Position numbers and translations under genes: made by a program. Source: Diphasiastrum complanatum (Eukaryota; Streptophyta; Lycopodiopsida; Lycopodiales; Lycopodiaceae). From it: DNA of 64,000 nt. Under the pieces are notes generated by a model, which was not told the DNA's origin, did no database searches, and worked only from the letters and a program-made list of their open reading frames with translations. The stretch covers positions 25,918,400-25,982,399 of the forward strand of contig CM055092.1 of NCBI GenBank assembly GCA_029204225.1, given 5' to 3'. Of this stretch, positions 1-64,000 are shown in pieces (the stretch's first letter is position 1; each line of letters opens with the position of its first letter).

Positions 1-422
1 GATCCTTTGCCAGTTCTACCTTGGAATCATCATTATTAGATATACCTATTGTCCATCAGGCAAAGGTTAGTTTTACCAGAATTTGTACCAAGAACAACCA
101 AAATAAGTGATAATTTACCCAAAAATAGTAGTGAAAAAACCCTCGCCGAGTCAACCTTCGCCTAGGGAACCTTCAAGAGTACTATTTTTGAGTTCTAATC
201 TATCAGATCTAGCTACTGTCAAATTTTTGGAAGATTCTATTACAGTTTGATACTGAGAAATTTATATTTCTAGAAGTGTTGATCGCTTGATCAAGATCTT
301 TTTCCGAAATCAAAAATTGATCGAAATCAAGCGATAAAGTTTTTTCCAGATTGATCAGAGATGGGAATTAATTGAAAAATCTAGATCCAATCCTCATTGT
401 TCCTTGAAGTCGATTTCGAAGA
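1..422 (+). other. Leader-like stretch before a Gypsy gag
   Basis: AT-rich DNA with no convincing ORF. It runs directly into the gag relic whose first plausible ATG is at 423, so it is probably the untranslated leader of that element. No LTR end or tRNA primer site is visible before the window edge. Inferred from position only. Confidence 0.35.
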
Positions 423-1630
423 ATGGCTGATTTAGATAATGACCCTGAGCTACCTGATCCTCCGATTCTTGCTCCACAAGTTATTGTTAGAAGAGTCACC
501 TCTTCTAGAGTTACCAAAGTATAATGGATTATCTGATCCAGTCAGATTTCTCAAAATCTTTTCTGAATCGTATGAGGTTTATGGTGAAGTTTTCCACAGG
601 TATAAACTTAAGCTATTTCCTATGGCTTTAACAGGAGCAGCACAAGATTGGTTTTACAACCAAGATGAGACTGAACATATGGATTGGGAAGTGGTTAAAG
701 TTGGCCTGATCACAAGAATTAAACCCAAAAAGTTCTTGGAAGATCCTTTCCTACTTTTAGTAAAATTAAAATAGAAAAGAGGGAAAGGGTGCGAGATTAT
801 ATTGAACGGGTCAAGATCTCAGATCAGAGTGTGATCCTGAACTAATTAATAATGACGCTATGATTATGTGGTTTTTAGCAGGTCTACCTAAAAGGATTAG
901 ATGGAAACTCAAACGTCGAGCAAATTATACGTCATTACAACATGCTATGGACAATGCAATACGCGAAAAGTATGGAGATTCAAATGATGAACCAAACGTG
1001 GGAATGCTGCCATATACAGGGGGGCAAACCACTACAACATCCACAACTATTGAATCTACAAACATCAATGCAATAGTTGAGTTGATGATAGATGAATTTG
1101 AGAAACTTGGTCAGAAGCAGCAAATGCAGCTAGAGAAGATGCAGTCGCAGTTCGATGCAAAGTCGAAAGCATTGGAAGAGCAAAATGCGAAGATTGAAAA
1201 AGCAACTGATAAAACGGTTAAAACATTTCCTAGCAGAGAAAATGTGTGGTGTACGATTTGTGCTGGAAATCACACCATAAATGAGTGTCCAACACTGAAA
1301 CGGCGTGTGAAGGATACTTATTGTCATCTATGCAATTCTACTGAACATGATACAGCTTTTTGCTTGTTTAATCCTTGGGTTATTCAGCACAAATATGCTA
1401 AATATCAATACAAAGATAATCCAAACTGGAAGGGACCCGATGGTAAGGCCCATGGTCTTCGATTCCCAGAACGATTAGCTTCGCCAGCTCCTCTAATACA
1501 ACATGTTCCTTCTACGAATATGATGGAACCAGAATTTTCGGTTGGTAATGACCAATGGAATTACAATACTGATCAAGATATTGGTCCTTCTTCTTCACCT
1601 GTGCTGCCATCCGATTTACATAATCCATGA
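423..1630 (+). pseudogene. Ty3/Gypsy gag relic
   Basis: Broken Gag (capsid/nucleocapsid) reading frame. An ATG at 423 opens a short acidic, proline-rich N-terminus. The frame shifts near 500-520 into a Retrotrans_gag-like core (439-774, with AAQDWFYN). After a further break near 775-860 it continues to 1630. The C-terminal part carries two zinc-knuckle-like motifs at about 1252-1370: CTICAGNHTINEC (CX2CX3HX4C) and the canonical CHLCNSTEHDTAFC (CX2CX4HX4C). A charged, glutamine-rich segment precedes them. Gag packages the element RNA. The frameshifts make this copy non-functional. Family assignment rests on the gag core, the knuckles and the protease just downstream. Confidence 0.75.
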
Positions 1631-1648
1631 ACAGATGTTAATACTCAA

Positions 1649-2185
1649 TTGCACCATCGTGAAGAGCCTTTCAAGATGACCGAACCTGAAGCACCGCAAA
1701 CAGAACTAATCGTGAATATTCTATCTAGCAAGATGGATATTACATTGGGAGAATTTCTTAAGTTGGTGCCTCAAGCGAAAGAAGTGTTAGCGGAAAGATT
1801 GACTCAGATTAAACCAACACTCCTACAGGAACCACTATTTTGTGCCAATGTAGGGGCAGCCTGAGAGAGTGAACACAGAAATATCACCCTGCCGATACAA
1901 CATAAACAATTTGGTAAAGCGGCAGCCGTGATAGATGGAGGTTCAGGAGTTAATCAGATCTCAACAAAGCTATATGCTAAATGGGGCCTCACAAGGATGA
2001 AACCTACAACTTTTGCTATCAAGCTAGCTGACCAGAACACAGTTCGTCCTAAAGGCATAGTGGAAGACATACCTATCCAGCTTGTCATTAATTTTGTAGT
2101 AATGGACTTACCGGAAGCACCATCAGTTTATCGCATTCTATTGAGACGTCCATGGTTACGAGTTGCGCAAGTGATTTATGACTAG
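1649..2185 (+). pseudogene. Gypsy retropepsin-like protease relic
   Basis: The frame continues the element after gag. 1649-1864 resembles the gag-protease linker of plant Gypsy elements (LGEFLKLVPQAKEVLAE). 1928-2185 has an aspartic protease flap region with the active-site variant VIDGGSGVN and a distal ILLRRPWL (family form ILGRPWL). The enzyme would cleave the Gag-Pol polyprotein. A stop at about 1862 separates the two pieces, and nothing resembling reverse transcriptase follows 2185, so the element is truncated here. The Gypsy-type protease is fairly secure; the exact lineage is not. Confidence 0.7.
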
Positions 2186-3834
2186 CATTCATCCTTGCTA
2201 ATGCTAATTGACACTCCTGTACCTTCTGGATTTCTTGAGATTTTGGCCCTCCAAATCTATTATTAGCTCTTATTACATGGCATTCTTGGCTATCCGATTG
2301 GTTTGGGTTGCAATTGTTCATGTTCATATGCTCCTACCTGTCACATCCCTAATTAACCCCAATTAACCATACAGTACCACAGGTTAGCTTGACCCCGTAT
2401 GTGGTTAAGACTAGTTGAGGACCAATGTGAGTAAGCCTACAAACTAGCAGTTAACTGAAGTTGTCATGCCGATGAATCACTGCGCACTCAATGAAGTGGC
2501 GCGTGGAGTGCATGCAAGGAGAGTACATCTATCTCCTCTTCCTTCCTATCAGCATCACTAGCATTTGCCTTGCTTGGGGACATCCTACTTGAATGTGAGA
2601 GCTCCTAATGACGATTTATTGCCATATCCATAGCTTGAAGGAGGATCTGTGTGTCCTGTTGGTTGGGTTGGTTTGCCCTACTCTCCTCTATGGTGTTGCT
2701 TGATTTCAATGAGGAGATTGTAGTTGTTGAGGATACAAATAGCTTATTACTACTGAATTGGAGGTTTGATGTGTCGGGAATCAATGTGAACTAGAAGCGG
2801 AAACATTCACAATGAATTAAGTGATTATTGTTCTATGAACAGTCACAAATTATGCATACAAGTGGAAGCAAAGTAGGATACCAATGGAGACAAATCTCTA
2901 TACAAAAAATGTATGTACATAAGCATTGTCACTCCCTCTAGTCTATCCAGCCTCTTCCTCCCCGAATATCCAAAAGCCAACAGCCAACAGCCATGTGTTA
3001 CATAGGAGTTACAAAAGCAAATGAAAAGAATCCGGAACCCTGGGAAAGAATCGGTGAATCGGTTTTAGTTTTTTTTTTCTAAGGAATTTTTTTCTAGCCT
3101 TCACAAGTGTTTTTTTTAGTCTTTAAACTGCAATGTACATTAAAATAAATCAACGATCAATCTTGAATCTAACTCCCAAGTCCAACCTATTGGCATGATT
3201 CATATGTAGCTCGCAAGTCCCACCTATTGTCACGATCCATACCATATCCTATATAGTAGATACATTAATGACTCAAAGGTCATATAACATCCCTCGACAT
3301 GGTCTTGACTCTCTCTAAACCCTAAATCTAAGACTAATCTCTAACTTCCAAGACATATCACACACTGATTAGTGATCACACACTAATCTATCTAGATTCT
3401 ATTATCTAACGCTAATCTAACCTAATATCTAACATTGATTATTAATAAGTAATAATCACTCATACACAATGCTCTAGATTCTATATATATCTAAATTTGT
3501 GAAATTAGATAGAGAAGTCAGTGATGTCATCAAGCTTAGAAACAATATACGAGCAACTCAAAAAGTCAAAGGATCTAAGTCGAAACAATAATATGAAATT
3601 CAATAAACAAAAAATCTTAGCCAAACAGCATTGCTTATGTCTCATCAGTACCCAAGCATAAGTTGCTAATTGGGTTTCAAAAAAATTCAGATTCTCTTGG
3701 GTAGACCCAGTGTTGACTAAGAAGCACAAGACAATCAGTCACAAGCAAGAAAAAATAACAAGGACCATAATACATTGACGAGTTATCGAAACAAAGACAA
3801 AGCACAAAATACTAGATTTATGTTTCATCTCATT

Positions 3835-3837
<3 letters not shown>
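2186..3837. other. Intergenic, no gene recognised
   Basis: AT-rich sequence with only short random ORFs. It contains T-runs at 3068-3120 and many TCTAATCT/ATCTAACC-like variants at 3310-3440 that look like decayed simple repeats. I see no domain, splice-supported exon or terminal repeat. Confidence 0.4.

Positions 3838-3917
<80 letters not shown>
3838..3917. repeat. (CT)n microsatellite
   Basis: About 40 perfect CT units on the + strand. It is one of five long CT tracts in this window, all read as CT on this strand. Long ORFs over it on both strands are artefacts (Ser-Leu or Glu-Arg repeats). Confidence 0.98.
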
Positions 3918-3920
<3 letters not shown>

Positions 3921-4351
3921 AGGACCCAACTCCCTTGGGTCCCAACCCCAAACTTGAGACTGGACGATGACTGGGCCTATAGACTTGACCGGTGACTCAT
4001 GAACCTGCATGGTTGCCACGTGTCATGATCTAGGTGTGCGCATGGCTTGGAGTCTCTCTCCTTAGAGGTATACAAGGGGAGAAGGACTTATTTGCCATCC
4101 GTTCTATCTACCTAGGAGGAGGTGTGCACGGCTAGGATGTATGCTAGCTTGAGGCAGGAGATGGCTGAGAGCCTAGGCAGTGGTATGGGACACTGTCTAG
4201 GATGGAGGTTGGATCCCGCTTGTTACGGTCACAGGCCAGGGCACGGAGGGTGGACCCGGATTAGGTCCTACGGCGGGGTGGAACGTGAATCGTTCGGTCT
4301 ATTGTGGTTAACCGGCACCTGGAGGTTTGTAGTAAGTAGAGTTGTAACATA
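3918..4351 (+). repeat. Probable 5' LTR (3' part) of Gypsy element
   Basis: This segment is more GC-rich than its surroundings and lies immediately upstream of a tRNA-Met primer site. Its end (GTTGTAACA) is compatible with an LTR terminus. The left end is not defined, and I found no second copy downstream after 11.1 kb. LTR identity is therefore inferred from the primer site and the gag that follows. Confidence 0.5.
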
Positions 4352-4366
4352 TGGTATCAGAGCCAC
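4352..4366 (+). promoter_or_regulatory. Primer-binding site (initiator tRNA-Met)
   Basis: TGGTATCAGAGCCAC, complementary to the 3' end of plant initiator tRNA-Met. This is the usual minus-strand primer site of plant LTR retrotransposons. It lies 50 bp before the gag ORF at 4419. Confidence 0.9.
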
Positions 4367-4418
4367 TGCATGCTGAAAGCAGGTGCGTTGATCCGTAGTA
4401 GATTTCTTGTAAGTTTCG

Positions 4419-4823
4419 ATGCGTTTGTCGGAATTGAATTCGGGCAAGGATTGTGTTTTTTACGCACATTACTCACGGGATCAGCATGATTTGAAGGAGT
4501 TGACGCAGTTAAGGCAGCTATTGCATCAACCCTTGTTCACCCCTGAGATTTTTGCTGGGGAAAAGAAGGATAGAACCTCGGAAGTGGTCTTGTCGTGGAT
4601 CGATCGATGGAATTCGCACTTTTCCATGCACGATTCTTCCGACGACAACAAGATCAATCTAGCCATCATGTACCTGCGAGGTAAAGCTTTAACCTGGTGG
4701 CAAGATTTGAGAGGTAAGCCTGGAGTTCCTAAGAATTGGGAAGATTTTACCAAGGCCTTTAAGGTGGCCTTCCTTCCAATTCTTGATGACTTTAAATTTT
4801 ATCGTCAATTGCCGCGGAAGTGA
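4419..4823 (+). pseudogene. Ty3/Gypsy gag fragment
   Basis: The 134-residue frame contains a Retrotrans_gag core with LRGKALTWWQDL and a following [14 protein letters not shown], typical of plant Gypsy capsids. The zinc knuckle and protease that should follow are missing. The frame ends at 4823 and reverse-transcriptase sequence begins at once, so an internal deletion joined gag to RT. It belongs to the element primed at 4352. Confidence 0.75.
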
Positions 4824-5520
4824 TGAACTGGCTGATCAATTGCATGGTGCAAAGTACTTCACCAAAATCGATTTGAGATCAGGGAAACATCAGATTCGAA
4901 TAAAGACTAAGGATGTTGAAAAAACCGGGTTTAGAAATCTTCTTTGTCCATATCTGGGAAAGTTCGTGATAGTGTAATTAGATGATATTCTCATCTATAG
5001 TAAGACCTTGGAGGAGCATGAGGAGCATCTCAAAACTATCTTAAAGTTACTTAGACAGGAGAAGCTTTTTGCCAAGGAGTCCAAATGTGTATTCTTCCAG
5101 AAGAGGTTGTTATACCTTGGTCACGTTATTTCGGACCATGGGTTGGAAATTGACCCAAATAAAGTCCGACGGGTACATGAATGGCCTATCCCTAAAACCA
5201 TCCTTGAGGTTAAGTCATGTTTGGGCTTTACGGGGTTTTTTCATAGATTTATCTTGCGCTATGCATTAATTGCATTGGCCTTGACAAATGTCCTCAAAGG
5301 GGCTAAGAGAGTTAGCCGGCACAGTAAGTTCAGTCCTCCGGTTACTTGGACTGAAGAGTTGAATCAGAGTTTTGAGAACCTCAAATACTGTGTAACTACA
5401 GCACCTATTTTACACATAGTGGATCCTAACAAGCCGTATGTGCTTGAGACGAATGCTAGTGATTATGCTATAGGTGCGGTCCTATATCAAGATGGTAGAC
5501 CGGTTGCTTTAGCCTTTTGA
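4820..5520 (+). pseudogene. Gypsy reverse transcriptase, broken
   Basis: Fragments of Ty3/Gypsy [18 protein letters not shown] at 4837-4884, then a deletion of the region around the palm, then PYLGKFVIV followed by an in-frame TAA where the catalytic YLDD tyrosine codon should be (about 4975), then LDDILIYSK and the thumb (LGHVISDHGLEIDPNKV), then the start of RNase H (LETNASDYAIGAVLYQDG). RT would copy element RNA to DNA. The stop in the YLDD box and the internal deletion make this copy dead. Confidence 0.85.
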
Positions 5521-5886
5521 AAGCAAAAAGTAAGATCCTGCTTAAAGGTGGTATTCCACCTATGACAAGGAGTTTTTTGCTGTGATTCATGCCCTAACAG
5601 TTTGGAGAGATTATTTATATGGCTCCCAGTTTACCATAGTTACTGACCATCAAGCGTTAAAGTATGTTAACGATGCGGTTGGCCTTAGGGGTCGTAAGGC
5701 CAGATGGTCAGAGATGCTCCACGAATTTCATTATGACATTGAGTACTGGAAGGGTACTTCTAATAGTGTCGCGAATGTCTTAAGCCGGATTGGAAAGATT
5801 AATCAGTTAAGCTTTTCTGAGATCCAATCTGAGTTATATCTGTCCTTAAGAGATTTGTGTAAGACCGATAGGTACTTCGATCGTAT
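5521..5886 (+). pseudogene. Gypsy RNase H, interrupted by Copia
   Basis: This continues the RNase H domain after a frame break: YDKEFFAVIHALTVWRDYL, then VTDHQALKYV with the conserved TDH, then IEYWKGTSNSVANVLSRI. The frame stops at 5886 because a Copia element inserted there. The rest of this Gypsy resumes at 10811. Confidence 0.85.
5882..5886. repeat. Target site duplication, left (CGTAT)
   Basis: CGTAT directly precedes the left LTR and is repeated exactly at 10806-10810. Five-base duplications are normal for Copia integrase. Confidence 0.9.
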
Positions 5887-6849
5887 TGATGGGGAATCAG
5901 TCACGATTCGCGAAGGCGAATCCGGCACGACTCTCTCTCTCTCTCCGCTCGGATGGAGTTCAGATGCGATCGTTGGGCACTACCAGCTGAATCGCTCCTA
6001 CAGTCCTCCAGAGTGTAGTCAGATATTACTGATCTACGTTCATACAATTAATACAGCATTCGACATAATTTCAGCCAAAGTGCGGAATTCAAGGGAACAA
6101 GAAAACTCAGACATATGAAATAAACAGCATATGCATTCGCATTCAAGATCAGACACAACTAGGAAGTCATCTATATTGATCTTTCTCTGATTTCTTCAAG
6201 CACTGCATACGAATCCACGCAGTGCGTTGGAGTGGGAGAAGCACAGTTCTCTCACGAGTAATAGTCTAGATTCACTAGCGGACAATTGGATCTTCTGATC
6301 CTAGACACAGAGCTCTTCTCGCACGCAGGCGGAGTTGCTGTCTGTAATTCGTCTTGATTGCTTACTAGCATCAGACTATTACATTACACTGTATGTGTAT
6401 TCTGTTGATCCATATGTCAAGTATCATCCAGTAAGTATGGTCTCTCTGTGTAAATCTAAGATTAGAGTGATTAAGCATCTACAACTAACCAGAGAATTAC
6501 AAGAGTGGCAGATTAGCCACGATCTAGGGGGTATTTGCTGACGTCATGCCATCATATCAGATTACTGTACTTCTGGGTACTTGCGTGATCTTTGGTGGTA
6601 CTCCTTGGAGCGTGAGCGCTGAACGGGTTTCATTTACCTCGTCTGCCTTCTTCCGTACTGGACCGTGAAGGAATCTCGTTCGTGGATCTTTCGTGTTCGC
6701 GAACCGTTCGTCTTCGTCTCCGTTGACTTTCGTGTTCGCGAAACTCTTCGTGTTTCGTGTCTCCAGATGTTCAGGTTCGCAAACATCTTTGTCAGGCGAA
6801 GAGCTGAAAGCTAGCAAGGCTTTGTAATCAGAAACATTTTGTTTCTTCA
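5887..6849 (-). repeat. Copia 3' LTR (963 bp)
   Basis: Matches 9844-10805 along its whole length with scattered substitutions and small indels, roughly 97% by eye. It is the 3' LTR because the polypurine tract abuts its inner edge. The pol reading frame continues about 290 bp into it before a stop near 6557. Confidence 0.93.
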
Positions 6850-7120
6850 GCTCCCTCTCAAAGCATGATAGCTTTACGATCCTGAGACTGCTCCTTTGCC
6901 TCTCAAAGAGTCCTTTGTCCAGGGCCTTTGTGAAGATGTCAGCAACCATGTCTTTCGTTCCTATGAAGGTGGTCTGCATCATCTTCTTTTCAATCAGATC
7001 CCTGATCAAGTGATACTTGATCGCAATGTGCTTCGTTCTAGAATGGATCCATTTGTCCTTTTTTGGACTTTCAATCGCCTCCTCGAATGTCTGTGGTTCG
7101 CCACTGAACCCGCAGAATTC
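6850..7120 (-). pseudogene. Copia RT/RNase H remnant across a deletion
   Basis: On the minus strand the text reads EPQTFEEAIESPKKDKW, the first few residues of a Copia reverse transcriptase, then immediately HSRTKHIAIKYHLIRD and KDMVADIFTKALDKG, the end of RNase H. Everything between, including the YVDD polymerase box, is missing. The joint lies around 7050-7060. The element cannot make its own polymerase and would need helper proteins. Confidence 0.88.
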
Positions 7121-8788
7121 TTATAATGTGGAAGCTGAGCTGTCTGGCACATATCTTGTTGGCGCTCTTCGTAGTCTTGTCGACCTTCTGGGAGATCCTC
7201 CTAGAACAGCTATGCCTTTGCCCTTGTCTGCTCTGCTCGGTCGGGAACCATCTTGGTTTACAGGAACTACGGCGGCAGGTTGCCTCTCGAACCTTTCTTC
7301 GTCAAATTCGTCTCTCGAATGGGAGACGACTCGAAAATCTTCGTTTTCGTGTTCGTCTGCTGCTCCCTCTATCACTGGCGGCAGGTCATAGTACTGTCTC
7401 TCCAGAACTTCGTAGCTGACAGAATCGTCGTTGGCCATTGTCCTGCTCTCGTCGAATTTGACATCCCCCACTGTTTTCACAGTGTTCGTGTCTGGCATGT
7501 AGACTCTGTAGTATGACGAATTGTTGTCATAACCTACCAGAAATCCCTGCTCGGCTTTCTCATCAAGCTTCTTTCGAAGCTTATCAGGAATATGTGCATA
7601 TGCTGCACAGCCAAAGATTTTGACGTGAGACAGGTTGGGCTTTCTACCCCACCATAGCTCACGTGGTGTCGTGTGAGGAACACCAGACTTGCATGTCCTG
7701 TTCAGGATGTATGCAGCTGTAGCTACTGCTTCAGCCCACAGTGCCCTTGGAGCTTTCGAATAGGCCATCATGCATTTGGCTGCTTCCATTAGGGTCCTGT
7801 TCTTTAGTTCAGCAACACCATTGTGCTGCGGTGTGTAGGCTGCAGTTCTTCTGTGAATGATACCACGATCATTGCAGAAGTCAATGAAGCGATTCGAGAT
7901 ATATTCGCCACCTCGATCCGTTCTGATCTGCTTCACCTTGCTGCCTGTACATCTCTCTGCCCAATTCACATATTCTGTGAATTCATCGAGTGCTTCAGAT
8001 TTATTCTGAATAAAATACACTCTGGCAAACTTGCTATAATCATCAATAAAGGTTATATAATACTTTGAACCTCCTACTAAGATCACGTTGAATGGTCCAC
8101 AGATGTTAGAATGCACTAGCTCCAGAATCTTGGTCGTTCTGTAGGAGTCTTTGACGAATGGAGTGCGCGACATCTTGCCTTTCAAACATGCATCATAGGT
8201 GGTCGAACTGGTTGCATTCGAGATGTTGACCCCTGTTATCGCTCCATGATGACTTGCCTGGTAAAGTGCCATTGAGTTCATGTGGCAGAGTCTTCTGTGC
8301 CACAGAGTGTCTGGCGAGTCGTCATGGGTCTGATGCATCTGATCTGCAGGTAGGCGTACCTTCAGATGATATAGGTTCCCTTTCCTTCTGCCTTGAGCTA
8401 TGAGAGTGATGGTATTGGCATCAATCACGTTGCATGCTTCGTTAGAAAACGTCACACGCATCCCTGCATCTGCTATTCTTGCTACAGAGAGCAAGTCTTG
8501 CTGCAGGGTTGGCACGAACAGAACGTCTTCGAGTCGTCTGTCTCTGCCGTTGGTGTTGAGCCACAGTGAACCAATGTCGTTCACTTCATGTCTAGATCCA
8601 TCTCCAAGAACTATGAATCTTGAGGGATCCGCACTTCTGAAATCAAACATTATTCGTCTTGATGTCACGAAGTGTGAGGTAGCTCCTGAATCTAGGATCG
8701 CCTCATGTGTGTCAGACGTTGATGTTGCGCACACATCTTCACAGATGTAGGCGGTCAAACAATTTCTGTTCGTTCTTTCTTCGCCCAT
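7121..8788 (-). pseudogene. Copia protease-integrase region
   Basis: A 555-codon open frame. Near the N-terminus is the protease box ILDSGATSHFV. It is followed by the GAG-pre-integrase zinc-binding region (LWHRRLCHMNS) and the integrase core with DRGGEY and GVAELKNRTL. The C-terminus is the charged linker before RT (STRLRRAPTRY). The first integrase catalytic position reads HSNICGP where the family has HSD or HTD, so the first Asp appears replaced by Asn. The next upstream frame (gag) is separated by a stop at 8870. Confidence 0.9.
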
Positions 8789-8869
8789 CTTCGAGCTCTC
8801 GGGCTCCTCGACATAGGAAGAACTATTGTTGTTCTCCTGTCTGTTCTGTGTTGATCAATTTCTTGGGTT

Positions 8870-9670
8870 CTAGCGGCAATCCATGGCTGCATGACCCTTC
8901 TTGTGGCAATGGATACACTCAATCTTGGGATTGAGCCAGAAGGTATCTACTGTAGGCCCGTCTCTTCTGCATCTCACACAGGTCTTCTTGTCTGTATCTT
9001 GTCGTTTTGACCTCCCTTTGGTCTTCCAGTTGCCCTTGCTTGTTCCCTCTGCTTGCTGGTCACGATCCTGCCTCTGATTGGACTCCCTCTTAGGCTTAAA
9101 TTGCTTCTTTGATTTTTCTTTGTTGTCGTAGAGGGCCTGGTCAGAACCATCTTTGTGATCCAGATGTTCTCTGGCCTCGACTTCCTCTCGAATCTCGACA
9201 AACGCCTTTTCGAGGTTCATGGCGGGATCTTTCGCGAGCAGGGTTCGTGTCGTCTGGAAAGATCTAGGTAAGGCTCTCAACAGGTACGAGAGCTGCTTCT
9301 CAGCTGACACTGCATTCTCTGCTCCAGAGTTATGTAGTGATAGAAACAGATCCTTCATGAGGTGAGGTCTTTTCCATCCCACTGTAGGTTCATCAGCTGA
9401 TCTTCCAGCATCATGATCTGACTTCTTGATTTCGTCAAAAATCTGGTGGGTAATGCATCCCACATCTCCTTGGCTTTGGAGAGTGTAGCCAGGTCAAGTG
9501 TAAGGCTATCTTCGATGGAAGATGATAGCAAGGCTACTGCCTTGTCGTTTTTCTCCCTCCATTCACGTAGCTCCTTGCCTATTGTTGTAGGCATTTCTTT
9601 TGTGCCATCCACCCAGGGGAAGAGTCCTTCGCCCTTGAGTATCAAAGATGTCTTAACTTTAGAAAGTTAG
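8870..9670 (-). pseudogene. Copia gag, frameshifted
   Basis: Two overlapping frames make up a Copia Gag: 9355-9645 (N-terminal helices, WREKNDKAVALLSSSI) and 8870-9463 (C-terminal half). The latter ends in a basic region and the zinc knuckle CIHCHKKGHAAMDC (CX2CX4HX4C). One frameshift in the overlap and a stop after the knuckle break the polyprotein. The protein would package element RNA. Confidence 0.85.
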
Positions 9671-9828
9671 ATCCTGAAGAATCAAGTATAGTGCATATCT
9701 TGCTTTGCATGCTGCTGATTGAAGCCATTGCTTCTTGAAGTTTGTTTCCTTGTTGATGGTTGATTGCCTGAATGCTTGGCCTCCTGGATCTGCTAGCTTC
9801 TTTTGGCTATGTCAGAATTTGACAGGGT

Positions 9829-9842
9829 GGGCTCCGATACCA
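9829..9842 (-). promoter_or_regulatory. Copia primer-binding site
   Basis: On the minus strand it reads TGGTATCGGAGCCC, one base from the 5' LTR end at 9844. It is close to the initiator tRNA-Met site and fixes the element's orientation. Confidence 0.88.
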
Positions 9843-9843
9843 C

Positions 9844-10805
9844 TGATGGGGAATCAGTCACAATTCGCGAAGGCGAATCCGGCACGACTCGCTCTCTCTC
9901 TCCGCTCGGATGGAGTTCAGATGCGATCGCTGGGCACTGCCAGCTGAATAGCTCCTACAGTCCTCCAGAGTGTAGTCAGATATTATTGATCTACGTTCAT
10001 ACAATTAATACAGCATTCGACATAATTTCAACCAAACTGCGGAATTCAAGGGAACAAGAAAACTCAGACATATGAAATAAACAGCATATGCATTCGCATT
10101 CAAGATCAGACACAACTAGGAAGTCATCTATATTGATTTTTCTCTGATTTCTTCAAGCACTGCATGCGAATCCACGCAGTGCGTTGGCATGGGAGAAGCA
10201 CGGTTCTCTCACGAGTAATAGTCTCGCTTCACTAGCGGACATTGGATCTTCTGATCCTAGACACAGAGCTCTTCTCGCACGCAGGCAGAGTTGTTGTCTG
10301 TAATTCGTCTTGATTGCTTACTAGCATCAGACTATGACATTACATTGTATGTGTATTCTGTTGATCTATAGGTCAAGTATCATCCAGTAAGTATGGTCTC
10401 TCTGTGTAAATCTAAGATTAGAGTGATTAAGCATCTACAACTAACCAGAGAATTACAAGAGTGGCAGATTAGCCACGACCTAGGGGGTATCTGCTGACGT
10501 CATGCCATCAGATCAGATTACTGTACTTCTGGTTACTTGCGTGATCTTTGGTGGTACTCCTTGGAGCGTGAGCGCTGAACGGGTTTCATTTACCTCGTCT
10601 GCCTTCTTCCGTACTGGACCGCGAAGGAATCTCGTTCGTGGATCTTTCGTGTTCGCGAACCGTTCGTCTTCGTCTCCGTTGACTTTCGTGTTCGCGAAAC
10701 TCTTCGTGTTTCGTGTCTCCAGATGTTCGAGTTCGCGAACATCTTCGTCAGGCGAAGAGCTGACAGCTAGCAAGGCTTTGTAATTAGAAACATTTTGTTT
10801 CTTCA
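9844..10805 (-). repeat. Copia 5' LTR (962 bp)
   Basis: Partner of 5887-6849. On the minus strand it starts TGAAGAAAC and ends CCCCATCA. It is followed outward by the target duplication CGTAT. Confidence 0.93.
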
Positions 10806-10810
10806 CGTAT
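10806..10810. repeat. Target site duplication, right (CGTAT)
   Basis: Exact copy of 5882-5886, directly after the right LTR. Confidence 0.9.
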
Positions 10811-11100
10811 TTGGCTAGACGTCCTGGCAGGTTCTTCTAGATCTAGTGATGAGCTTGGAATGCAGGATTCCAAGATTTCTCCGCAAGACAAGATATTAAG
10901 AGACTATTCCATAATGGGTTACTTTTCCGGAATGGAAAGGTTTATGTGCCAGAAAATGATGACATTAGGGCCCAAATCCTGCTTGAATGTCATGATGGCC
11001 CGTGTGTAGGGCACCCCGGCTCACAAAGGACGCTAGTGATGAGCTTAGGAAGCTTGATCTTTGTCGCCCAAATACCTGCGCTACAGCTATCCTACCCAAA
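10811..11100 (+). pseudogene. Gypsy integrase zinc-binding fragment
   Basis: This resumes the Gypsy element split by the Copia. RNGKVYVPENDDIRAQILLE is followed by CHDGPCVGHPGSQRTL, matching the H2C2 zinc-binding start of Ty3/Gypsy integrase. Similarity stops near 11040, so the catalytic core and the 3' LTR are absent. Confidence 0.8.
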
Positions 11101-11823
11101 TGACCTTCGGTCTATAAAAAATACTGTCACCACCATATAATAAGAGCGAATCTTCTAATTTGAATGATGTAACTGTTTTTCAAAAGTCAAGACATAAATT
11201 GAAGAAAACTTATAGAGAATACATATGCATAAAGCATTCTCTACAGTCTTTTGAACTAACATGAAAATCCCTTCCACCGTGTCCCCTCCATTAGATTTAC
11301 ATAAATGGTAAGCCATAATAATCCATTATCCAGATTCACATGCCCATATTGATTTCTTAGAGCTGGTAAAAGATTTGACAACTCAATAAAACAAATTATA
11401 TAGAGAATGATGCCCATAAAGTTTTTTATTACAATGGTGGTGGGTAAGAGTAAGTAAACTTCTCACTCATCCTTTACATAAAACAATGGCTTTTCTACAA
11501 ACCTTTACGGTGGTTCAGGTACTTTTTTACATTCAACTTATATCTCGCTCTAACCCTAGCAGGCTCGCCATAACTTTTTAAATGACCCTTACCACCAGGA
11601 AAGGTCACTAAAAGACCATTCTCCCGTAAGTGGTTGTAAGTTCGAACTACCGTACAACCCTGAAGGAAAATTCTATAATCAAAGACTTCTTTGTAATATA
11701 TATTTGCGGTTCTTGCATTTCAAAGTTAACCACTTGCACAGTACGTCAATCCTAGAAAATGGACGACAGTGGACATAGAAAACGAAAAGTGCACTATTTC
11801 TGACGTTGTTTTGTAAAGCATAC
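11101..11823. other. Possible intron or intergenic stretch
   Basis: AT-rich with no recognised domain on either strand. On the minus strand it follows the splice donor of the DUF599 exon, so it is probably intron sequence. I looked for the next DUF599 exon here and did not find it. Confidence 0.4.
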
Positions 11824-11991
11824 CTTCATCACAGCATACACCCATGTTGTTCTGGCCGTGTGGTTGATTCCCATAACAGTCTGCAAAGGATTTCTCTTCA
11901 CTTTGTAAAACAGAAAAGCGTGGTATCCTATCAACAGACACATCCCCACAGGAACAAGAACCAAGTCCAGGTCACGCTCATCCCATGCCAT
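11824..11991 (-). CDS. DUF599 protein, first exon
   Basis: Encodes 56 residues from ATG (11989-11991): MAWDERDLDLVLVP, then GYHAFLFYKV, then NPLQTVMGIN and WVYAVMK. This matches the start of plant DUF599 (PF04654) membrane proteins, which open with a short N-terminus, a first membrane helix and a conserved GYH. The molecular function of the family is unknown. The exon ends in ATGAAG|GTATGC, a good splice donor at 11823/11818. The frame is open upstream of the ATG, but only the part from here resembles the family. Later exons were not found before the Gypsy/Copia cluster. They may lie beyond the window across a long intron, or be lost. Confidence 0.75.
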
Positions 11992-12189
11992 ACAAATCCC
12001 CCCGAAGCTTTTCCTTCTATAGTAAAGCAATGCATACGCACCAGTGCCGCACAAATTAAGTGAAGCAAAACACGTAGAAAATTGTGAAAACCCAAAAACA
12101 AAAATGAGGGCAAAATCTAAAAGCGAGGAGTGGAGTAGAGTACGCATGCCCGCAACTCCAAGCTTATAGAACAGCTGAAAGAACGAGAC

Positions 12190-12345
12190 AAAACGTATTA
12201 TGGAATGGCCGGGCACAGGCCATTTTGCCCTCTGAGGATTTTCAGGCGAGTCCCTGAAAATTCTTACAGGGCCTCGCCTGAAAATCCTTACAGGGCAAAA
12301 TGACCTCTGCCCGGCCCATTCCATTGCGTAATGGGTACCCACAAC
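12190..12345. repeat. Fold-back (MITE-like) repeat
   Basis: Two arms of about 75 bp are inverted. The left arm has GGAATGGCCGGGCACAGG and CATTTTGCCCT; the right arm has their near-complements, ending CCATTGCGTAATGG. The centre repeats CAGGCGAG/CTCGCCTG. No transposase is encoded. It lies about 200 bp upstream of the DUF599 start codon, in its probable promoter. A diverged relative occurs at 25811-26170. Confidence 0.8.
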
Positions 12346-12600
12346 TTTTTTTCACATGACCTTTATGAATTGTAATGAGCACTTGGATTTATATTATCCA
12401 ATCTCAAAATGCCACATGGCATTTCACAGTCAATGAAAAGTCAAGGGTGCAAAATGGGCAAGGCGATTGGCGCGATAGAAGAGCGGAGCAGGCAGAATGG
12501 GCAGCGATGGAAGCACATATGGGAAGACGCATTTTATGCTTTTTAATATGAACACAAATGGGCAGAATATACACCCGGGTATCCATTACTTACAAAGAAT
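12346..12600. repeat. Extension of the dispersed repeat
   Basis: Patches here (AACTTTTTTTCACATG, GCTTTTTAAT, GTATCCATTA) recur in the same order after the second fold-back copy at 25930-26170. The dispersed unit is therefore about 370 bp, not just the hairpin. Confidence 0.55.
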
Positions 12601-12943
12601 TCGATTGAATTCTTAGAGAAGAAACGCTTGTGGAAGAAAACAGAAATTCAGGAATGCACAATCTCTATAACAAGGGATCGTGGCAAGCCACAAGGGCCCT
12701 GCGTTTGTGAAGGTACATAGTTATCTATTGGGAGTTGGTAAGGAAAAATCTTATATGAAAGGTAGGTACATGTTTTTGTATTAGGAGGTGGTAAACAAAA
12801 ATTGGCTATGAAAGGTTGGAAGGTCTTCAAACATAGAACAAGACCTTTCAAACATAGAACAAGTGATGGAATTATGGTTTGTATTTAAAGTAGCACAGTG
12901 TAGGTGCAATTTTTGGATGTTTTTGTGTGTCAAGATTAGTATA

Positions 12944-13535
12944 TTATATTGTGTGTAAATAATATATGGGAGAATGGTCACTCCAATAGGAATAAGTTAC
13001 TCCATGGAAACATTTTGAGTTATAAGAATTTGTCCAAATATAGTCTAGTTGGCTTTCGTACATTGTTGTGGGAAATTGTATTGGTTCATAACTGTTGTGA
13101 CTGTTTTGTATAGGTGTTTGAAGAAAACATGTCAATGTTGAAGTTTCCTAAAATTGTTATTGGTGTGTTTGTCTGTGAGGTTTTCAAAATACAATTTAAT
13201 ATTTGTAGGAAATCGAATATATTGGAATTCGGTTTCTGGTATATTGTGATTATAATCATGCAATGAGTTTTGTCTGGGTTAAAAGATGCTTTAATAATTT
13301 CTACATTTTTTGTATTGTGAATGATATAGTTATCGAGAGTTTGATTGTCGTGTATGGTTGTTTCCGAAATAAAATAATTTTGGACAACATGGAATCTATG
13401 TTCTAAATTGGTTGTATTATTGTAATTTTGAGTTTCTTGTAGGCAAAGTATTTTTGAACTAATGAGGTTGTAATCCGCAGAAATATGAAGTGCGTGTTTT
13501 TGTATTGAGACGGTGTTTAAAGATTGAATAAGCAA
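12944..13535 (-). pseudogene. EEP endonuclease domain, Helentron-like
   Basis: Two overlapping frames (13086-13535 and 12944-13135) form one broken endonuclease/exonuclease/phosphatase domain. Landmarks in order are ILCLQETQ (metal-binding Glu), ITILGNFNID (family GDFN, here GNFN), QLDYIW and YWSDHSPIY (catalytic SDH). A frameshift lies at about 13100-13130. Such domains nick DNA in LINEs and in Helentron (Helitron2) elements. A PIF1 helicase end lies just upstream, which favours Helentron. The GNFN change and frameshift indicate a dead copy. Confidence 0.72.
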
Positions 13536-13575
13536 ATGATAATTATTTATAATAGGAATTTAGAGTTCTCAATTT

Positions 13576-13725
13576 CTATATGTTTGCAAGCCTGTCATTT
13601 TTGGTTTTTATGGATGCGTGAACTTTGAAATGTTGATTTTGGAGTGGTAAAGTGAGGTATAAATTTTGGATATCTTGTATTCTAGATACGGCTATGTATG
13701 TTAGGCCATGTTTAGTACATTGTTT
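13576..13725 (-). pseudogene. PIF1-type helicase C-terminal fragment
   Basis: The minus-strand frame reads CTKHGLTYIAVSRIQDIQ and NLYLTLPL and ends at a TAG (13576-13578). THGQxYVAxSRV is motif VI of PIF1-like helicases, here KHGLTYIAVSR. The fragment is cut at 13726 by the Copia LTR. In Helentrons a Rep-PIF1 helicase is followed by an endonuclease, the order seen here. The helicase would unwind DNA during rolling-circle transposition. Confidence 0.68.
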
Positions 13726-13726
13726 T

Positions 13727-14408
13727 TGTTAAAAATTCACAATTCTAGCTTGACTAGTTTTGGTCATATGACTTGTAAATAGTTAGATGGTCATGATGTG
13801 GCTTGTCACACGTGCCAAATAGCACAGGATTCCATTCATAAGGATGTTCTCAAGTAGACCTAAGTGTTAGAACCTTTGGAATGAGTCCAAATTATGCTTA
13901 GATACGAGGGAGAAAAAATAGGAGCTATTTTTGGTAATTTTTGCATTGTTGAGGGATCTCCAAAATTCCAACCCTAACTTGGTAGGGATGAAAGATCCAC
14001 CAAAATTAGCATTAGGGATAGGTTTAGGGCTACTCATACCTGCCCAAAACCGTGATGGATCATGTATATATAGGTGATGATATCTCACCAAAATCAATCA
14101 AGCAATTTCATGTTTTTTCTCTCATAATGGTGCAATTGCTCTCTATGTTCATAATTGTTTGAGTACTTGTGATTACTAATGATTATAGGATTGAATGTAG
14201 GTCTGGTGTACAGTACTCAGACTGTGGGAGGCCGTACTTTCACACGTGTGAAGCCTTCTTCAAGGATTTGGGCCATTTAGTGAGGTTCAAGCATAGATTT
14301 TTGATGGATTTTGATGGTTCAACTTGTGCTAATCTTATGAAATCATAATCTATTGTTTCCCTCATCATTTCAAGTGTTTTAGGATCCTTATTTGCTGTAA
14401 TTTTTACA
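13727..14408 (+). repeat. Copia 5' LTR (682 bp)
   Basis: Starts TGTTAAAAATTCAC and ends TTTTTACA, directly before the primer site. A TATA-like GTATATATAGG lies near 14064-14076. A 76-codon antisense ORF in it is copied identically in the other LTR simply because the LTRs are alike. Confidence 0.92.
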
Positions 14409-14421
14409 TGGTATCAGAGCC
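14409..14421 (+). promoter_or_regulatory. Copia primer-binding site
   Basis: TGGTATCAGAGCC follows the LTR end with no spacer. It matches the initiator tRNA-Met 3' end. Confidence 0.92.
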
Positions 14422-15218
14422 TAAAGGCTGAAATGAGCTAAATCCTTGGTTTGCATTCAATTTGATCACAATTTTTGATCTAAATCTTGTGTAGATTGGA
14501 TCTTAGCATCTGTATTGATTCTAGAACTCAAAGTGAGTCAAATACATTGGAGATTGGTGTTGTGTGACTTCATTTGCAGGTGTTTAGGTGTCTAAAACCA
14601 GAGGCAAAGTTGAATTCAATTCACATTACCAAGATAGCAAGTTTTGCTTGCTCCAAGCATTGATTTCTAAGCGAGTTTTGGAGGTGATTTCATAGAGAAG
14701 GCTTTCTAGCATTCAAGGAGAGGGAAGATCAGAGTTTTGGGGAATCTTCAAGGCTGTTCTAAGGTGTAGTAGGCACCTCCTAAAGTGATTTAGGTTCAGT
14801 CCAACCATTGCTTGACTTATGCACCAAATTAGATCAATTTTTCATCAATTTTGATCATTTTTTGCTTGTGATTGGATAGTAGATTGTGTTGCATCCTCAT
14901 TAAGTTCCATTTAGATCTTTTACAAGTGATTTTGGAAGTATATTAGGTTGCTGAAATTCACTCTTGATCAGATCATTTGGAAGCTTTAATGTTCTTTATA
15001 GAAAGAGGGGCAATTCTACTAGTATTGTCTACTTCAATCAAGCAAGTGCATTGTTTCTAGTATTCTATGATTTGATTTTGTTAGAGATCATTCTTAGATC
15101 TTTATAGGAAGTCTATTACTGATCTTTTCAGGTCCCTAAGAAGTGGGATAAGTTAGACCTTCAATCAAATCAATAGAAGTAACCTTCATTTGTGTCAAGT
15201 CCTTGATTAGGAGACTAG

Positions 15219-17669
15219 ATGGCATCTATAAATGCATATCTTTTGGATACTAATGAAAGGCTCAACAAAACTAACTATTCCATATGGAAAGTTAGAATGG
15301 AATCTATCATGATCATGCAAGATCTGATGGAAATTGTAAATGGTAAGGAGGGTGAACCTATTCATCCTCAAGAAAAAGCCAAATACATCAAGAGGTGCAA
15401 TGTTGCACTACATTGCATAAAAATGAATGTTGCAAATGAACTCTTAAGAGAGGTAGGAGATTGCACTTCAGCTCAAGATGCTTGGGAGACTTTGCAAAAG
15501 GTCTATGAATCCAAGAACCAAACTAGAATGTTAGCTTTGAAGAATCAAATCTATAGCAGCTATCAAAAGAAAGGAGAGAGTGCACATACTTTTGTCCTAA
15601 GAGTAAAGGAATTGAACAAAGAGCTAGCCTTTATAGGTGACCCTATCAAGGATGAAGAGCTTGTTCAACTCATATTGAATGGACTAAGCTTTGAATTTGA
15701 CAATTTGGTTCAGGGATATGCAATTATGGGTAAGCTACCCATACTTGAAGAACTCCAAGGCACACTCATGGCCGAGGAATCAAGAAGGAGCCAAATGCAA
15801 GAGAGGATGGATAGGCTTTCCATCCAAGGTGGAGATGACCAAGCTCTCTTCACCAAAGGCAAAGGCAAGTCCAAAGGCAAAGGATCAACATTCAAGAAGT
15901 CTACAAAGCTTGAGGATCAAGAAGGACCCCCAAAGGCATCTCCATCAACCACCAAAGTCAAGAAGGACAAATCAAAGGTGAAGTGCTACTATTGTAGCAA
16001 GATGGGGCATTATGCCTCGGAATGCTTCAAGAGGAAGCAAGATCAAAGCCAAGCCAACATGAGCAAAGAGGAGGAGGAGGAGAGTTCACATGAGGACTCT
16101 CTCATGATGTCCATATTTTCTTCAACAAGCTTCAAAGGAGAAGATCCTTGGTGGATTGACTCGGGTGCTAGTTCACACATGACTAGTAAAAGGGAGTTTT
16201 TCTCTTCTCTCTTATCTTATGATGGACCTATAAAGTCTATCTATACAGCAAATGATGAAGCTTGTAAGATTGAAGGAGTTGGTAGCATTACCCTTTGCTT
16301 AGGATCTTCCAAAAAGATCAACATAGAAGGTGTTTTGTACATTCCTACAATAACAAAGAATCTACTAAGTGTTGGCCAAATGGTAGACAATGGTTTCAAT
16401 GTTGACTTTGCTTCAAATGAATGTTTCATCAAGAAGAAGGGTAAGATAGTGGCTAAGGGCACTAGACTTGGCAAACTTTATAAGCTGGATGCATTTGTGG
16501 ATACTAATGTTGTCATGTTGGCCGAGAAGAGCAAGATATCTACCTTTACTTTATGGCACAAAAGACTTGGACATGTCAACTCGGGTTCCATGGAGGCTAT
16601 GATCAAGGAGGAGTATGCTTTAGGCCTACCAAGGTCTATTGGGAAGGAAGACAAGGTTTGTGAAGCTTGTGCCTTATCCAAGGCACATAAGAAGGTGTTT
16701 CCTAACTCCATCACAAAGTCATCTCATCCTCTTGAACTCATACACTCGGATGTGCACATTGCTAGCACCAAATCTAATGGAGGTTCATCCATGTTTTTAA
16801 CCTTCATTGATGACTACTCAAGATATTGTTGGGTGTTCTTACTTTCTTTCAAGTCTCAAGTATTTGATACTTTTGTAAAGTTCAAGTTGTTTGTGGAAAA
16901 GCATCATAATCATAGCATCAAGATTCTTAGAAGTGACAATGGTGGAGAATTCATCTCCAATGAGTTCGAGGCCTTTTGTGAGGAGGAAGGGATCAAGAAA
17001 GAGACTTCTTGTCCTTACACTCTTCAACAAAATGGAGTTGCTGAAAGAAGGAATAGAACATTATGTGAATGTTCTAAGGCTTTCAGATTAGATGCTTGTT
17101 TGCCCAAATCCTTTTGGGGTGAGTCTCTTGTATGTGCAAACTACTTGATGAATAGGGTGTCTTGCAAAGCAATTGAAGGCAAAACTCCTTATGAGATGTT
17201 GTATGGAAAGAAACCCAATCTTAATCACTTGAAAGTTTTTGGGTGTATATGTTATGTGCATGTGCCATTGGAAACAAGAACCAAGGAGGATCCATCTTCC
17301 ACAAGAGGGATCATGCTTGGATATGCAAGCTCAAGCAAGGGCTACAAAGTCTATCTCCCATCCTTGAACAAATTTGTTGTTTCAAGGGATGTCATCTTTG
17401 ATGAACATCATATGCATATGCTTGAAGAAGGCTCAAGTGCTCAACAATCAAGAAGAAGATGGCCGAGGAGCAAGATCTTGGTTTTGAGGAGGAGCTCATG
17501 GAGGAGCAAGCACCAAACCCACCTATCACACCAAGGAGATCTTCAAGGGAAAAAGTGGAGCCATCAAGGCTCACATATCAAGGCAAAGGACAGCAAGTTG
17601 AGGGTATCTCATCCACTTCTTATGCTTTATCTAGTTTTGAAGAACCGTCTAATGTTGAAGATGCATTGA
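15219..17669 (+). CDS. Copia Gag-protease-integrase
   Basis: 816 codons. Gag starts MASINAYLLD and ends with a lysine-rich stretch and the zinc knuckle CYYCSKMGHYASEC (about residues 255-268). The protease box is WWIDSGASSHMT (about 312). Then come LWHKRLGHVNSG, and integrase with HSDV (about 509), RSDNGGEF (about 571) and NGVAERRNRT (about 608), so the D,D,E catalytic set is intact. The biologically relevant frame ends near 17457; the last ~70 residues are out-of-frame read-through. One frame change in an AAGAAGAAG run separates it from the RT frame. The start is the first ATG after the leader and matches the right-hand Copia. Confidence 0.9.
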   Translation: MASINAYLLDTNERLNKTNYSIWKVRMESIMIMQDLMEIVNGKEGEPIHPQEKAKYIKRCNVALHCIKMNVANELLREVGDCTSAQDAWETLQKVYESKNQTRMLALKNQIYSSYQKKGESAHTFVLRVKELNKELAFIGDPIKDEELVQLILNGLSFEFDNLVQGYAIMGKLPILEELQGTLMAEESRRSQMQERMDRLSIQGGDDQALFTKGKGKSKGKGSTFKKSTKLEDQEGPPKASPSTTKVKKDKSKVKCYYCSKMGHYASECFKRKQDQSQANMSKEEEEESSHEDSLMMSIFSSTSFKGEDPWWIDSGASSHMTSKREFFSSLLSYDGPIKSIYTANDEACKIEGVGSITLCLGSSKKINIEGVLYIPTITKNLLSVGQMVDNGFNVDFASNECFIKKKGKIVAKGTRLGKLYKLDAFVDTNVVMLAEKSKISTFTLWHKRLGHVNSGSMEAMIKEEYALGLPRSIGKEDKVCEACALSKAHKKVFPNSITKSSHPLELIHSDVHIASTKSNGGSSMFLTFIDDYSRYCWVFLLSFKSQVFDTFVKFKLFVEKHHNHSIKILRSDNGGEFISNEFEAFCEEEGIKKETSCPYTLQQNGVAERRNRTLCECSKAFRLDACLPKSFWGESLVCANYLMNRVSCKAIEGKTPYEMLYGKKPNLNHLKVFGCICYVHVPLETRTKEDPSSTRGIMLGYASSSKGYKVYLPSLNKFVVSRDVIFDEHHMHMLEEGSSAQQSRRRWPRSKILVLRRSSWRSKHQTHLSHQGDLQGKKWSHQGSHIKAKDSKLRVSHPLLMLYLVLKNRLMLKMH

Positions 17670-19186
17670 ACTCCAAAGAATGGTATAAAGCTATGTTGGA
17701 TGAGTATGATGCCTTGATTGAGAATGAAACTTGGTTGCTTGTTGAGAGACCTCAAAGGAATGTAATAGGATGCAAGTGGGTCTTCAAGCTTAAGTTGAAT
17801 GCAAATGGGAGTGTTAACAAACATAAAGCAAGATTAGTTGCAAAAGTTTATGCTCAAGAGAGAGGGATAGACTATGAGGAAACTTTTGCACCCGTGGCCA
17901 AGATGGTCACAATAAGACTAATCATTGCACTTGCATCACATTTTGGATGGATTCTATGTCAAATGGATGTCTCTAATGCTTTCTTGAATGGTTTTTTGGA
18001 AGAGGATATCTATATGGAGCAGCCACAAGGGTTCATCAAGCATGGAATGGAGAACAAAGTATGCCATCTCCAAAGAAGCATCTATGGCTTGAAGCAAGCC
18101 TCGAGATCTTGGAATTCAAGATTACATTGCTATCTTATTTCACTTTCTTTTGTTCAAAGTGAATATGATCCCACTCTTTACATTAAGTTTGATGATGTTG
18201 GTATTGTACTTTTACTCATTTATGTAGATGACATCATCATTAGTGGAATTAGTGTTGATGGTATTGAAAAAATCAAGATAGATCTATCCTTAGAGTTCAA
18301 GATGGTAGATCTAGGGTGTCTTCACTTCATCTTAGGCATAGAAGTACTTAGAGGGTCTGATTTTATCTTTATAAGTCAAGTAAACTATGCTCAAAGTCTT
18401 TTGAAGAAGTTTAAGATGGAAGTATGCAAAAGTGTTGACACACCAATGGAGCAAGATGTAAAAGTGCCAAATGAAGATGATGAAAGATCCTTCATGGACA
18501 TCACTTTGTTTAGGCAACTTATAGGTTCCTTAATGTGGATCACTATAACTAGACCAGATCTTAGCTTTAGTGTATGTAGGTTGAGCCAATCCATGCAAAA
18601 GCCATTGAATATCCATTGGAAAAAGACTAAGAGGATTCTAAGATACATCTCGGGTACATTGGATTTTGGGATTCTATATAGAGGAGATGTGATTAACCTT
18701 CATGCATTTAGTGACTCAGATTTTGCAGGGGACAAGAGGGATAGAAAATCAACAAGTGCCTATTCAACTTTCATAGGAGAAGGTGTGGTTTTATGGCTTT
18801 CAAAAAAGCAAGAAACTATATCTCTATCTTCAACCGAGGCCGAGTACAAAGCTTTGACAACCACTACAAAGGAGGTACTTTGGATCAAGAGATTATTGGT
18901 GGAACTAAAGATCATGGATTCAGAGGAGGCACCAATCATCTACAATGACAATATATCAGCCCAACACCTTGCATCTAACCCAATCTTCCATGCAAGATCT
19001 AAGCACATTGAGATATGCCATCACTTTGTGAGAGAAATGGTGCAAGCCAAGGAGATTGCTTTGGAGCATGTTCCAAGCAATGAATGTGTAGTTGATCTAC
19101 TTACTAAACCACTTCAAAAGACACCTTTTATGAAGTTCAGATCATCACTTGGAGTGATTAGTAAAGCAATGATTGAACCAAGCTAG
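17459..19186 (+). CDS. Copia reverse transcriptase-RNase H
   Basis: 575 codons in the -1 frame relative to the upstream ORF. After an acidic linker come SKEWYKAMLDEYDAL, GCKWVFKLK and GIDYEETFAPVAKM, then the polymerase box LLIYVDDIIISG, LGIEVL, and RNase H with SDSDFAGDKRDRKSTS and EYKALTTTTKEVLWI. It ends in VVDLLTKPL. RT makes element cDNA and RNase H removes the RNA template. All main motifs look intact. The natural protein is probably one polyprotein with 15219-17457; the ATG at 17459 is unlikely to be a true start. Confidence 0.9.
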   Translation: MAEEQDLGFEEELMEEQAPNPPITPRRSSREKVEPSRLTYQGKGQQVEGISSTSYALSSFEEPSNVEDALNSKEWYKAMLDEYDALIENETWLLVERPQRNVIGCKWVFKLKLNANGSVNKHKARLVAKVYAQERGIDYEETFAPVAKMVTIRLIIALASHFGWILCQMDVSNAFLNGFLEEDIYMEQPQGFIKHGMENKVCHLQRSIYGLKQASRSWNSRLHCYLISLSFVQSEYDPTLYIKFDDVGIVLLLIYVDDIIISGISVDGIEKIKIDLSLEFKMVDLGCLHFILGIEVLRGSDFIFISQVNYAQSLLKKFKMEVCKSVDTPMEQDVKVPNEDDERSFMDITLFRQLIGSLMWITITRPDLSFSVCRLSQSMQKPLNIHWKKTKRILRYISGTLDFGILYRGDVINLHAFSDSDFAGDKRDRKSTSAYSTFIGEGVVLWLSKKQETISLSSTEAEYKALTTTTKEVLWIKRLLVELKIMDSEEAPIIYNDNISAQHLASNPIFHARSKHIEICHHFVREMVQAKEIALEHVPSNECVVDLLTKPLQKTPFMKFRSSLGVISKAMIEPS

Positions 19187-19191
19187 ATAGT

Positions 19192-19200
19192 GAGGAGGAG
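19192..19200 (+). promoter_or_regulatory. Copia polypurine tract
   Basis: GAGGAGGAG-type purine run directly before the right LTR. It is the usual plus-strand primer in LTR elements. Confidence 0.8.
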
Positions 19201-19707
19201 TGTTAAAAATTCACAATTCTAGCTTGACTAGTTTTGGCCATATGACTTGTAAATAGTTAGATGGTCATGATGTGGCTTGTCACACGTGCCAAATAGCATA
19301 GGATTCCATTCATAAGGATGTTCTCAAGTAGACCTAAGTGTTAGAACCTTTGGAATGAGTCCAAATTATGCTTAGATACGAGGGAGAAAAAATAGGAGCT
19401 ATTTTTGGTAATTTTTGCATTGTTGAGGGATCTCCAAAATTCCAACCCTAACTTGGTAGGGATGAAAGATCCACCAAAATTAGCATTAGGGATAGGTTTA
19501 GGGCTACTCATACCTGCCCAAAACCGTGATGGATCATGTATATATAGGTGATGATATCTCACCAAAATCAATCAAGCAATTTCATGTTTTTTCTCTCATA
19601 ATGGTGCAATTGCTCTCTATGTTCATAATTGTTTGAGTACTTGTGATTACTAATGATTATAGGATTGAATGTAGGTCTGGTGTACAGTACTCAGACTGTG
19701 GGAGGCC
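19201..19707 (+). repeat. Copia 3' LTR, truncated
   Basis: Matches the first 507 bp of the left LTR with two substitutions, then stops abruptly at GGAGGCC. The missing 175 bp imply a deletion or recombination after insertion. Confidence 0.9.
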
Positions 19708-19850
19708 AAGTTGTATTGGAAATTGTTTGCATGTAATTGTGGTTAAAAAAGATGCCACTACTATGGGCACTTGCAAGTTGTATTGGAAATTGTTTGATTG
19801 TGATTGTGTTTAAAAAAGATGCCCCTACCTGAATTTCTTTGGTGATTTTA
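19708..19850 (-). pseudogene. Possible upstream part of the PIF1 helicase relic
   Basis: The minus strand contains KQFPIQLASA, resembling the (R)QFPIxLAxAMT stretch before helicase motif V. It occurs in two copies, about 67 bp apart, within a tandem duplication. It lies where the helicase cut at 13725 would be expected to continue. Short and degenerate, so tentative. Confidence 0.4.
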
Positions 19851-19971
19851 TGAATTGGTGTCTCTCATCCAACAATTGAGGAGCTCCATCGTTATGGATA
19901 CATCATGATGACATTCATTAAGGTTGAATGGCTGGATGAGGTTGTCAATCGTTGGATGAAGGTGTGGAGCC

Positions 19972-20095
19972 TTGATCCAGATTGAAAAGTTCGAATGTGT
20001 TCACTTGCAGATTGAAAGGGCTTTGATCCAGATTGAAAAGTTCGAATCTGTTCACTTGCAGATTGAAAAGTTCCAATGTGTTCACTTGCAGCCTT
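19972..20095. repeat. Short tandem repeat, ~30-bp unit
   Basis: Three copies of a unit built on GATTGAAAAGTTCGAATGTG and TTCACTTGCA, with an additional TTGATCCA spacer in two of them. Variation between copies is one or two bases. No coding meaning is visible. Confidence 0.8.
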
Positions 20096-20205
20096 CTAAG
20101 AGAGAGGACCTTGGCCCCATATCCAATGGAACAACACCATATCCCAAATTCAAAAAGAGGCCACTTGCACGTACTTGCTAAAACGTTGGAGAATGGAAAC
20201 ATCAC

Positions 20206-21480
20206 CTAAAGATAAAGAGACTCTCGAGCGTTTTCCTTTTTGACAATACCCAAAAGTTTTTGTATTCGAACTCCCATGAGGAAATGCTAGTGAACATATT
20301 GTTTGCCGAATAAATTATTTGGAGTTGTGCTAATAAACATCCCATTCCATAACCATAGCTTTACAAGCATCACTGGAATAAACTTGTTTACAAGTCATAA
20401 CTAATAACAAGAGTAGTTTAGAGTAATTGAATGGAATTACAGTTAAGGAGCAAAGTGAGATTTCTATGACTAGAAATGCAATTAAGTTAGCTTCAAATAG
20501 AGAATAAAGTGCAGTAAAAAACACAAGCTTATACAAATGAAACGAATGATATGTGGTTGTGAACTCTACAGATCTATCAGTATAAGCTCAGAACTTTCTT
20601 GGAGCCAGTAAGGAGTGATAAATATTGTTATTAAATTCTTAAATGGCCCAAAGGCTATACAGATAAAACAGAAGTGCCAAATCTGATACAATAAAACTGG
20701 AACTAGTAAAAAAATTGTTCTAAAAATTTTAAAAACTACCACTTCTATGTTCTAGAAAATAGTCCTACAGACTTGCAACTCTTCTTGCAGCTAAACAATT
20801 GTTGCATGCGTGATTCATGTTACAACAAATATGTAATTAGTTTCCGAAGGAATGGTATTTAGAGCTGCAAAAGAAAAGACAACACTAGCCCCAGAAAAAG
20901 ACTCACATTGATGAACAAAGGAGAAATGGCACAGTAGAAAGCTTAACACTGAGAAGGAGATGAGCCTTGTTTGAGGAACAGAAGAAGGAACTTCAGTAGG
21001 AGGTGCGGGCGGACCTGATATCGGAGCTTTTACTGGAGTATCTATCGGAGTGGACATTGCAGTACGGAGAAGTCCACAACGATAATCTTCATCAGCTCAG
21101 TGGATATTCTGATGCTGGTTCCTCTTGGTCTCCGATTATGTGTAGCCATTAGTCCAAAATATGTTTACGCAAGCTCAGAATGGAGAGAATGAAGAGAATG
21201 AGAGGTAGACCTATGAATGACAATCCAAAATATATCTATGGAAGCTAAAAACAGAGGGAATGAAGAGAATGAGAGGTATACCTAAGAATGACAAGAAGTT
21301 CCTAAACTACAAGAATTAGTTAACTACAGTTTACGACTATTGACATCAAATCAACTCGAGTGTACAAATATGGGCAATAAAAGAGTATTCGGGCAGTAAC
21401 TGTGGTCCAATCACAATCGTTTGTTTTGCCCGACGGGATTTTTGAAAATCACAAAAACTTGGCCGAGGAAGGCAAAAACG
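20206..21480. other. Intergenic with a 72-bp duplication
   Basis: AT-rich with no recognised gene. About 21151-21293 is a diverged tandem duplication of ~72 bp sharing GAATGAAGAGAATGAGAGGT. A minus-strand ORF at 20815-21057 starts with a proline-rich stretch (APISGPPAPPTEVPSSVP) but has no recognised domain or supporting splice sites. Confidence 0.4.
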
Positions 21481-23401
21481 AAAGTAAAGCTTGTAAAGGT
21501 AACTTTACAACATCCACCCCACCTTTATAAAATCTGATGTCCTCATCAGATGTCAGATTAAAGTAAAGGTGTCTCCCAATTAAAATAACTATACATTTAA
21601 GCTACTTGGCACAGTACTCAATTTACTAGCCACTTTTTATTAACATTGAAGCTGGCACACCACAAGTCGGAGGCTCAGCTCTTTGTACTGAAAAATTACA
21701 TAACTTGAAAATATCTCTTTGTCTGGGAAAAGCGTAGATTTTATATCGCTTACGTGAAACCCAATAACCTTATTAAATTGGTGACAAAGGCCTTTCTGTG
21801 AAATGTTCGCCCCTGTCGCTTCTGACTTTTTGACTTTGGAACTCCTTTGAGCTCCTGATTAGTCCTTGATGCACTTTGTATTGAGCTCCCTGAGCTCCAA
21901 ATTTGATCAGTTCCGCACAAGTATCGAGGCTCCCTGAGCCAAAGGATTTATCGTTTGATTGTCCACTTTATGGTCCACTCCATGCCTTGTTGCTTCTGCA
22001 CCTTGATTTCTCTCCTTGTCCCAACCTGATCTTGATACTTTTCCTTCTTGGCTCTTTAAGGTAGGCAAAGATTGAGTACTCCGCAATGCACCTCTCACTT
22101 AGCTTGAATTAGCTCTTTGAATCAGCCCAAATGTAACCATTGACCTCGTGGAGAGCCAAAGGGTCACACCAGTTTGATCTGCATACGAACTATCTCTTCG
22201 GGTTTGTTTGAAGCACCATGTCTGTCGCGCAAAACTTGACTTTTACAATTCCATCACTGGTCAGTTGCCTCACAGTCAAAACAAGAAGTGTACATCGAGC
22301 TTGGCTTCAAGTAGCTCTCTTTGAATCAGACACATGCACCCAGAGTTTGCACTAGTCCGATCTCAACACGAACTGTCCCTTAGCGTCCGTTCGAAATACC
22401 AAGTCTCTCATGCAAGACTCAACTATCACCCATGCTCAGTGAGTTTCAGTTCCGAAGGTGGCCGTCCCAAATGAAGACCAACTGTTCCATAGAAGATCTC
22501 CCCTGAAATTGCCCTTTCCAACTTTTGACTTCTTGCTTGCGTCTGGTGGGCGTTGTCGCAAATGAAACTAATCCAAGAAACATGCTAGCCATCCATCCTT
22601 TGCAAACATTGAGTTGTTTCGTTGCCGTTCACGTGCGAGTACTTGAACCTGCAAATTCGCCCCACAGATTCTGTAGTCCTCTTTGTTTGATAGTATCAGC
22701 CTTCAAAAGAAAGGTTCCTTCTCGAGCCATCAGCTCCTTGTATCACAAGCAATCATGCAAACCAGGCAAAGCATGAGTACAGAGACTCACCACGAATACA
22801 TGCAAGCAAGACACTCAGGCAGGTTTACTAACAGGTAACAAAGACAAGGTCCCCCTTTGAGATGGTCCTGCCAACGGACCTTTTCCTGGCCGCACCCATA
22901 CAAATCGATCACAGAATCAGCCCACATAGGACACCCCTCCAACTATCCGTGCTTTCACCATTAAGAAGCACATTGCCTCAGTCACGCCCCACCACTTTTT
23001 GGTCGATAGCCCTTATAGCTAAACGATCGGTAGCTATCCCGCACCGGCAGCTAACCACCCGTGCTTTACACCCGAATTCGAACAGCATCTCTGTATCAAT
23101 GGTTAACCCGTACAGTTCGAATATGTCGTCCCGCACCCCACAAGGCACAGACCGTGCTTACACCAACCTAATGGCAGCACACTACCTCATTTGTCCTACG
23201 TGCATACAGCGCCAGGCTCGAACTGTGAGAACTGACAGTGCTTACACGTCAAGGGCAGCATCTTGACTCATCAAGTCCCCCGTCCTGTCGACCACCCCGA
23301 TCGTGGACGCACCCGTGCTTACACTGTGGGCAGCACCTTGCACATGATGAACCCCAAACAGTGGCCATTTCCGTGAGATCCGCATAGCTGACCGGCCAGT
23401 C

Positions 23402-23414
23402 GGCTCTGATACCA
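23402..23414 (-). promoter_or_regulatory. Primer-binding site of copy A
   Basis: GGCTCTGATACCA on the + strand, i.e. TGGTATCAGAGCC on the element strand, just inside the LTR. Confidence 0.85.
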
Positions 23415-23416
23415 CA

Positions 23417-24632
23417 TGTAGCGCAGGCATCCCAAAGGGAGCCGTGAACCACAACTTAGCTTCCCAGCCTTCAACTCTTGCCATCCAAACTCACTTGACA
23501 TACAAGAAACCAACTCGCCAACAACAATCAGACTTAACCAACTTGAAGTTTCAAAAACCAACATTGAGATCCAACCTGGCGCCATGCCAGATCGGGGGTC
23601 CCGATGAGGGTGACTTCCCTCCAAGCAAGCCGCCCGACATACATCAAACTTGACCAACTCGAAGCTTCGTTACAAACGAGTAACATCCATTCCAAGCAAG
23701 CGGTCTGACTTACATCAGACTTAACCAACTGAAAGCTTCGTCACGAGCGCTGGAAGCCAACCTGGCGCCACATCAGACTGGATAGCCATAAACATGTAAC
23801 TTCCACCCAATCAAGCCATCCAACTCAGCCGACAGGTTAGAGCTCGTTCCCCAAGAGCTAAACCCATTCACGTTCATGCAAGGAACACTCAGAACCACAA
23901 GCCGCGCAGATATGGAGACAACCAATTCCTGGACCAAATGGTCCCGACAGCATACCGCTGGCGCCACGGACCAAATGGTCCCGACGGCATACCGCTGGCG
24001 TCCTGGGATACGACCCTCAACTATGTGCCAACTTAAAAATTTTGAAGCGGCCTTACAACTGGCACTTTTACCGAACACTGAAACCCAGAAGGTAATCAGA
24101 GTCAGTTTGAGGAAAATCCCACTTTATTGATAAATCTGAGAAGGTTACATTTCAAGTGTGTGACCGACCCTAGTCTCCGGGGCGCTAGCATGCCAAGGCG
24201 AGAGCCATGACAACATTCCAGCAAGGGAGGCTGAGACTTGGTTGGAGCTCGCCCTGAGTCGCAACCCGCACTCCCCTATAGTATTGGTGGGATTCGGCAC
24301 CCCCCCTCATAGCAAGTACTCTACCCATGCTGGAAAAGCACATTTTTCTCTCTCTAGGATTTTCTCTCTCTAGAAGGTCATTTTCTCTCTTTAGAATTTA
24401 TTGATCCCCAGGCTTCCTTTAATCATGCCTAGATCGTGTGAGGTGATTGCACATCGATCTAAGCTCTTTGGACTTCGCTAGAACCGATCAAAGATTTTCA
24501 GCCATAGGAACTTGGCGCCGACTAGATTTTGGTCACAGTGGCGCCGGGAGCAGCAGGGGCGCTGCTGGCGCCGGGGACAATGCTGGCGCTAGTGGCGCCG
24601 GAAGTAAAGCTTGTAAAGGTAGCTTTACAACA
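23417..24632 (-). repeat. 5' LTR of copy A (~1.2 kb)
   Basis: Shared with 55770-57012 in copy B in the opposite orientation. It contains a cluster of TGGCGCC sites (24510-24605), a TTTATTGATAAAT stretch complementary to an AATAAAG-type polyadenylation signal, a duplicated ~35-bp GACCAAATGGTCCCGAC unit (23930-24000), and 3-4 diverged ~75-bp repeats (23470-23780). Confidence 0.75.
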
Positions 24633-25810
24633 CAACCAATCACTCTTTTCGATCTTTCTACGATTCCGGTTTATGGTCCTGAAGTATTGTACTTTCACAT
24701 GGAAGAAGGTATTCAATCGGTGAAAGCCTGTGATAGTAGAATTGTCACTTCACAAAAAAGTGTGCATGGTCAAATTGCCCTGAAACCAAAAAAATACAAA
24801 GCTTTTAAAAAATAAAAAAATAAAATATATTGATGAATTGGATGTTGTGGCTCACCAAAAGAAAAAAAAAAAACAATAATATAGACACATCAACATTCAA
24901 TAAAGCCAAATGTCTTTTATAGACTTTTGTTTAGAACTAATATGAAAGCCAATGCATTCAAAGCTCAATTGCAACTAGGCACTCAGAAGTTCATGAAAAC
25001 ATTTTTTTCTTACAAAGCTTTATGTCAAACTTCATATGAAAGACAATGTATTTAAAGCCCATTAGAAAGTGGTCATGAAACATGGTTTGGAAAGTTTAAA
25101 ACACGTTGTGCTTTTCATTTTGAAGTCGAAATGGTACCTATTATTTGAAGTTTAAAGTTTGTGAGCCAAAACTTGATGAAAATCATTTGGCTTAATGAAG
25201 CTAGGCAAAAATTCATAAAAGTTTGTGTTAAACACTATATTTAAGCCAATGTGAAAATTGATCATAGGGCATGTTTTAAAAGGCGATAAATACAATGCAC
25301 TTTTTATTGTTGAAAACGAAACTAGCATTTCCAAGTATGAATTTTGTGAGGTAAAACTTCATAGATTATGTTGGCTTCATAAAACCAACACTTGTTGCAT
25401 GAAGCCGTAGAATAGAAACTTCAAATAGTAGTTGACCTTTCAAACCATATTTTATGACCAATTTTATAATGGTTATTGAAAACATTGGCTTTTAGACAAT
25501 GCAAAAGCTTGTACACCATGTTGTAGGATATTTTCTTTTCTTTTTTCTCGAAATAAACTACATTCTTAGTGACTTTGGGCAAAAAATACATAAATCAATA
25601 CTTGCTAAAAAGAAGAAAATCAAATGGAATACATTTGCTTTTAGATTAAGTGTAGATGGTCCATGTGTTATGATTGCATTTTCACAAATTATTGGGCTTT
25701 GAAAACATTGGCTTTTGGATAATGTTTAACAAAAAGCTTGACCTTCTAAATCATGTTTCATGATCTTTATTCAAATGGCTTAACAATTATTGGTTTACAA
25801 ACAAAGTTTA
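24633..25810. other. AT-rich stretch with decayed internal repeats
   Basis: No gene recognised. Recurrent motifs (GGTCATGAAACATGG, TTTAAGCCAATGTG, AAAACATTGGCTTTT) suggest a strongly diverged tandem array with a period near 180 bp between about 24900 and 25780. Confidence 0.35.
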
Positions 25811-26170
25811 ACTCAAGGGGATTTCCAGGATTTTCTAGGCGAGGCTCGGAGGCTAAATTTTTTTGAAAATCCTTACCGGGTAGAATGTCCTCTACTTGGC
25901 ACAATGGAATGTCCTCTACTTGGCACATTCCATTGGGTAATGCGTACCTTTTAACTTTTTTCACATGTACATTATGAAGCATAATAAGCAATTTGAATGA
26001 CCACGCTGATGTGCACATGGCAGCTGTGGATGTGCCACATGGCAGCTGTACAGACGCAGCATAGCCTCATAGGGTAGAAAGGCAGCACCTCAGTTTGAAA
26101 AAAAGTACATACATATCCTGCTTTTTAATGTATTCAAAAAATAGGCATAATAATCCCAAGTATCCATTAA
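25811..26170. repeat. Second copy of the fold-back-associated repeat
   Basis: Shares GGATTTTC, AGGCGAGG, GAAAATCCTTAC, CATTCCATTG and GTAATG with 12190-12345 in order, followed by AACTTTTTTCACATG and GTATCCATTA. The inverted arms are more decayed here. A 25-bp unit, AATGTCCTCTACTTGGCACA, is duplicated at 25888-25940. Confidence 0.6.
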
Positions 26171-27066
26171 TACGTGCTACAAAATCCAAAATATCAAAGG
26201 AGCTCAAATCACTTCAATATTTAGATGATGCTAACTGACTCAGCAGCATCGTTGATCTGATTCAGCAGCAGCAACGTTGCAGAAGGAGTCTCAAGTCTGA
26301 TTCATTCAATCATAATTGTGTTTTTAGGTACACAAATGGTTTAAAAAGTAGTGATTTAGTTTTGTAATATATAGTAGTTATGCTATAAGAGTTTTATATT
26401 CACTTTTATGTTGGTGAGACAGAATAGAACAGATGAGATATCTAGTGGATAAAGTTCATATTTGGCAAGACGGTAAACTGATGTTTCACATATTTTCTTT
26501 TGGCTAGAATCATCTAATGTTAACACAGCTTAAACAAATTTCGTGGTATTAGCGCCATATAAACAAAAATCAACAGGATATGTCAAATGTGATTATGTAC
26601 TTCCATAGATGATCCTATACTTCCATTGTATCATGAAATGTGTGGAGTTCATGGACCTTAGCATCATGATGACGACAGATCTTATATATTTGTCTAGTAC
26701 GTGCGAATCGGGAATGCTACGTATGCTTTATATTGCATATCTTTTATAGAGTTTAAAACTTTACGTGGTGCATTGTCGCATCCAACCGAAAAGATGCTGC
26801 ATTTGTGAATCTGGTAGTGCTAAACTTGATATTATAAGTTTCAGCCAAAACATAGCAACCATTCTCAAAACATTCACATACACCATAATCTGTTCGTCTT
26901 TATGAAGAAAATAGCTCATGCCAACATTATTTTGCCAGAAAGGTTCGGGCAGTCAGTCAGAATAGATCAGACACTACTAATGTTGACTCTCATAGCACTA
27001 ATGGGCCGATGGCTTATCTGCAACGATTGATAGCTACTTCCGAATACTGAATTAATTCATCAGCAG
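26171..27066. other. Intergenic, 3' side of the oleosin gene
   Basis: No ORF or repeat of note. The part nearest 27066 should hold the oleosin 3' UTR. I see no other gene. Confidence 0.4.
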
Positions 27067-27558
27067 TCACGCTCCAGGGGCTGCCTGTCGTTCCTTCAGA
27101 TGTAAATGTTCAGCGACGTTGTATCCACATGATTCACGTGCTCGCTCAGTCACTTGACTCGCTGTGTCAAAAAAACGGCGACGAACAGCATCGATCTGAT
27201 CCGCCCTCAACAGTTGTTCACCCTTCACATACTTGTACAGCCACGAAACGCCCAACAGCAAGGTCACACTCACAGCCGCAGCCAGCAACACACCTGCTGC
27301 TGCCAGGAACAAAACAACTCCAAGGGGAATCAAAATGGGGCTAGCGACAATGAGAAAGGGAGCTGAGACGACAACCGCAATGCTAGTTCCTGCGAAAGCT
27401 AAGCCGACGCCAACCAGCACAACCGCAACGGTGATAGCAGCAATCCATGCATCCTTGGAAAACAAGCTGGGAGCTCGCTCTTGGAGCTTATGCAGCGCTT
27501 CCTGAGCCTGCTCCCTCAGTGGTCTTCCGCGCCGCTCCATGTGAGCTTGATGAGCCAT
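27067..27558 (-). CDS. Oleosin
   Basis: A 163-residue uninterrupted protein. A charged N-terminal arm (1-36) precedes a long hydrophobic stretch (about 37-109). Its centre has the proline knot PFLIVASPILIP, an exact PX5SPX3P match at residues 67-78. The stretch ends in SWLYKYV, and an amphipathic C-terminal arm follows. Oleosins coat lipid droplets: the hydrophobic hairpin enters the oil core and the arms lie on the surface, preventing fusion. Length and layout are normal for a short plant oleosin. The first ATG gives MAHQAHMERRG. No intron is needed. RY and ABRE-like motifs lie upstream, consistent with storage-phase control. Confidence 0.93.
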   Translation of the reverse strand: MAHQAHMERRGRPLREQAQEALHKLQERAPSLFSKDAWIAAITVAVVLVGVGLAFAGTSIAVVVSAPFLIVASPILIPLGVVLFLAAAGVLLAAAVSVTLLLGVSWLYKYVKGEQLLRADQIDAVRRRFFDTASQVTERARESCGYNVAEHLHLKERQAAPGA

Positions 27559-27727
27559 CTCCTCCTGCTCTGCTACCGATCTTCTCCTCTAATATATTCA
27601 GAAAAAGAAATTGGATGGAATATCGATGATCATGTTCGGCGAAATTGAGTTATAGTGGGGAGGATGAGAGTGAAGTGGCGCGTGGCAGCTGCCGATATTT
27701 TTGCCAAACATAGGGAATCTTGCAATC

Positions 27728-27737
27728 CACGTGTCGT
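27728..27737 (-). promoter_or_regulatory. ABRE/G-box-like motif upstream of oleosin
   Basis: CCACGTGTCG, about 170 bp upstream of the oleosin ATG. It contains the CACGTG core and the ACGTGTC form bound by ABA-responsive bZIP factors. Its function is inferred from motif and position. Confidence 0.5.
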
Positions 27738-27855
27738 TTTCACTTTCAAGATTTTCCAGACCCAGTGTTGTGCTGGAACGCTGTTTTTGAGTTTCGCTAT
27801 AACACGTTCATTTGTTTGCCTTTTTCCTAAGGATATGTAGGCATTTGAGTTGGGA

Positions 27856-27995
27856 TGCATGAAATCATGCAAAGATTTTCATTCCTCTCCAAATTTATGG
27901 ACTAGGTAGCGGGCTTGCTCACGCCCGCTATCGGTTGTAGCATGCAGTTTTCATGAGCAAGCACGCTATCGGTTGTAGCATGCAGTTGTCATGCA
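27856..27995 (-). promoter_or_regulatory. Cluster of RY (CATGCA) motifs
   Basis: Five CATGCA/TGCATG cores at 27856-27861, 27866-27871, 27941-27946, 27979-27984 and 27990-27995, 300-440 bp upstream of the oleosin start. RY motifs are targets of B3 factors of the ABI3/FUS3 type that activate oleosins. Three of the five lie in or next to the tandem repeat at 27927-27995. Confidence 0.5.
27927..27995. repeat. Tandem duplication, ~37-bp unit
   Basis: GCTATCGGTTGTAGCATGCA followed by GTT(T/G)TCATG occurs twice, and a partial third unit follows. It multiplies the CATGCA motif upstream of the oleosin gene. Confidence 0.8.
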
Positions 27996-28263
27996 CGGAG
28001 CTGCCGTGCAACGAGGTGCATTGAAGGCTGCCTGCTATTGGGTAGTAGGCCTGCTCAAGCTTGCTAACGGGCATAATTAAAACCTGCCACATGTCTACTG
28101 TGAGCCCAAACACCAATTATGGCTTTAGCTTTGTGCTTTGAAGGAAATCATGCAAAAAACTTCATTCCTCTCCAAATTTATGGTTTTAACTTTTAGTGCC
28201 TGAAGTTGTTTTATGAAAAGCAAGATCTTGAAGTAGATTATTATTTGTGAAAGACACATGTGA

Positions 28264-28392
28264 CACATTACGTGGGGGAAGGCCCCGCCGTCTAAGGGCC
28301 TTCCTTGTTGGGAGGGCCTTCGCCCGAGGGCAGGCCCCGACCAACAAGGAAGGCCCGAGGGCTTCAAGCCTTTCCCTGGGTAATGCCATTGT
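28264..28392. repeat. Palindromic MITE-like element 1
   Basis: Ends CATTACGTGGGG and CCCTGGGTAATG. The internal arms GGGCCTTCCTTGTTGG and CCAACAAGGAAGGCCC are perfectly complementary. It is GC-rich in an AT-rich setting and encodes no transposase. Confidence 0.78.
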
Positions 28393-28517
28393 GCGAAGGT
28401 GGACACTGGTTTTTCTTTTTTCTTTTTTCTTTTTTCTTTTCGAGACGTACGGTACGGACGTACGGCCACACGCGTGGACTATTTTTTTTTTTTGCATTTA
28501 TAATGTAAATTTTTTAC

Positions 28518-28578
28518 ATTTGTGGTGGAATGTGCATGTGGACAGCCAATGACGGGCTGCCACATAGCACATGCACAT
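28518..28578. repeat. Short palindrome, GTGCATGTGG family
   Basis: GAATGTGCATGTGG and its complement CCACATAGCACATGCACATTC flank AGCCAATGACGGGCTG. It is related to the larger fold-back at 28949-29062. Confidence 0.75.
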
Positions 28579-28730
28579 TCTACCGTAGAGAGAGGAGAGA
28601 GAACACACATTACGTAGAGAGAGAACGCACATTCTAGAGAGAGAATGATTGGTTCCGGAGGAGAGAGAAAAGTGGATGGATATTCTGCTCTTGGAGGTAG
28701 TTCCCAAATATAAAGGAAACCTGAACATAT

Positions 28731-28848
28731 GGCATTACGTGGGGGGAAGCCCTGTCCGAGAGCCTTCCGCCTTGGGAGGTGGGTCCCCAAGCCGAGCAAG
28801 GCGGAAGGCATTGGGCCCTCGGTCCTTCCCTTGCGTAAAGCCAACTAC
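28731..28848. repeat. Palindromic MITE-like element 2
   Basis: Starts GGCATTACGTGGGGGG and ends TTCCCTTGCGTAAAGCC. The inner arms GCCTTCCGCCTTGG and CAAGGCGGAAGGC pair. It has the same layout and end motif as 28264-28392, 340 bp away. Confidence 0.78.
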
Positions 28849-28948
28849 AAAGCTTTTTCTTTTTCAGGTTTTTCTTAAAAATCTTTTTCTTTTGGGATTT
28901 CTTTTTTTAATCTCTCATTTTTTGGGTACTTTTTTTTTACGAAAGGCA

Positions 28949-29062
28949 CACGACGTGGAGAGCCAATGACAGATTGCCACATACATAGCACATGCAAATT
29001 CAGATGTAATGTGCTTGTGCTATGTGGTAGCCTATCATTGGCTATCCACATGCACATTCCAT
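28949..29062. repeat. Fold-back repeat with ~45-bp arms
   Basis: The left arm reads AGAGCCAATGACAGATTGCC then ACATAGCACATGC. The right arm carries their complement around GTGCTATGTGGTAGCC and ATCATTGGCT. The loop is about 12 bp. Single-stranded, it would form a long hairpin. Confidence 0.78.
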
Positions 29063-31415
29063 CAGAATTTTCATGTGCTATTTGTCAACTTTTTATTGGG
29101 TGCCCACTAAAGACCTGTGACAAAAGGCTCACAAAAATTTGATTCTAAATTCAAATGAAAATTATGCTTTTGAAGTTGCATCCAGAATACAAGGAAAAGC
29201 TGAGCAGTCAGAGGGCGACCTCCCTGGACGTGAATTTTCTTTTTATTTTTTTAACCTTCTTTTTGTCATAAATTTTCTTACATGCACCTACTGACATCTC
29301 GGGCGAGAGGTGCATGTAAAAACGAAAATGAGGACGAATTCTGCGTAGGTAGGTGCCTATACTTCCTTTGAAGAAAAAGAAAAAAAAATACGATTTTACA
29401 AAATCTTGAACCTCATAAAACTTCACAAATTTTGCAAGGCGCCTACTTTTCCTTTGAAAAAAAGAAAAAAAAAAAAAAACGATTTTACGAATTGTTGAAG
29501 CTCATAAAGCTTGTCAAAAGCAATTTGCAACTCATAAAATTTGGGACAACACATTCAATGATCTTAAATTCAAAAATGACAAGACAATCATTTACACTTG
29601 GAAAAGTCTTTTTGGTGACCTTTACACGAGTTTGCACATTTTGCAAATAAATGAAATGTTGTTGGTACGTGGTTGAGTGTATTTTGCATTGAGTACCAAA
29701 AACACACATAATTGTCTGAAAGTACCACATATGACATGTAAAAAACAAAAAACAAAAATATTTTTTTAATATATCACAATATTTGTAAATGATGCAAGGT
29801 ACATTCGAACAATAGATTGACAACAACATACCAAAACGATGTCGTGCAATATCCACAACCATGGAAATCCATATCCATGGCAATGAAGTGTCGTCCTAAA
29901 GACCTACATGCATAGATAGTGCTCCGCAACCTACAAATGGGTCAACCACAACACCATCTTTTCAACAATACAGCTCCACAATGAACCTCATAAAATGAGG
30001 ACTCTTTTCTACGCCATCTCTAGTTAGTGCCAAATTGTCTGTGTGTATAATAAATTCAGTACTAGGCAAGTAGTGTATGAGAATGCCAGATGAGATACAA
30101 AAATTTGTTTTGTTTACATTTTCACAATCTCCCTTTGGCAAGGGAGTTGAGTGCTTGAATCAACATAGTGCAATGACAGCCCATGTAAAAAGTTGTGTGC
30201 AAGGCACATCCATAAATTTTTGCGCATCACTAGACAATCAAATCAAGCATGAGAGATTCTCGATAAATTTGACAACAACATAAAATTTGGTCACTCTGTA
30301 GCATACCTGCAAACCATCTGTAGTCATACCAAATCTATCCAAAATACTTGCCAGCCAAACTTATGTACAACACGAAAAAACATATGTGCGTTGCATATTT
30401 ACTATGTAAACAACCCAACCATCATCATCAATGATAGCAGTTGCAAAGAGTAGACTCACATCTAGTAGACCCATATCCAATTTGCTCCATGTTGTTCACT
30501 TGATAATTCCTCAAGATTATATTGGAAGGAAAATCAAGAAAAACCATGTTTGCACATGATAACATATTGTATGACATTTCTGTACAGCTCTAGTAAAAAA
30601 CCTACAGGAATATTCACATGTTCTTGTTGTTGTACTTTACAAGGACAATAATTAAGAATTCTAGATATCATGCATGATATGTTAACATATGATTAGAAAA
30701 TGCAATGCAATATAAAATTTTTGTTGGAAAGCATAAGATCTATCTCTAGACAACACGCTTTCCACAAACATTTAGTTGTGCTCTTGCCTCTTTTGCTAAA
30801 TATATGTCAAGCTCAATCGAGTAAAAAATTGGTTTTCTATACTTGATTTTATACTTTGTGACGTAGTTCTTTAAAGTACTTGAAGTTGGAGGTGCAATAT
30901 TCATTAAACGACCATTTAAAATCAAGGCTTAAAAGCTCCCGAATCTATGACACCAACTTTGAAAGTAGAAAACAATATGAAATTGCAGCAAACCATGCAC
31001 ACATAAATTCAAACATTCCTTCAAAAAAATAATGGAATCTGCAACAGATGTTTGAGCCAAACTTCTTTTGACAACCAAAAGTGGTAGTCCCCGTCACTTG
31101 TTGGTATACCAAATTAATCCCTCAATGTGCTCAAGCTTAATTTCAAATGTCATTAGAAACAGTTGCACATCACAAGAAATGGAGTTTTTCCAAGGATATG
31201 ACATTCCCATAAGTGTTATCCATATATTACAAATAGCCTACTCTTGCCCCAGCTTTGAATTTCATGGAGGAATCCATTTGGACACTATTCTCTACTTTAG
31301 TCATGAAGTATTTCCATTTATCATTTATATGATCTTAGAGGAAAGATATATTATTAAGAGAGTCAATTCTTAAGATGGAGCATGGTAGTGTTATCAAAAT
31401 GGCAAGCTACATTTT
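29063..31415 (+). mobile_element. Decayed retroelement interior (+), partial
   Basis: The first part is AT-rich with A/T runs. The last ~360 bp (31060-31415) share blocks such as TTTGGACACTATTCTCTA and the region before the purine tract with the minus-strand element at 54574-55215. It ends in AAGAGGGAG followed by an LTR-like TGTGAAATC at 31425. No conserved gag or pol domain was seen. The left boundary is not defined. Confidence 0.45.
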
Positions 31416-31424
31416 AAGAGGGAG

Positions 31425-32081
<657 letters not shown>

Positions 32082-33120
32082 TGTTGTGGGCGCAGCTGGA
32101 CCATCAATGAGCGAGTGGGCCAAGGACAAGGATACGGGACAAAGGCCCTGGATGATTACCTGGCGAGGCCACCACAACCTCGTAGGACAGCTTCTCCTAC
32201 CAGGCCCAGGGGCAAACTGGCTGATACAAAAGAGTCAGAGAAGTTCGAAAGGAAATACCCTCCCAACATGAGGGGAGGCAAAGAGGATATAGATCAAAGC
32301 CAATACTCCACCAGGGCCGAGATCATTGTGGCATTACAACCGCAACCAAAATGGCGTAATAAGATTCTAAATGATAGTAGGTGACTCCAAGAGTACCTGA
32401 AGGCATCCATTCTACATGCCGCTCAAACACAAAAATCCATGGCCGGTAGAAAAGCCACGTGTCGAGTTGGTGAATTGGCCAGTGATTTTGAGAATTTCAG
32501 AGAGAATCTCTCCTGATCCTCTGAGGCTACAGTTACTTGATTTTGGACAAAATACAAGACAAGTGCCGATCTATGCGTACAAGAAAGTGTCGAATATTGC
32601 CGATCTATTGCCTTTCTGATGTAGCAAGAATGTTTTTGGGATCGAGGTTTAGATCCGATCAAGATCAATCCCAACATAGCCCTTTAGTCAAAGGAAGACC
32701 ATGAGATGATGGCCCGACTATACTACAGAGCGGCCTTCATGTCGTCACGATATGTGACCATGGTGGAAGATTGGTAGGAGATGGGCTTTATTGAAAAGAT
32801 AAGAGAGTACTTGGGGCCACTAAACTTTGGAAGTAAGCTCTGCTTTCAAGTATTTGAAGCCCAGGGCGAAAGATGAGTGAGCGAAAACAAACGGCAAGAC
32901 GGCGAGACGAGCAGGACTCGCAAGAGGTTCTCAAGAGGGCTGGAATGTAGCAGCCATTGAGAGGGCTTCATTTTTTAGAAACAGTTTTGTGGATAAAAAG
33001 CACCTGGTTTTACATAAGCGAAGAAAGATCCACGCTTTTCCAAGTGCCGAGCGGAACGACATCACCTGTGTTGCTAGATGGATTGAAAATGCATAAAAGC
33101 TTTTGAGGACCTAGAAACAG
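32082..33120 (+). other. Probable Gypsy-derived stretch, unassigned
   Basis: Several broken + frames rich in R, K, P and E lead into the Gypsy RNase H at 33121. None has a motif I recognise. The setting suggests decayed gag-pol of the same element. Confidence 0.35.
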
Positions 33121-33723
33121 CGCTTACTACCACATCCATACTTCATTCCCAGATTACATGAAGGAATTCCATGTGCATACTACGCAAGTAAGAATCCATT
33201 CGGAGGTATCCTAGCACAACCAGGCGAATATGAAAAAGATTTCCCGATACATTTCTTGAGCAGACAACTGGTGCTTGTTGAAGTAAACTATACAACAATA
33301 GAGCGAAAAGAACTGGCCATGGTCTACACCGTACAACAACTCCGACACTACTTGCTAGGCCAAACCTTTGCTTTCTACACAGACCATCAAGCATTAATAT
33401 ATATTGTTAATAAATCCTGTACAACCAAACGCATAGCTCGATGGCTTTTAATACTTGAGAAATTCACATTCCGCGTAGCCGTCAAGAAAGGCACACAACA
33501 CTTCATGGCCGACCACCTTTCCAGACTTCCCAATGCTGAAAAGGCTGATGCACTAGTCAAAGACGATCTACCTTATGCATGCCTTTTCCAAATTGATGTC
33601 ACTCCCCTATGGGCTGAGGAAATCACTCAGTTTCTTACAACTGGAAGACTCAAAGAAGGACTAAATACAGTAGTCAAAAGAAAATTTTCACTCAAAGCAG
33701 CACCCTTTCAACTTATCGCCTGA
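33121..33723 (+). pseudogene. Ty3/Gypsy RNase H fragment
   Basis: Contains YASKNPFGGILAQPGEYEKD, IHFLSRQL, NYTTIERKELAMVYTVQQLR and FYTDHQALIYIVNK, then MADHLSRLPNA. These are the RNase H and connection regions of Gypsy pol. The first ~45 residues lie before the first in-frame ATG (33256), so the ORF is an internal piece. A stop at 33721 ends it. Confidence 0.85.
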
Positions 33724-33739
33724 CAATTATATTAAAGGG

Positions 33740-34240
33740 GTGCTGATGGTATTATATGCAGATGCACTTATGAATCTGAAATACAATCTATCATATCTCA
33801 GGCACATGAGGGCATTGGTGGTGGTCACTTCTCTGCTGAAGCGACTACTAAAATCATACTCAGAGAAGGCTTGTGGTGGCCATCCCTATTTGAAAATACA
33901 TTTGCTATCATCAAAACATGTGATGTTTGCCAACAGGCCAAAAAGACTACAAACACAGACTTCACACCGCTTACCCCCATTATAGAAGGCGAAGCCTTCC
34001 ATAAGGGGGATATAGACTTTGTTGGGCCCATCAGCCCAACAGCCAAAAATACTCAAGCATGCTATATCCTGATCGCAACCGATTATGCCACCAAATGGAT
34101 AGAAGCACGCACAACAAAAGATGCCAATGCGAAAACTGTCGCGCATTTTCTTTATGGGCGTGAAGTTTTTCAAAACTATCACAATTCACCACCGCCATGC
34201 AACATTAATAGAAGCATTTTTACCGGATGCTTAGCTTAAA
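33740..34240 (+). pseudogene. Gypsy integrase fragment
   Basis: After a frame shift, WWPSLFENTFAI and CDVCQQAKK give the end of the H2C2 zinc site. DIDFVGPI with ILIATDYATKWIEA is the start of the integrase core with the first catalytic Asp. Similarity ends near 34170; the rest of integrase and the 3' LTR are missing. Confidence 0.85.
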
Positions 34241-34245
34241 CTTAG

Positions 34246-35274
34246 GTAATCAATCTTGTAATGTAATCCAGCATGATATAAGTATTGGATCAGAGACAAA
34301 GATATATCCTCAGAGAGAATCCTAAATGCAATACTCAGTGAGGTGCGTATAAAGGAAGAAAGATAGATCTAGCAATAGCTAGTTCCATTTGTGAGAATAG
34401 GACACCTCTCTTAGGTCGATGCGCTGATCTGGGAAATAGGCAACGCTCAAGAAAGAACTTCCGTTTTATACTTAACTCTGATAATATAGACAAGTACATA
34501 TTTTTTGTTCAATGCGCAATCTGTGAATGTTGTGATGCTTGTTCAATTTTTGTTAGTAGATATATTTCCGTTGTCATTAGACATTATCTGTTGTTCATAA
34601 ATTCATCAGCAGATTAGTAGCTATCTGCGGCTCAAAGGATGATTGATCGCGGGTCAAGGCAGTAGCCTCATCTAACAGATCGGCTTCATCTGAGCTTAGT
34701 CAAAATCATCATCGTCTGAGAGAGACCTCGCCGACAAAGAGATTTCAATAGTTCTATCAGAGCCGTAAGACTTAATCAGAGTCTCATCATTGTTCACAAA
34801 TTCTTTTACTGAGAATTTGTGAAGAGATTTCTTTGGTTTCATTTTCTGTTGTCTGGGTATAGGGTGTTATTGCCGTTACCAGACAGTTGGCCTTCTTAAT
34901 GCTATCTTATTACAATGCCATATCAGCCAAAAAGATGCGGTTAGGTTGTAGTATTTTCAATCCAGCATGTCAGTGGATTGCTCAGATAACATTCACTCCA
35001 GTGCACTCACAAGATCAAAAAATAAGCAAGCCCAAAACATTCATCTAAAGATATGCATGCATTGCAGATGAATTCCATTCAATTCATACTTCTATCTACT
35101 TGTAAAATGCTTGGAAAACAAACAAGATTCCAAGGCTAAACTACGAATCAACAGAAATGAAAGAAACAAGAACTAGAAACTAGCTAACAAGCCATTAAAG
35201 AACACGGATCAAGAAATGACCATTTCTTGATTCTTGAACTTTTCAAGAACATCAAGAACTAGACTGTTAGAGAT
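34246..35274. other. Unassigned, possible LTR remnants
   Basis: No gene. It includes a TATA-like GTATAAAGG (about 34348) and a TCTATCAGAGCCG at about 34756, similar to but not matching a tRNA-Met primer site. Too little to define an element. Confidence 0.3.
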
Positions 35275-35947
35275 TATGCAAGATCTACACCACAAATCCA
35301 GCCTATTTAGTTTACTTGAAGCTTGATTCTACTCCAGAAACATAGAACAAGAGATGTATTCCACTCTACTCCACAATGCATAATCAAAGAAAGCAAGAAA
35401 TTAATCTAATTCCATAACCACACACAAAGGGAATGGAAGGGCCTGATCATAAGAGAATCACTCAAGAAAGCCATCATGGTCAAGGAGCTCAATGAATGCC
35501 AAAACTCATGAAGGATCTTCTTTATTCAATACAAGAGCAAAGACATTACAAATAAAAAGCACCCTCACAAGAGAGGGGGGCTCTTAAATAAGCCAAGAGG
35601 TTGCCCATGTGGAGCCTAAGTGGCAATTCTACAAATTACAAATTACAAGTGGAATTAGCTGCTCCACTAGATGTCACCATCAAAAGGTGGCTCACTCTAA
35701 TTTATTTAAGAGGGGTCTACCACATCAATCACAAATGCCTACTCATACTAGCTCCTACGTGGTCATTCCTTCTCTTGGGATTCACCATGAGGCTCACATA
35801 ATTTTGAATTGCCTCCTAGCTAGTACTTCTCGGCTCTCATCCTCATGCTTATCTCTTCCTTCAGGGACCTCCTTGGTCTAGGGTGAGAGATGCTCTTTTA
35901 GAATAGCTCGGCTTGACATCTTGGGGATTCCTCGGAATCTGCCAACA
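35275..35947 (-). repeat. Copia 3' LTR (673 bp), minus strand
   Basis: On the minus strand it starts TGTTGGCAG and ends TCTCTAACA, giving TGTT...AACA termini. It contains a TATA-like CTTATTTAAG and AATAAAG. It is preceded by the purine tract GGGGGGGGATGA. Confidence 0.8.
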
Positions 35948-37400
35948 TCATCCCCCCCCAATCTGTTGCAGGACCTACTGCAATACATATGGAATCACGT
36001 CATTTTTTGCTTGGCACTTGGAAAAGCATAGATCTTTGTTGCTTTCGTAAAACCAAGCGCTTGCATTTGTCCTTGATAACACCCACTTTTAGGTGCTGAT
36101 CTATCATAACTCCAACAAACATTAAATTTTTCTTCAAATTAGGCACATAAAGTACATTTTCAATCATCTACATCTTACCATTGGCTAGATTGATGGGAAT
36201 GACTCCAATGTCTTTAAAGGCTAACACTCTTTCCCATTGGACTTGTGCAACCTTATCACTTCTCTCAAGGATTGTCTACTATTGGAACCGCTCGGTTGTC
36301 AGGTATGTGTCTAGTTGCTCCTTTAATCTATGTACCAGTTTTATTCATCATTGTATTGAGATGATAATACAAAGTCAAATGTGTTTGAAGTCTCACCTTC
36401 TCCATCTTCAAGAAGATTGCCTGAGTCCTTCGATTTCCCTTATGTGAAATCAACCATCCTCTTCCTACAGTTCATGGCCCAATGTCTAGGTTTATGATAG
36501 TAGAAGCATTTCTCTTCTTCTTCTTCTTGATTCAGCCTTATCATCAAAAGAGTTCTTAGTTGATCTATACTTCTTCTTGTTCTTGCCTTTTCCTTTCACT
36601 ACCAATGCATGTCCTCATTTTGCTTAGTTCGAAACTCGGAAATCTCACACCGTTGCTCCTCCTGCAACATGGTCCCATCCAGCTCCTCAAATGAGGGTAG
36701 CCTCTCTCTTGTTGCAATGCCACTAACAAATATTTGATATTCTTTTTCTTAGACTATTCAAATAGTTTTGAACAAGCTCCATGTCTCTCAATACTTCTTC
36801 AACTGAATGAAGGTCATATGTTAGTATTTCTATGTGTGCAAAATAGCTCATCATATTCTCATTGGTCTCCATCCTAACACTTTATTTTTCTTCTAAGAAA
36901 AAAAATATGTGAAGGATTTGTGGTCTTATACTCTTTGATGCATCCCATGCCTATCTTGGAGTTGTTGCATCCTAATGTGTGCAATACACCGATAAATTTA
37001 TGATTGTTAAAGCCCTTCTACCTTTTTTATTGTAGGCCTTTACGCCATGCTCTTTCTCCATGAGAATATTCTAGAGCTTGAAATTAAACTATTTATCATG
37101 TTTTTTTTATTTCATATTTGACTATATCTCTTGTTTTCTTAGATACCTTCGTGGCTCTGTGGCCTATTTTTGGCCCTTTTTACTACTTGCATAGAAAGAA
37201 ATCCTATCTGCTTGAGCCTAATGCTCCTCCTTATCTCGTTCCAAGACCATTTCCTAATGGATTTTTTCACAGGTAACAATAGATGCCAATCGCTTTTAGA
37301 ACATCACATCATGTTAACAGACATGAGCATTCTTCTATTTGGATTAAGACAAAAAAAGCATAGGCAAGAAAGTCAAATGACATGGAATGAGTAAGGAATG
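35948..37400 (-). pseudogene. Internally deleted Copia gag-protease
   Basis: On the minus strand, Gag-like text (SVEEVLRDMELVQNYLNSLR) lies around 36700-36860. A knuckle reading CFYYHKPRHWAMNC follows at about 36460-36510, in which the second Cys is Tyr. Protease-region text (NVLYVPNLKKNLMFVGVMI) lies at about 36110-36180. The purine tract and LTR follow directly, so integrase, RT and RNase H are deleted. Several stops and frameshifts are present. No 5' LTR or primer site was found above 37400. Confidence 0.7.
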
Positions 37401-37412
37401 ACAACAAAAATC

Positions 37413-37414
<2 letters not shown>

Positions 37415-37489
<75 letters not shown>
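37415..37489. repeat. (CT)n microsatellite
   Basis: About 37 CT units, again CT on the + strand, at the upstream edge of the deleted Copia. Confidence 0.98.
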
Positions 37490-37491
<2 letters not shown>

Positions 37492-39986
37492 TGTGTACAT
37501 AAAGTGAACTTCACATTTATTTTGAATCTATTCCTTCTACCACAAAGTATTTTTTTGTGCCTGTGTCTCCATCACTCCCTCTATAAGAGGTCTCTTTGTC
37601 ACTAATCAACACTTGCCTTGTGTGAGACTCCATGTGGGTACTACAATGCGACCAACAAATTCACTATTATGTCAACGGGAATGTTATTTGACTAGCATTG
37701 CCTCATTGGTCTCATTCATTCACTAAACTCATGTTAGTTATTCGCTATAGAAAAGGGAGCAATAAGTTTTCTTAGTTTAATAAATCAACTAAAAAAATTC
37801 ACAAAACAATCAACATTTGTCATTCATATATAAGTTTGATCACACTCAAATGGAAAAGATAAATGTGTTTTCTTTTGCTTGATGATTGTTGCTTGTAGTG
37901 ATTGATATAAAATATTTTCACAATTCAACATTTTAGCAAATAGTAGCAAAATAAAAGATATCTCATAGAAGTACTTAAAATGACTAGGGTTGATAGACCA
38001 TCTCCATGTAGCTTACAACTACATGATATGAATATGATTTCACCACATTGGGATATACCATTGCTACTTTGATAGAAAGCATAAAGAGGGAAATTTATTT
38101 ACTCCAGTAAATTAGAAGCCAGATTAGAATATATAAACAAAGAGTCAATTATTCTATTGTAAGCACATAGAATCAATCTCAGAAAATTGAAAATAGGGAA
38201 AGGGATGTGTTCCTTTTTAGCGAGGAATTGTTGACTGTAATTCTACAAATGAAATAAAACCAAAATGAGAGATATCAACAAAGATAATGAGTAAAACACT
38301 TATATTGATCTTAGAATTATATTCTAAAAGCTTGCCCAAGATCTTAACCTCCTCTCCCTTGACTTTCCATTCATCACTCTTGCCCACTCATCGTTAAGCT
38401 GTTCATCACAAGTTGCTAGTTTTGCAGGTTCTCATGAAGCAGCCCCTACTTGATCCTATTCATAGTCTTTCGCCCATTCAACCTGATCTTCACTTTGCCA
38501 AATCTTCATTTGAACATTCAACCTCTGCTTTGACGTTTTCTTTCTTAATCCCCCATACCTCTAGGACCAAAGAAACTTTGGATGCAAAGCTAACCAACTA
38601 AGCCAGGCCCATTGGATCTTCCAACCATAAATGCCACGTGTAGACTCAAATTGTACACTGCTCATCTATCGTCAGCTACAAAATTTGTACTAGTTTGTGG
38701 ACCCTTAAAGGTGATTTGCTAGGAATATACAATAGGTCCCCTCGAGCTTAAATGAGGTCCCAGTCCAAAGAGTTATACTAGCTATTGAAATGTATATAGA
38801 TCTTAGGTAAATGCAGATGTCCTTGTGACTGAACTGTAATCATGTCCATTTTTTCCAGTTTGTGAAGTTCATTCTTTTGGTTTTCCAAATTCCACTCAGC
38901 CTTATGACACTAAAGAATCGCAAGAAATCCTGGAGATAAACTTAGAAGCTGCATTAACTTCAAACCATTCACCTTAATCCCAATTTATAAAAAGACACTG
39001 ATCTCAAAAACAAAATTAAATCTATTGCATGGGACCACTTAGCTTTGATTTCTATAGAAGCCTGTCCAGCCTTTTTTTAAGGAGCAGCTATATCAAAACC
39101 AAAAAATTATTTGAATTAAGTTGCTGGCCAAAGAATCATCTGCTCTAACAAAGCAGCAATTATCAAATTGAAATAATTCTCTTCTATGAACTGGGAAAGA
39201 GCATGTGCCAATCTTTTGGTAAAATGAAGGTTTTGATATTCTTTCTTTCACTCTCACAAATCATATCAGATTTGCCAAATATAAATTTATGTATTATCTG
39301 TATTACAAAATATAAGTTAATAATACTCATAAAAAGTTTACCAAAAGAAGAGCTGAAGTGTTTAGATATGACTTCACCGTTTACATAATATTAAGTAGCT
39401 TCTGAAGCTTTAATCCCACAAACCACCTGCCAGATGAAAAAAGAGCAGCTAGATTGTAGCGAGAATATGCTTGAACTGTGTTCATGAGTTCATTTGAATT
39501 GCATCATAGCAGCATCTTCAATAAGGAGGCCAGGCTTGAAGTTCAAGCTCCAGAAGAGATTTTGCTGGTGTCTAAACGTCCAGATGCAATGCTAGAGATG
39601 AAATGAGAGTAAATAAGCCTTCTCATGGTTACACTTTTACCTTGGCAATGGGGATTGGGCATACCCACTGAAACTAAGAAAACAGAATAGCATCAAGAGA
39701 CATTTTTCTTAATTATATGTAAACAATGATGAGGACAATCTCTCATTACATACCCAAAAAAAGCCGTAGCATGGTCATCCAGTTCTTTGACTTTGATCAA
39801 TATGAGTTACAAAAACGTGGTAGGTGGAGCACAGTTTTTGTTCTTCAGAATGTGCATGTCACAGCTTATCCTACCATATCCTACCTGGTAATCAATAGGA
39901 CATTATATTGCACAGAAAGTCCTGCAAAAATATGAGGTAAATTTGTGAATATTCTCTTGACCACAGAAACCAATTCCCCTACTTAC
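37490..39986. other. Intergenic or intronic, no gene recognised
   Basis: AT-rich with no conserved domain, long ORF or terminal repeat. If the exon at 39987-40122 is real, the part below it on this strand would be its downstream intron. Confidence 0.35.
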
Positions 39987-40122
39987 CACTCTAAAGCTTC
40001 TAACAATTTCAGCGGTCTTCATTATAGGGATGAAGGCTGCCACTAGGATTTCATTCGTAAAAGAGGGAAGCTCCAGAGCTGCTAATTCAATAAATTGAAA
40101 AGTTTCTTCCATTACCGCAGCG
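39987..40122 (-). CDS. Probable internal exon, unknown gene
   Basis: A 136-nt minus-strand segment bounded by a strong acceptor (CTTGTTTTTTGCAG before 40122) and a consensus donor (GTAAGT starting at 39986), open in one frame. It encodes AAVMEETFQFIELAALELP, then FTNEILVAAFIPIMKTAEIV and RSFRV. It looks like an amphipathic helical protein. There is a faint likeness to the first helices of glycolipid-transfer-type (GLTP/ACD11) proteins, too weak to name it. I found no neighbouring exons. Confidence 0.45.
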
Positions 40123-41124
40123 CTGCAAAAAACAAGAATGACAAAAACCATACATCAGACACTGCTTTTAAACATTAAGAAGTTTTTGTAGTAAAGACTG
40201 ATAAAATTTTTTTAATAATCAAACGAAACCCTCAACCAGAGGACAAGTGATAGTAACGTGAAATTATAGACTGAAGACCACATTATTTTGAGGATAAATT
40301 CCACTAGCTAGAAAACGTCAATGCTTACTGTGAGCCCCCAACCCAGACTTAGTTAAAAACCTGGCATTATTGACAGCCAGTATATCTCCTGAAATATTGC
40401 CCTAAATAAGTTGACAAAACAAAATGACGACAGATGGAAGCCTAGCAGAGGACTCATATGGATTGGCAGCTTATGGATGTTGGCGATGATAATGGAGTCA
40501 TCAGCAGCTTCAAGTAAGTGGTTAGAATAACCGAAGTAAGCCAAGCTAATGAGAACTGGAATGCTTATAGGGCTATGACATGGACCTATTGTGTGCGAGT
40601 GAGTTTTGACATATAGACACATCCTTTTATTTTGATTTTAAGAGTTAAACCGACCCTCCTTTGCCCATAGAAAAAGACTGACAAAATCCCAGTTTCTACA
40701 GGGGCATAAAATCGCTCATTTCTACTCTCTGAAATTTTTTCTTCGGACTAGATAATTAGAAAGAAGGCATTACAGGAGATATCACAAATTCTAAACTAGT
40801 TTCCAGCTTTCACTTGAAAGTATCAGTCAAACCCTTATCTTCAGCTATCGTTGACTATAATGTACCAACTGTTCCCTTTGGGGGTTGAAGACTGTGTGTC
40901 AAGATATTAGACAATGACATCATATAGGCTTGAGACTTTGGCATTCTATCTAGAATGCGGTCAACAGCCGAAAAGCTATACAAGCAATCAAACAGCTAGT
41001 CTATAATCTTGCTGTTGCAATAAAATAGTTGCAGCTCTGCAATGTGAAGCACAAGCATGTGCCCTTGGCCCAGCACCCATGTAAGACCATAAGAAACCCA
41101 CTTAGAGAAGAACTTTGGTTGCTT
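40123..41124. other. Intergenic or intronic
   Basis: No recognised coding sequence or repeat. Would be the upstream intron if the exon at 39987-40122 is real. Confidence 0.3.
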
Positions 41125-41211
41125 TTTTCAGATTCAGATTTTGCAGGAGACAAGTTGGATGGGAAATTCACAAGTGCTTACACAATTTTTCTTGGGAAAG
41201 CTTACAAATAA
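41125..41211 (+). pseudogene. Copia RNase H scrap
   Basis: A short frame with FSDSDFAGDKLDGKFTSAYT and FLGK matches the conserved DSDFAGD...RKSTSAY core of Copia RNase H. It is about 85 bp long with no flanking pol sequence. Confidence 0.75.
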
Positions 41212-43429
41212 ATACAGTAGAGAATGATAAATGAAATGCACATGTTTCGTGTTTTTTGACTTTCTGGTCCACACCCTAGCAAAAGATACAGCAAAAATTT
41301 GTCGGCAACAAAAAGCGGCAACAATCTGGTTCAATGACAGTGTCGCGCATTGTGCGCGCCTGTGGGCTGCATGTGGGATCCACCAATCCCACCGCCTAGC
41401 CACCCGCCTTTTTTCCCGCTTGACCCCAAAAGGGCTAGTACCAAGGGACAAGGGTATATGTGGATGATGTTTTAGTCTCCATTTACTTATGGAACAAATG
41501 CATTCTTTTTGGTGCCTTTACAGAAGCAGCCACTCTATGTGTGGCTTGCATCCTCCAACAATAAGGGCTACTAACCAAACAATTGAGCTAATCCTTGAGT
41601 GGCTGCTACCTCATGGAAATTTATAGTTATATCAAATTAGTTAAGTATAAGTTTTTAGTTGACATTGTATCTGAAGCTGTGTATAATATTTGTCTTAGCT
41701 AGCCAAATGCCAAAAGCTTTTCAAAGCGTTCTCTTTCACCACATGAACTGTTAAAGGTTCTTTCAGCTAACATGGCAATCCAGCCAGTAAACACCAACAT
41801 TCAATTGGCTTTATAATGTGTACAATGTTTTTTTCAAGTGGAGAAGGCACTTTGCTCCCTTGCCCGAATGCAAGTTCAAAACAATCATCACATAGAGGAT
41901 CATCACATAAGAACGAACCAACAAAGAACAAATACTATATGCAAAAATAATTTTCAACAGCTGATCCCTCTGTTGAGTGTCCTACAAAGAACTCGAGCAT
42001 ATCAAGATTTAAACCTTCTTCACAAGCAACCACAAATTTGCACAAAATAAACTATTGCATCTATCATGGGTTCATCCACCATCTTCAATGTTTGAATCTT
42101 CCTTCAGTTGGGTCTTCCAAGGTGCTATAAAACCAATAGCATGTCATCACAAATTTGTCTATATGAATGGTATGACGGTTTTGTGATGAGTTATGTCTTT
42201 ATTTATTATGATGTGAGCCCCATCATGGTTCATCTCATGTACTCATTATTTAAACATACTCCAGAGGTACTTGGTGGACGAAATGAATAAATAAGCCTAT
42301 GAGCCTTATGAACTATCATAAGTAAAGTCCATTCCTTCTAATGCATAAAAGGGACACTGGACATAAGGAGCAAATGTGAAGAGAGACAAACAACTACATG
42401 ACTTCATCCCTCTTTATTTTTAATGTAAAAGGGCATTGGACATATGGAGCAAATGAGAAGAGACACAAACAACTAAATAACTTCATCCCTCTTGATTTTA
42501 AATCATTCATTGCAATACAACTTAGTTGCCCGTTCCGGAACGGAACGCATTTCCAGAACGCGTTCTGTTCCGGAATGGACCCTCAAAAAAAATAAAAAAA
42601 AATACGTTTTTTATACTAAGGAATTTTACACTTAAATATTTAATCCGTTCTTTTTTTTGCTTTACCTGATAATTATTATCAATTATAGAAGATCTGTTCT
42701 TCTATTACCTGTTCAAATTATCAAAGAAGACACCAAGATAGAACGGAATCTGCTTTATCCGATTTATCTGAGGCTAACGGAATCTATCTGAGGCTAGCAG
42801 TATGCAACGAATGATCATTCTCTTGTGAAATTGAAGTGACAAACGATAAAAATGAGCTGTTGCGTATGTGGTGCTAAATCCCTGCTCGCTGTTGTGAATC
42901 GTGAAGTCACAGGCCAGCAGGTGTTCTGAAATGGTGAAGTCGTGCTTGATAAACTCTTGAATTTCCATGCATGACTTTTTGCTTACACCAACGTGATTGG
43001 CATCCCTCAAACATGTGCTAAGGAAGATAATGCCTTTGAAGATTTCGCTTCACATTTGATAATATAACCGTAAGTGAGGATGTCCTACTTGAGGATTGTT
43101 TTGCAAAATGGATAGCTATCCTCAAGAGAAGCGGTCATGAGGGAATGATCAAATACCGATGGGGTCCTTTACATGATCTTAGCCTTACGTGCTAAAATGT
43201 CATGCATTCTATTGGACCACCATTGGAGCACAATGTGTTGATTTTTGCTAGGAGGATGACTATGTAATAAAGAGTCCCCCCTCTTTTAATCAACAGGATA
43301 GAGACAATGCTTCTACGAAATCATGGAAGATAATATTTTGGGGATCAAAAACCACGACTTTCAAAAATGATGCACAAATGGGTATTGAGCACACCCTACA
43401 ACCTATATAATGATAAAAAACCTGTTGGG
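41212..43429. other. Intergenic
   Basis: No gene recognised. A locally GC-rich patch (41340-41420) carries GCGCATTGTGCGCGCC. A palindromic cluster of GTTCCGGAAC-type sites lies at 42528-42580. A near-repeat TTTAATGTAAAAGGGCATTGGACATA lies close to TGCATAAAAGGGACACTGGACATA (42340-42450). Confidence 0.35.
42528..42580. repeat. Palindromic GTTCCGGAAC cluster
   Basis: CCGTTCCGGAACGGAACGC is followed by GCGTTCTGTTCCGGAATGG in inverted relation. Related CCAGAATGCGTT/GTTCCGGAC and GTTCTGAAACGCG fragments occur near 45340 and 45940. Confidence 0.6.
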
Positions 43430-44597
43430 TGGCTGCCTACTCCTGTCTGTATGCTGGACTAGTAAACCAGATCAGATTGCTGACTAGATCGCTGCTACAG
43501 ATTGCTAGCTGAGCTGGAACACTGGCTGTATCAGATCACTGCATCAGAATTGTTTACTAAGTAACTAGATTGTTGCATGCAGAACTGGTTAGCTGTTTAC
43601 TGTCTGCTAGAGACCTAATTGTTGACTGAATCTGATCGTTGGCCTGTTTACAGGATTGCTTTCTGACCTAAGTACTAATCGCTGGAATCAGATAGTTGTC
43701 TACTAAAATCAGATTGCTGCTAGAAAACACATCGCTGACTGGAATCTATTCGCTAACAGGATAAGTTGACATCCATTTTGCAAGGCAGGTTACTAAAAAA
43801 GAATACAAATTTGATCAAGGAAAAGATTAGCTTTAGATCTGCAGGGCAAAGTGTTGGAGTTTTCTACAAATCGTGAAGATCCAAGGAACACTGGCCAAGA
43901 ATTGCCAGTGTTGGAGAGCTATTGTTGCATGTTGGAAGTATGCACATGTGCAGATTACTAGGAAGCAATTGCTGTGTCTTGTAATAGCAGGTTACTAAGG
44001 TTTAGGAAAGGGAAGAACCTTGATGCATGCTGAAGGAGATTTCAGAAGTCGGGATCATCTTACGACTAGGAGTTGTTTGCAATCAGGATGCAAGGTGGAG
44101 AAAGGATCCACAATCTTTGATCGCTACTGATCAAGAACGCTGCAAGAGAACATTGACAGATCATTGAAGCTACACGTAAGTTGGTTCATGCAGCTGCAAG
44201 GTAAAGTGGAAGGGTCAACTCACAGGAAAAGAAAAACTACATGAAACAAGAAGATGACGAGGGAGATGGCAGGAGAAACAATCAGTGATCATGGAGTCAT
44301 TGAAGCTGCAAAAGCGGCTACCAACCAGCATACTAAAAGAAGGTCAATTTCACAAGTTCTAAAATTGGACAAGGTTTTGTCGAGGTTGGAATCAACAAAG
44401 GTGCAAACTCGTAGTCAAAGGAACTCTACATCATTATACAATGGAAGTTCTACATTGAGTAATGATGACATTGAGATCAAAGTTGATCAAGGATTCTACA
44501 TCGAAATTGAAGATCTTCATTACATGGGCTTCATGGAGGATACACATGCATACTTGTGCTATTCATAGTTCTTGACATTGTAAACATTAAGGACGAG
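43430..44597 (+). mobile_element. Non-autonomous LTR element interior (partial)
   Basis: It ends at a purine-rich AAGGACGAG followed by an LTR-like TGTTAAGAG at 44598. The interior lacks gag-pol domains. 43460-43760 is full of variants of AGATTGCTG/AGATCGCTG spaced about 15-30 bp. A 104-codon ORF (44254-44568) has no recognised domain. The upstream LTR was not identified. Confidence 0.45.
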
Positions 44598-44890
44598 TGT
44601 TAAGAGTTAATGGTCATTGTTACCCTAATGTTGTCATCTAGGGTTAATTGTAATTATTGGGCCATGCCTACATGATAATTTTAGGGGCGGTTTTGCTATA
44701 AATAGGTGTTCGTGCTTTTACCATATGTAGAGACATTATTAGGCAATTGCTATTAGATTTTGCTTTCTTTTGGCATAGACCAAAGTCTATAAGTATGTAG
44801 TGCGCCCTAGCTCATTACACATTTGCAATGCGACGCAGTTGGAGTTTCTCATCACTTGTGTCTTCTATCTCGTCCTTGCATATTAATAAC
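44598..44890 (+). repeat. LTR-like end of the element
   Basis: Begins TGTTAAGAGTTAATGG and has a TATA-like GCTATAAATAGG at about 44695-44706. The right boundary is not clear. Confidence 0.5.
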
Positions 44891-45745
44891 CAACAAGCAG
44901 GCTGAATTTGTTACACACTTGTCAAGGCATGAGATTACAGATGACAAATTGTTTTAATAGCTCCACATTTCATCAATAACTTTGTCGTTTTGAGCCAATG
45001 TTATCCATTAAAAAAATTTAGTCAATTTGGCATTCAATGTAGAGAAAGAATTACCAACACAAGCCTACCACTATAATGGTCTTTGCACAAAGTAGAGTAT
45101 TAAGTAGATCTTGACACAAATTCATCTTCTTCTCCGTAAATATAAGGGCCTCCAATTTTACTATAAAGCATGCAGCAAGCCTATGCTTCTTAAATTCTTT
45201 TTGTAAATAGTGGCACGATCATCGCAATGTATGATGTTACACAGCCACGTGGCAAGCATCTATGATATATGTGGCAAGCATCTATGTAGTGGCACGATCA
45301 TCACTATGTATGATGTTACCCTTCATCTTCATAGATGCTCGCCACGTTCTGAAACGCGCCTATGGATTTTGGTCTGGAACGTGCTCCCATAACGTTTTTT
45401 TTTTATATGGATGTCAAAAAGCAACCTTTCTGATGGGGGATTTTAAGCTAATTTTTGCACTATACTGTAGGAGCCTACAAATCCTTGATAATACCTAGGT
45501 ATTACGATTCACTGATTCATTGATTCACAAGGACAGGGGGCCTATGCTCATCAAATTATCATGACCATGTTTTATGTAGAGGCCTGTTACGAATCGTCAG
45601 AGCTGTGGATATCTAGACCCAGAATGCCCTATGCATCATACTTTGCCCTATTATGTCTGGTCTGTTCAAAGACATGTTAGAACACTTATTAGGGGTTAGG
45701 AATAACAACCACTTAGTTTAATTAAATCAATTAGTTTATTCCTAG
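44891..45745. other. Intergenic with an ~80-bp duplication
   Basis: No gene. At 45209-45322 the stretch GTAGTGGCACGATCATC(G/A)C, followed by TATGTATGATGTTAC, occurs twice, separated by two copies of TGTGGCAAGCATCTATG. Confidence 0.5.
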
Positions 45746-45748
45746 TTT

Positions 45749-45750
<2 letters not shown>

Positions 45751-45806
<56 letters not shown>

Positions 45807-45814
45807 TATCCATC

Positions 45815-45847
<33 letters not shown>

Positions 45848-45849
45848 TT
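45751..45849. repeat. Compound microsatellite (CT)n-(CA)n-(TA)n
   Basis: A CT tract to 45802, a short spacer, then a CA tract (about 45815-45835) and a TA tract. A C-run follows at about 45882-45892. Confidence 0.97.
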
Positions 45850-47432
45850 TAAGCATTCCGAGGTCCGAAATGCTGACACCCCCCCCCCCCCAAACGAGTT
45901 CCGCTGCAATTATGATATATATCAAAGTTGCATTGGGCGTTCCGGACACAATCCAGAATGCGTTTTGAAACACGTTCTAGCAATTTTCATCAGCGTCTTC
46001 TGGAACGTCGTAGTTTTTGTTTTGAGGTTTTAATTTTTCCTAGTGTTTTAAAATATCTTTAGGCTTGAAAAATATATATTTTGATTGTAAGACCTGCTTT
46101 TTAAATACATGTCTGCATCATTGATATATATCTATTTGTAAAATTGGAATATTTCTCAAATTTAAATGAGAGGTTGGTGATGTGATAAGGTAAGGCCGTA
46201 AAGCTAAGAAAAAATATACATGCAACCAAAAAATTCAGATTCCATGATCCATGCAACCAACAAATTCAGATTTCATGATATCTTCCAAAGCTTTTCTGCT
46301 TGCTTGATTTAACCCACACTCAAATTGCATGTGCAAAGTGATAGGTTACCTTGTCCTGAAATCCCCAAGCATAACAATATGAAACACTGTGGGAGCAATT
46401 CTAGATTCATCGAACAGCAATTAAGGTTATTTTGTCTTTCTCAAATCTTGAGTGATTCAACATGCACAAAGCTTCAGCTTGAACGCAATGAAATTTGCAA
46501 TTAAAACTTAGAACCACTTCTAACTGGTTAATCCAAGTGTGACCTTTCAGTTTGGATGTTTCTTGCTGTACCATTTGAACAATGAGCACAGAACAATCTT
46601 CCCACGTACAATATTGGAACACAGGAACTTATTGATGAACAAACGTCAAAGAAGAATAGACTTGACATGCTGCACAACGCCCAAAGACACTGGTTTTGTA
46701 CAGATTCAAATATGTAATCAGTAAACAGACTGTTAACCTACAGCAAACAAAGAAACGGAGCCTCTTTGCACAAGACAATAGATGCTTTGTATGCCCCTCA
46801 ACAGAAGCTATTATAACATCGGTTAAGGCTCCATCACTTCAATGAATTAATGCAGATGCTCATCACCATAAATAATGCTCAAAGACAAAGATGGGAGAAC
46901 AGATATAAAAAAGCTGCACTGAGTAGTTTGAGAAGTTTCCAATGCCAATCAAACTGATCAAAGTCAAATAAATAATACTAAGTTGCACATGCTACTTTCT
47001 TCACATGACAATGAAACCCAGAATAATCCTGCAAATACAGGTGGACCTACCTACTAGATACCAGGGTTAGCAACAAGCTTAGTCACAAGTCTTCAGTTTT
47101 GAGGTATAGATGTGCTATATCTTTCCAGCTAAATGCTGACAGTTCAATATGCCAACTTGGGTAGTCTCATGATAATTGCAAAAAACAACCCATCGTTATT
47201 GGAATATCACACATACAAAATCATGTCAGTTCAAAGTGCTTGTTGAACGAATTTGCAACTCTCCATATGCTCAAACAAGCCAATTAGTGCATTTACATCT
47301 AAATTGCATTCTGTTGAGAAAAATACATTGCATTTGCATCTCCAACTTCAAGTCGCCAGCTACAACGGATTTTTGCTAAACTCAGAGATGCCAAAATTCC
47401 ACGTCTTTGGAAGAATGTAAGAAAAATCTTAC
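45850..47432. other. 3' side or later intron of the SHI-type gene
   Basis: Holds whatever follows the donor at 47432 on the minus strand. I could not identify a third SHI-family exon. No other gene is supported. Confidence 0.35.
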
Positions 47433-47717
47433 CTCCAAAAAGGGCACTTCCAGAAGGCCCATACATGCCTGCAGGCTCTACGGGAGAGGAGTTTGGAACA
47501 ACGGTTCTTCCTCCGAGTTGAAGGTCTGCCAGGTATGTAGCACTAGTCACAATATCTAATCCCTGGTCGTAAAGCACGCCTTTAAATACATGCCCTCCAA
47601 TCTTGACGGTAGCCTGATACGCATATTCATCCTCTCCATCTTCAACTCCAGTAACTCTGACACACTTGAACAAAGCCTGAGCCCGGACTACAGAAGGAAA
47701 AGCTCCTCTCAAAGAGA
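47433..47717 (-). CDS. SHI/STY-family transcription factor, exon 2
   Basis: A 285-bp exon between an acceptor (GCGAGCAG before 47717) and a donor (GGAG|GTAAGA at 47432). It encodes [19 protein letters not shown] and [18 protein letters not shown], the plant-specific IGGH domain used for dimerisation in this family. The exon starts with two bases completing the GTC codon opened by exon 1, so the phases match exactly. If the donor is not used, the frame reads on to a stop at 47299. The true C-terminus is unresolved. A CT microsatellite sits in the intron just upstream. Confidence 0.88.
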
Positions 47718-47749
47718 CTGCTCGCACGTAGAAAGAGTACAATGTCAGA

Positions 47750-47751
<2 letters not shown>

Positions 47752-47807
<56 letters not shown>
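47752..47807. repeat. (CT)n microsatellite in SHI intron
   Basis: About 28 CT units on the + strand (GA on the gene strand), starting 35 bp upstream of the exon 2 acceptor. Confidence 0.97.
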
Positions 47808-47808
<1 letters not shown>

Positions 47809-48407
47809 AGGTTTTCCTTTCAAGAAAAACATCAATGCACAAAGGACTTTGTTCATGGACTCATGGACAAACAGCTCCACTTATTTCTTGTGAAGCTCCA
47901 GAATTCTGTCATTGAAGTTGCCAAAACAAAAAGAAAGATACTTTGATTGTGGAAAAGCACCTATGAATACACTGTTTCAATGACCTAGACAGGCTTTGCT
48001 AATCTGTCAGCTTGATTCTTCGAACTGACTTTTAACAAACACATTAGCAACACAAATCAATCAACCAAGGTGTAAGAACAATCGGAAATGAACCATTTCT
48101 TCGGATTCAAGGATAGTAATCGAAATAGTATCCCACAATAATCCTGTGAACACAGAAGCAGTTGTGAAAGAACTGAATCTGCGATTCAGCAGAAACTGAA
48201 ATCATAGCACACGGCAACACAATGTTTGAATATCTAGCACGTTCAAATTTCTGGGTAATAATGCTCTTAAAATACACAATATAATATAGCGTTCTTGCTT
48301 GTAGAAATTTCAAAGTCTTCACTCCAGATGCTGATAATTCTGCAAACAATCTATAAGCTTTTTGGCTATTATTTGTTACGTAGAACACAACGTAGCACTT
48401 CGCTGAC

Positions 48408-49626
48408 CTGTTTGTATGTTTACATCTGAGCTGTGGGGAGAAATAGCGGCTGAAGTGGGAGAGATCAGCGATCCACTGCCAGGTACCGAGCATAGAGCGA
48501 GAGAGCGAGTGCGTTTTGGTTTTGGACTAGGCTCTCCAGAGGCTACGGTTGCAGCTTCAGAAGCCTGCCTATGCCTTCGCTTAGCTGCAGGCACCCATGT
48601 GCTCTTAATATGCGTCGGACAATCAAAACCACGGCTCTTGCAACACGTTCTACAGCGTTGATGAGCACAGTCCTTCTTCGCCTGATTCCCACATTCTTTA
48701 CAGGTGAAGCCGCCTGTCTGCTGCATCTTAGATAGCTTCTGCCCTTCATATTGCTGCAAGTGCAGCTGATGTTCTTGCTCATCTGCGGATTCAACGCGAA
48801 CGTCTGCAGTGCGCTCTCTCAGAGATTCCACATCCATGTCACGCATAGGCACCTGCACCTGCACCTGCAGCATTCCCTTCCCTTTTGGTCTGGAAAGATC
48901 ATTTTCTGTCAATTCCCTCGCTCCCGAAGTCCCCGATCCACCAGCAGCAGCTGCTGCTGCAGCCCATACCGCGGACTCCATCGCTTTCCCCTCCTCATCA
49001 CGCTCCCCTCTAGACCCTCGAACTAAACCAATTCCACCTCCAGACACAATACTGCTTCTGATCCCCACATCTTCTCTTCCTGCAACATGCAATCTAGGCT
49101 CTCCTCCCCCATATGCAACAAAGCTTGCTCCAGCTCGGCCTCCTCCTGCGCCCGCTGATGCCACCCTTTCTTCCTCTCTCCTTAACCCAACACGATAGGG
49201 AGATACAAACTCATCTCCTCTACCCAATACCTCCCTGTATATCTCTCTTTGCCCTCCTATGGACCCAATTCCAACGCCACCAAAGCCTGATCCAGCTCCT
49301 CCTCCTGGTCCTACTCCAGCACCGATAACAAGTCCCCCACCGCCCGCCAACCCTGACCCTCCTCCAAGTCCATCACCCTGGCTCTCTCCTACATATCCAT
49401 ACCCTACCACGCGCCCCCAATTCTCATTGCCGCCTGAGGATGGCTCAATTTCTTCGGCACTATCAGCTGCTTCGCTTGAGCTATTCCCCTCAAAGCCCAC
49501 TGACAGATTGCGCACTTTGAATGATTGATTGCTGGGATGCGATGAATAGGCCCACACGGGAGCACCGCCTACTCCCCGCTCGCTGTCCCCTGATGAAACA
49601 CCCACTGCTCCCACAGCAGGCGCCAC
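48408..49626 (-). CDS. SHI/STY-family transcription factor, exon 1
   Basis: 406 codons plus one base. Residues 1-230 are glycine-, serine- and alanine-rich with no fold expected. Residues 309-336 hold the family RING-like zinc finger: [17 protein letters not shown] then [11 protein letters not shown], an exact CX2CX7CX4CX2C2X6[17 protein letters not shown] follows, with a second basic patch KPKRTR (369-374) as possible nuclear signals. In known plants these factors bind ACTCTAC elements and activate auxin-synthesis genes. The donor is AACAG|GTCAGC at 48407. The intron to exon 2 is ~690 bp and the phase agrees. The long Gly-rich N-terminus is unusual in length; the first ATG was taken as start. 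Confidence 0.92.
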
Positions 49627-51929
49627 AGCTGCTGTTCTACAGAAGCAAGATCTGCATGCTATCCTCTACCTCTAGTTCACTCCGTTTCCCGCTCTCTGTA
49701 AAAACTAGACTGTAGCCAATTGCCTACAGACTCTTATTGCTCTTCAATTCAGCATGTTACCACCTTCTGCAAGCGATCATTAATGCTACATATTCCTAGC
49801 TCTCAGTAGCCAGAGCAAGCATTCGCTACGAGCCAAGCCAGCTGCTACTACACAACACAGAGTAAGCGGCAAGCAAGTAACGGAAGAACAAACATGTATG
49901 TATCTCCAAGCACCTTGACTCTTTCGCAGCGAGAGCGCGAATAACTGTGGAATATGGACTGGAGGGACAGGCATTCAACGCAAAGACTATATATCGTGCA
50001 CGCTCGCGCGTGCATCAGCGACAATAGCCCACAAACGCATAAATCAATTCCACAGCCAAGGGAAGGCGTAGCCGAGGCTGGCGCTTAGAGAGAGCGCAGA
50101 GGATGGATGCAGAGAAAAAATAGAGCCTCGATCGATCGAATAGCAAAACTGACTGATATCTCACCACACCAGGAAAAGGCAGAGACATTGATCAGAGATC
50201 TCACGACGAGAGAGAGAAGAAAAAAACAGGAAACAATAATAATAACAAGGCATCCAACGGGAACGAGAAAAAGCCTCAGAAAAGGACCTTCGAAGGCCGG
50301 GGGAGAGAGAGAGAGAGAGAGAGTGAGGGGCCATCGCCATCGCCCTTCGTTAAAAACTTTGCTCCAACGTCGGCGGGTCGACGACTCGATAATGACCCCC
50401 GTCGGAAGGTACAATTGGCGGGTCAGTGGCTTCCACCGCTGACGGGGCAACCTTAAAATGGCAGGTAAGTGACTCCTCCCATTGGCTGGTCCTTTCGTAA
50501 TTGAGAAAGTCACACGCGAGACTTTGACAAAGCCGATGACCTTCGTTTTGCCAGGCTTACTGGCACGCAACGGGATAAAATCCTAGACGTTCAGATCTCG
50601 CCACGTTTGACATACCAATTGTCAGATCCTTACAAGTGGCAGACCGACTCGTGGCTAACATCCCACTGGGCGCGAGTAAATAGTGTCGTGTCATTACGAC
50701 GCTTGAAAAAATTTCTGTGACACGAAGAAAACCAGAAGTGAGAAAACAGAAGGAAAAAAATACCAAAAAAGCAGAGAGACAGACTGAGAGAGAGAGAGTC
50801 TCAGAGAGATATGGCATATGGGCTTGGGGTGTCTGTTTGTTGCCGAAGGCGGCCTGCCTAATAAGCTCCTTACCTTTGCAGCGCAGCCTGGGAATTTGAG
50901 AGGATAGTATGGTTGCGTATGTTAAGTCGCCGCGATATAACTTTATGTACGAAGAGGGTACTGGTACATACTTGTGTTGTCCCCTGCAATATCATGTGTT
51001 TGAAACTTTGATGATCTTGATTCTTGATGAGTTGAATCTATCTATGAAGGCTGCTCTAGGCTACCTACTCAGGCAATGGCGCATTTGCTCCTTATTGGCA
51101 TGTTGGCCATGCAAGAGAATGTTTGAAGTGATGATTTCATGAGAATCGATCAATACTTCTGAGAGTCATGATTTCATGAGCATCAAAATTTCAATCAGTA
51201 GTTTACTGGATATATGGAGTTGGGCACCACTAATTAGTTGTGTTTAATGTATTTTGTAGATAATTAAATAGTAGTAAAAAATAGAACAGATTGACACCCC
51301 TCACCCTCACCTTCCCATTCCTTGGGAAACTCGTCCTACTATATATGAAATCATGAAAACTCATTCTGTTTTTTGTTTAACAAATATTTTTTCATATACA
51401 ATACCTAAAGTATGACTAAGAAAATAAAAGATTGACATGCACATGATATTAAACACAACCAAAGAGAAGTAAAGTATGATTGTAGCCTATTTCAAAAAAT
51501 GTTGTTGGTTGGTGGAATTCTCAACTAATAATGTGCCACCAATCTGCAAAATGTTGGCTAGGAAAAGTCCCCAATTAATAATGTGCCAAGAAGTTAAGAT
51601 AAACCCCCTTCACCATCATCAATGTCATTTTCAAAGATGGAACACTTTCAAGCTCAAGTATTGTAATGAATAGAAGTTGCATTTTTGTAGGAATAAATAG
51701 AAGCGACTCGTAAGTCTTTAAAAGCTTCGTTATAATGGAAATCAATAATGTAGGAGTTACTAGTTAGTTCACGTGTGAACTCCTTAAGTGTATCATGGAA
51801 AGTGAATTATTAAGACACTAGGCAAAGGATTTAGCAAATATAGTGTATAAGTCCTAATAGCTCAAAGTTTGAACTTAAGTGTATCATGGAAAGTGAATCA
51901 TTAATATACTATCTAGCAAATATCGTGTA
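49627..51929 (-). promoter_or_regulatory. 5' region of the SHI-type gene, then intergenic
   Basis: 49627-50350 is rich in pyrimidine/purine tracts (for example a GA run at about 50304-50325), often seen in plant 5' UTRs and core promoters. TATATAT at 49989-49995 is a possible TATA box on the minus strand. Beyond 50800 it becomes AT-rich with no gene. 51795-51930 contains a diverged ~95-bp tandem duplication sharing AAGTGTATCATGGAAAGTGA. Confidence 0.45.
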
Positions 51930-52322
51930 TTAGTCCGGGCCTCGGCATTTTGCAAGTAAATCATCTACGAAGAACTTCCTTCTAAGATGTAATCTAGTAG
52001 TTACATCATGAGTCTTATAGAGATTTGATAACAAATCTAATGCATCCTTAGAGGTTTTGCATCTAGTAACATTAGATATTTGGGAGTCGGCAAGATTGAG
52101 TGTGATACATTCTAAGGCCTTCTGATCTTTGATCTTACATGCTTTTGCTTGATCACCATCTTCTGGTTTCAGGTCAGCACCTTCTACTACATCCCAAAGA
52201 TCTTTATCTACCAACATCATTCGGAGTTGTAACTTCCAGATGTAGAAGTTAGAACCATTGAACTTGTCAATGATTCTAGTTTCATTGGATGATGAGGACG
52301 AAAAGCTACCAATATGAGACAT
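51930..52322 (-). pseudogene. Copia gag N-terminal fragment
   Basis: 130 codons from an ATG at 52322. Contains KFNGSNFYIWKLQLRMMLVD, DLWDVVEG and ALECITLNLAD, the N-terminal gag region of plant Copia elements (DUF4219/UBN2-like). It ends at LRRKFFVDDLLAKCRGPD, where the remainder of gag is cut off. It follows a primer site and LTR on the same strand. Confidence 0.85.
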
Positions 52323-52377
52323 GTTAACAGTAATACAAATAGAACAAACTTAATCTTTCGGTTTATTTGAGCTACGC

Positions 52378-52390
52378 TCTGATACCAATT
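52378..52390 (-). promoter_or_regulatory. Copia primer-binding site
   Basis: GCTCTGATACCAA on the + strand, i.e. TTGGTATCAGAGC on the element strand, between the LTR end and gag. Confidence 0.88.
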
Positions 52391-52392
52391 TG

Positions 52393-53103
52393 ATGGAGCA
52401 AGGGAGTATGGAAAACACGAATGAAGAAGAGAACAGGAATATTTGCAGAACAATTCTCCTGTTGTAATGGGCTGCTGGATGCAAAAACAGTCTGATAGAA
52501 TGTTTATGCTAAGTATAATCACAGCTTAAATGTTCTGGTGCCCAACAGGATCTTATAAATTAATTCATACTCAAAAATTATAGAAGAGTACAGTCCACCG
52601 AAGAGATTAGAAATGGTTTGTATATGGTATTACTGGAAATGAATTAATCAGAAGTTTAGTTCTGAGAGCATTGACAGTGCAAAAATAATGGCGAGTTTCT
52701 CAAGCGTCAAAAACAGTCATCGTTTGATCAGAAGCTAAGGAGTCATAGACGTCTGTATTCTGATAAGAGTGAGTAAACAAGCGTGATTAAACAGAAATGA
52801 AGTGCATTTAAATCGCAACAAGCATTCATCTACGTTATACACAGATAGAAAAGCGCGTTGCTGCTATATTAGACTGAAGCACAACGAATAGCAGTTACAA
52901 CCAAAATGACGGCGTAATTGGGATGCTCAAAATCATTCGTCTCATGGACAGAGCATCATAGAGAATGCGTGAGGAAGATGTATTTATACATCGCATTCCT
53001 AGATCTAATTACAATAAATGTTTGTCATCTAACTATGTAAGTAGTTGTACTTTGAAAGTATTTGATTTATGATGACGGTTGTACATTGTGTACATGGTCA
53101 TCA
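52393..53103 (-). repeat. Copia 5' LTR, minus strand
   Basis: On the + strand it starts TGATGGAGC next to the primer site and probably ends GGTCATCA at 53103, giving a minus-strand LTR TGATGACC...CCATCA. Only the inner end is secure; no second copy is in the window. Confidence 0.6.
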
Positions 53104-53199
53104 ATTCGAGATTGCCGACGTGGACGAGAATGTCGCATTTTCTCTCACTTCGCATTTCTCAGAAGTGGCTGGAGACATTCTTCGTTGAAATAGGTGACC

Positions 53200-53420
53200 T
53201 TCGACTTTTCTCTCTCTTCGAAATTTTGCGAAAAACCCAAGAGTCTTGTAAAAATAGTTAAAATGTTGAACCATGCCAAAGTGTCGCATTTTAGAAAAAT
53301 GCGAAAAAGCCGAAGCTGTTTAAAGTAGTTCATTTTGTTGAAATAACTGTTAGGCCACATTTTGGAAAATTGCGAAAAAGCTGACAAATAATTTACTTCT
53401 TTGAAATACTTGAAAAGAAG
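53200..53420. repeat. Diverged tandem repeat, ~70-bp unit
   Basis: Three units sharing ATTTTxGAAAAxTGCGAAAA and a following TTGTTGAAAT, starting near 53215, 53288 and 53356. Similarity is partial. Confidence 0.6.
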
Positions 53421-54150
53421 TTGCTATCGAGAAATTGTTGCATTTTTTGGGTGTCAAAAAAAGTGCGACAAATGCGAGCCATGCAGAAAAACAGACTGTG
53501 CCAAAGCATAGTGTATTTCTGCAGACTTGTTCTAAATGCTGATTCATGGAAGTCCTTGAAGATGGCCAAGTCTTCAATGACTCCAAGTTATTGAACTTAA
53601 CATCTAAACTTGAAATTATGATAGGATTGGTTACCCTTTGCTGAAGATCAGCCATAAGCCCATTATAGATTGAGGGAGCTTGGTTAGAGCTATCTTGACC
53701 CAACCAAGAGAATGCAAAAAAAAAAATTTCCAATCTGTTTTGCCAATGATGACCTAATTACTTAGTATAAATTAGCTATTCATACATCTCAATTATTTTG
53801 CATGAGTTTGGGTGAAAAACAATCTTAAGCATCTACTTCTTGCATTTAACTCTTAGTAATTTGTGAGTTGAGTGTTTTGGTTCTTGAGACAATTATTGTA
53901 ATTCAGTAAGGGTAGTAGGTATCTAGTTATGTATTTTTTTGGAATTTGAAATATCCATTAGAACTCGATCTTACGTTCTAAAATTTTGGAAAAGCTTGGT
54001 TTGAACTTGTTTTCATTGGGGCTTTGACATTCAACGAGTAAATTTTTGAGGACTTCTGTGTGTTTCATTTTATCCAGTTGATTGCATACTATCTCTAATC
54101 ACAAGAATTGGCTTGGAAGTTTTCAAATAGTTTGGTTGTCTAAGTTATAA
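53421..54150. other. Intergenic
   Basis: AT-rich, with no recognised gene or repeat boundary. Confidence 0.35.
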
Positions 54151-54155
54151 TTCCT

Positions 54156-54578
54156 GCAGGTATCAGATGAGCAGTCGTTGAACCTAAAACAGGTTTCACC
54201 TGACCCTAGATCAAAGATCAATAAACGTGCAGGAAGAATCTTGAATAGAATTAGTCATTCACCAAGGAGGCAATTGTGGGGTTAATTTCCTCCATGAGTT
54301 ACAACAATATATAGTAGGTCCAAACCTTACTTTGCCACTTGGCTTTCTCTCCAATACGAAAAACCCTACTATTTTGGGACTAGATTCAATGTACCCAAAG
54401 TCCAAATTTGAATCTCTCTCAAACTCGACTACCAACTTTTCCACACTTTCAAAAAGTGTTTATTGAATGTATTTTAAACTAATATAACTTCAAAAAGTTT
54501 ATCGCTAAGTCTAAAATGAGTTTTGGCCTCAATTGATAATTTACCAAAATATGACTAAACTTGTTGAAATCTCTCACA
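54156..54578 (-). repeat. LTR-like end, minus strand
   Basis: On the minus strand TGTGAGAGATTTC starts at 54578 directly after the purine tract GAAGAGGGAG. A TACTATATATTG lies downstream. The outer boundary near 54156 is a guess. Confidence 0.45.
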
Positions 54579-55215
54579 CTCCCTCTTCAACTAGTTTTGG
54601 CATAGTTTTAACCATACTACTTTGATCCAACTTTATAATGATCTCCATCCTAAGTATAGATCTCCTTTCTAATGTTCTAAAGTAGTTTCCATAATTGATA
54701 TAGAGAATAGTGTCCAAATTGAATGTTTCACTATTTCTTACATCAATTTTACACATCAAGATATAACTAGAACATGAAGAACCAAATAGAATGTAAATGA
54801 AATGATTCCTCCATGTTTCAAACTTTGAACTCTCTGAAAAAGTATAGCAACCAAACAATAAATGTGAGTGATGACCATTTCCTTGCTTGTCTCCTCCAAC
54901 TTTGTCCTTTCTTGATATGTCCCTACCATAAAACTCCGTGAATGAGCCGCCATCTACATCTTGCCACAAGAAGCCATCAAACCTTGGAAATCCATGAATA
55001 AGTGAGTACATCAATGATGCTAATCCAGCACCACATGACTCCATATAACTAAGTGGTAGCACTAGTCCATCTTCAAGATCTACTTGACACAAGAAAATGA
55101 CCATGAATTCACCAAAAATTGACAATCTCCAAGTATTGGCACCAATTAGCTCAACACTTGAGAACTTAGGCATGGATGAGTGAAAATGAACCCCATTAGT
55201 TTCAATTAAAAACAA
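54574..55215 (-). CDS. Hypothetical ORF at a retroelement 3' end
   Basis: 213 codons with no recognised domain. Visible stretches include LSYMESCGAGLASLMYSL, FPRFDGFLWQDV and FIYILFGSSCSSYILMCKID (possibly membrane-inserting). The last codons merge into a GAAGAGGGAG purine tract. Its 3' third is related at DNA level to 31230-31415 on the other strand, which also ends in a GAGGGAG tract and TGTGA. It may be a decayed extra domain of a retroelement rather than a host gene. The start codon is uncertain. Confidence 0.4.
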   Translation of the reverse strand: MFLIETNGVHFHSSMPKFSSVELIGANTWRLSIFGEFMVIFLCQVDLEDGLVLPLSYMESCGAGLASLMYSLIHGFPRFDGFLWQDVDGGSFTEFYGRDISRKDKVGGDKQGNGHHSHLLFGCYTFSESSKFETWRNHFIYILFGSSCSSYILMCKIDVRNSETFNLDTILYINYGNYFRTLERRSILRMEIIIKLDQSSMVKTMPKLVEEGV

Positions 55216-55769
55216 AATCAGCCAAGAATGCTAGTACCCTGGTACTTTACATTAATAAACTTTGTCAATCTACGTGGCATTCCTTAAAGGGTCTTTTTTG
55301 GATTCAGAATTCTTCTAATGTCCATTAGAGAATAGAAGCAAACCACAACACAAGAAATCTCCCTTCAATTAGGCGCGCTCTCTCTCTCTCTTATAGATGG
55401 CCAATGACACACTCCAAAGCACTATGGAATGCCCACACAAGCCATTGAAAAAAGAGGAATCAATGGAAGGAGAGGCCCACAAGTTAGTGGAATGTCAAAT
55501 GACACCTTCCATAACTTATGGTTCTTGATTATAACCTCTTGGGTTCTTTAGGAGCATCTTGGGACCCTAGTAGGTGTGTCCTCCTACTAGTTCCCCATGA
55601 CTCTTATGTGATGGCTAACTTTGTTCCAAGGACTATAATGTGATCATGGCTCAAGGTTGAGGCCCAAGGTATAGGAAAATGACCAACACCCATGGTAAGA
55701 TCCTCCTAACACCTCACTAGGTTCCATACCTCCATCCAAGGCATAGACACCTACATGCTCTTATCCAAT
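55216..55769. other. Unassigned flank of copy B
   Basis: On the minus strand it has a CTATAAGAGAGAG motif at about 55380-55396, and TGTTGGTCATTTTCC at about 55691 that could start an LTR. No partner copy was seen, so no element is claimed. Confidence 0.3.
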
Positions 55770-57012
55770 TGTTGTAAAGCTATCTTCATAAGCTTTACTT
55801 CCGGCGCCATTGGAGCCAGAATTGTTCCCGGTGCCAGCAGCACCCCTGCTGCTCCCGGCGCCAATGGCACCGACGCCACTCCCAGTGCCACTGTGACCAG
55901 AATCCAGCCGGCGCCAAGTTCCTATGGTTGAAAATCTTTGATCGGTTCTAGCGAACTCCAGAGAGCTCAGATCGATGTGCAATCACCTCACACGATCTAG
56001 GCATGATTAAAGGAAGCCTGGGATCAATAAAATCTAGAGAGAGAAAATGACTTTCTAGAAAGAGAAAATTATAGAGAAAAAAAAACGTGCTTTACCAGCC
56101 TGGGTAGAGTGCTTGGTATGAGGGGGGGTGCCGAATCCCACCAATACTATAGGGGAGTGCGGGTTGCGACTCAGGGCGAGCTCCAACCAAGTCTCAGCCT
56201 CCCTTGCTGGAATGTTGTCATGGCTCTCGCCTTGGCATGCTAGCGCCTCGGAGACTAGGGTCGGTCACACACTTGAAATGTAACCTTCTCAGATTTATCA
56301 ATAAAGTGAGATTTTTCGCAAACTGACTCTGATTACCTTCTGGGTTTCAGTGTTCGGTAAAAGCGCCACTTGTAAGGCCGCTTCAAAATTTTTAAGTTGG
56401 CACATAGCTGAGGGTCGTATCCCGGGATGCCAGCGGTATGTCGTCGGGACCATTCGGTCCGTGACGCCAGCGGTATGCTGTCGGGACCATTTGGTCCAGG
56501 AACTGGTTGTCTCCATATCTGTCGCGGCTTGTGGTTTTGAGTGTTCCTTGCATGAACGTGAATGGGTTTAGCTCTTGGGGAACGGGCTTTAACCTGTTGG
56601 CTGAGTTGGATGGCTTGCTTGGGTGGAAGTTACCTGTTTATGGCTGTCCAGTCTGGCGTGGCGCCAGGTTGGCTTCCAGCGCTCATGACGAAGCTTTCAA
56701 TTGGTTAAGTCTGATGTAAGTCAGACCGCATGCTTGGAATGGATGTTACTCGTTTGTAACGAAGCTTCGAGTTGGTTAAGTTTGATGTATGTCGGGCGGC
56801 TTGCTTGGAGGCAAGTCACCCACATCGGGACCCCCGATCTGGCATGGCACCAGGTTGGATCTCAATGTTGGTTTTCGAAACTTCAAGTTGGTTAAGTCTG
56901 ATCGTTGTTGGCGAGTTGGCTGCTTGTATGTCAAGTGGGTTTGGATGGCAAGAGTTGAAAGCTAGGAAGCTAAGTCGTGGTTCCCGGCTCCCTTTGGGAT
57001 TCCTGCGCTACA
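55770..57012 (+). repeat. 5' LTR of copy B (~1.24 kb)
   Basis: Matches 23417-24632 in reverse. It includes GGCGCC sites, an ATCAATAAAG signal near 56300, the duplicated CAGCGGTATG(T/C)(C/T)GTCGGGACC unit at about 56428-56500, and 3-4 diverged repeats of ~75 bp containing AGTTGGTTAAGT(C/T)TGAT (56690-56910). Confidence 0.75.
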
Positions 57013-57014
57013 TG

Positions 57015-57027
57015 TGGTATCAGAGCC
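57015..57027 (+). promoter_or_regulatory. Primer-binding site of copy B
   Basis: TGGTATCAGAGCC, two bases after the LTR end; the same position as in copy A. Confidence 0.88.
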
Positions 57028-57106
57028 GACTGACCGGTCAGCTATGTGGATCTCACGGAAATGGCCACAGTTTGGGGTTCATCAAAACAACTGTTGTGCA
57101 AGGTGC

Positions 57107-57495
57107 TGCCCACAGTGTAAGCACAGGTGCATCCACGGTCGGGGTGGTCGACAGAACGGGGGACCTGATGAGTCAAGGTGTTGCCCTTGAGGTGTAAGAA
57201 CGGTCAGTTCTCGCGGTTCCGGCTTGGCGCTGTCTACACGTAGGACATATGAGGCAGTCTGCTGTCATTAGGTTGGTGTAAGCACGGTCTGTGCCTTGTG
57301 GGATGCGGGGCGACATATTCGAACTGTACGGATTAACCATTGATACAGAGATGCTGCTCGAATTCGGGTGTAAAGCACGGGTGGTTAGCTGCTAGTGCGG
57401 GATAGTTGCCGATCGTTTAGCTATAAGGGCTATCGACCAAAAAGTGGTGGGGCGTGACTGAGGCAATGTGCTTCTTAATGGTGAAAGCACGGATA
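57107..57495 (+). repeat. Five spaced GTGTAAGCACGG-like boxes
   Basis: Boxes begin near 57115 (GTGTAAGCACAGG), 57192 (GTGTAAGAACGG), 57276 (GTGTAAGCACGG), 57367 (GGTGTAAAGCACGGG) and 57480 (GGTGAAAGCACGG), spaced about 75-115 bp. Copy A has the same five in reverse near 23312, 23236, 23152, 23060 and 22948. The sequence between boxes differs, so this is a periodic motif rather than a simple tandem repeat. Role unknown. Confidence 0.7.
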
Positions 57496-59062
57496 GTTGG
57501 AGGGGTGTCCTATGTGGGCTAATTTTGTGATCAATTTGTATGGGCGCGGCCAGGCAAAGGTCCGTTGGCAGGACCATCTCAAAGGGGGACCTTGTCTTTG
57601 TTACTTGTTAGTAAACCTGCCTGAGTGTCTTACTTGTATGTATTCGTGGTAAGTCTTAGTACTCGTGCTTTGGCTGGTTTGCATGATTGCTTGTGATACA
57701 AGGAGCTGATGGCTCGAGAATGAACCTTTCTTTTGAAGGCTGATACCATCAAACAAAGAGGACTACAGAATCTGTGGGACGGATTTGCAGTTCAAGTACT
57801 CGCACGTGAACGGCAACAAAACGACTCAATGTTTGCAAAGGATGGATGACTAGCCTGTTTCTTGGGTTAGTTTCATTTTGCGACAACGCCCACCAAGACG
57901 CAAGCAGAAAGTCAAAAGTTAGAAAGGGCAATTTCAGGGGAGATCTTCTATGGAGCAGTTGGTCTTCATTTTGGGACGGCCACCTTCGGAACTGAAACTC
58001 ACTGAGCATGGGTGATATCTAGTATCAGTTGGGTTTTTCCTCAAAGGAGAAAGACTAGGATCCTCTTCAGAGATTGGCAACAAGTTGGATCGAGCCATAA
58101 TCCTAGCAGATGGGAAGCAAAGTGTTGGAAAGGCTTTTTGTCCGAAGAACTCTACTCTAAGTCCGATCAGCTGATTTTATAAGTGGAGGGGAACTATCAC
58201 ACACACCTCTCTCTTGGGGCAAATTTTGAATGAAAGTTGATCAAAACGGGGGCAAATTCAAGGTGATCTAGCCATACTCACACGAGAAGACTGGCGAACT
58301 TTGGACCTAATAAGTTGAAAAGTTTTTGTTGTGGAAAGGAAAGCTTGTTATTGGTTTTCTCTGGACCAGCAATGATGAGGAAACATATGAGTACGATGGC
58401 TTGTGTTACGTGTAAGGCAGCTGATCAATGAAGGAACTGTGAAAGTTGAGTCTTGCATGAGAGACTTGGTATTTTGAACGGACGCTAAGGGACAGTTTGC
58501 GTTGGGATCGGACTAGTGCAAACTCTGGGTGCATGTGTCTGATTCAAAGAGAGCTACTTGAAGCCAAGCTCAATGTACACTTCTTGTTTTGACTGTGAGG
58601 CAACTGACCAATGATGGAATTGTGAAAGTCAAGTTTTGTGCAACGGACATGGTGCTTCAAACAAACGCGAAGAGATAGTTTGGATGCGGATCAAACTGGT
58701 GCGACCCTTTGGCTTTCCACGAGGTCAATGGTTACATTTGGGCTGATTCAAAGAGCTACTTCAAGCTAAGTGAGAGGTGCATTGCGGAGTACTTAATCTT
58801 TGCCTACCTTAAAGAGCCAAGATGGAAAAGTATCAAGATCAGACTGGGACAAGGAGAGAAATCAAGGTGCAGAAGCAACAAGGCACGGAGTGGACCATAA
58901 AGTGGGCAATCAAACGATAAATCCTTTGGCTCAGGGAGCCTTGATACCTGTGCGGAACTGATCAAATTTGGAGCTCAGGGAGCTCAACACAAAGTGCATC
59001 AAGGACAAATCAGGAGCTCAAAGGAGTTCCAAAGTCGAAAGTCAAAAGCGACAGGGGCGAAC

Positions 59063-59717
59063 TGTGAAAATTGTCAACATTTCCTAGCTAGTTTGAGGCC
59101 TAAATTGGCTAAAATTGTAAATAGTTTTGGTTCTGGAGTTTAACACGTGTGAACCAGGCCACAATGTTTTTATTTACTGTATTTTTTCAGTATGATGAAG
59201 TGTCAAACTTCATACCCTTCAAAATGAGACCATTTTGATGTATTTTGGTCATATAAGCCATTTTTAGCTATTTTTCCTATATAGGGAATATCTAGGGTCA
59301 AGTACCTTCTAGAGAGAGGAGAGAGAGTCATCTTCCTCATCCATAAATAGTAGGGAAGTCGTGGAGAACAGGTTGGAGAAACCTTTTGTATGCTTCATTG
59401 AGATCAATAGATCATTGTCATTGTTTCTTCCTCCATTGAGAGCATTGTTGTGTGTATTGTCTTCAAGCTATTGTGTATGATCTTAGGTGCTTTCCAAAAG
59501 TGATAGGCTGATGTATTATGGATTGTATAATGCTATTTTGGGCCGCACTTGATGTTTATGGAAGTTTCCATTTGTGATAAATGCTTTTTGATCAAGTTCT
59601 TTGCATTCTAGGTAGCATAGAATGTGTTGCCAATTCCTAGCTTATGTAGTTTGGAGTGCAAGCATTCAAGCCAATGATCTTGGAGTTTAGATCCACTTAG
59701 GATCTGTATTTTTCACA
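59063..59717 (+). repeat. Copia 5' LTR (655 bp)
   Basis: Starts TGTGAAAATTGTC and ends TTTTTCACA, directly before the primer site. A TATA-like CCTATATAGGG lies near 59276-59286. Confidence 0.88.
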
Positions 59718-59730
59718 TGGTATCAGAGCT
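59718..59730 (+). promoter_or_regulatory. Copia primer-binding site
   Basis: TGGTATCAGAGCT, adjacent to the LTR end. Confidence 0.92.
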
Positions 59731-60889
59731 GGTTGGCTTCTATTTACAGTAAGTATTCCATTTTTGGTGATATTTGGATGTTTGATCAAGTTCTAGCATG
59801 ATTTTGCATTGCTTTGTTGATCAAATCTTACTAACCTTTGTTTTGTGAGTTGAACTTGTGGATCAAAAGCATATTTCAGGTCTATTGAAGATCAGAGGCT
59901 GAAAAGAAACTATTTTGGATCAGATCATAACACCTAATCATTTGTGATTGTGAGGCTTGTGCATATTCAATACTAACAATGTTCTTTTCAATCCTATTGT
60001 TGACAATCTCCATTCTTGGATGAACACTCTCCTTAAGTGGATGAAACTTCTCCTTAAGTGGATGACAAATGCTCTTTTGAGTGAGTTGTAATTCTCGTAA
60101 AGGCTGAGCAAAGCTCCCATTTGGATGAAAGATCTCCTTTTTTGGGTGAACATATTGTAAGCTCCATTGTGAAGAGCATATTGTAAAGATTGTCATCAAT
60201 TTTGGCATAAATTTTGGTGTACTTTGTTGAGCATGTAAGTAACTCTCCTTATGTAATTTGATTGGAGCATTTGCTGGAAGGTGTTAACCATTATGCAAGT
60301 GTGTTTTCAGGTTCTTAACAGGTTGAGGAACATTCTCATGTGAAGTGATCTTAGATCTACATCTAAACACCAAGATTTGACAAGATAGTGAAGCTAGTCT
60401 TGTGATTCACTAAGTGTGCTCATTCATTCACCTCTAAATCTTGTATTTATCACTTGCTGGAGTTTATAAACTTTTAGAAGTGTGGTTTACATGTGGTTTT
60501 ACAGGTTGAATCAATATCTTAGTGTGTTGATCATATGTTGATCAAGTTTGTTCATTACTAGGTAATCTTGGCATCCTAGTTTTGGGTATTTTCTAAGAAT
60601 GCAAGTAACTCTTCACACCATAACTTGATTTGGTCACTTGCTGGAAAGTTTGAGAGCTTAAGCAAGAGTGTGTTCAGGTTGGTTTGATTTTGTAATCCAT
60701 TCTTAGTGTGTGCAAAGTGTTGCATGTGTTTCAATCTTCCTTTCTATGCTTGGAAACCATCTAGGTTCAAGATAGAAGTGTTTTAGGGTCCTAAATCTTC
60801 ATAGATCTCTTTATCTATCATTTGTTGAGAGAAAAGTGAGTGCTAAGTGCTTTAGGACAGAACCTAAAAGTTGAAGAAACATTAGAATC
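59731..60889 (+). other. Copia untranslated leader
   Basis: About 1.2 kb between primer site and gag ATG. Imperfect repeats occur: GAGTGTGTTCAGGTT-type and CTTGCTGGA(A/G) blocks recur at about 60255-60320, 60450-60520 and 60635-60690. Confidence 0.6.
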
Positions 60890-63800
60890 ATGGCTTCCAA
60901 TGGTGGGATCATGCTAGAGTCTAGTGAAAGGTTGAGTTCATCAAACTACTCTACTTGGAAAGTGAGGATGGAGTCCTTACTTGAGTTGAATGAACTCATG
61001 GACATAGTTGCAGAAATTGAAGAGAGACCTCTCACACTTCAAGAGCAACAAAGGTTTGATAAGAAGGCCAAAAGGGCTCTTCATATCATTAAAATGAATG
61101 TTACAAATGAACTTCTCAAGGAAGTTGGAAAGTGTCAAAGTGCAAGTGAGGCATGGAATGCCTTAAAGAAGCTCTTTGAATCAAAGTCCACATCTAGGGT
61201 ATTGACCCTAAGGAGACAAATATTTTCTAGTAGGCAAAGAGAGGGTGAAAGTGCTCATGCATTTATCTTGAGAGTTAAGTCCCTAAGTGATGATTTAGCA
61301 TGCATTGATGAGAACATAAAAGATGGTGAAATAGTCCAAGTTATGTTGAATGGTTTGCTAAATGAACATGCTAACCTTGTGCAAAGTTTTGCCATTCAAA
61401 GAGTCTTGCCAAGTGTGGTTGACTTGCAAGAAATCTTATTGGCTGAAGAACATAGGTTGCAATCAAAGCTTGATGGTGCATCCTTGCAAGGTGGAGGTGA
61501 AGAGGCTTTCTTCACAAAAGGCAAATTCAAGGGCAAAGGTAAAGGCAAAGGGAAATGGTCCAAAGGTGGTAACTTTGATCATGATGATCACTCTTCCTCT
61601 TTCTCTTCTACTAAGAACAATAAGTCAAAGTTCAAGTGCTTTTATTGTGGGATAAAAGGTCATTTTGCAAATGAATGTTATAAGAAGAAAAGAGAGCAAG
61701 GAGAGAGGCAAGGAAATCTTACAATAGATGAGGAAGAACATAACACATGTGAATCACTTGTTATGACTTCAAGTTTGTTAGCCAACATAGATGATAATGA
61801 TCCTTGGTGGATTGATAGTGGAGCCTCATCTCACATGACAAGACATAAGGAATACTTTACATCCTTATTGTCTTATGAGGGAGAAGGTAACATCATCTAC
61901 ACTGCAAATGATGGTCAATGTGACATCAAAGGCATAGGCACTATTCCTATTTCCCTTTCAACAAATAGGAAAGCAAATCTTGAAAATGTTTTGTACATTC
62001 CTTCCATCACTAAGAATTTGCTTAGTGTAAGTCAAATGATTGACAAAGGACTTGATGTGGAGTTCATTGGAGATGCATGTTTGATAAGTAAATGTGGATC
62101 CTTGATTGCTCAAGGTAGGAGGCATGGTAAACTTTTCAAGCTTGATGCATGTGTGATATCTAATCATGAAGGATGTATGGCTAGGGAGCAATTGACAAAC
62201 CAAGAAGTTTGGCACAAGAGGTTGGGCCATCCCAACTTCAAATCTTTGGAGGTAATGGCAAAGAAAGAGCTTGTTCTTGGTCTCCCTAAAAGTCTTGTTG
62301 CAAACAATAGTGTTTGTGAACATTGTGCCTTGTCCAAATCTCATAGACTTGCTTATTCTAGATCTACTTCTAGATCTAAAGAAGTTTTTCAACTTGTGCA
62401 TTCTGATATTCATTCTTCTAGTACAACTAGCAATGGTGGGGCAAAGATGTATGCAACTTTCATTGATGACTTTAGTAGGTATACTTGGATCTATCTTCTT
62501 AAAAGTAAGGATGAAGTGTTTGCTGCATTTGTCAAGTTCAAGAATGAAATGGAAAACCAATTCAATACAAAGATCAAATGCTTAAGATCTGATAATGGAG
62601 GGGAATACACCTCAAATAGGTTCAAAGACTTTTGTATAGCACATGGGATTAAGAGGGAGATGTCTAGTCCTAGGACTCCACAACAGAATGGAGTGGCCGA
62701 GAGGAAGAATAGAACCCTTTGTGAATGTGCCAAGGCAATGAGACTACATGCTAATCTTGCTAAGTCTTTTTGGGGGGAAGCTTTAGCATGTGCTAACTAT
62801 CTATGTAATAGATGGACAAGTGCTTCCTTGGATGGTAAAACTCCTCATGAGGTTCTTTATGGTAGAAGGCCGAGTGTCAAGCATTGTAGGATCTTTGGAT
62901 GTACATGTTTTGTCAATATCACACTTGATGATAGAACTAAAGAAGATCCTTCATCAAAGAAGGGTGTGTTTGTTGGCTATAGTGAAGTAAGCAAGGCTTA
63001 CAAAGTGTACATTCCTTCTACAAAGAAAGTTGTCATAAGTAGGGATGTCATCTTTCATGAAGAGAATGTTTCCAATGTTGTTGATGTTGATGTTGATGTG
63101 CCTACTAATCATCATGATGTGCAAGATGTCTTGGATGAAGATGGAGATGCCACTCCAAAGCAAACTTCAAGGAAGACTCAAAGGCAAAGGGCTAAGCCAT
63201 CAAGGCTAACCTATGATGAAAAAGGAAAGCAAGTGGTGGACAACTCTAACTTTGCTTTTCTTACCTCTTTTGATGAACCAACTTGTGTAGATGAAGCAAT
63301 TCAAAAGAAGGAATGGATCCAAGCCATGGATCATGAGCATCAAGCACTCATCAAAAGCAACACATGGAGGTTGGTAAAGCTTCCAAAGGACAAGAAGGCA
63401 ATTGGTTGTAAGTGGATCTTCAAGATCAAGACAAATCAAGATGGATCAATCAACAAGTACAAGGCAAGGTTGGTGGCAAAGGGGTATGCTCAAGAATATG
63501 GTATTGACTATGATGAGACCTTTGCACCCGTGGCAAAGATGGTAACTATTCGAATCCTAATCTCTCTTGCAACTCTTTATGATTGGGATATGTGGCAAAT
63601 GGATGTTACTAATGCCTTCTTGAATGGTGATCTTGAAGAAGATATTTACATGGAGCAACCCGAGGGCTATGTTTCACATGATGAGCCTAATCATGTGTGC
63701 TATCTCCAAAAGAGTTTGTATGGGCTAAAGCAAGCACCAAGGAGTTGGTATGCTAAGCTCAATTCCTTCTTACTTTCTCAAAACTTTGTTATGAGTGAGT

Positions 63801-64000
63801 ATGATCATTCTCTCTACTTTAGATTGAATGAAAATGATATCACTTTACTTTTGATCTATGTTGATGACATTATCTTAAGTGGTGGTAACAATCTAGATAT
63901 AGATGAAATCAAGATGGCACTCAAAAGAGAGTTTGAAATTCAAGATCTTGGTAAACTTCATTATATCTTAGGAATAGAGATTATTAGAACTTCTAAATCT
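60890..64000 (+). CDS. Copia Gag-Pol polyprotein, partial
   Basis: 1037 codons from MASNGGIMLESSERL, open and in frame to the window edge. In order: gag, a GKGKGKGKW-type basic stretch, the knuckle CFYCGIKGHFANEC (about residue 249), protease WWIDSGASSHMT (about 308), VWHKRLGHPNF, integrase HSDIHSS (about 503), RSDNGGEY (about 566) and NGVAERKNRT (about 603), and RT with GIDYDETFAPVAKM and LLIYVDDIILSG (about 990). RNase H lies beyond the window. No stop or frameshift is visible and all catalytic residues checked are present, so this may be a competent element. Unlike the 13.7-kb relative it keeps one frame through the integrase-RT linker. Confidence 0.95.
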   Translation, partial: MASNGGIMLESSERLSSSNYSTWKVRMESLLELNELMDIVAEIEERPLTLQEQQRFDKKAKRALHIIKMNVTNELLKEVGKCQSASEAWNALKKLFESKSTSRVLTLRRQIFSSRQREGESAHAFILRVKSLSDDLACIDENIKDGEIVQVMLNGLLNEHANLVQSFAIQRVLPSVVDLQEILLAEEHRLQSKLDGASLQGGGEEAFFTKGKFKGKGKGKGKWSKGGNFDHDDHSSSFSSTKNNKSKFKCFYCGIKGHFANECYKKKREQGERQGNLTIDEEEHNTCESLVMTSSLLANIDDNDPWWIDSGASSHMTRHKEYFTSLLSYEGEGNIIYTANDGQCDIKGIGTIPISLSTNRKANLENVLYIPSITKNLLSVSQMIDKGLDVEFIGDACLISKCGSLIAQGRRHGKLFKLDACVISNHEGCMAREQLTNQEVWHKRLGHPNFKSLEVMAKKELVLGLPKSLVANNSVCEHCALSKSHRLAYSRSTSRSKEVFQLVHSDIHSSSTTSNGGAKMYATFIDDFSRYTWIYLLKSKDEVFAAFVKFKNEMENQFNTKIKCLRSDNGGEYTSNRFKDFCIAHGIKREMSSPRTPQQNGVAERKNRTLCECAKAMRLHANLAKSFWGEALACANYLCNRWTSASLDGKTPHEVLYGRRPSVKHCRIFGCTCFVNITLDDRTKEDPSSKKGVFVGYSEVSKAYKVYIPSTKKVVISRDVIFHEENVSNVVDVDVDVPTNHHDVQDVLDEDGDATPKQTSRKTQRQRAKPSRLTYDEKGKQVVDNSNFAFLTSFDEPTCVDEAIQKKEWIQAMDHEHQALIKSNTWRLVKLPKDKKAIGCKWIFKIKTNQDGSINKYKARLVAKGYAQEYGIDYDETFAPVAKMVTIRILISLATLYDWDMWQMDVTNAFLNGDLEEDIYMEQPEGYVSHDEPNHVCYLQKSLYGLKQAPRSWYAKLNSFLLSQNFVMSEYDHSLYFRLNENDITLLLIYVDDIILSGGNNLDIDEIKMALKREFEIQDLGKLHYILGIEIIRTSKS

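What the first reader, a model, noticed from the sequence alone, without database searches (positions are those of the whole stretch)
57107..57495. Five GTGTAAGCACGG boxes at 75-115 bp spacing in both copies
A short motif recurs five times just after the primer site while the sequence between boxes varies, and the pattern is kept in copy A. It lies where packaging or dimerisation signals sit in retroelements, and it may define a trans-recognition signal of a non-autonomous family.
Basis: partly seen in the sequence, partly recalled or inferred. Interest (0 to 1): 0.72.

Follow-up and report, generated by a model that had tools for sequence, protein, structure and literature searches.

The report
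Repeated boxes in noncoding plant retroelement
A plant jumping element that appears to encode no proteins carries five look-alike sequence blocks just after its copying start site, and these blocks, unlike most of the DNA between them, have stayed recognisable, which suggests a recognition signal, though its function is not proven.

Summary
Five GTGTAAGCACGG-like boxes lie on one strand at 57115, 57192, 57276, 57368 (one extra A) and 57481, with the same spacings (77, 84, 92, 113) in copy A on the minus strand; 0 of 200 shuffles of each leader reach four copies at one mismatch or fewer. The boxes are the 3' half of a bipartite block of about 35 nt, TGCTGCC–variable gap–GGTGTAAGCACGG. Blocks align between units (10 of 10 pairs in each copy); spacers mostly do not (0 of 10 pairs in B, 1 of 10 in A at p<=0.01). 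The host is an LTR retroelement (LTR 55770-57012, primer site 57015-57026) with no recognisable gag or pol. RNA folding gives no support beyond chance, and the candidate stem TGCT/AGCA shows no compensatory change. No further copies could be reached; the own-genome search did not complete. A packaging signal remains possible but unproven; a DNA-binding array or a passive repeat are close rivals.

The parts
55770..57012 (+). 5' LTR of copy B (TGTTGTAAAG...GCTACA, 1243 bp), with AATAAA near 56300 and degenerate repeats
   Evidence: borders seen in the A/B alignment
57015..57026 (+). primer binding site TGGTATCAGAGC (initiator-Met tRNA type; TATCAGAGC is so described in PMC2829016)
57115..57126 (+). 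box 1, GTGTAAGCACAG
57192..57203 (+). box 2, GTGTAAGAACGG
57276..57287 (+). box 3, GTGTAAGCACGG
57368..57380 (+). box 4, GTGTAAAGCACGG (one extra A)
57481..57492 (+). box 5, GTGAAAGCACGG
57090..57494 (+). array of five bipartite blocks (TGCTG half plus box half) with mostly unrelated spacers
57013..59062 (+). internal region of copy B without recognisable genes, cut at 59063 by a nested Ty1-copia element
22947..23324 (-). the same five-box array in copy A, same spacings
21479..24632 (-). copy A of the element: LTR, primer site 23403-23414, internal region, purine-rich stretch and only the first 34 bp of a 3' LTR (21512-21479)

Best explanation
The element is a LARD-like LTR retroelement of a land plant without genes of its own, so it must be copied by the proteins of another element. 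The five blocks in its leader most likely work like a multi-site cis-acting signal in its genomic RNA: each block brings the short arms TGCT and AGCA together around a loop of variable length that holds the GTGTA part, and five such sites in a row recruit the Gag protein of an autonomous partner, or a second RNA for dimerisation. Shown: the repeats, their bipartite make-up, one orientation, position after the primer site, lack of recognisable genes, likeness of blocks but not of most spacers between units.
For: Blocks are alike in 10 of 10 unit pairs in each copy, spacers in 0 of 10 (B) and 1 of 10 (A) at p<=0.01; in a simulation, spacers at about 71% identity are detected in 54-60 of 60 trials. 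Two other degenerate repeats of the same element are alike over 112 and 120 bp (68% and 71%), the first unevenly. All five boxes point the same way. All 12 invariant columns of the ten blocks fall in the TG(C)T part or the GTG.AAG(C)AC.G part, with a gap of varying length between. TGCT is the exact complement of AGCA; 35 of 36 cells of these four pairs are standard pairs over 9 distinct rows. No recognisable genes.
Against: Leader folding is no better than shuffles (74 of 100 and 39 of 100 fold as well). Single units are not consistently more stable than shuffles; the stem has pair probability about 0.1 in four B units and in A5, about 0 in B2, A1, A2 and A4, and is high (about 0.87) only in A3. 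No compensatory change, and the shuffle control cannot tell the stem from chance because its columns hardly vary. RNAalifold prefers another, weak hairpin inside the box, -1.37 kcal/mol. A against B gives no significant extra conservation of boxes, alone (p=0.60) or with flanks (p=0.25). The blocks were picked because they look alike. No partner element seen.
Confidence: 0.36

Rival explanations
1. The array is a set of DNA-binding sites for a host protein, acting as a downstream enhancer or insulator in the transcribed untranslated leader, as the Su(Hw) sites do in Drosophila gypsy or as repeated motifs are proposed to do in Sireviruses.
For: Box core GTG-TAAG-CAC is nearly dyad-symmetric (sequence). 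The gypsy insulator is a 460-bp stretch of 12 degenerate octameric sites in the 5' transcribed untranslated region (PMC7800606, passages). Sirevirus repeated motifs are palindromic and proposed as regulatory (PMC2829016, section read). No RNA structure signal is needed.
Against: Symmetry is broken in B2 (GTGTAAGAAC) and spacing changes in box 4 (GTG-N5-CAC). The TGCTG half lies at a varying distance, unlike a rigid DNA site. All five copies point the same way, although tandem duplication would give this too.
Confidence: 0.28
2. A passive remnant: a stretch of about 35 nt was multiplied by slippage or template switching during reverse transcription and has no function of its own.
For: The element holds other degenerate repeats (56605-56715/56791-56902 and 58400-58519/58583-58702). 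A against B shows no significant difference between boxes and spacers. Folding is not above chance. One spacer pair in A (units 3-4) does show similarity (3 of 500 shuffles).
Against: Nineteen of 20 spacer comparisons (10 in each copy) show no similarity at p<=0.01 while all 20 block comparisons with the same test reach 6 of 500 or less, so an evenly decayed 75-115 bp tandem repeat is not enough, unless the spacers have decayed below about 60% identity, where the test is weak.
Confidence: 0.3

Closest known systems
LARD (large retrotransposon derivatives) and other non-autonomous plant LTR elements
   Same: LTR, iMet-type primer site, internal region without recognisable genes; a full copy would be above 4 kb by inference (two LTRs of about 1.2 kb and 1.9-2.3 kb inside)
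   Different: Neither copy has two full LTRs in the window; no partner identified; a five-block leader array is not a feature I know of for LARDs (recall)
Sirevirus repeated-motif (RM) boxes
   Same: Many copies of a short motif in noncoding parts of plant LTR elements
   Different: 12 of the 13 listed Sirevirus RMs have a CGG-CCG core and all are palindromes, in LTRs and mostly before env (PMC2829016, section read); here the box is only near-symmetric and lies after the primer site. The junction CA-TG-TGGTATCAGAGC differs from the Sirevirus CA/ATTGG-TATCAGAGC
gypsy (Su(Hw)) insulator of Drosophila
   Same: A few hundred bases of spaced degenerate short motifs in the untranslated leader (PMC7800606, passages)
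   Different: Other motif, other kingdom, gene-bearing element, known DNA-binding protein

Membership tests
LARD-type non-autonomous LTR retroelement | no gag/pol coding capacity | tested here: met
   22 stop-to-stop frames of 60 aa or more in 55700-59100, longest 145 aa; the 10 of them that reach into the internal region gave no Pfam match above cut-off (one sub-threshold match, 10 residues, E=0.0032). Frames of copy A and frames below 60 aa were not searched
LARD-type non-autonomous LTR retroelement | primer site directly after 5' LTR | tested here: met
   57015-57026 and 23403-23414, two bases after the LTR end
LARD-type non-autonomous LTR retroelement | two similar LTRs with target site duplication | tested here: inconclusive
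   copy A keeps only 34 recognisable bp of a 3' LTR; copy B is cut by a copia element and its 3' side is outside the window
LARD-type non-autonomous LTR retroelement | mobilised by an autonomous partner | not testable with these tools
   own-genome search did not complete
Sirevirus | 5' junction CA/ATTGG-TATCAGAGC and palindromic repeated motifs | tested here: not met
   junction here is CTACA-TG-TGGTATCAGAGC; the box is not a full palindrome
RNA packaging signal | stable or covarying RNA structure | tested here: not met
   two closely related copies only
RNA packaging signal | needed for encapsidation | not testable with these tools
   needs an experiment
gypsy-like insulator | bound by a DNA-binding protein and blocks enhancers | not testable with these tools
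   needs an experiment

The most novel reading that the evidence does not exclude
A five-site, sequence-specific trans-packaging code in the leader of a plant element without genes, shared with or copied from the leader of its autonomous partner, in which the number and spacing of short bipartite blocks decide capture by Gag.
Probability: 0.12. Interest if true: 0.75.

Novelty: new variant of a known kind. Interest (0 to 1): 0.4.

Why it matters
How gene-less plant LTR elements are recognised by the proteins of their helpers is an open question (my general knowledge). A discrete, countable array in the leader would give a direct target for deletion tests and a search handle for the helper. If it is instead a DNA-binding array, it would be a plant counterpart of the gypsy insulator and could affect nearby genes.

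Tried and rejected
Coding origin of the array: no long frame, no Pfam match above cut-off in the 10 frames that reach into the internal region; the TAA in boxes 1-4 lies in three different frames and box 5 has none. RNA families: none in the window at gathering score. Boxes elsewhere in the window: a profile of the 10 blocks finds those 10 and nothing else below E=0.79. Boxes after five other primer-site-like matches: best has 4 mismatches. A simple tandem repeat: Tandem Repeats Finder at score 40 lists nothing over the array. Relatives in public collections: one IMG/VR contig fits the loose two-box pattern (L001). That two-box pattern is reached by 0 of 200 shuffles of L001, but L001 was picked out of the whole collection for it; single boxes at <=2 mismatches occur three times in it, reached by 8 of 200 shuffles. 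Taken as chance, not proven so. The LTR/primer-site junction has 0 matches in viral contigs and genome contigs. These collections hold viral and prokaryote DNA, so no match says little for a plant element. Likeness of box 4 to the LTR tip (8-mer TGTAAAGC, 9 of 2000 shuffles on one strand; 7-mer, 75 of 2000 on the other) was found after the fact and rests on one box; not used.

Errors of mine: box 4 was placed one base late (57369, and likewise in A); with the right place gives the same 3/61 and 26/317. The comparison of flanked boxes (9/166 vs 20/212, p=0.17) used a wrong remainder; one search gives 9/166 vs 20/233, p=0.25. The structure string was one column off; one search replaces it.

Full report
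What is there. The window looks like land-plant DNA: it holds a DUF702 protein (SRS type, recalled) and an oleosin and several LTR retroelements. The finding lies in an element present twice, copy B at 55770-59062 (+) and copy A at 24632-21479 (-); BLAST matches them at 92.4% over 2250 columns and 95.0% over 625. In the global alignment 156 of 2825 aligned positions differ, 120 of them transitions.

Anatomy. The LTR of B runs from TGTTGTAAAG at 55770 to GCTACA at 57012 (1243 bp), followed by TG and the primer site TGGTATCAGAGC at 57015. The longest stop-to-stop frame is 145 aa, and the 10 frames of 60 aa or more that reach into the internal region have no Pfam match above cut-off. B is cut at 59063 by a Ty1-copia element with gag, integrase and reverse transcriptase domains. 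In A the element goes on for about 290 bp to a purine-rich stretch (AAAGGTGGGGTGGA) followed by TGTTGTAAAG, but only the first 34 bp of a 3' LTR can be recognised (21512-21479, 85% to the LTR of B). So no full pair of LTRs is seen and neither copy can be dated. B has 427 bp (58017-58443) that A lacks.

The boxes. Five boxes on the same strand start at 57115, 57192, 57276, 57368 and 57481 in B; A has the same spacings. Against dinucleotide shuffles of each leader, 4 copies at <=1 mismatch are reached by 0 of 200. Aligned, the ten units show two conserved parts: TGCTG, loosely preceded by TGAGGCA, and GGTGTAAGCACGG, with a gap of varying length between them. A profile of the units finds no eleventh member in the window below E=0.79.

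Conservation, test one, between copies. Boxes differ at 3 of 61 positions, spacers at 26 of 317 (p=0.60). With flanks (18 bases before, 3 after) 9 of 166 against 20 of 233 for the rest (p=0.25). But two copies that are probably decaying without constraint have little power: about 5% of 61 positions is 3.

Conservation, test two, between units. Local alignment scores of 35-nt blocks exceed shuffles in 10 of 10 pairs in B (at most 6 of 500 shuffles as high) and 10 of 10 in A (at most 5 of 500). Spacers (four between blocks and about 78 bases after the fifth): 0 of 10 pairs in B at p<=0.01 (lowest 90 of 500) and 1 of 10 in A (units 3-4, 3 of 500; next lowest 46 of 500). A simulation of evenly decayed spacers detects homology in 54-60 of 60 trials at about 71% identity, 35-47 of 60 at 62%, 13-28 of 60 at 54%. 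So the array is not an evenly decayed tandem repeat of modest age. The caveat is that blocks were chosen for their likeness, and that copies A and B are not independent.

RNA structure. Leader folds have z 0.68 (B) and -0.20 (A). Single units are mixed: of ten, A3 (9 of 300 shuffles as stable) is best, A4 (240 of 300) worst. The four pairs of TGCT/AGCA form in 35 of 36 cells but hardly vary, so they say nothing by covariation; the stem is likely only in A3 (pair probability about 0.87).

Literature. PMC2829016 (Sireviruses) was seen in passages and three sections, PMC7800606 (insulators) in passages. Paper searches for LARD, packaging, leader and related terms (listed: 2 of 2, 4 of 4, 15 of 75, 8 of 11, 10 of 32) showed nothing, by title and start of abstract, that describes such a leader array; none of the papers listed there was opened, so this is no proof that none is in print.

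Verdict. A real, unusual block array in the leader of a plant LTR element without recognisable genes. That it is a recognition signal is plausible; whether it acts as RNA (0.36), as DNA (0.28), or not at all (0.30) cannot be decided from two copies.

Noticed in passing
57170-57269: A and B differ at 16 of 100 positions here, against 140 of 2725 in the rest of the element; box 2 and most of the spacer after it are in this stretch. Possible mixing with another subfamily.
   Followed up: no
56605-56902: Degenerate repeat of about 112 bp inside the LTR (68% identity); also 2.2 copies of a 37-bp unit at 56422-56501.
   Followed up: partly
58400-58702: Degenerate 120-bp repeat (71%) in the internal region.
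   Followed up: partly
55803-55915 and 56660: The palindrome GGCGCC occurs 4 times in the LTR of B and 7 times in that of A, 11 of the 13 in the window; it recalls, loosely, the palindromic Sirevirus motifs.
   Followed up: no
55770-55803: The LTR tip holds TGTAAAG, in copy A also inverted (TGTTGTAAAGCTACCTTTACAAGCTTTAC); box 4 shares TGTAAAGC with it.
   Followed up: partly
21512-21479: Copy A has a purine-rich stretch and 34 bp of a 3' LTR, after which similarity stops.
   Followed up: partly
5887-10805 and 13727-19707: Two further LTR elements, with LTR pairs 96.6% and 99.6% identical; both carry copia-type domains, and the second looks recent.
   Followed up: no
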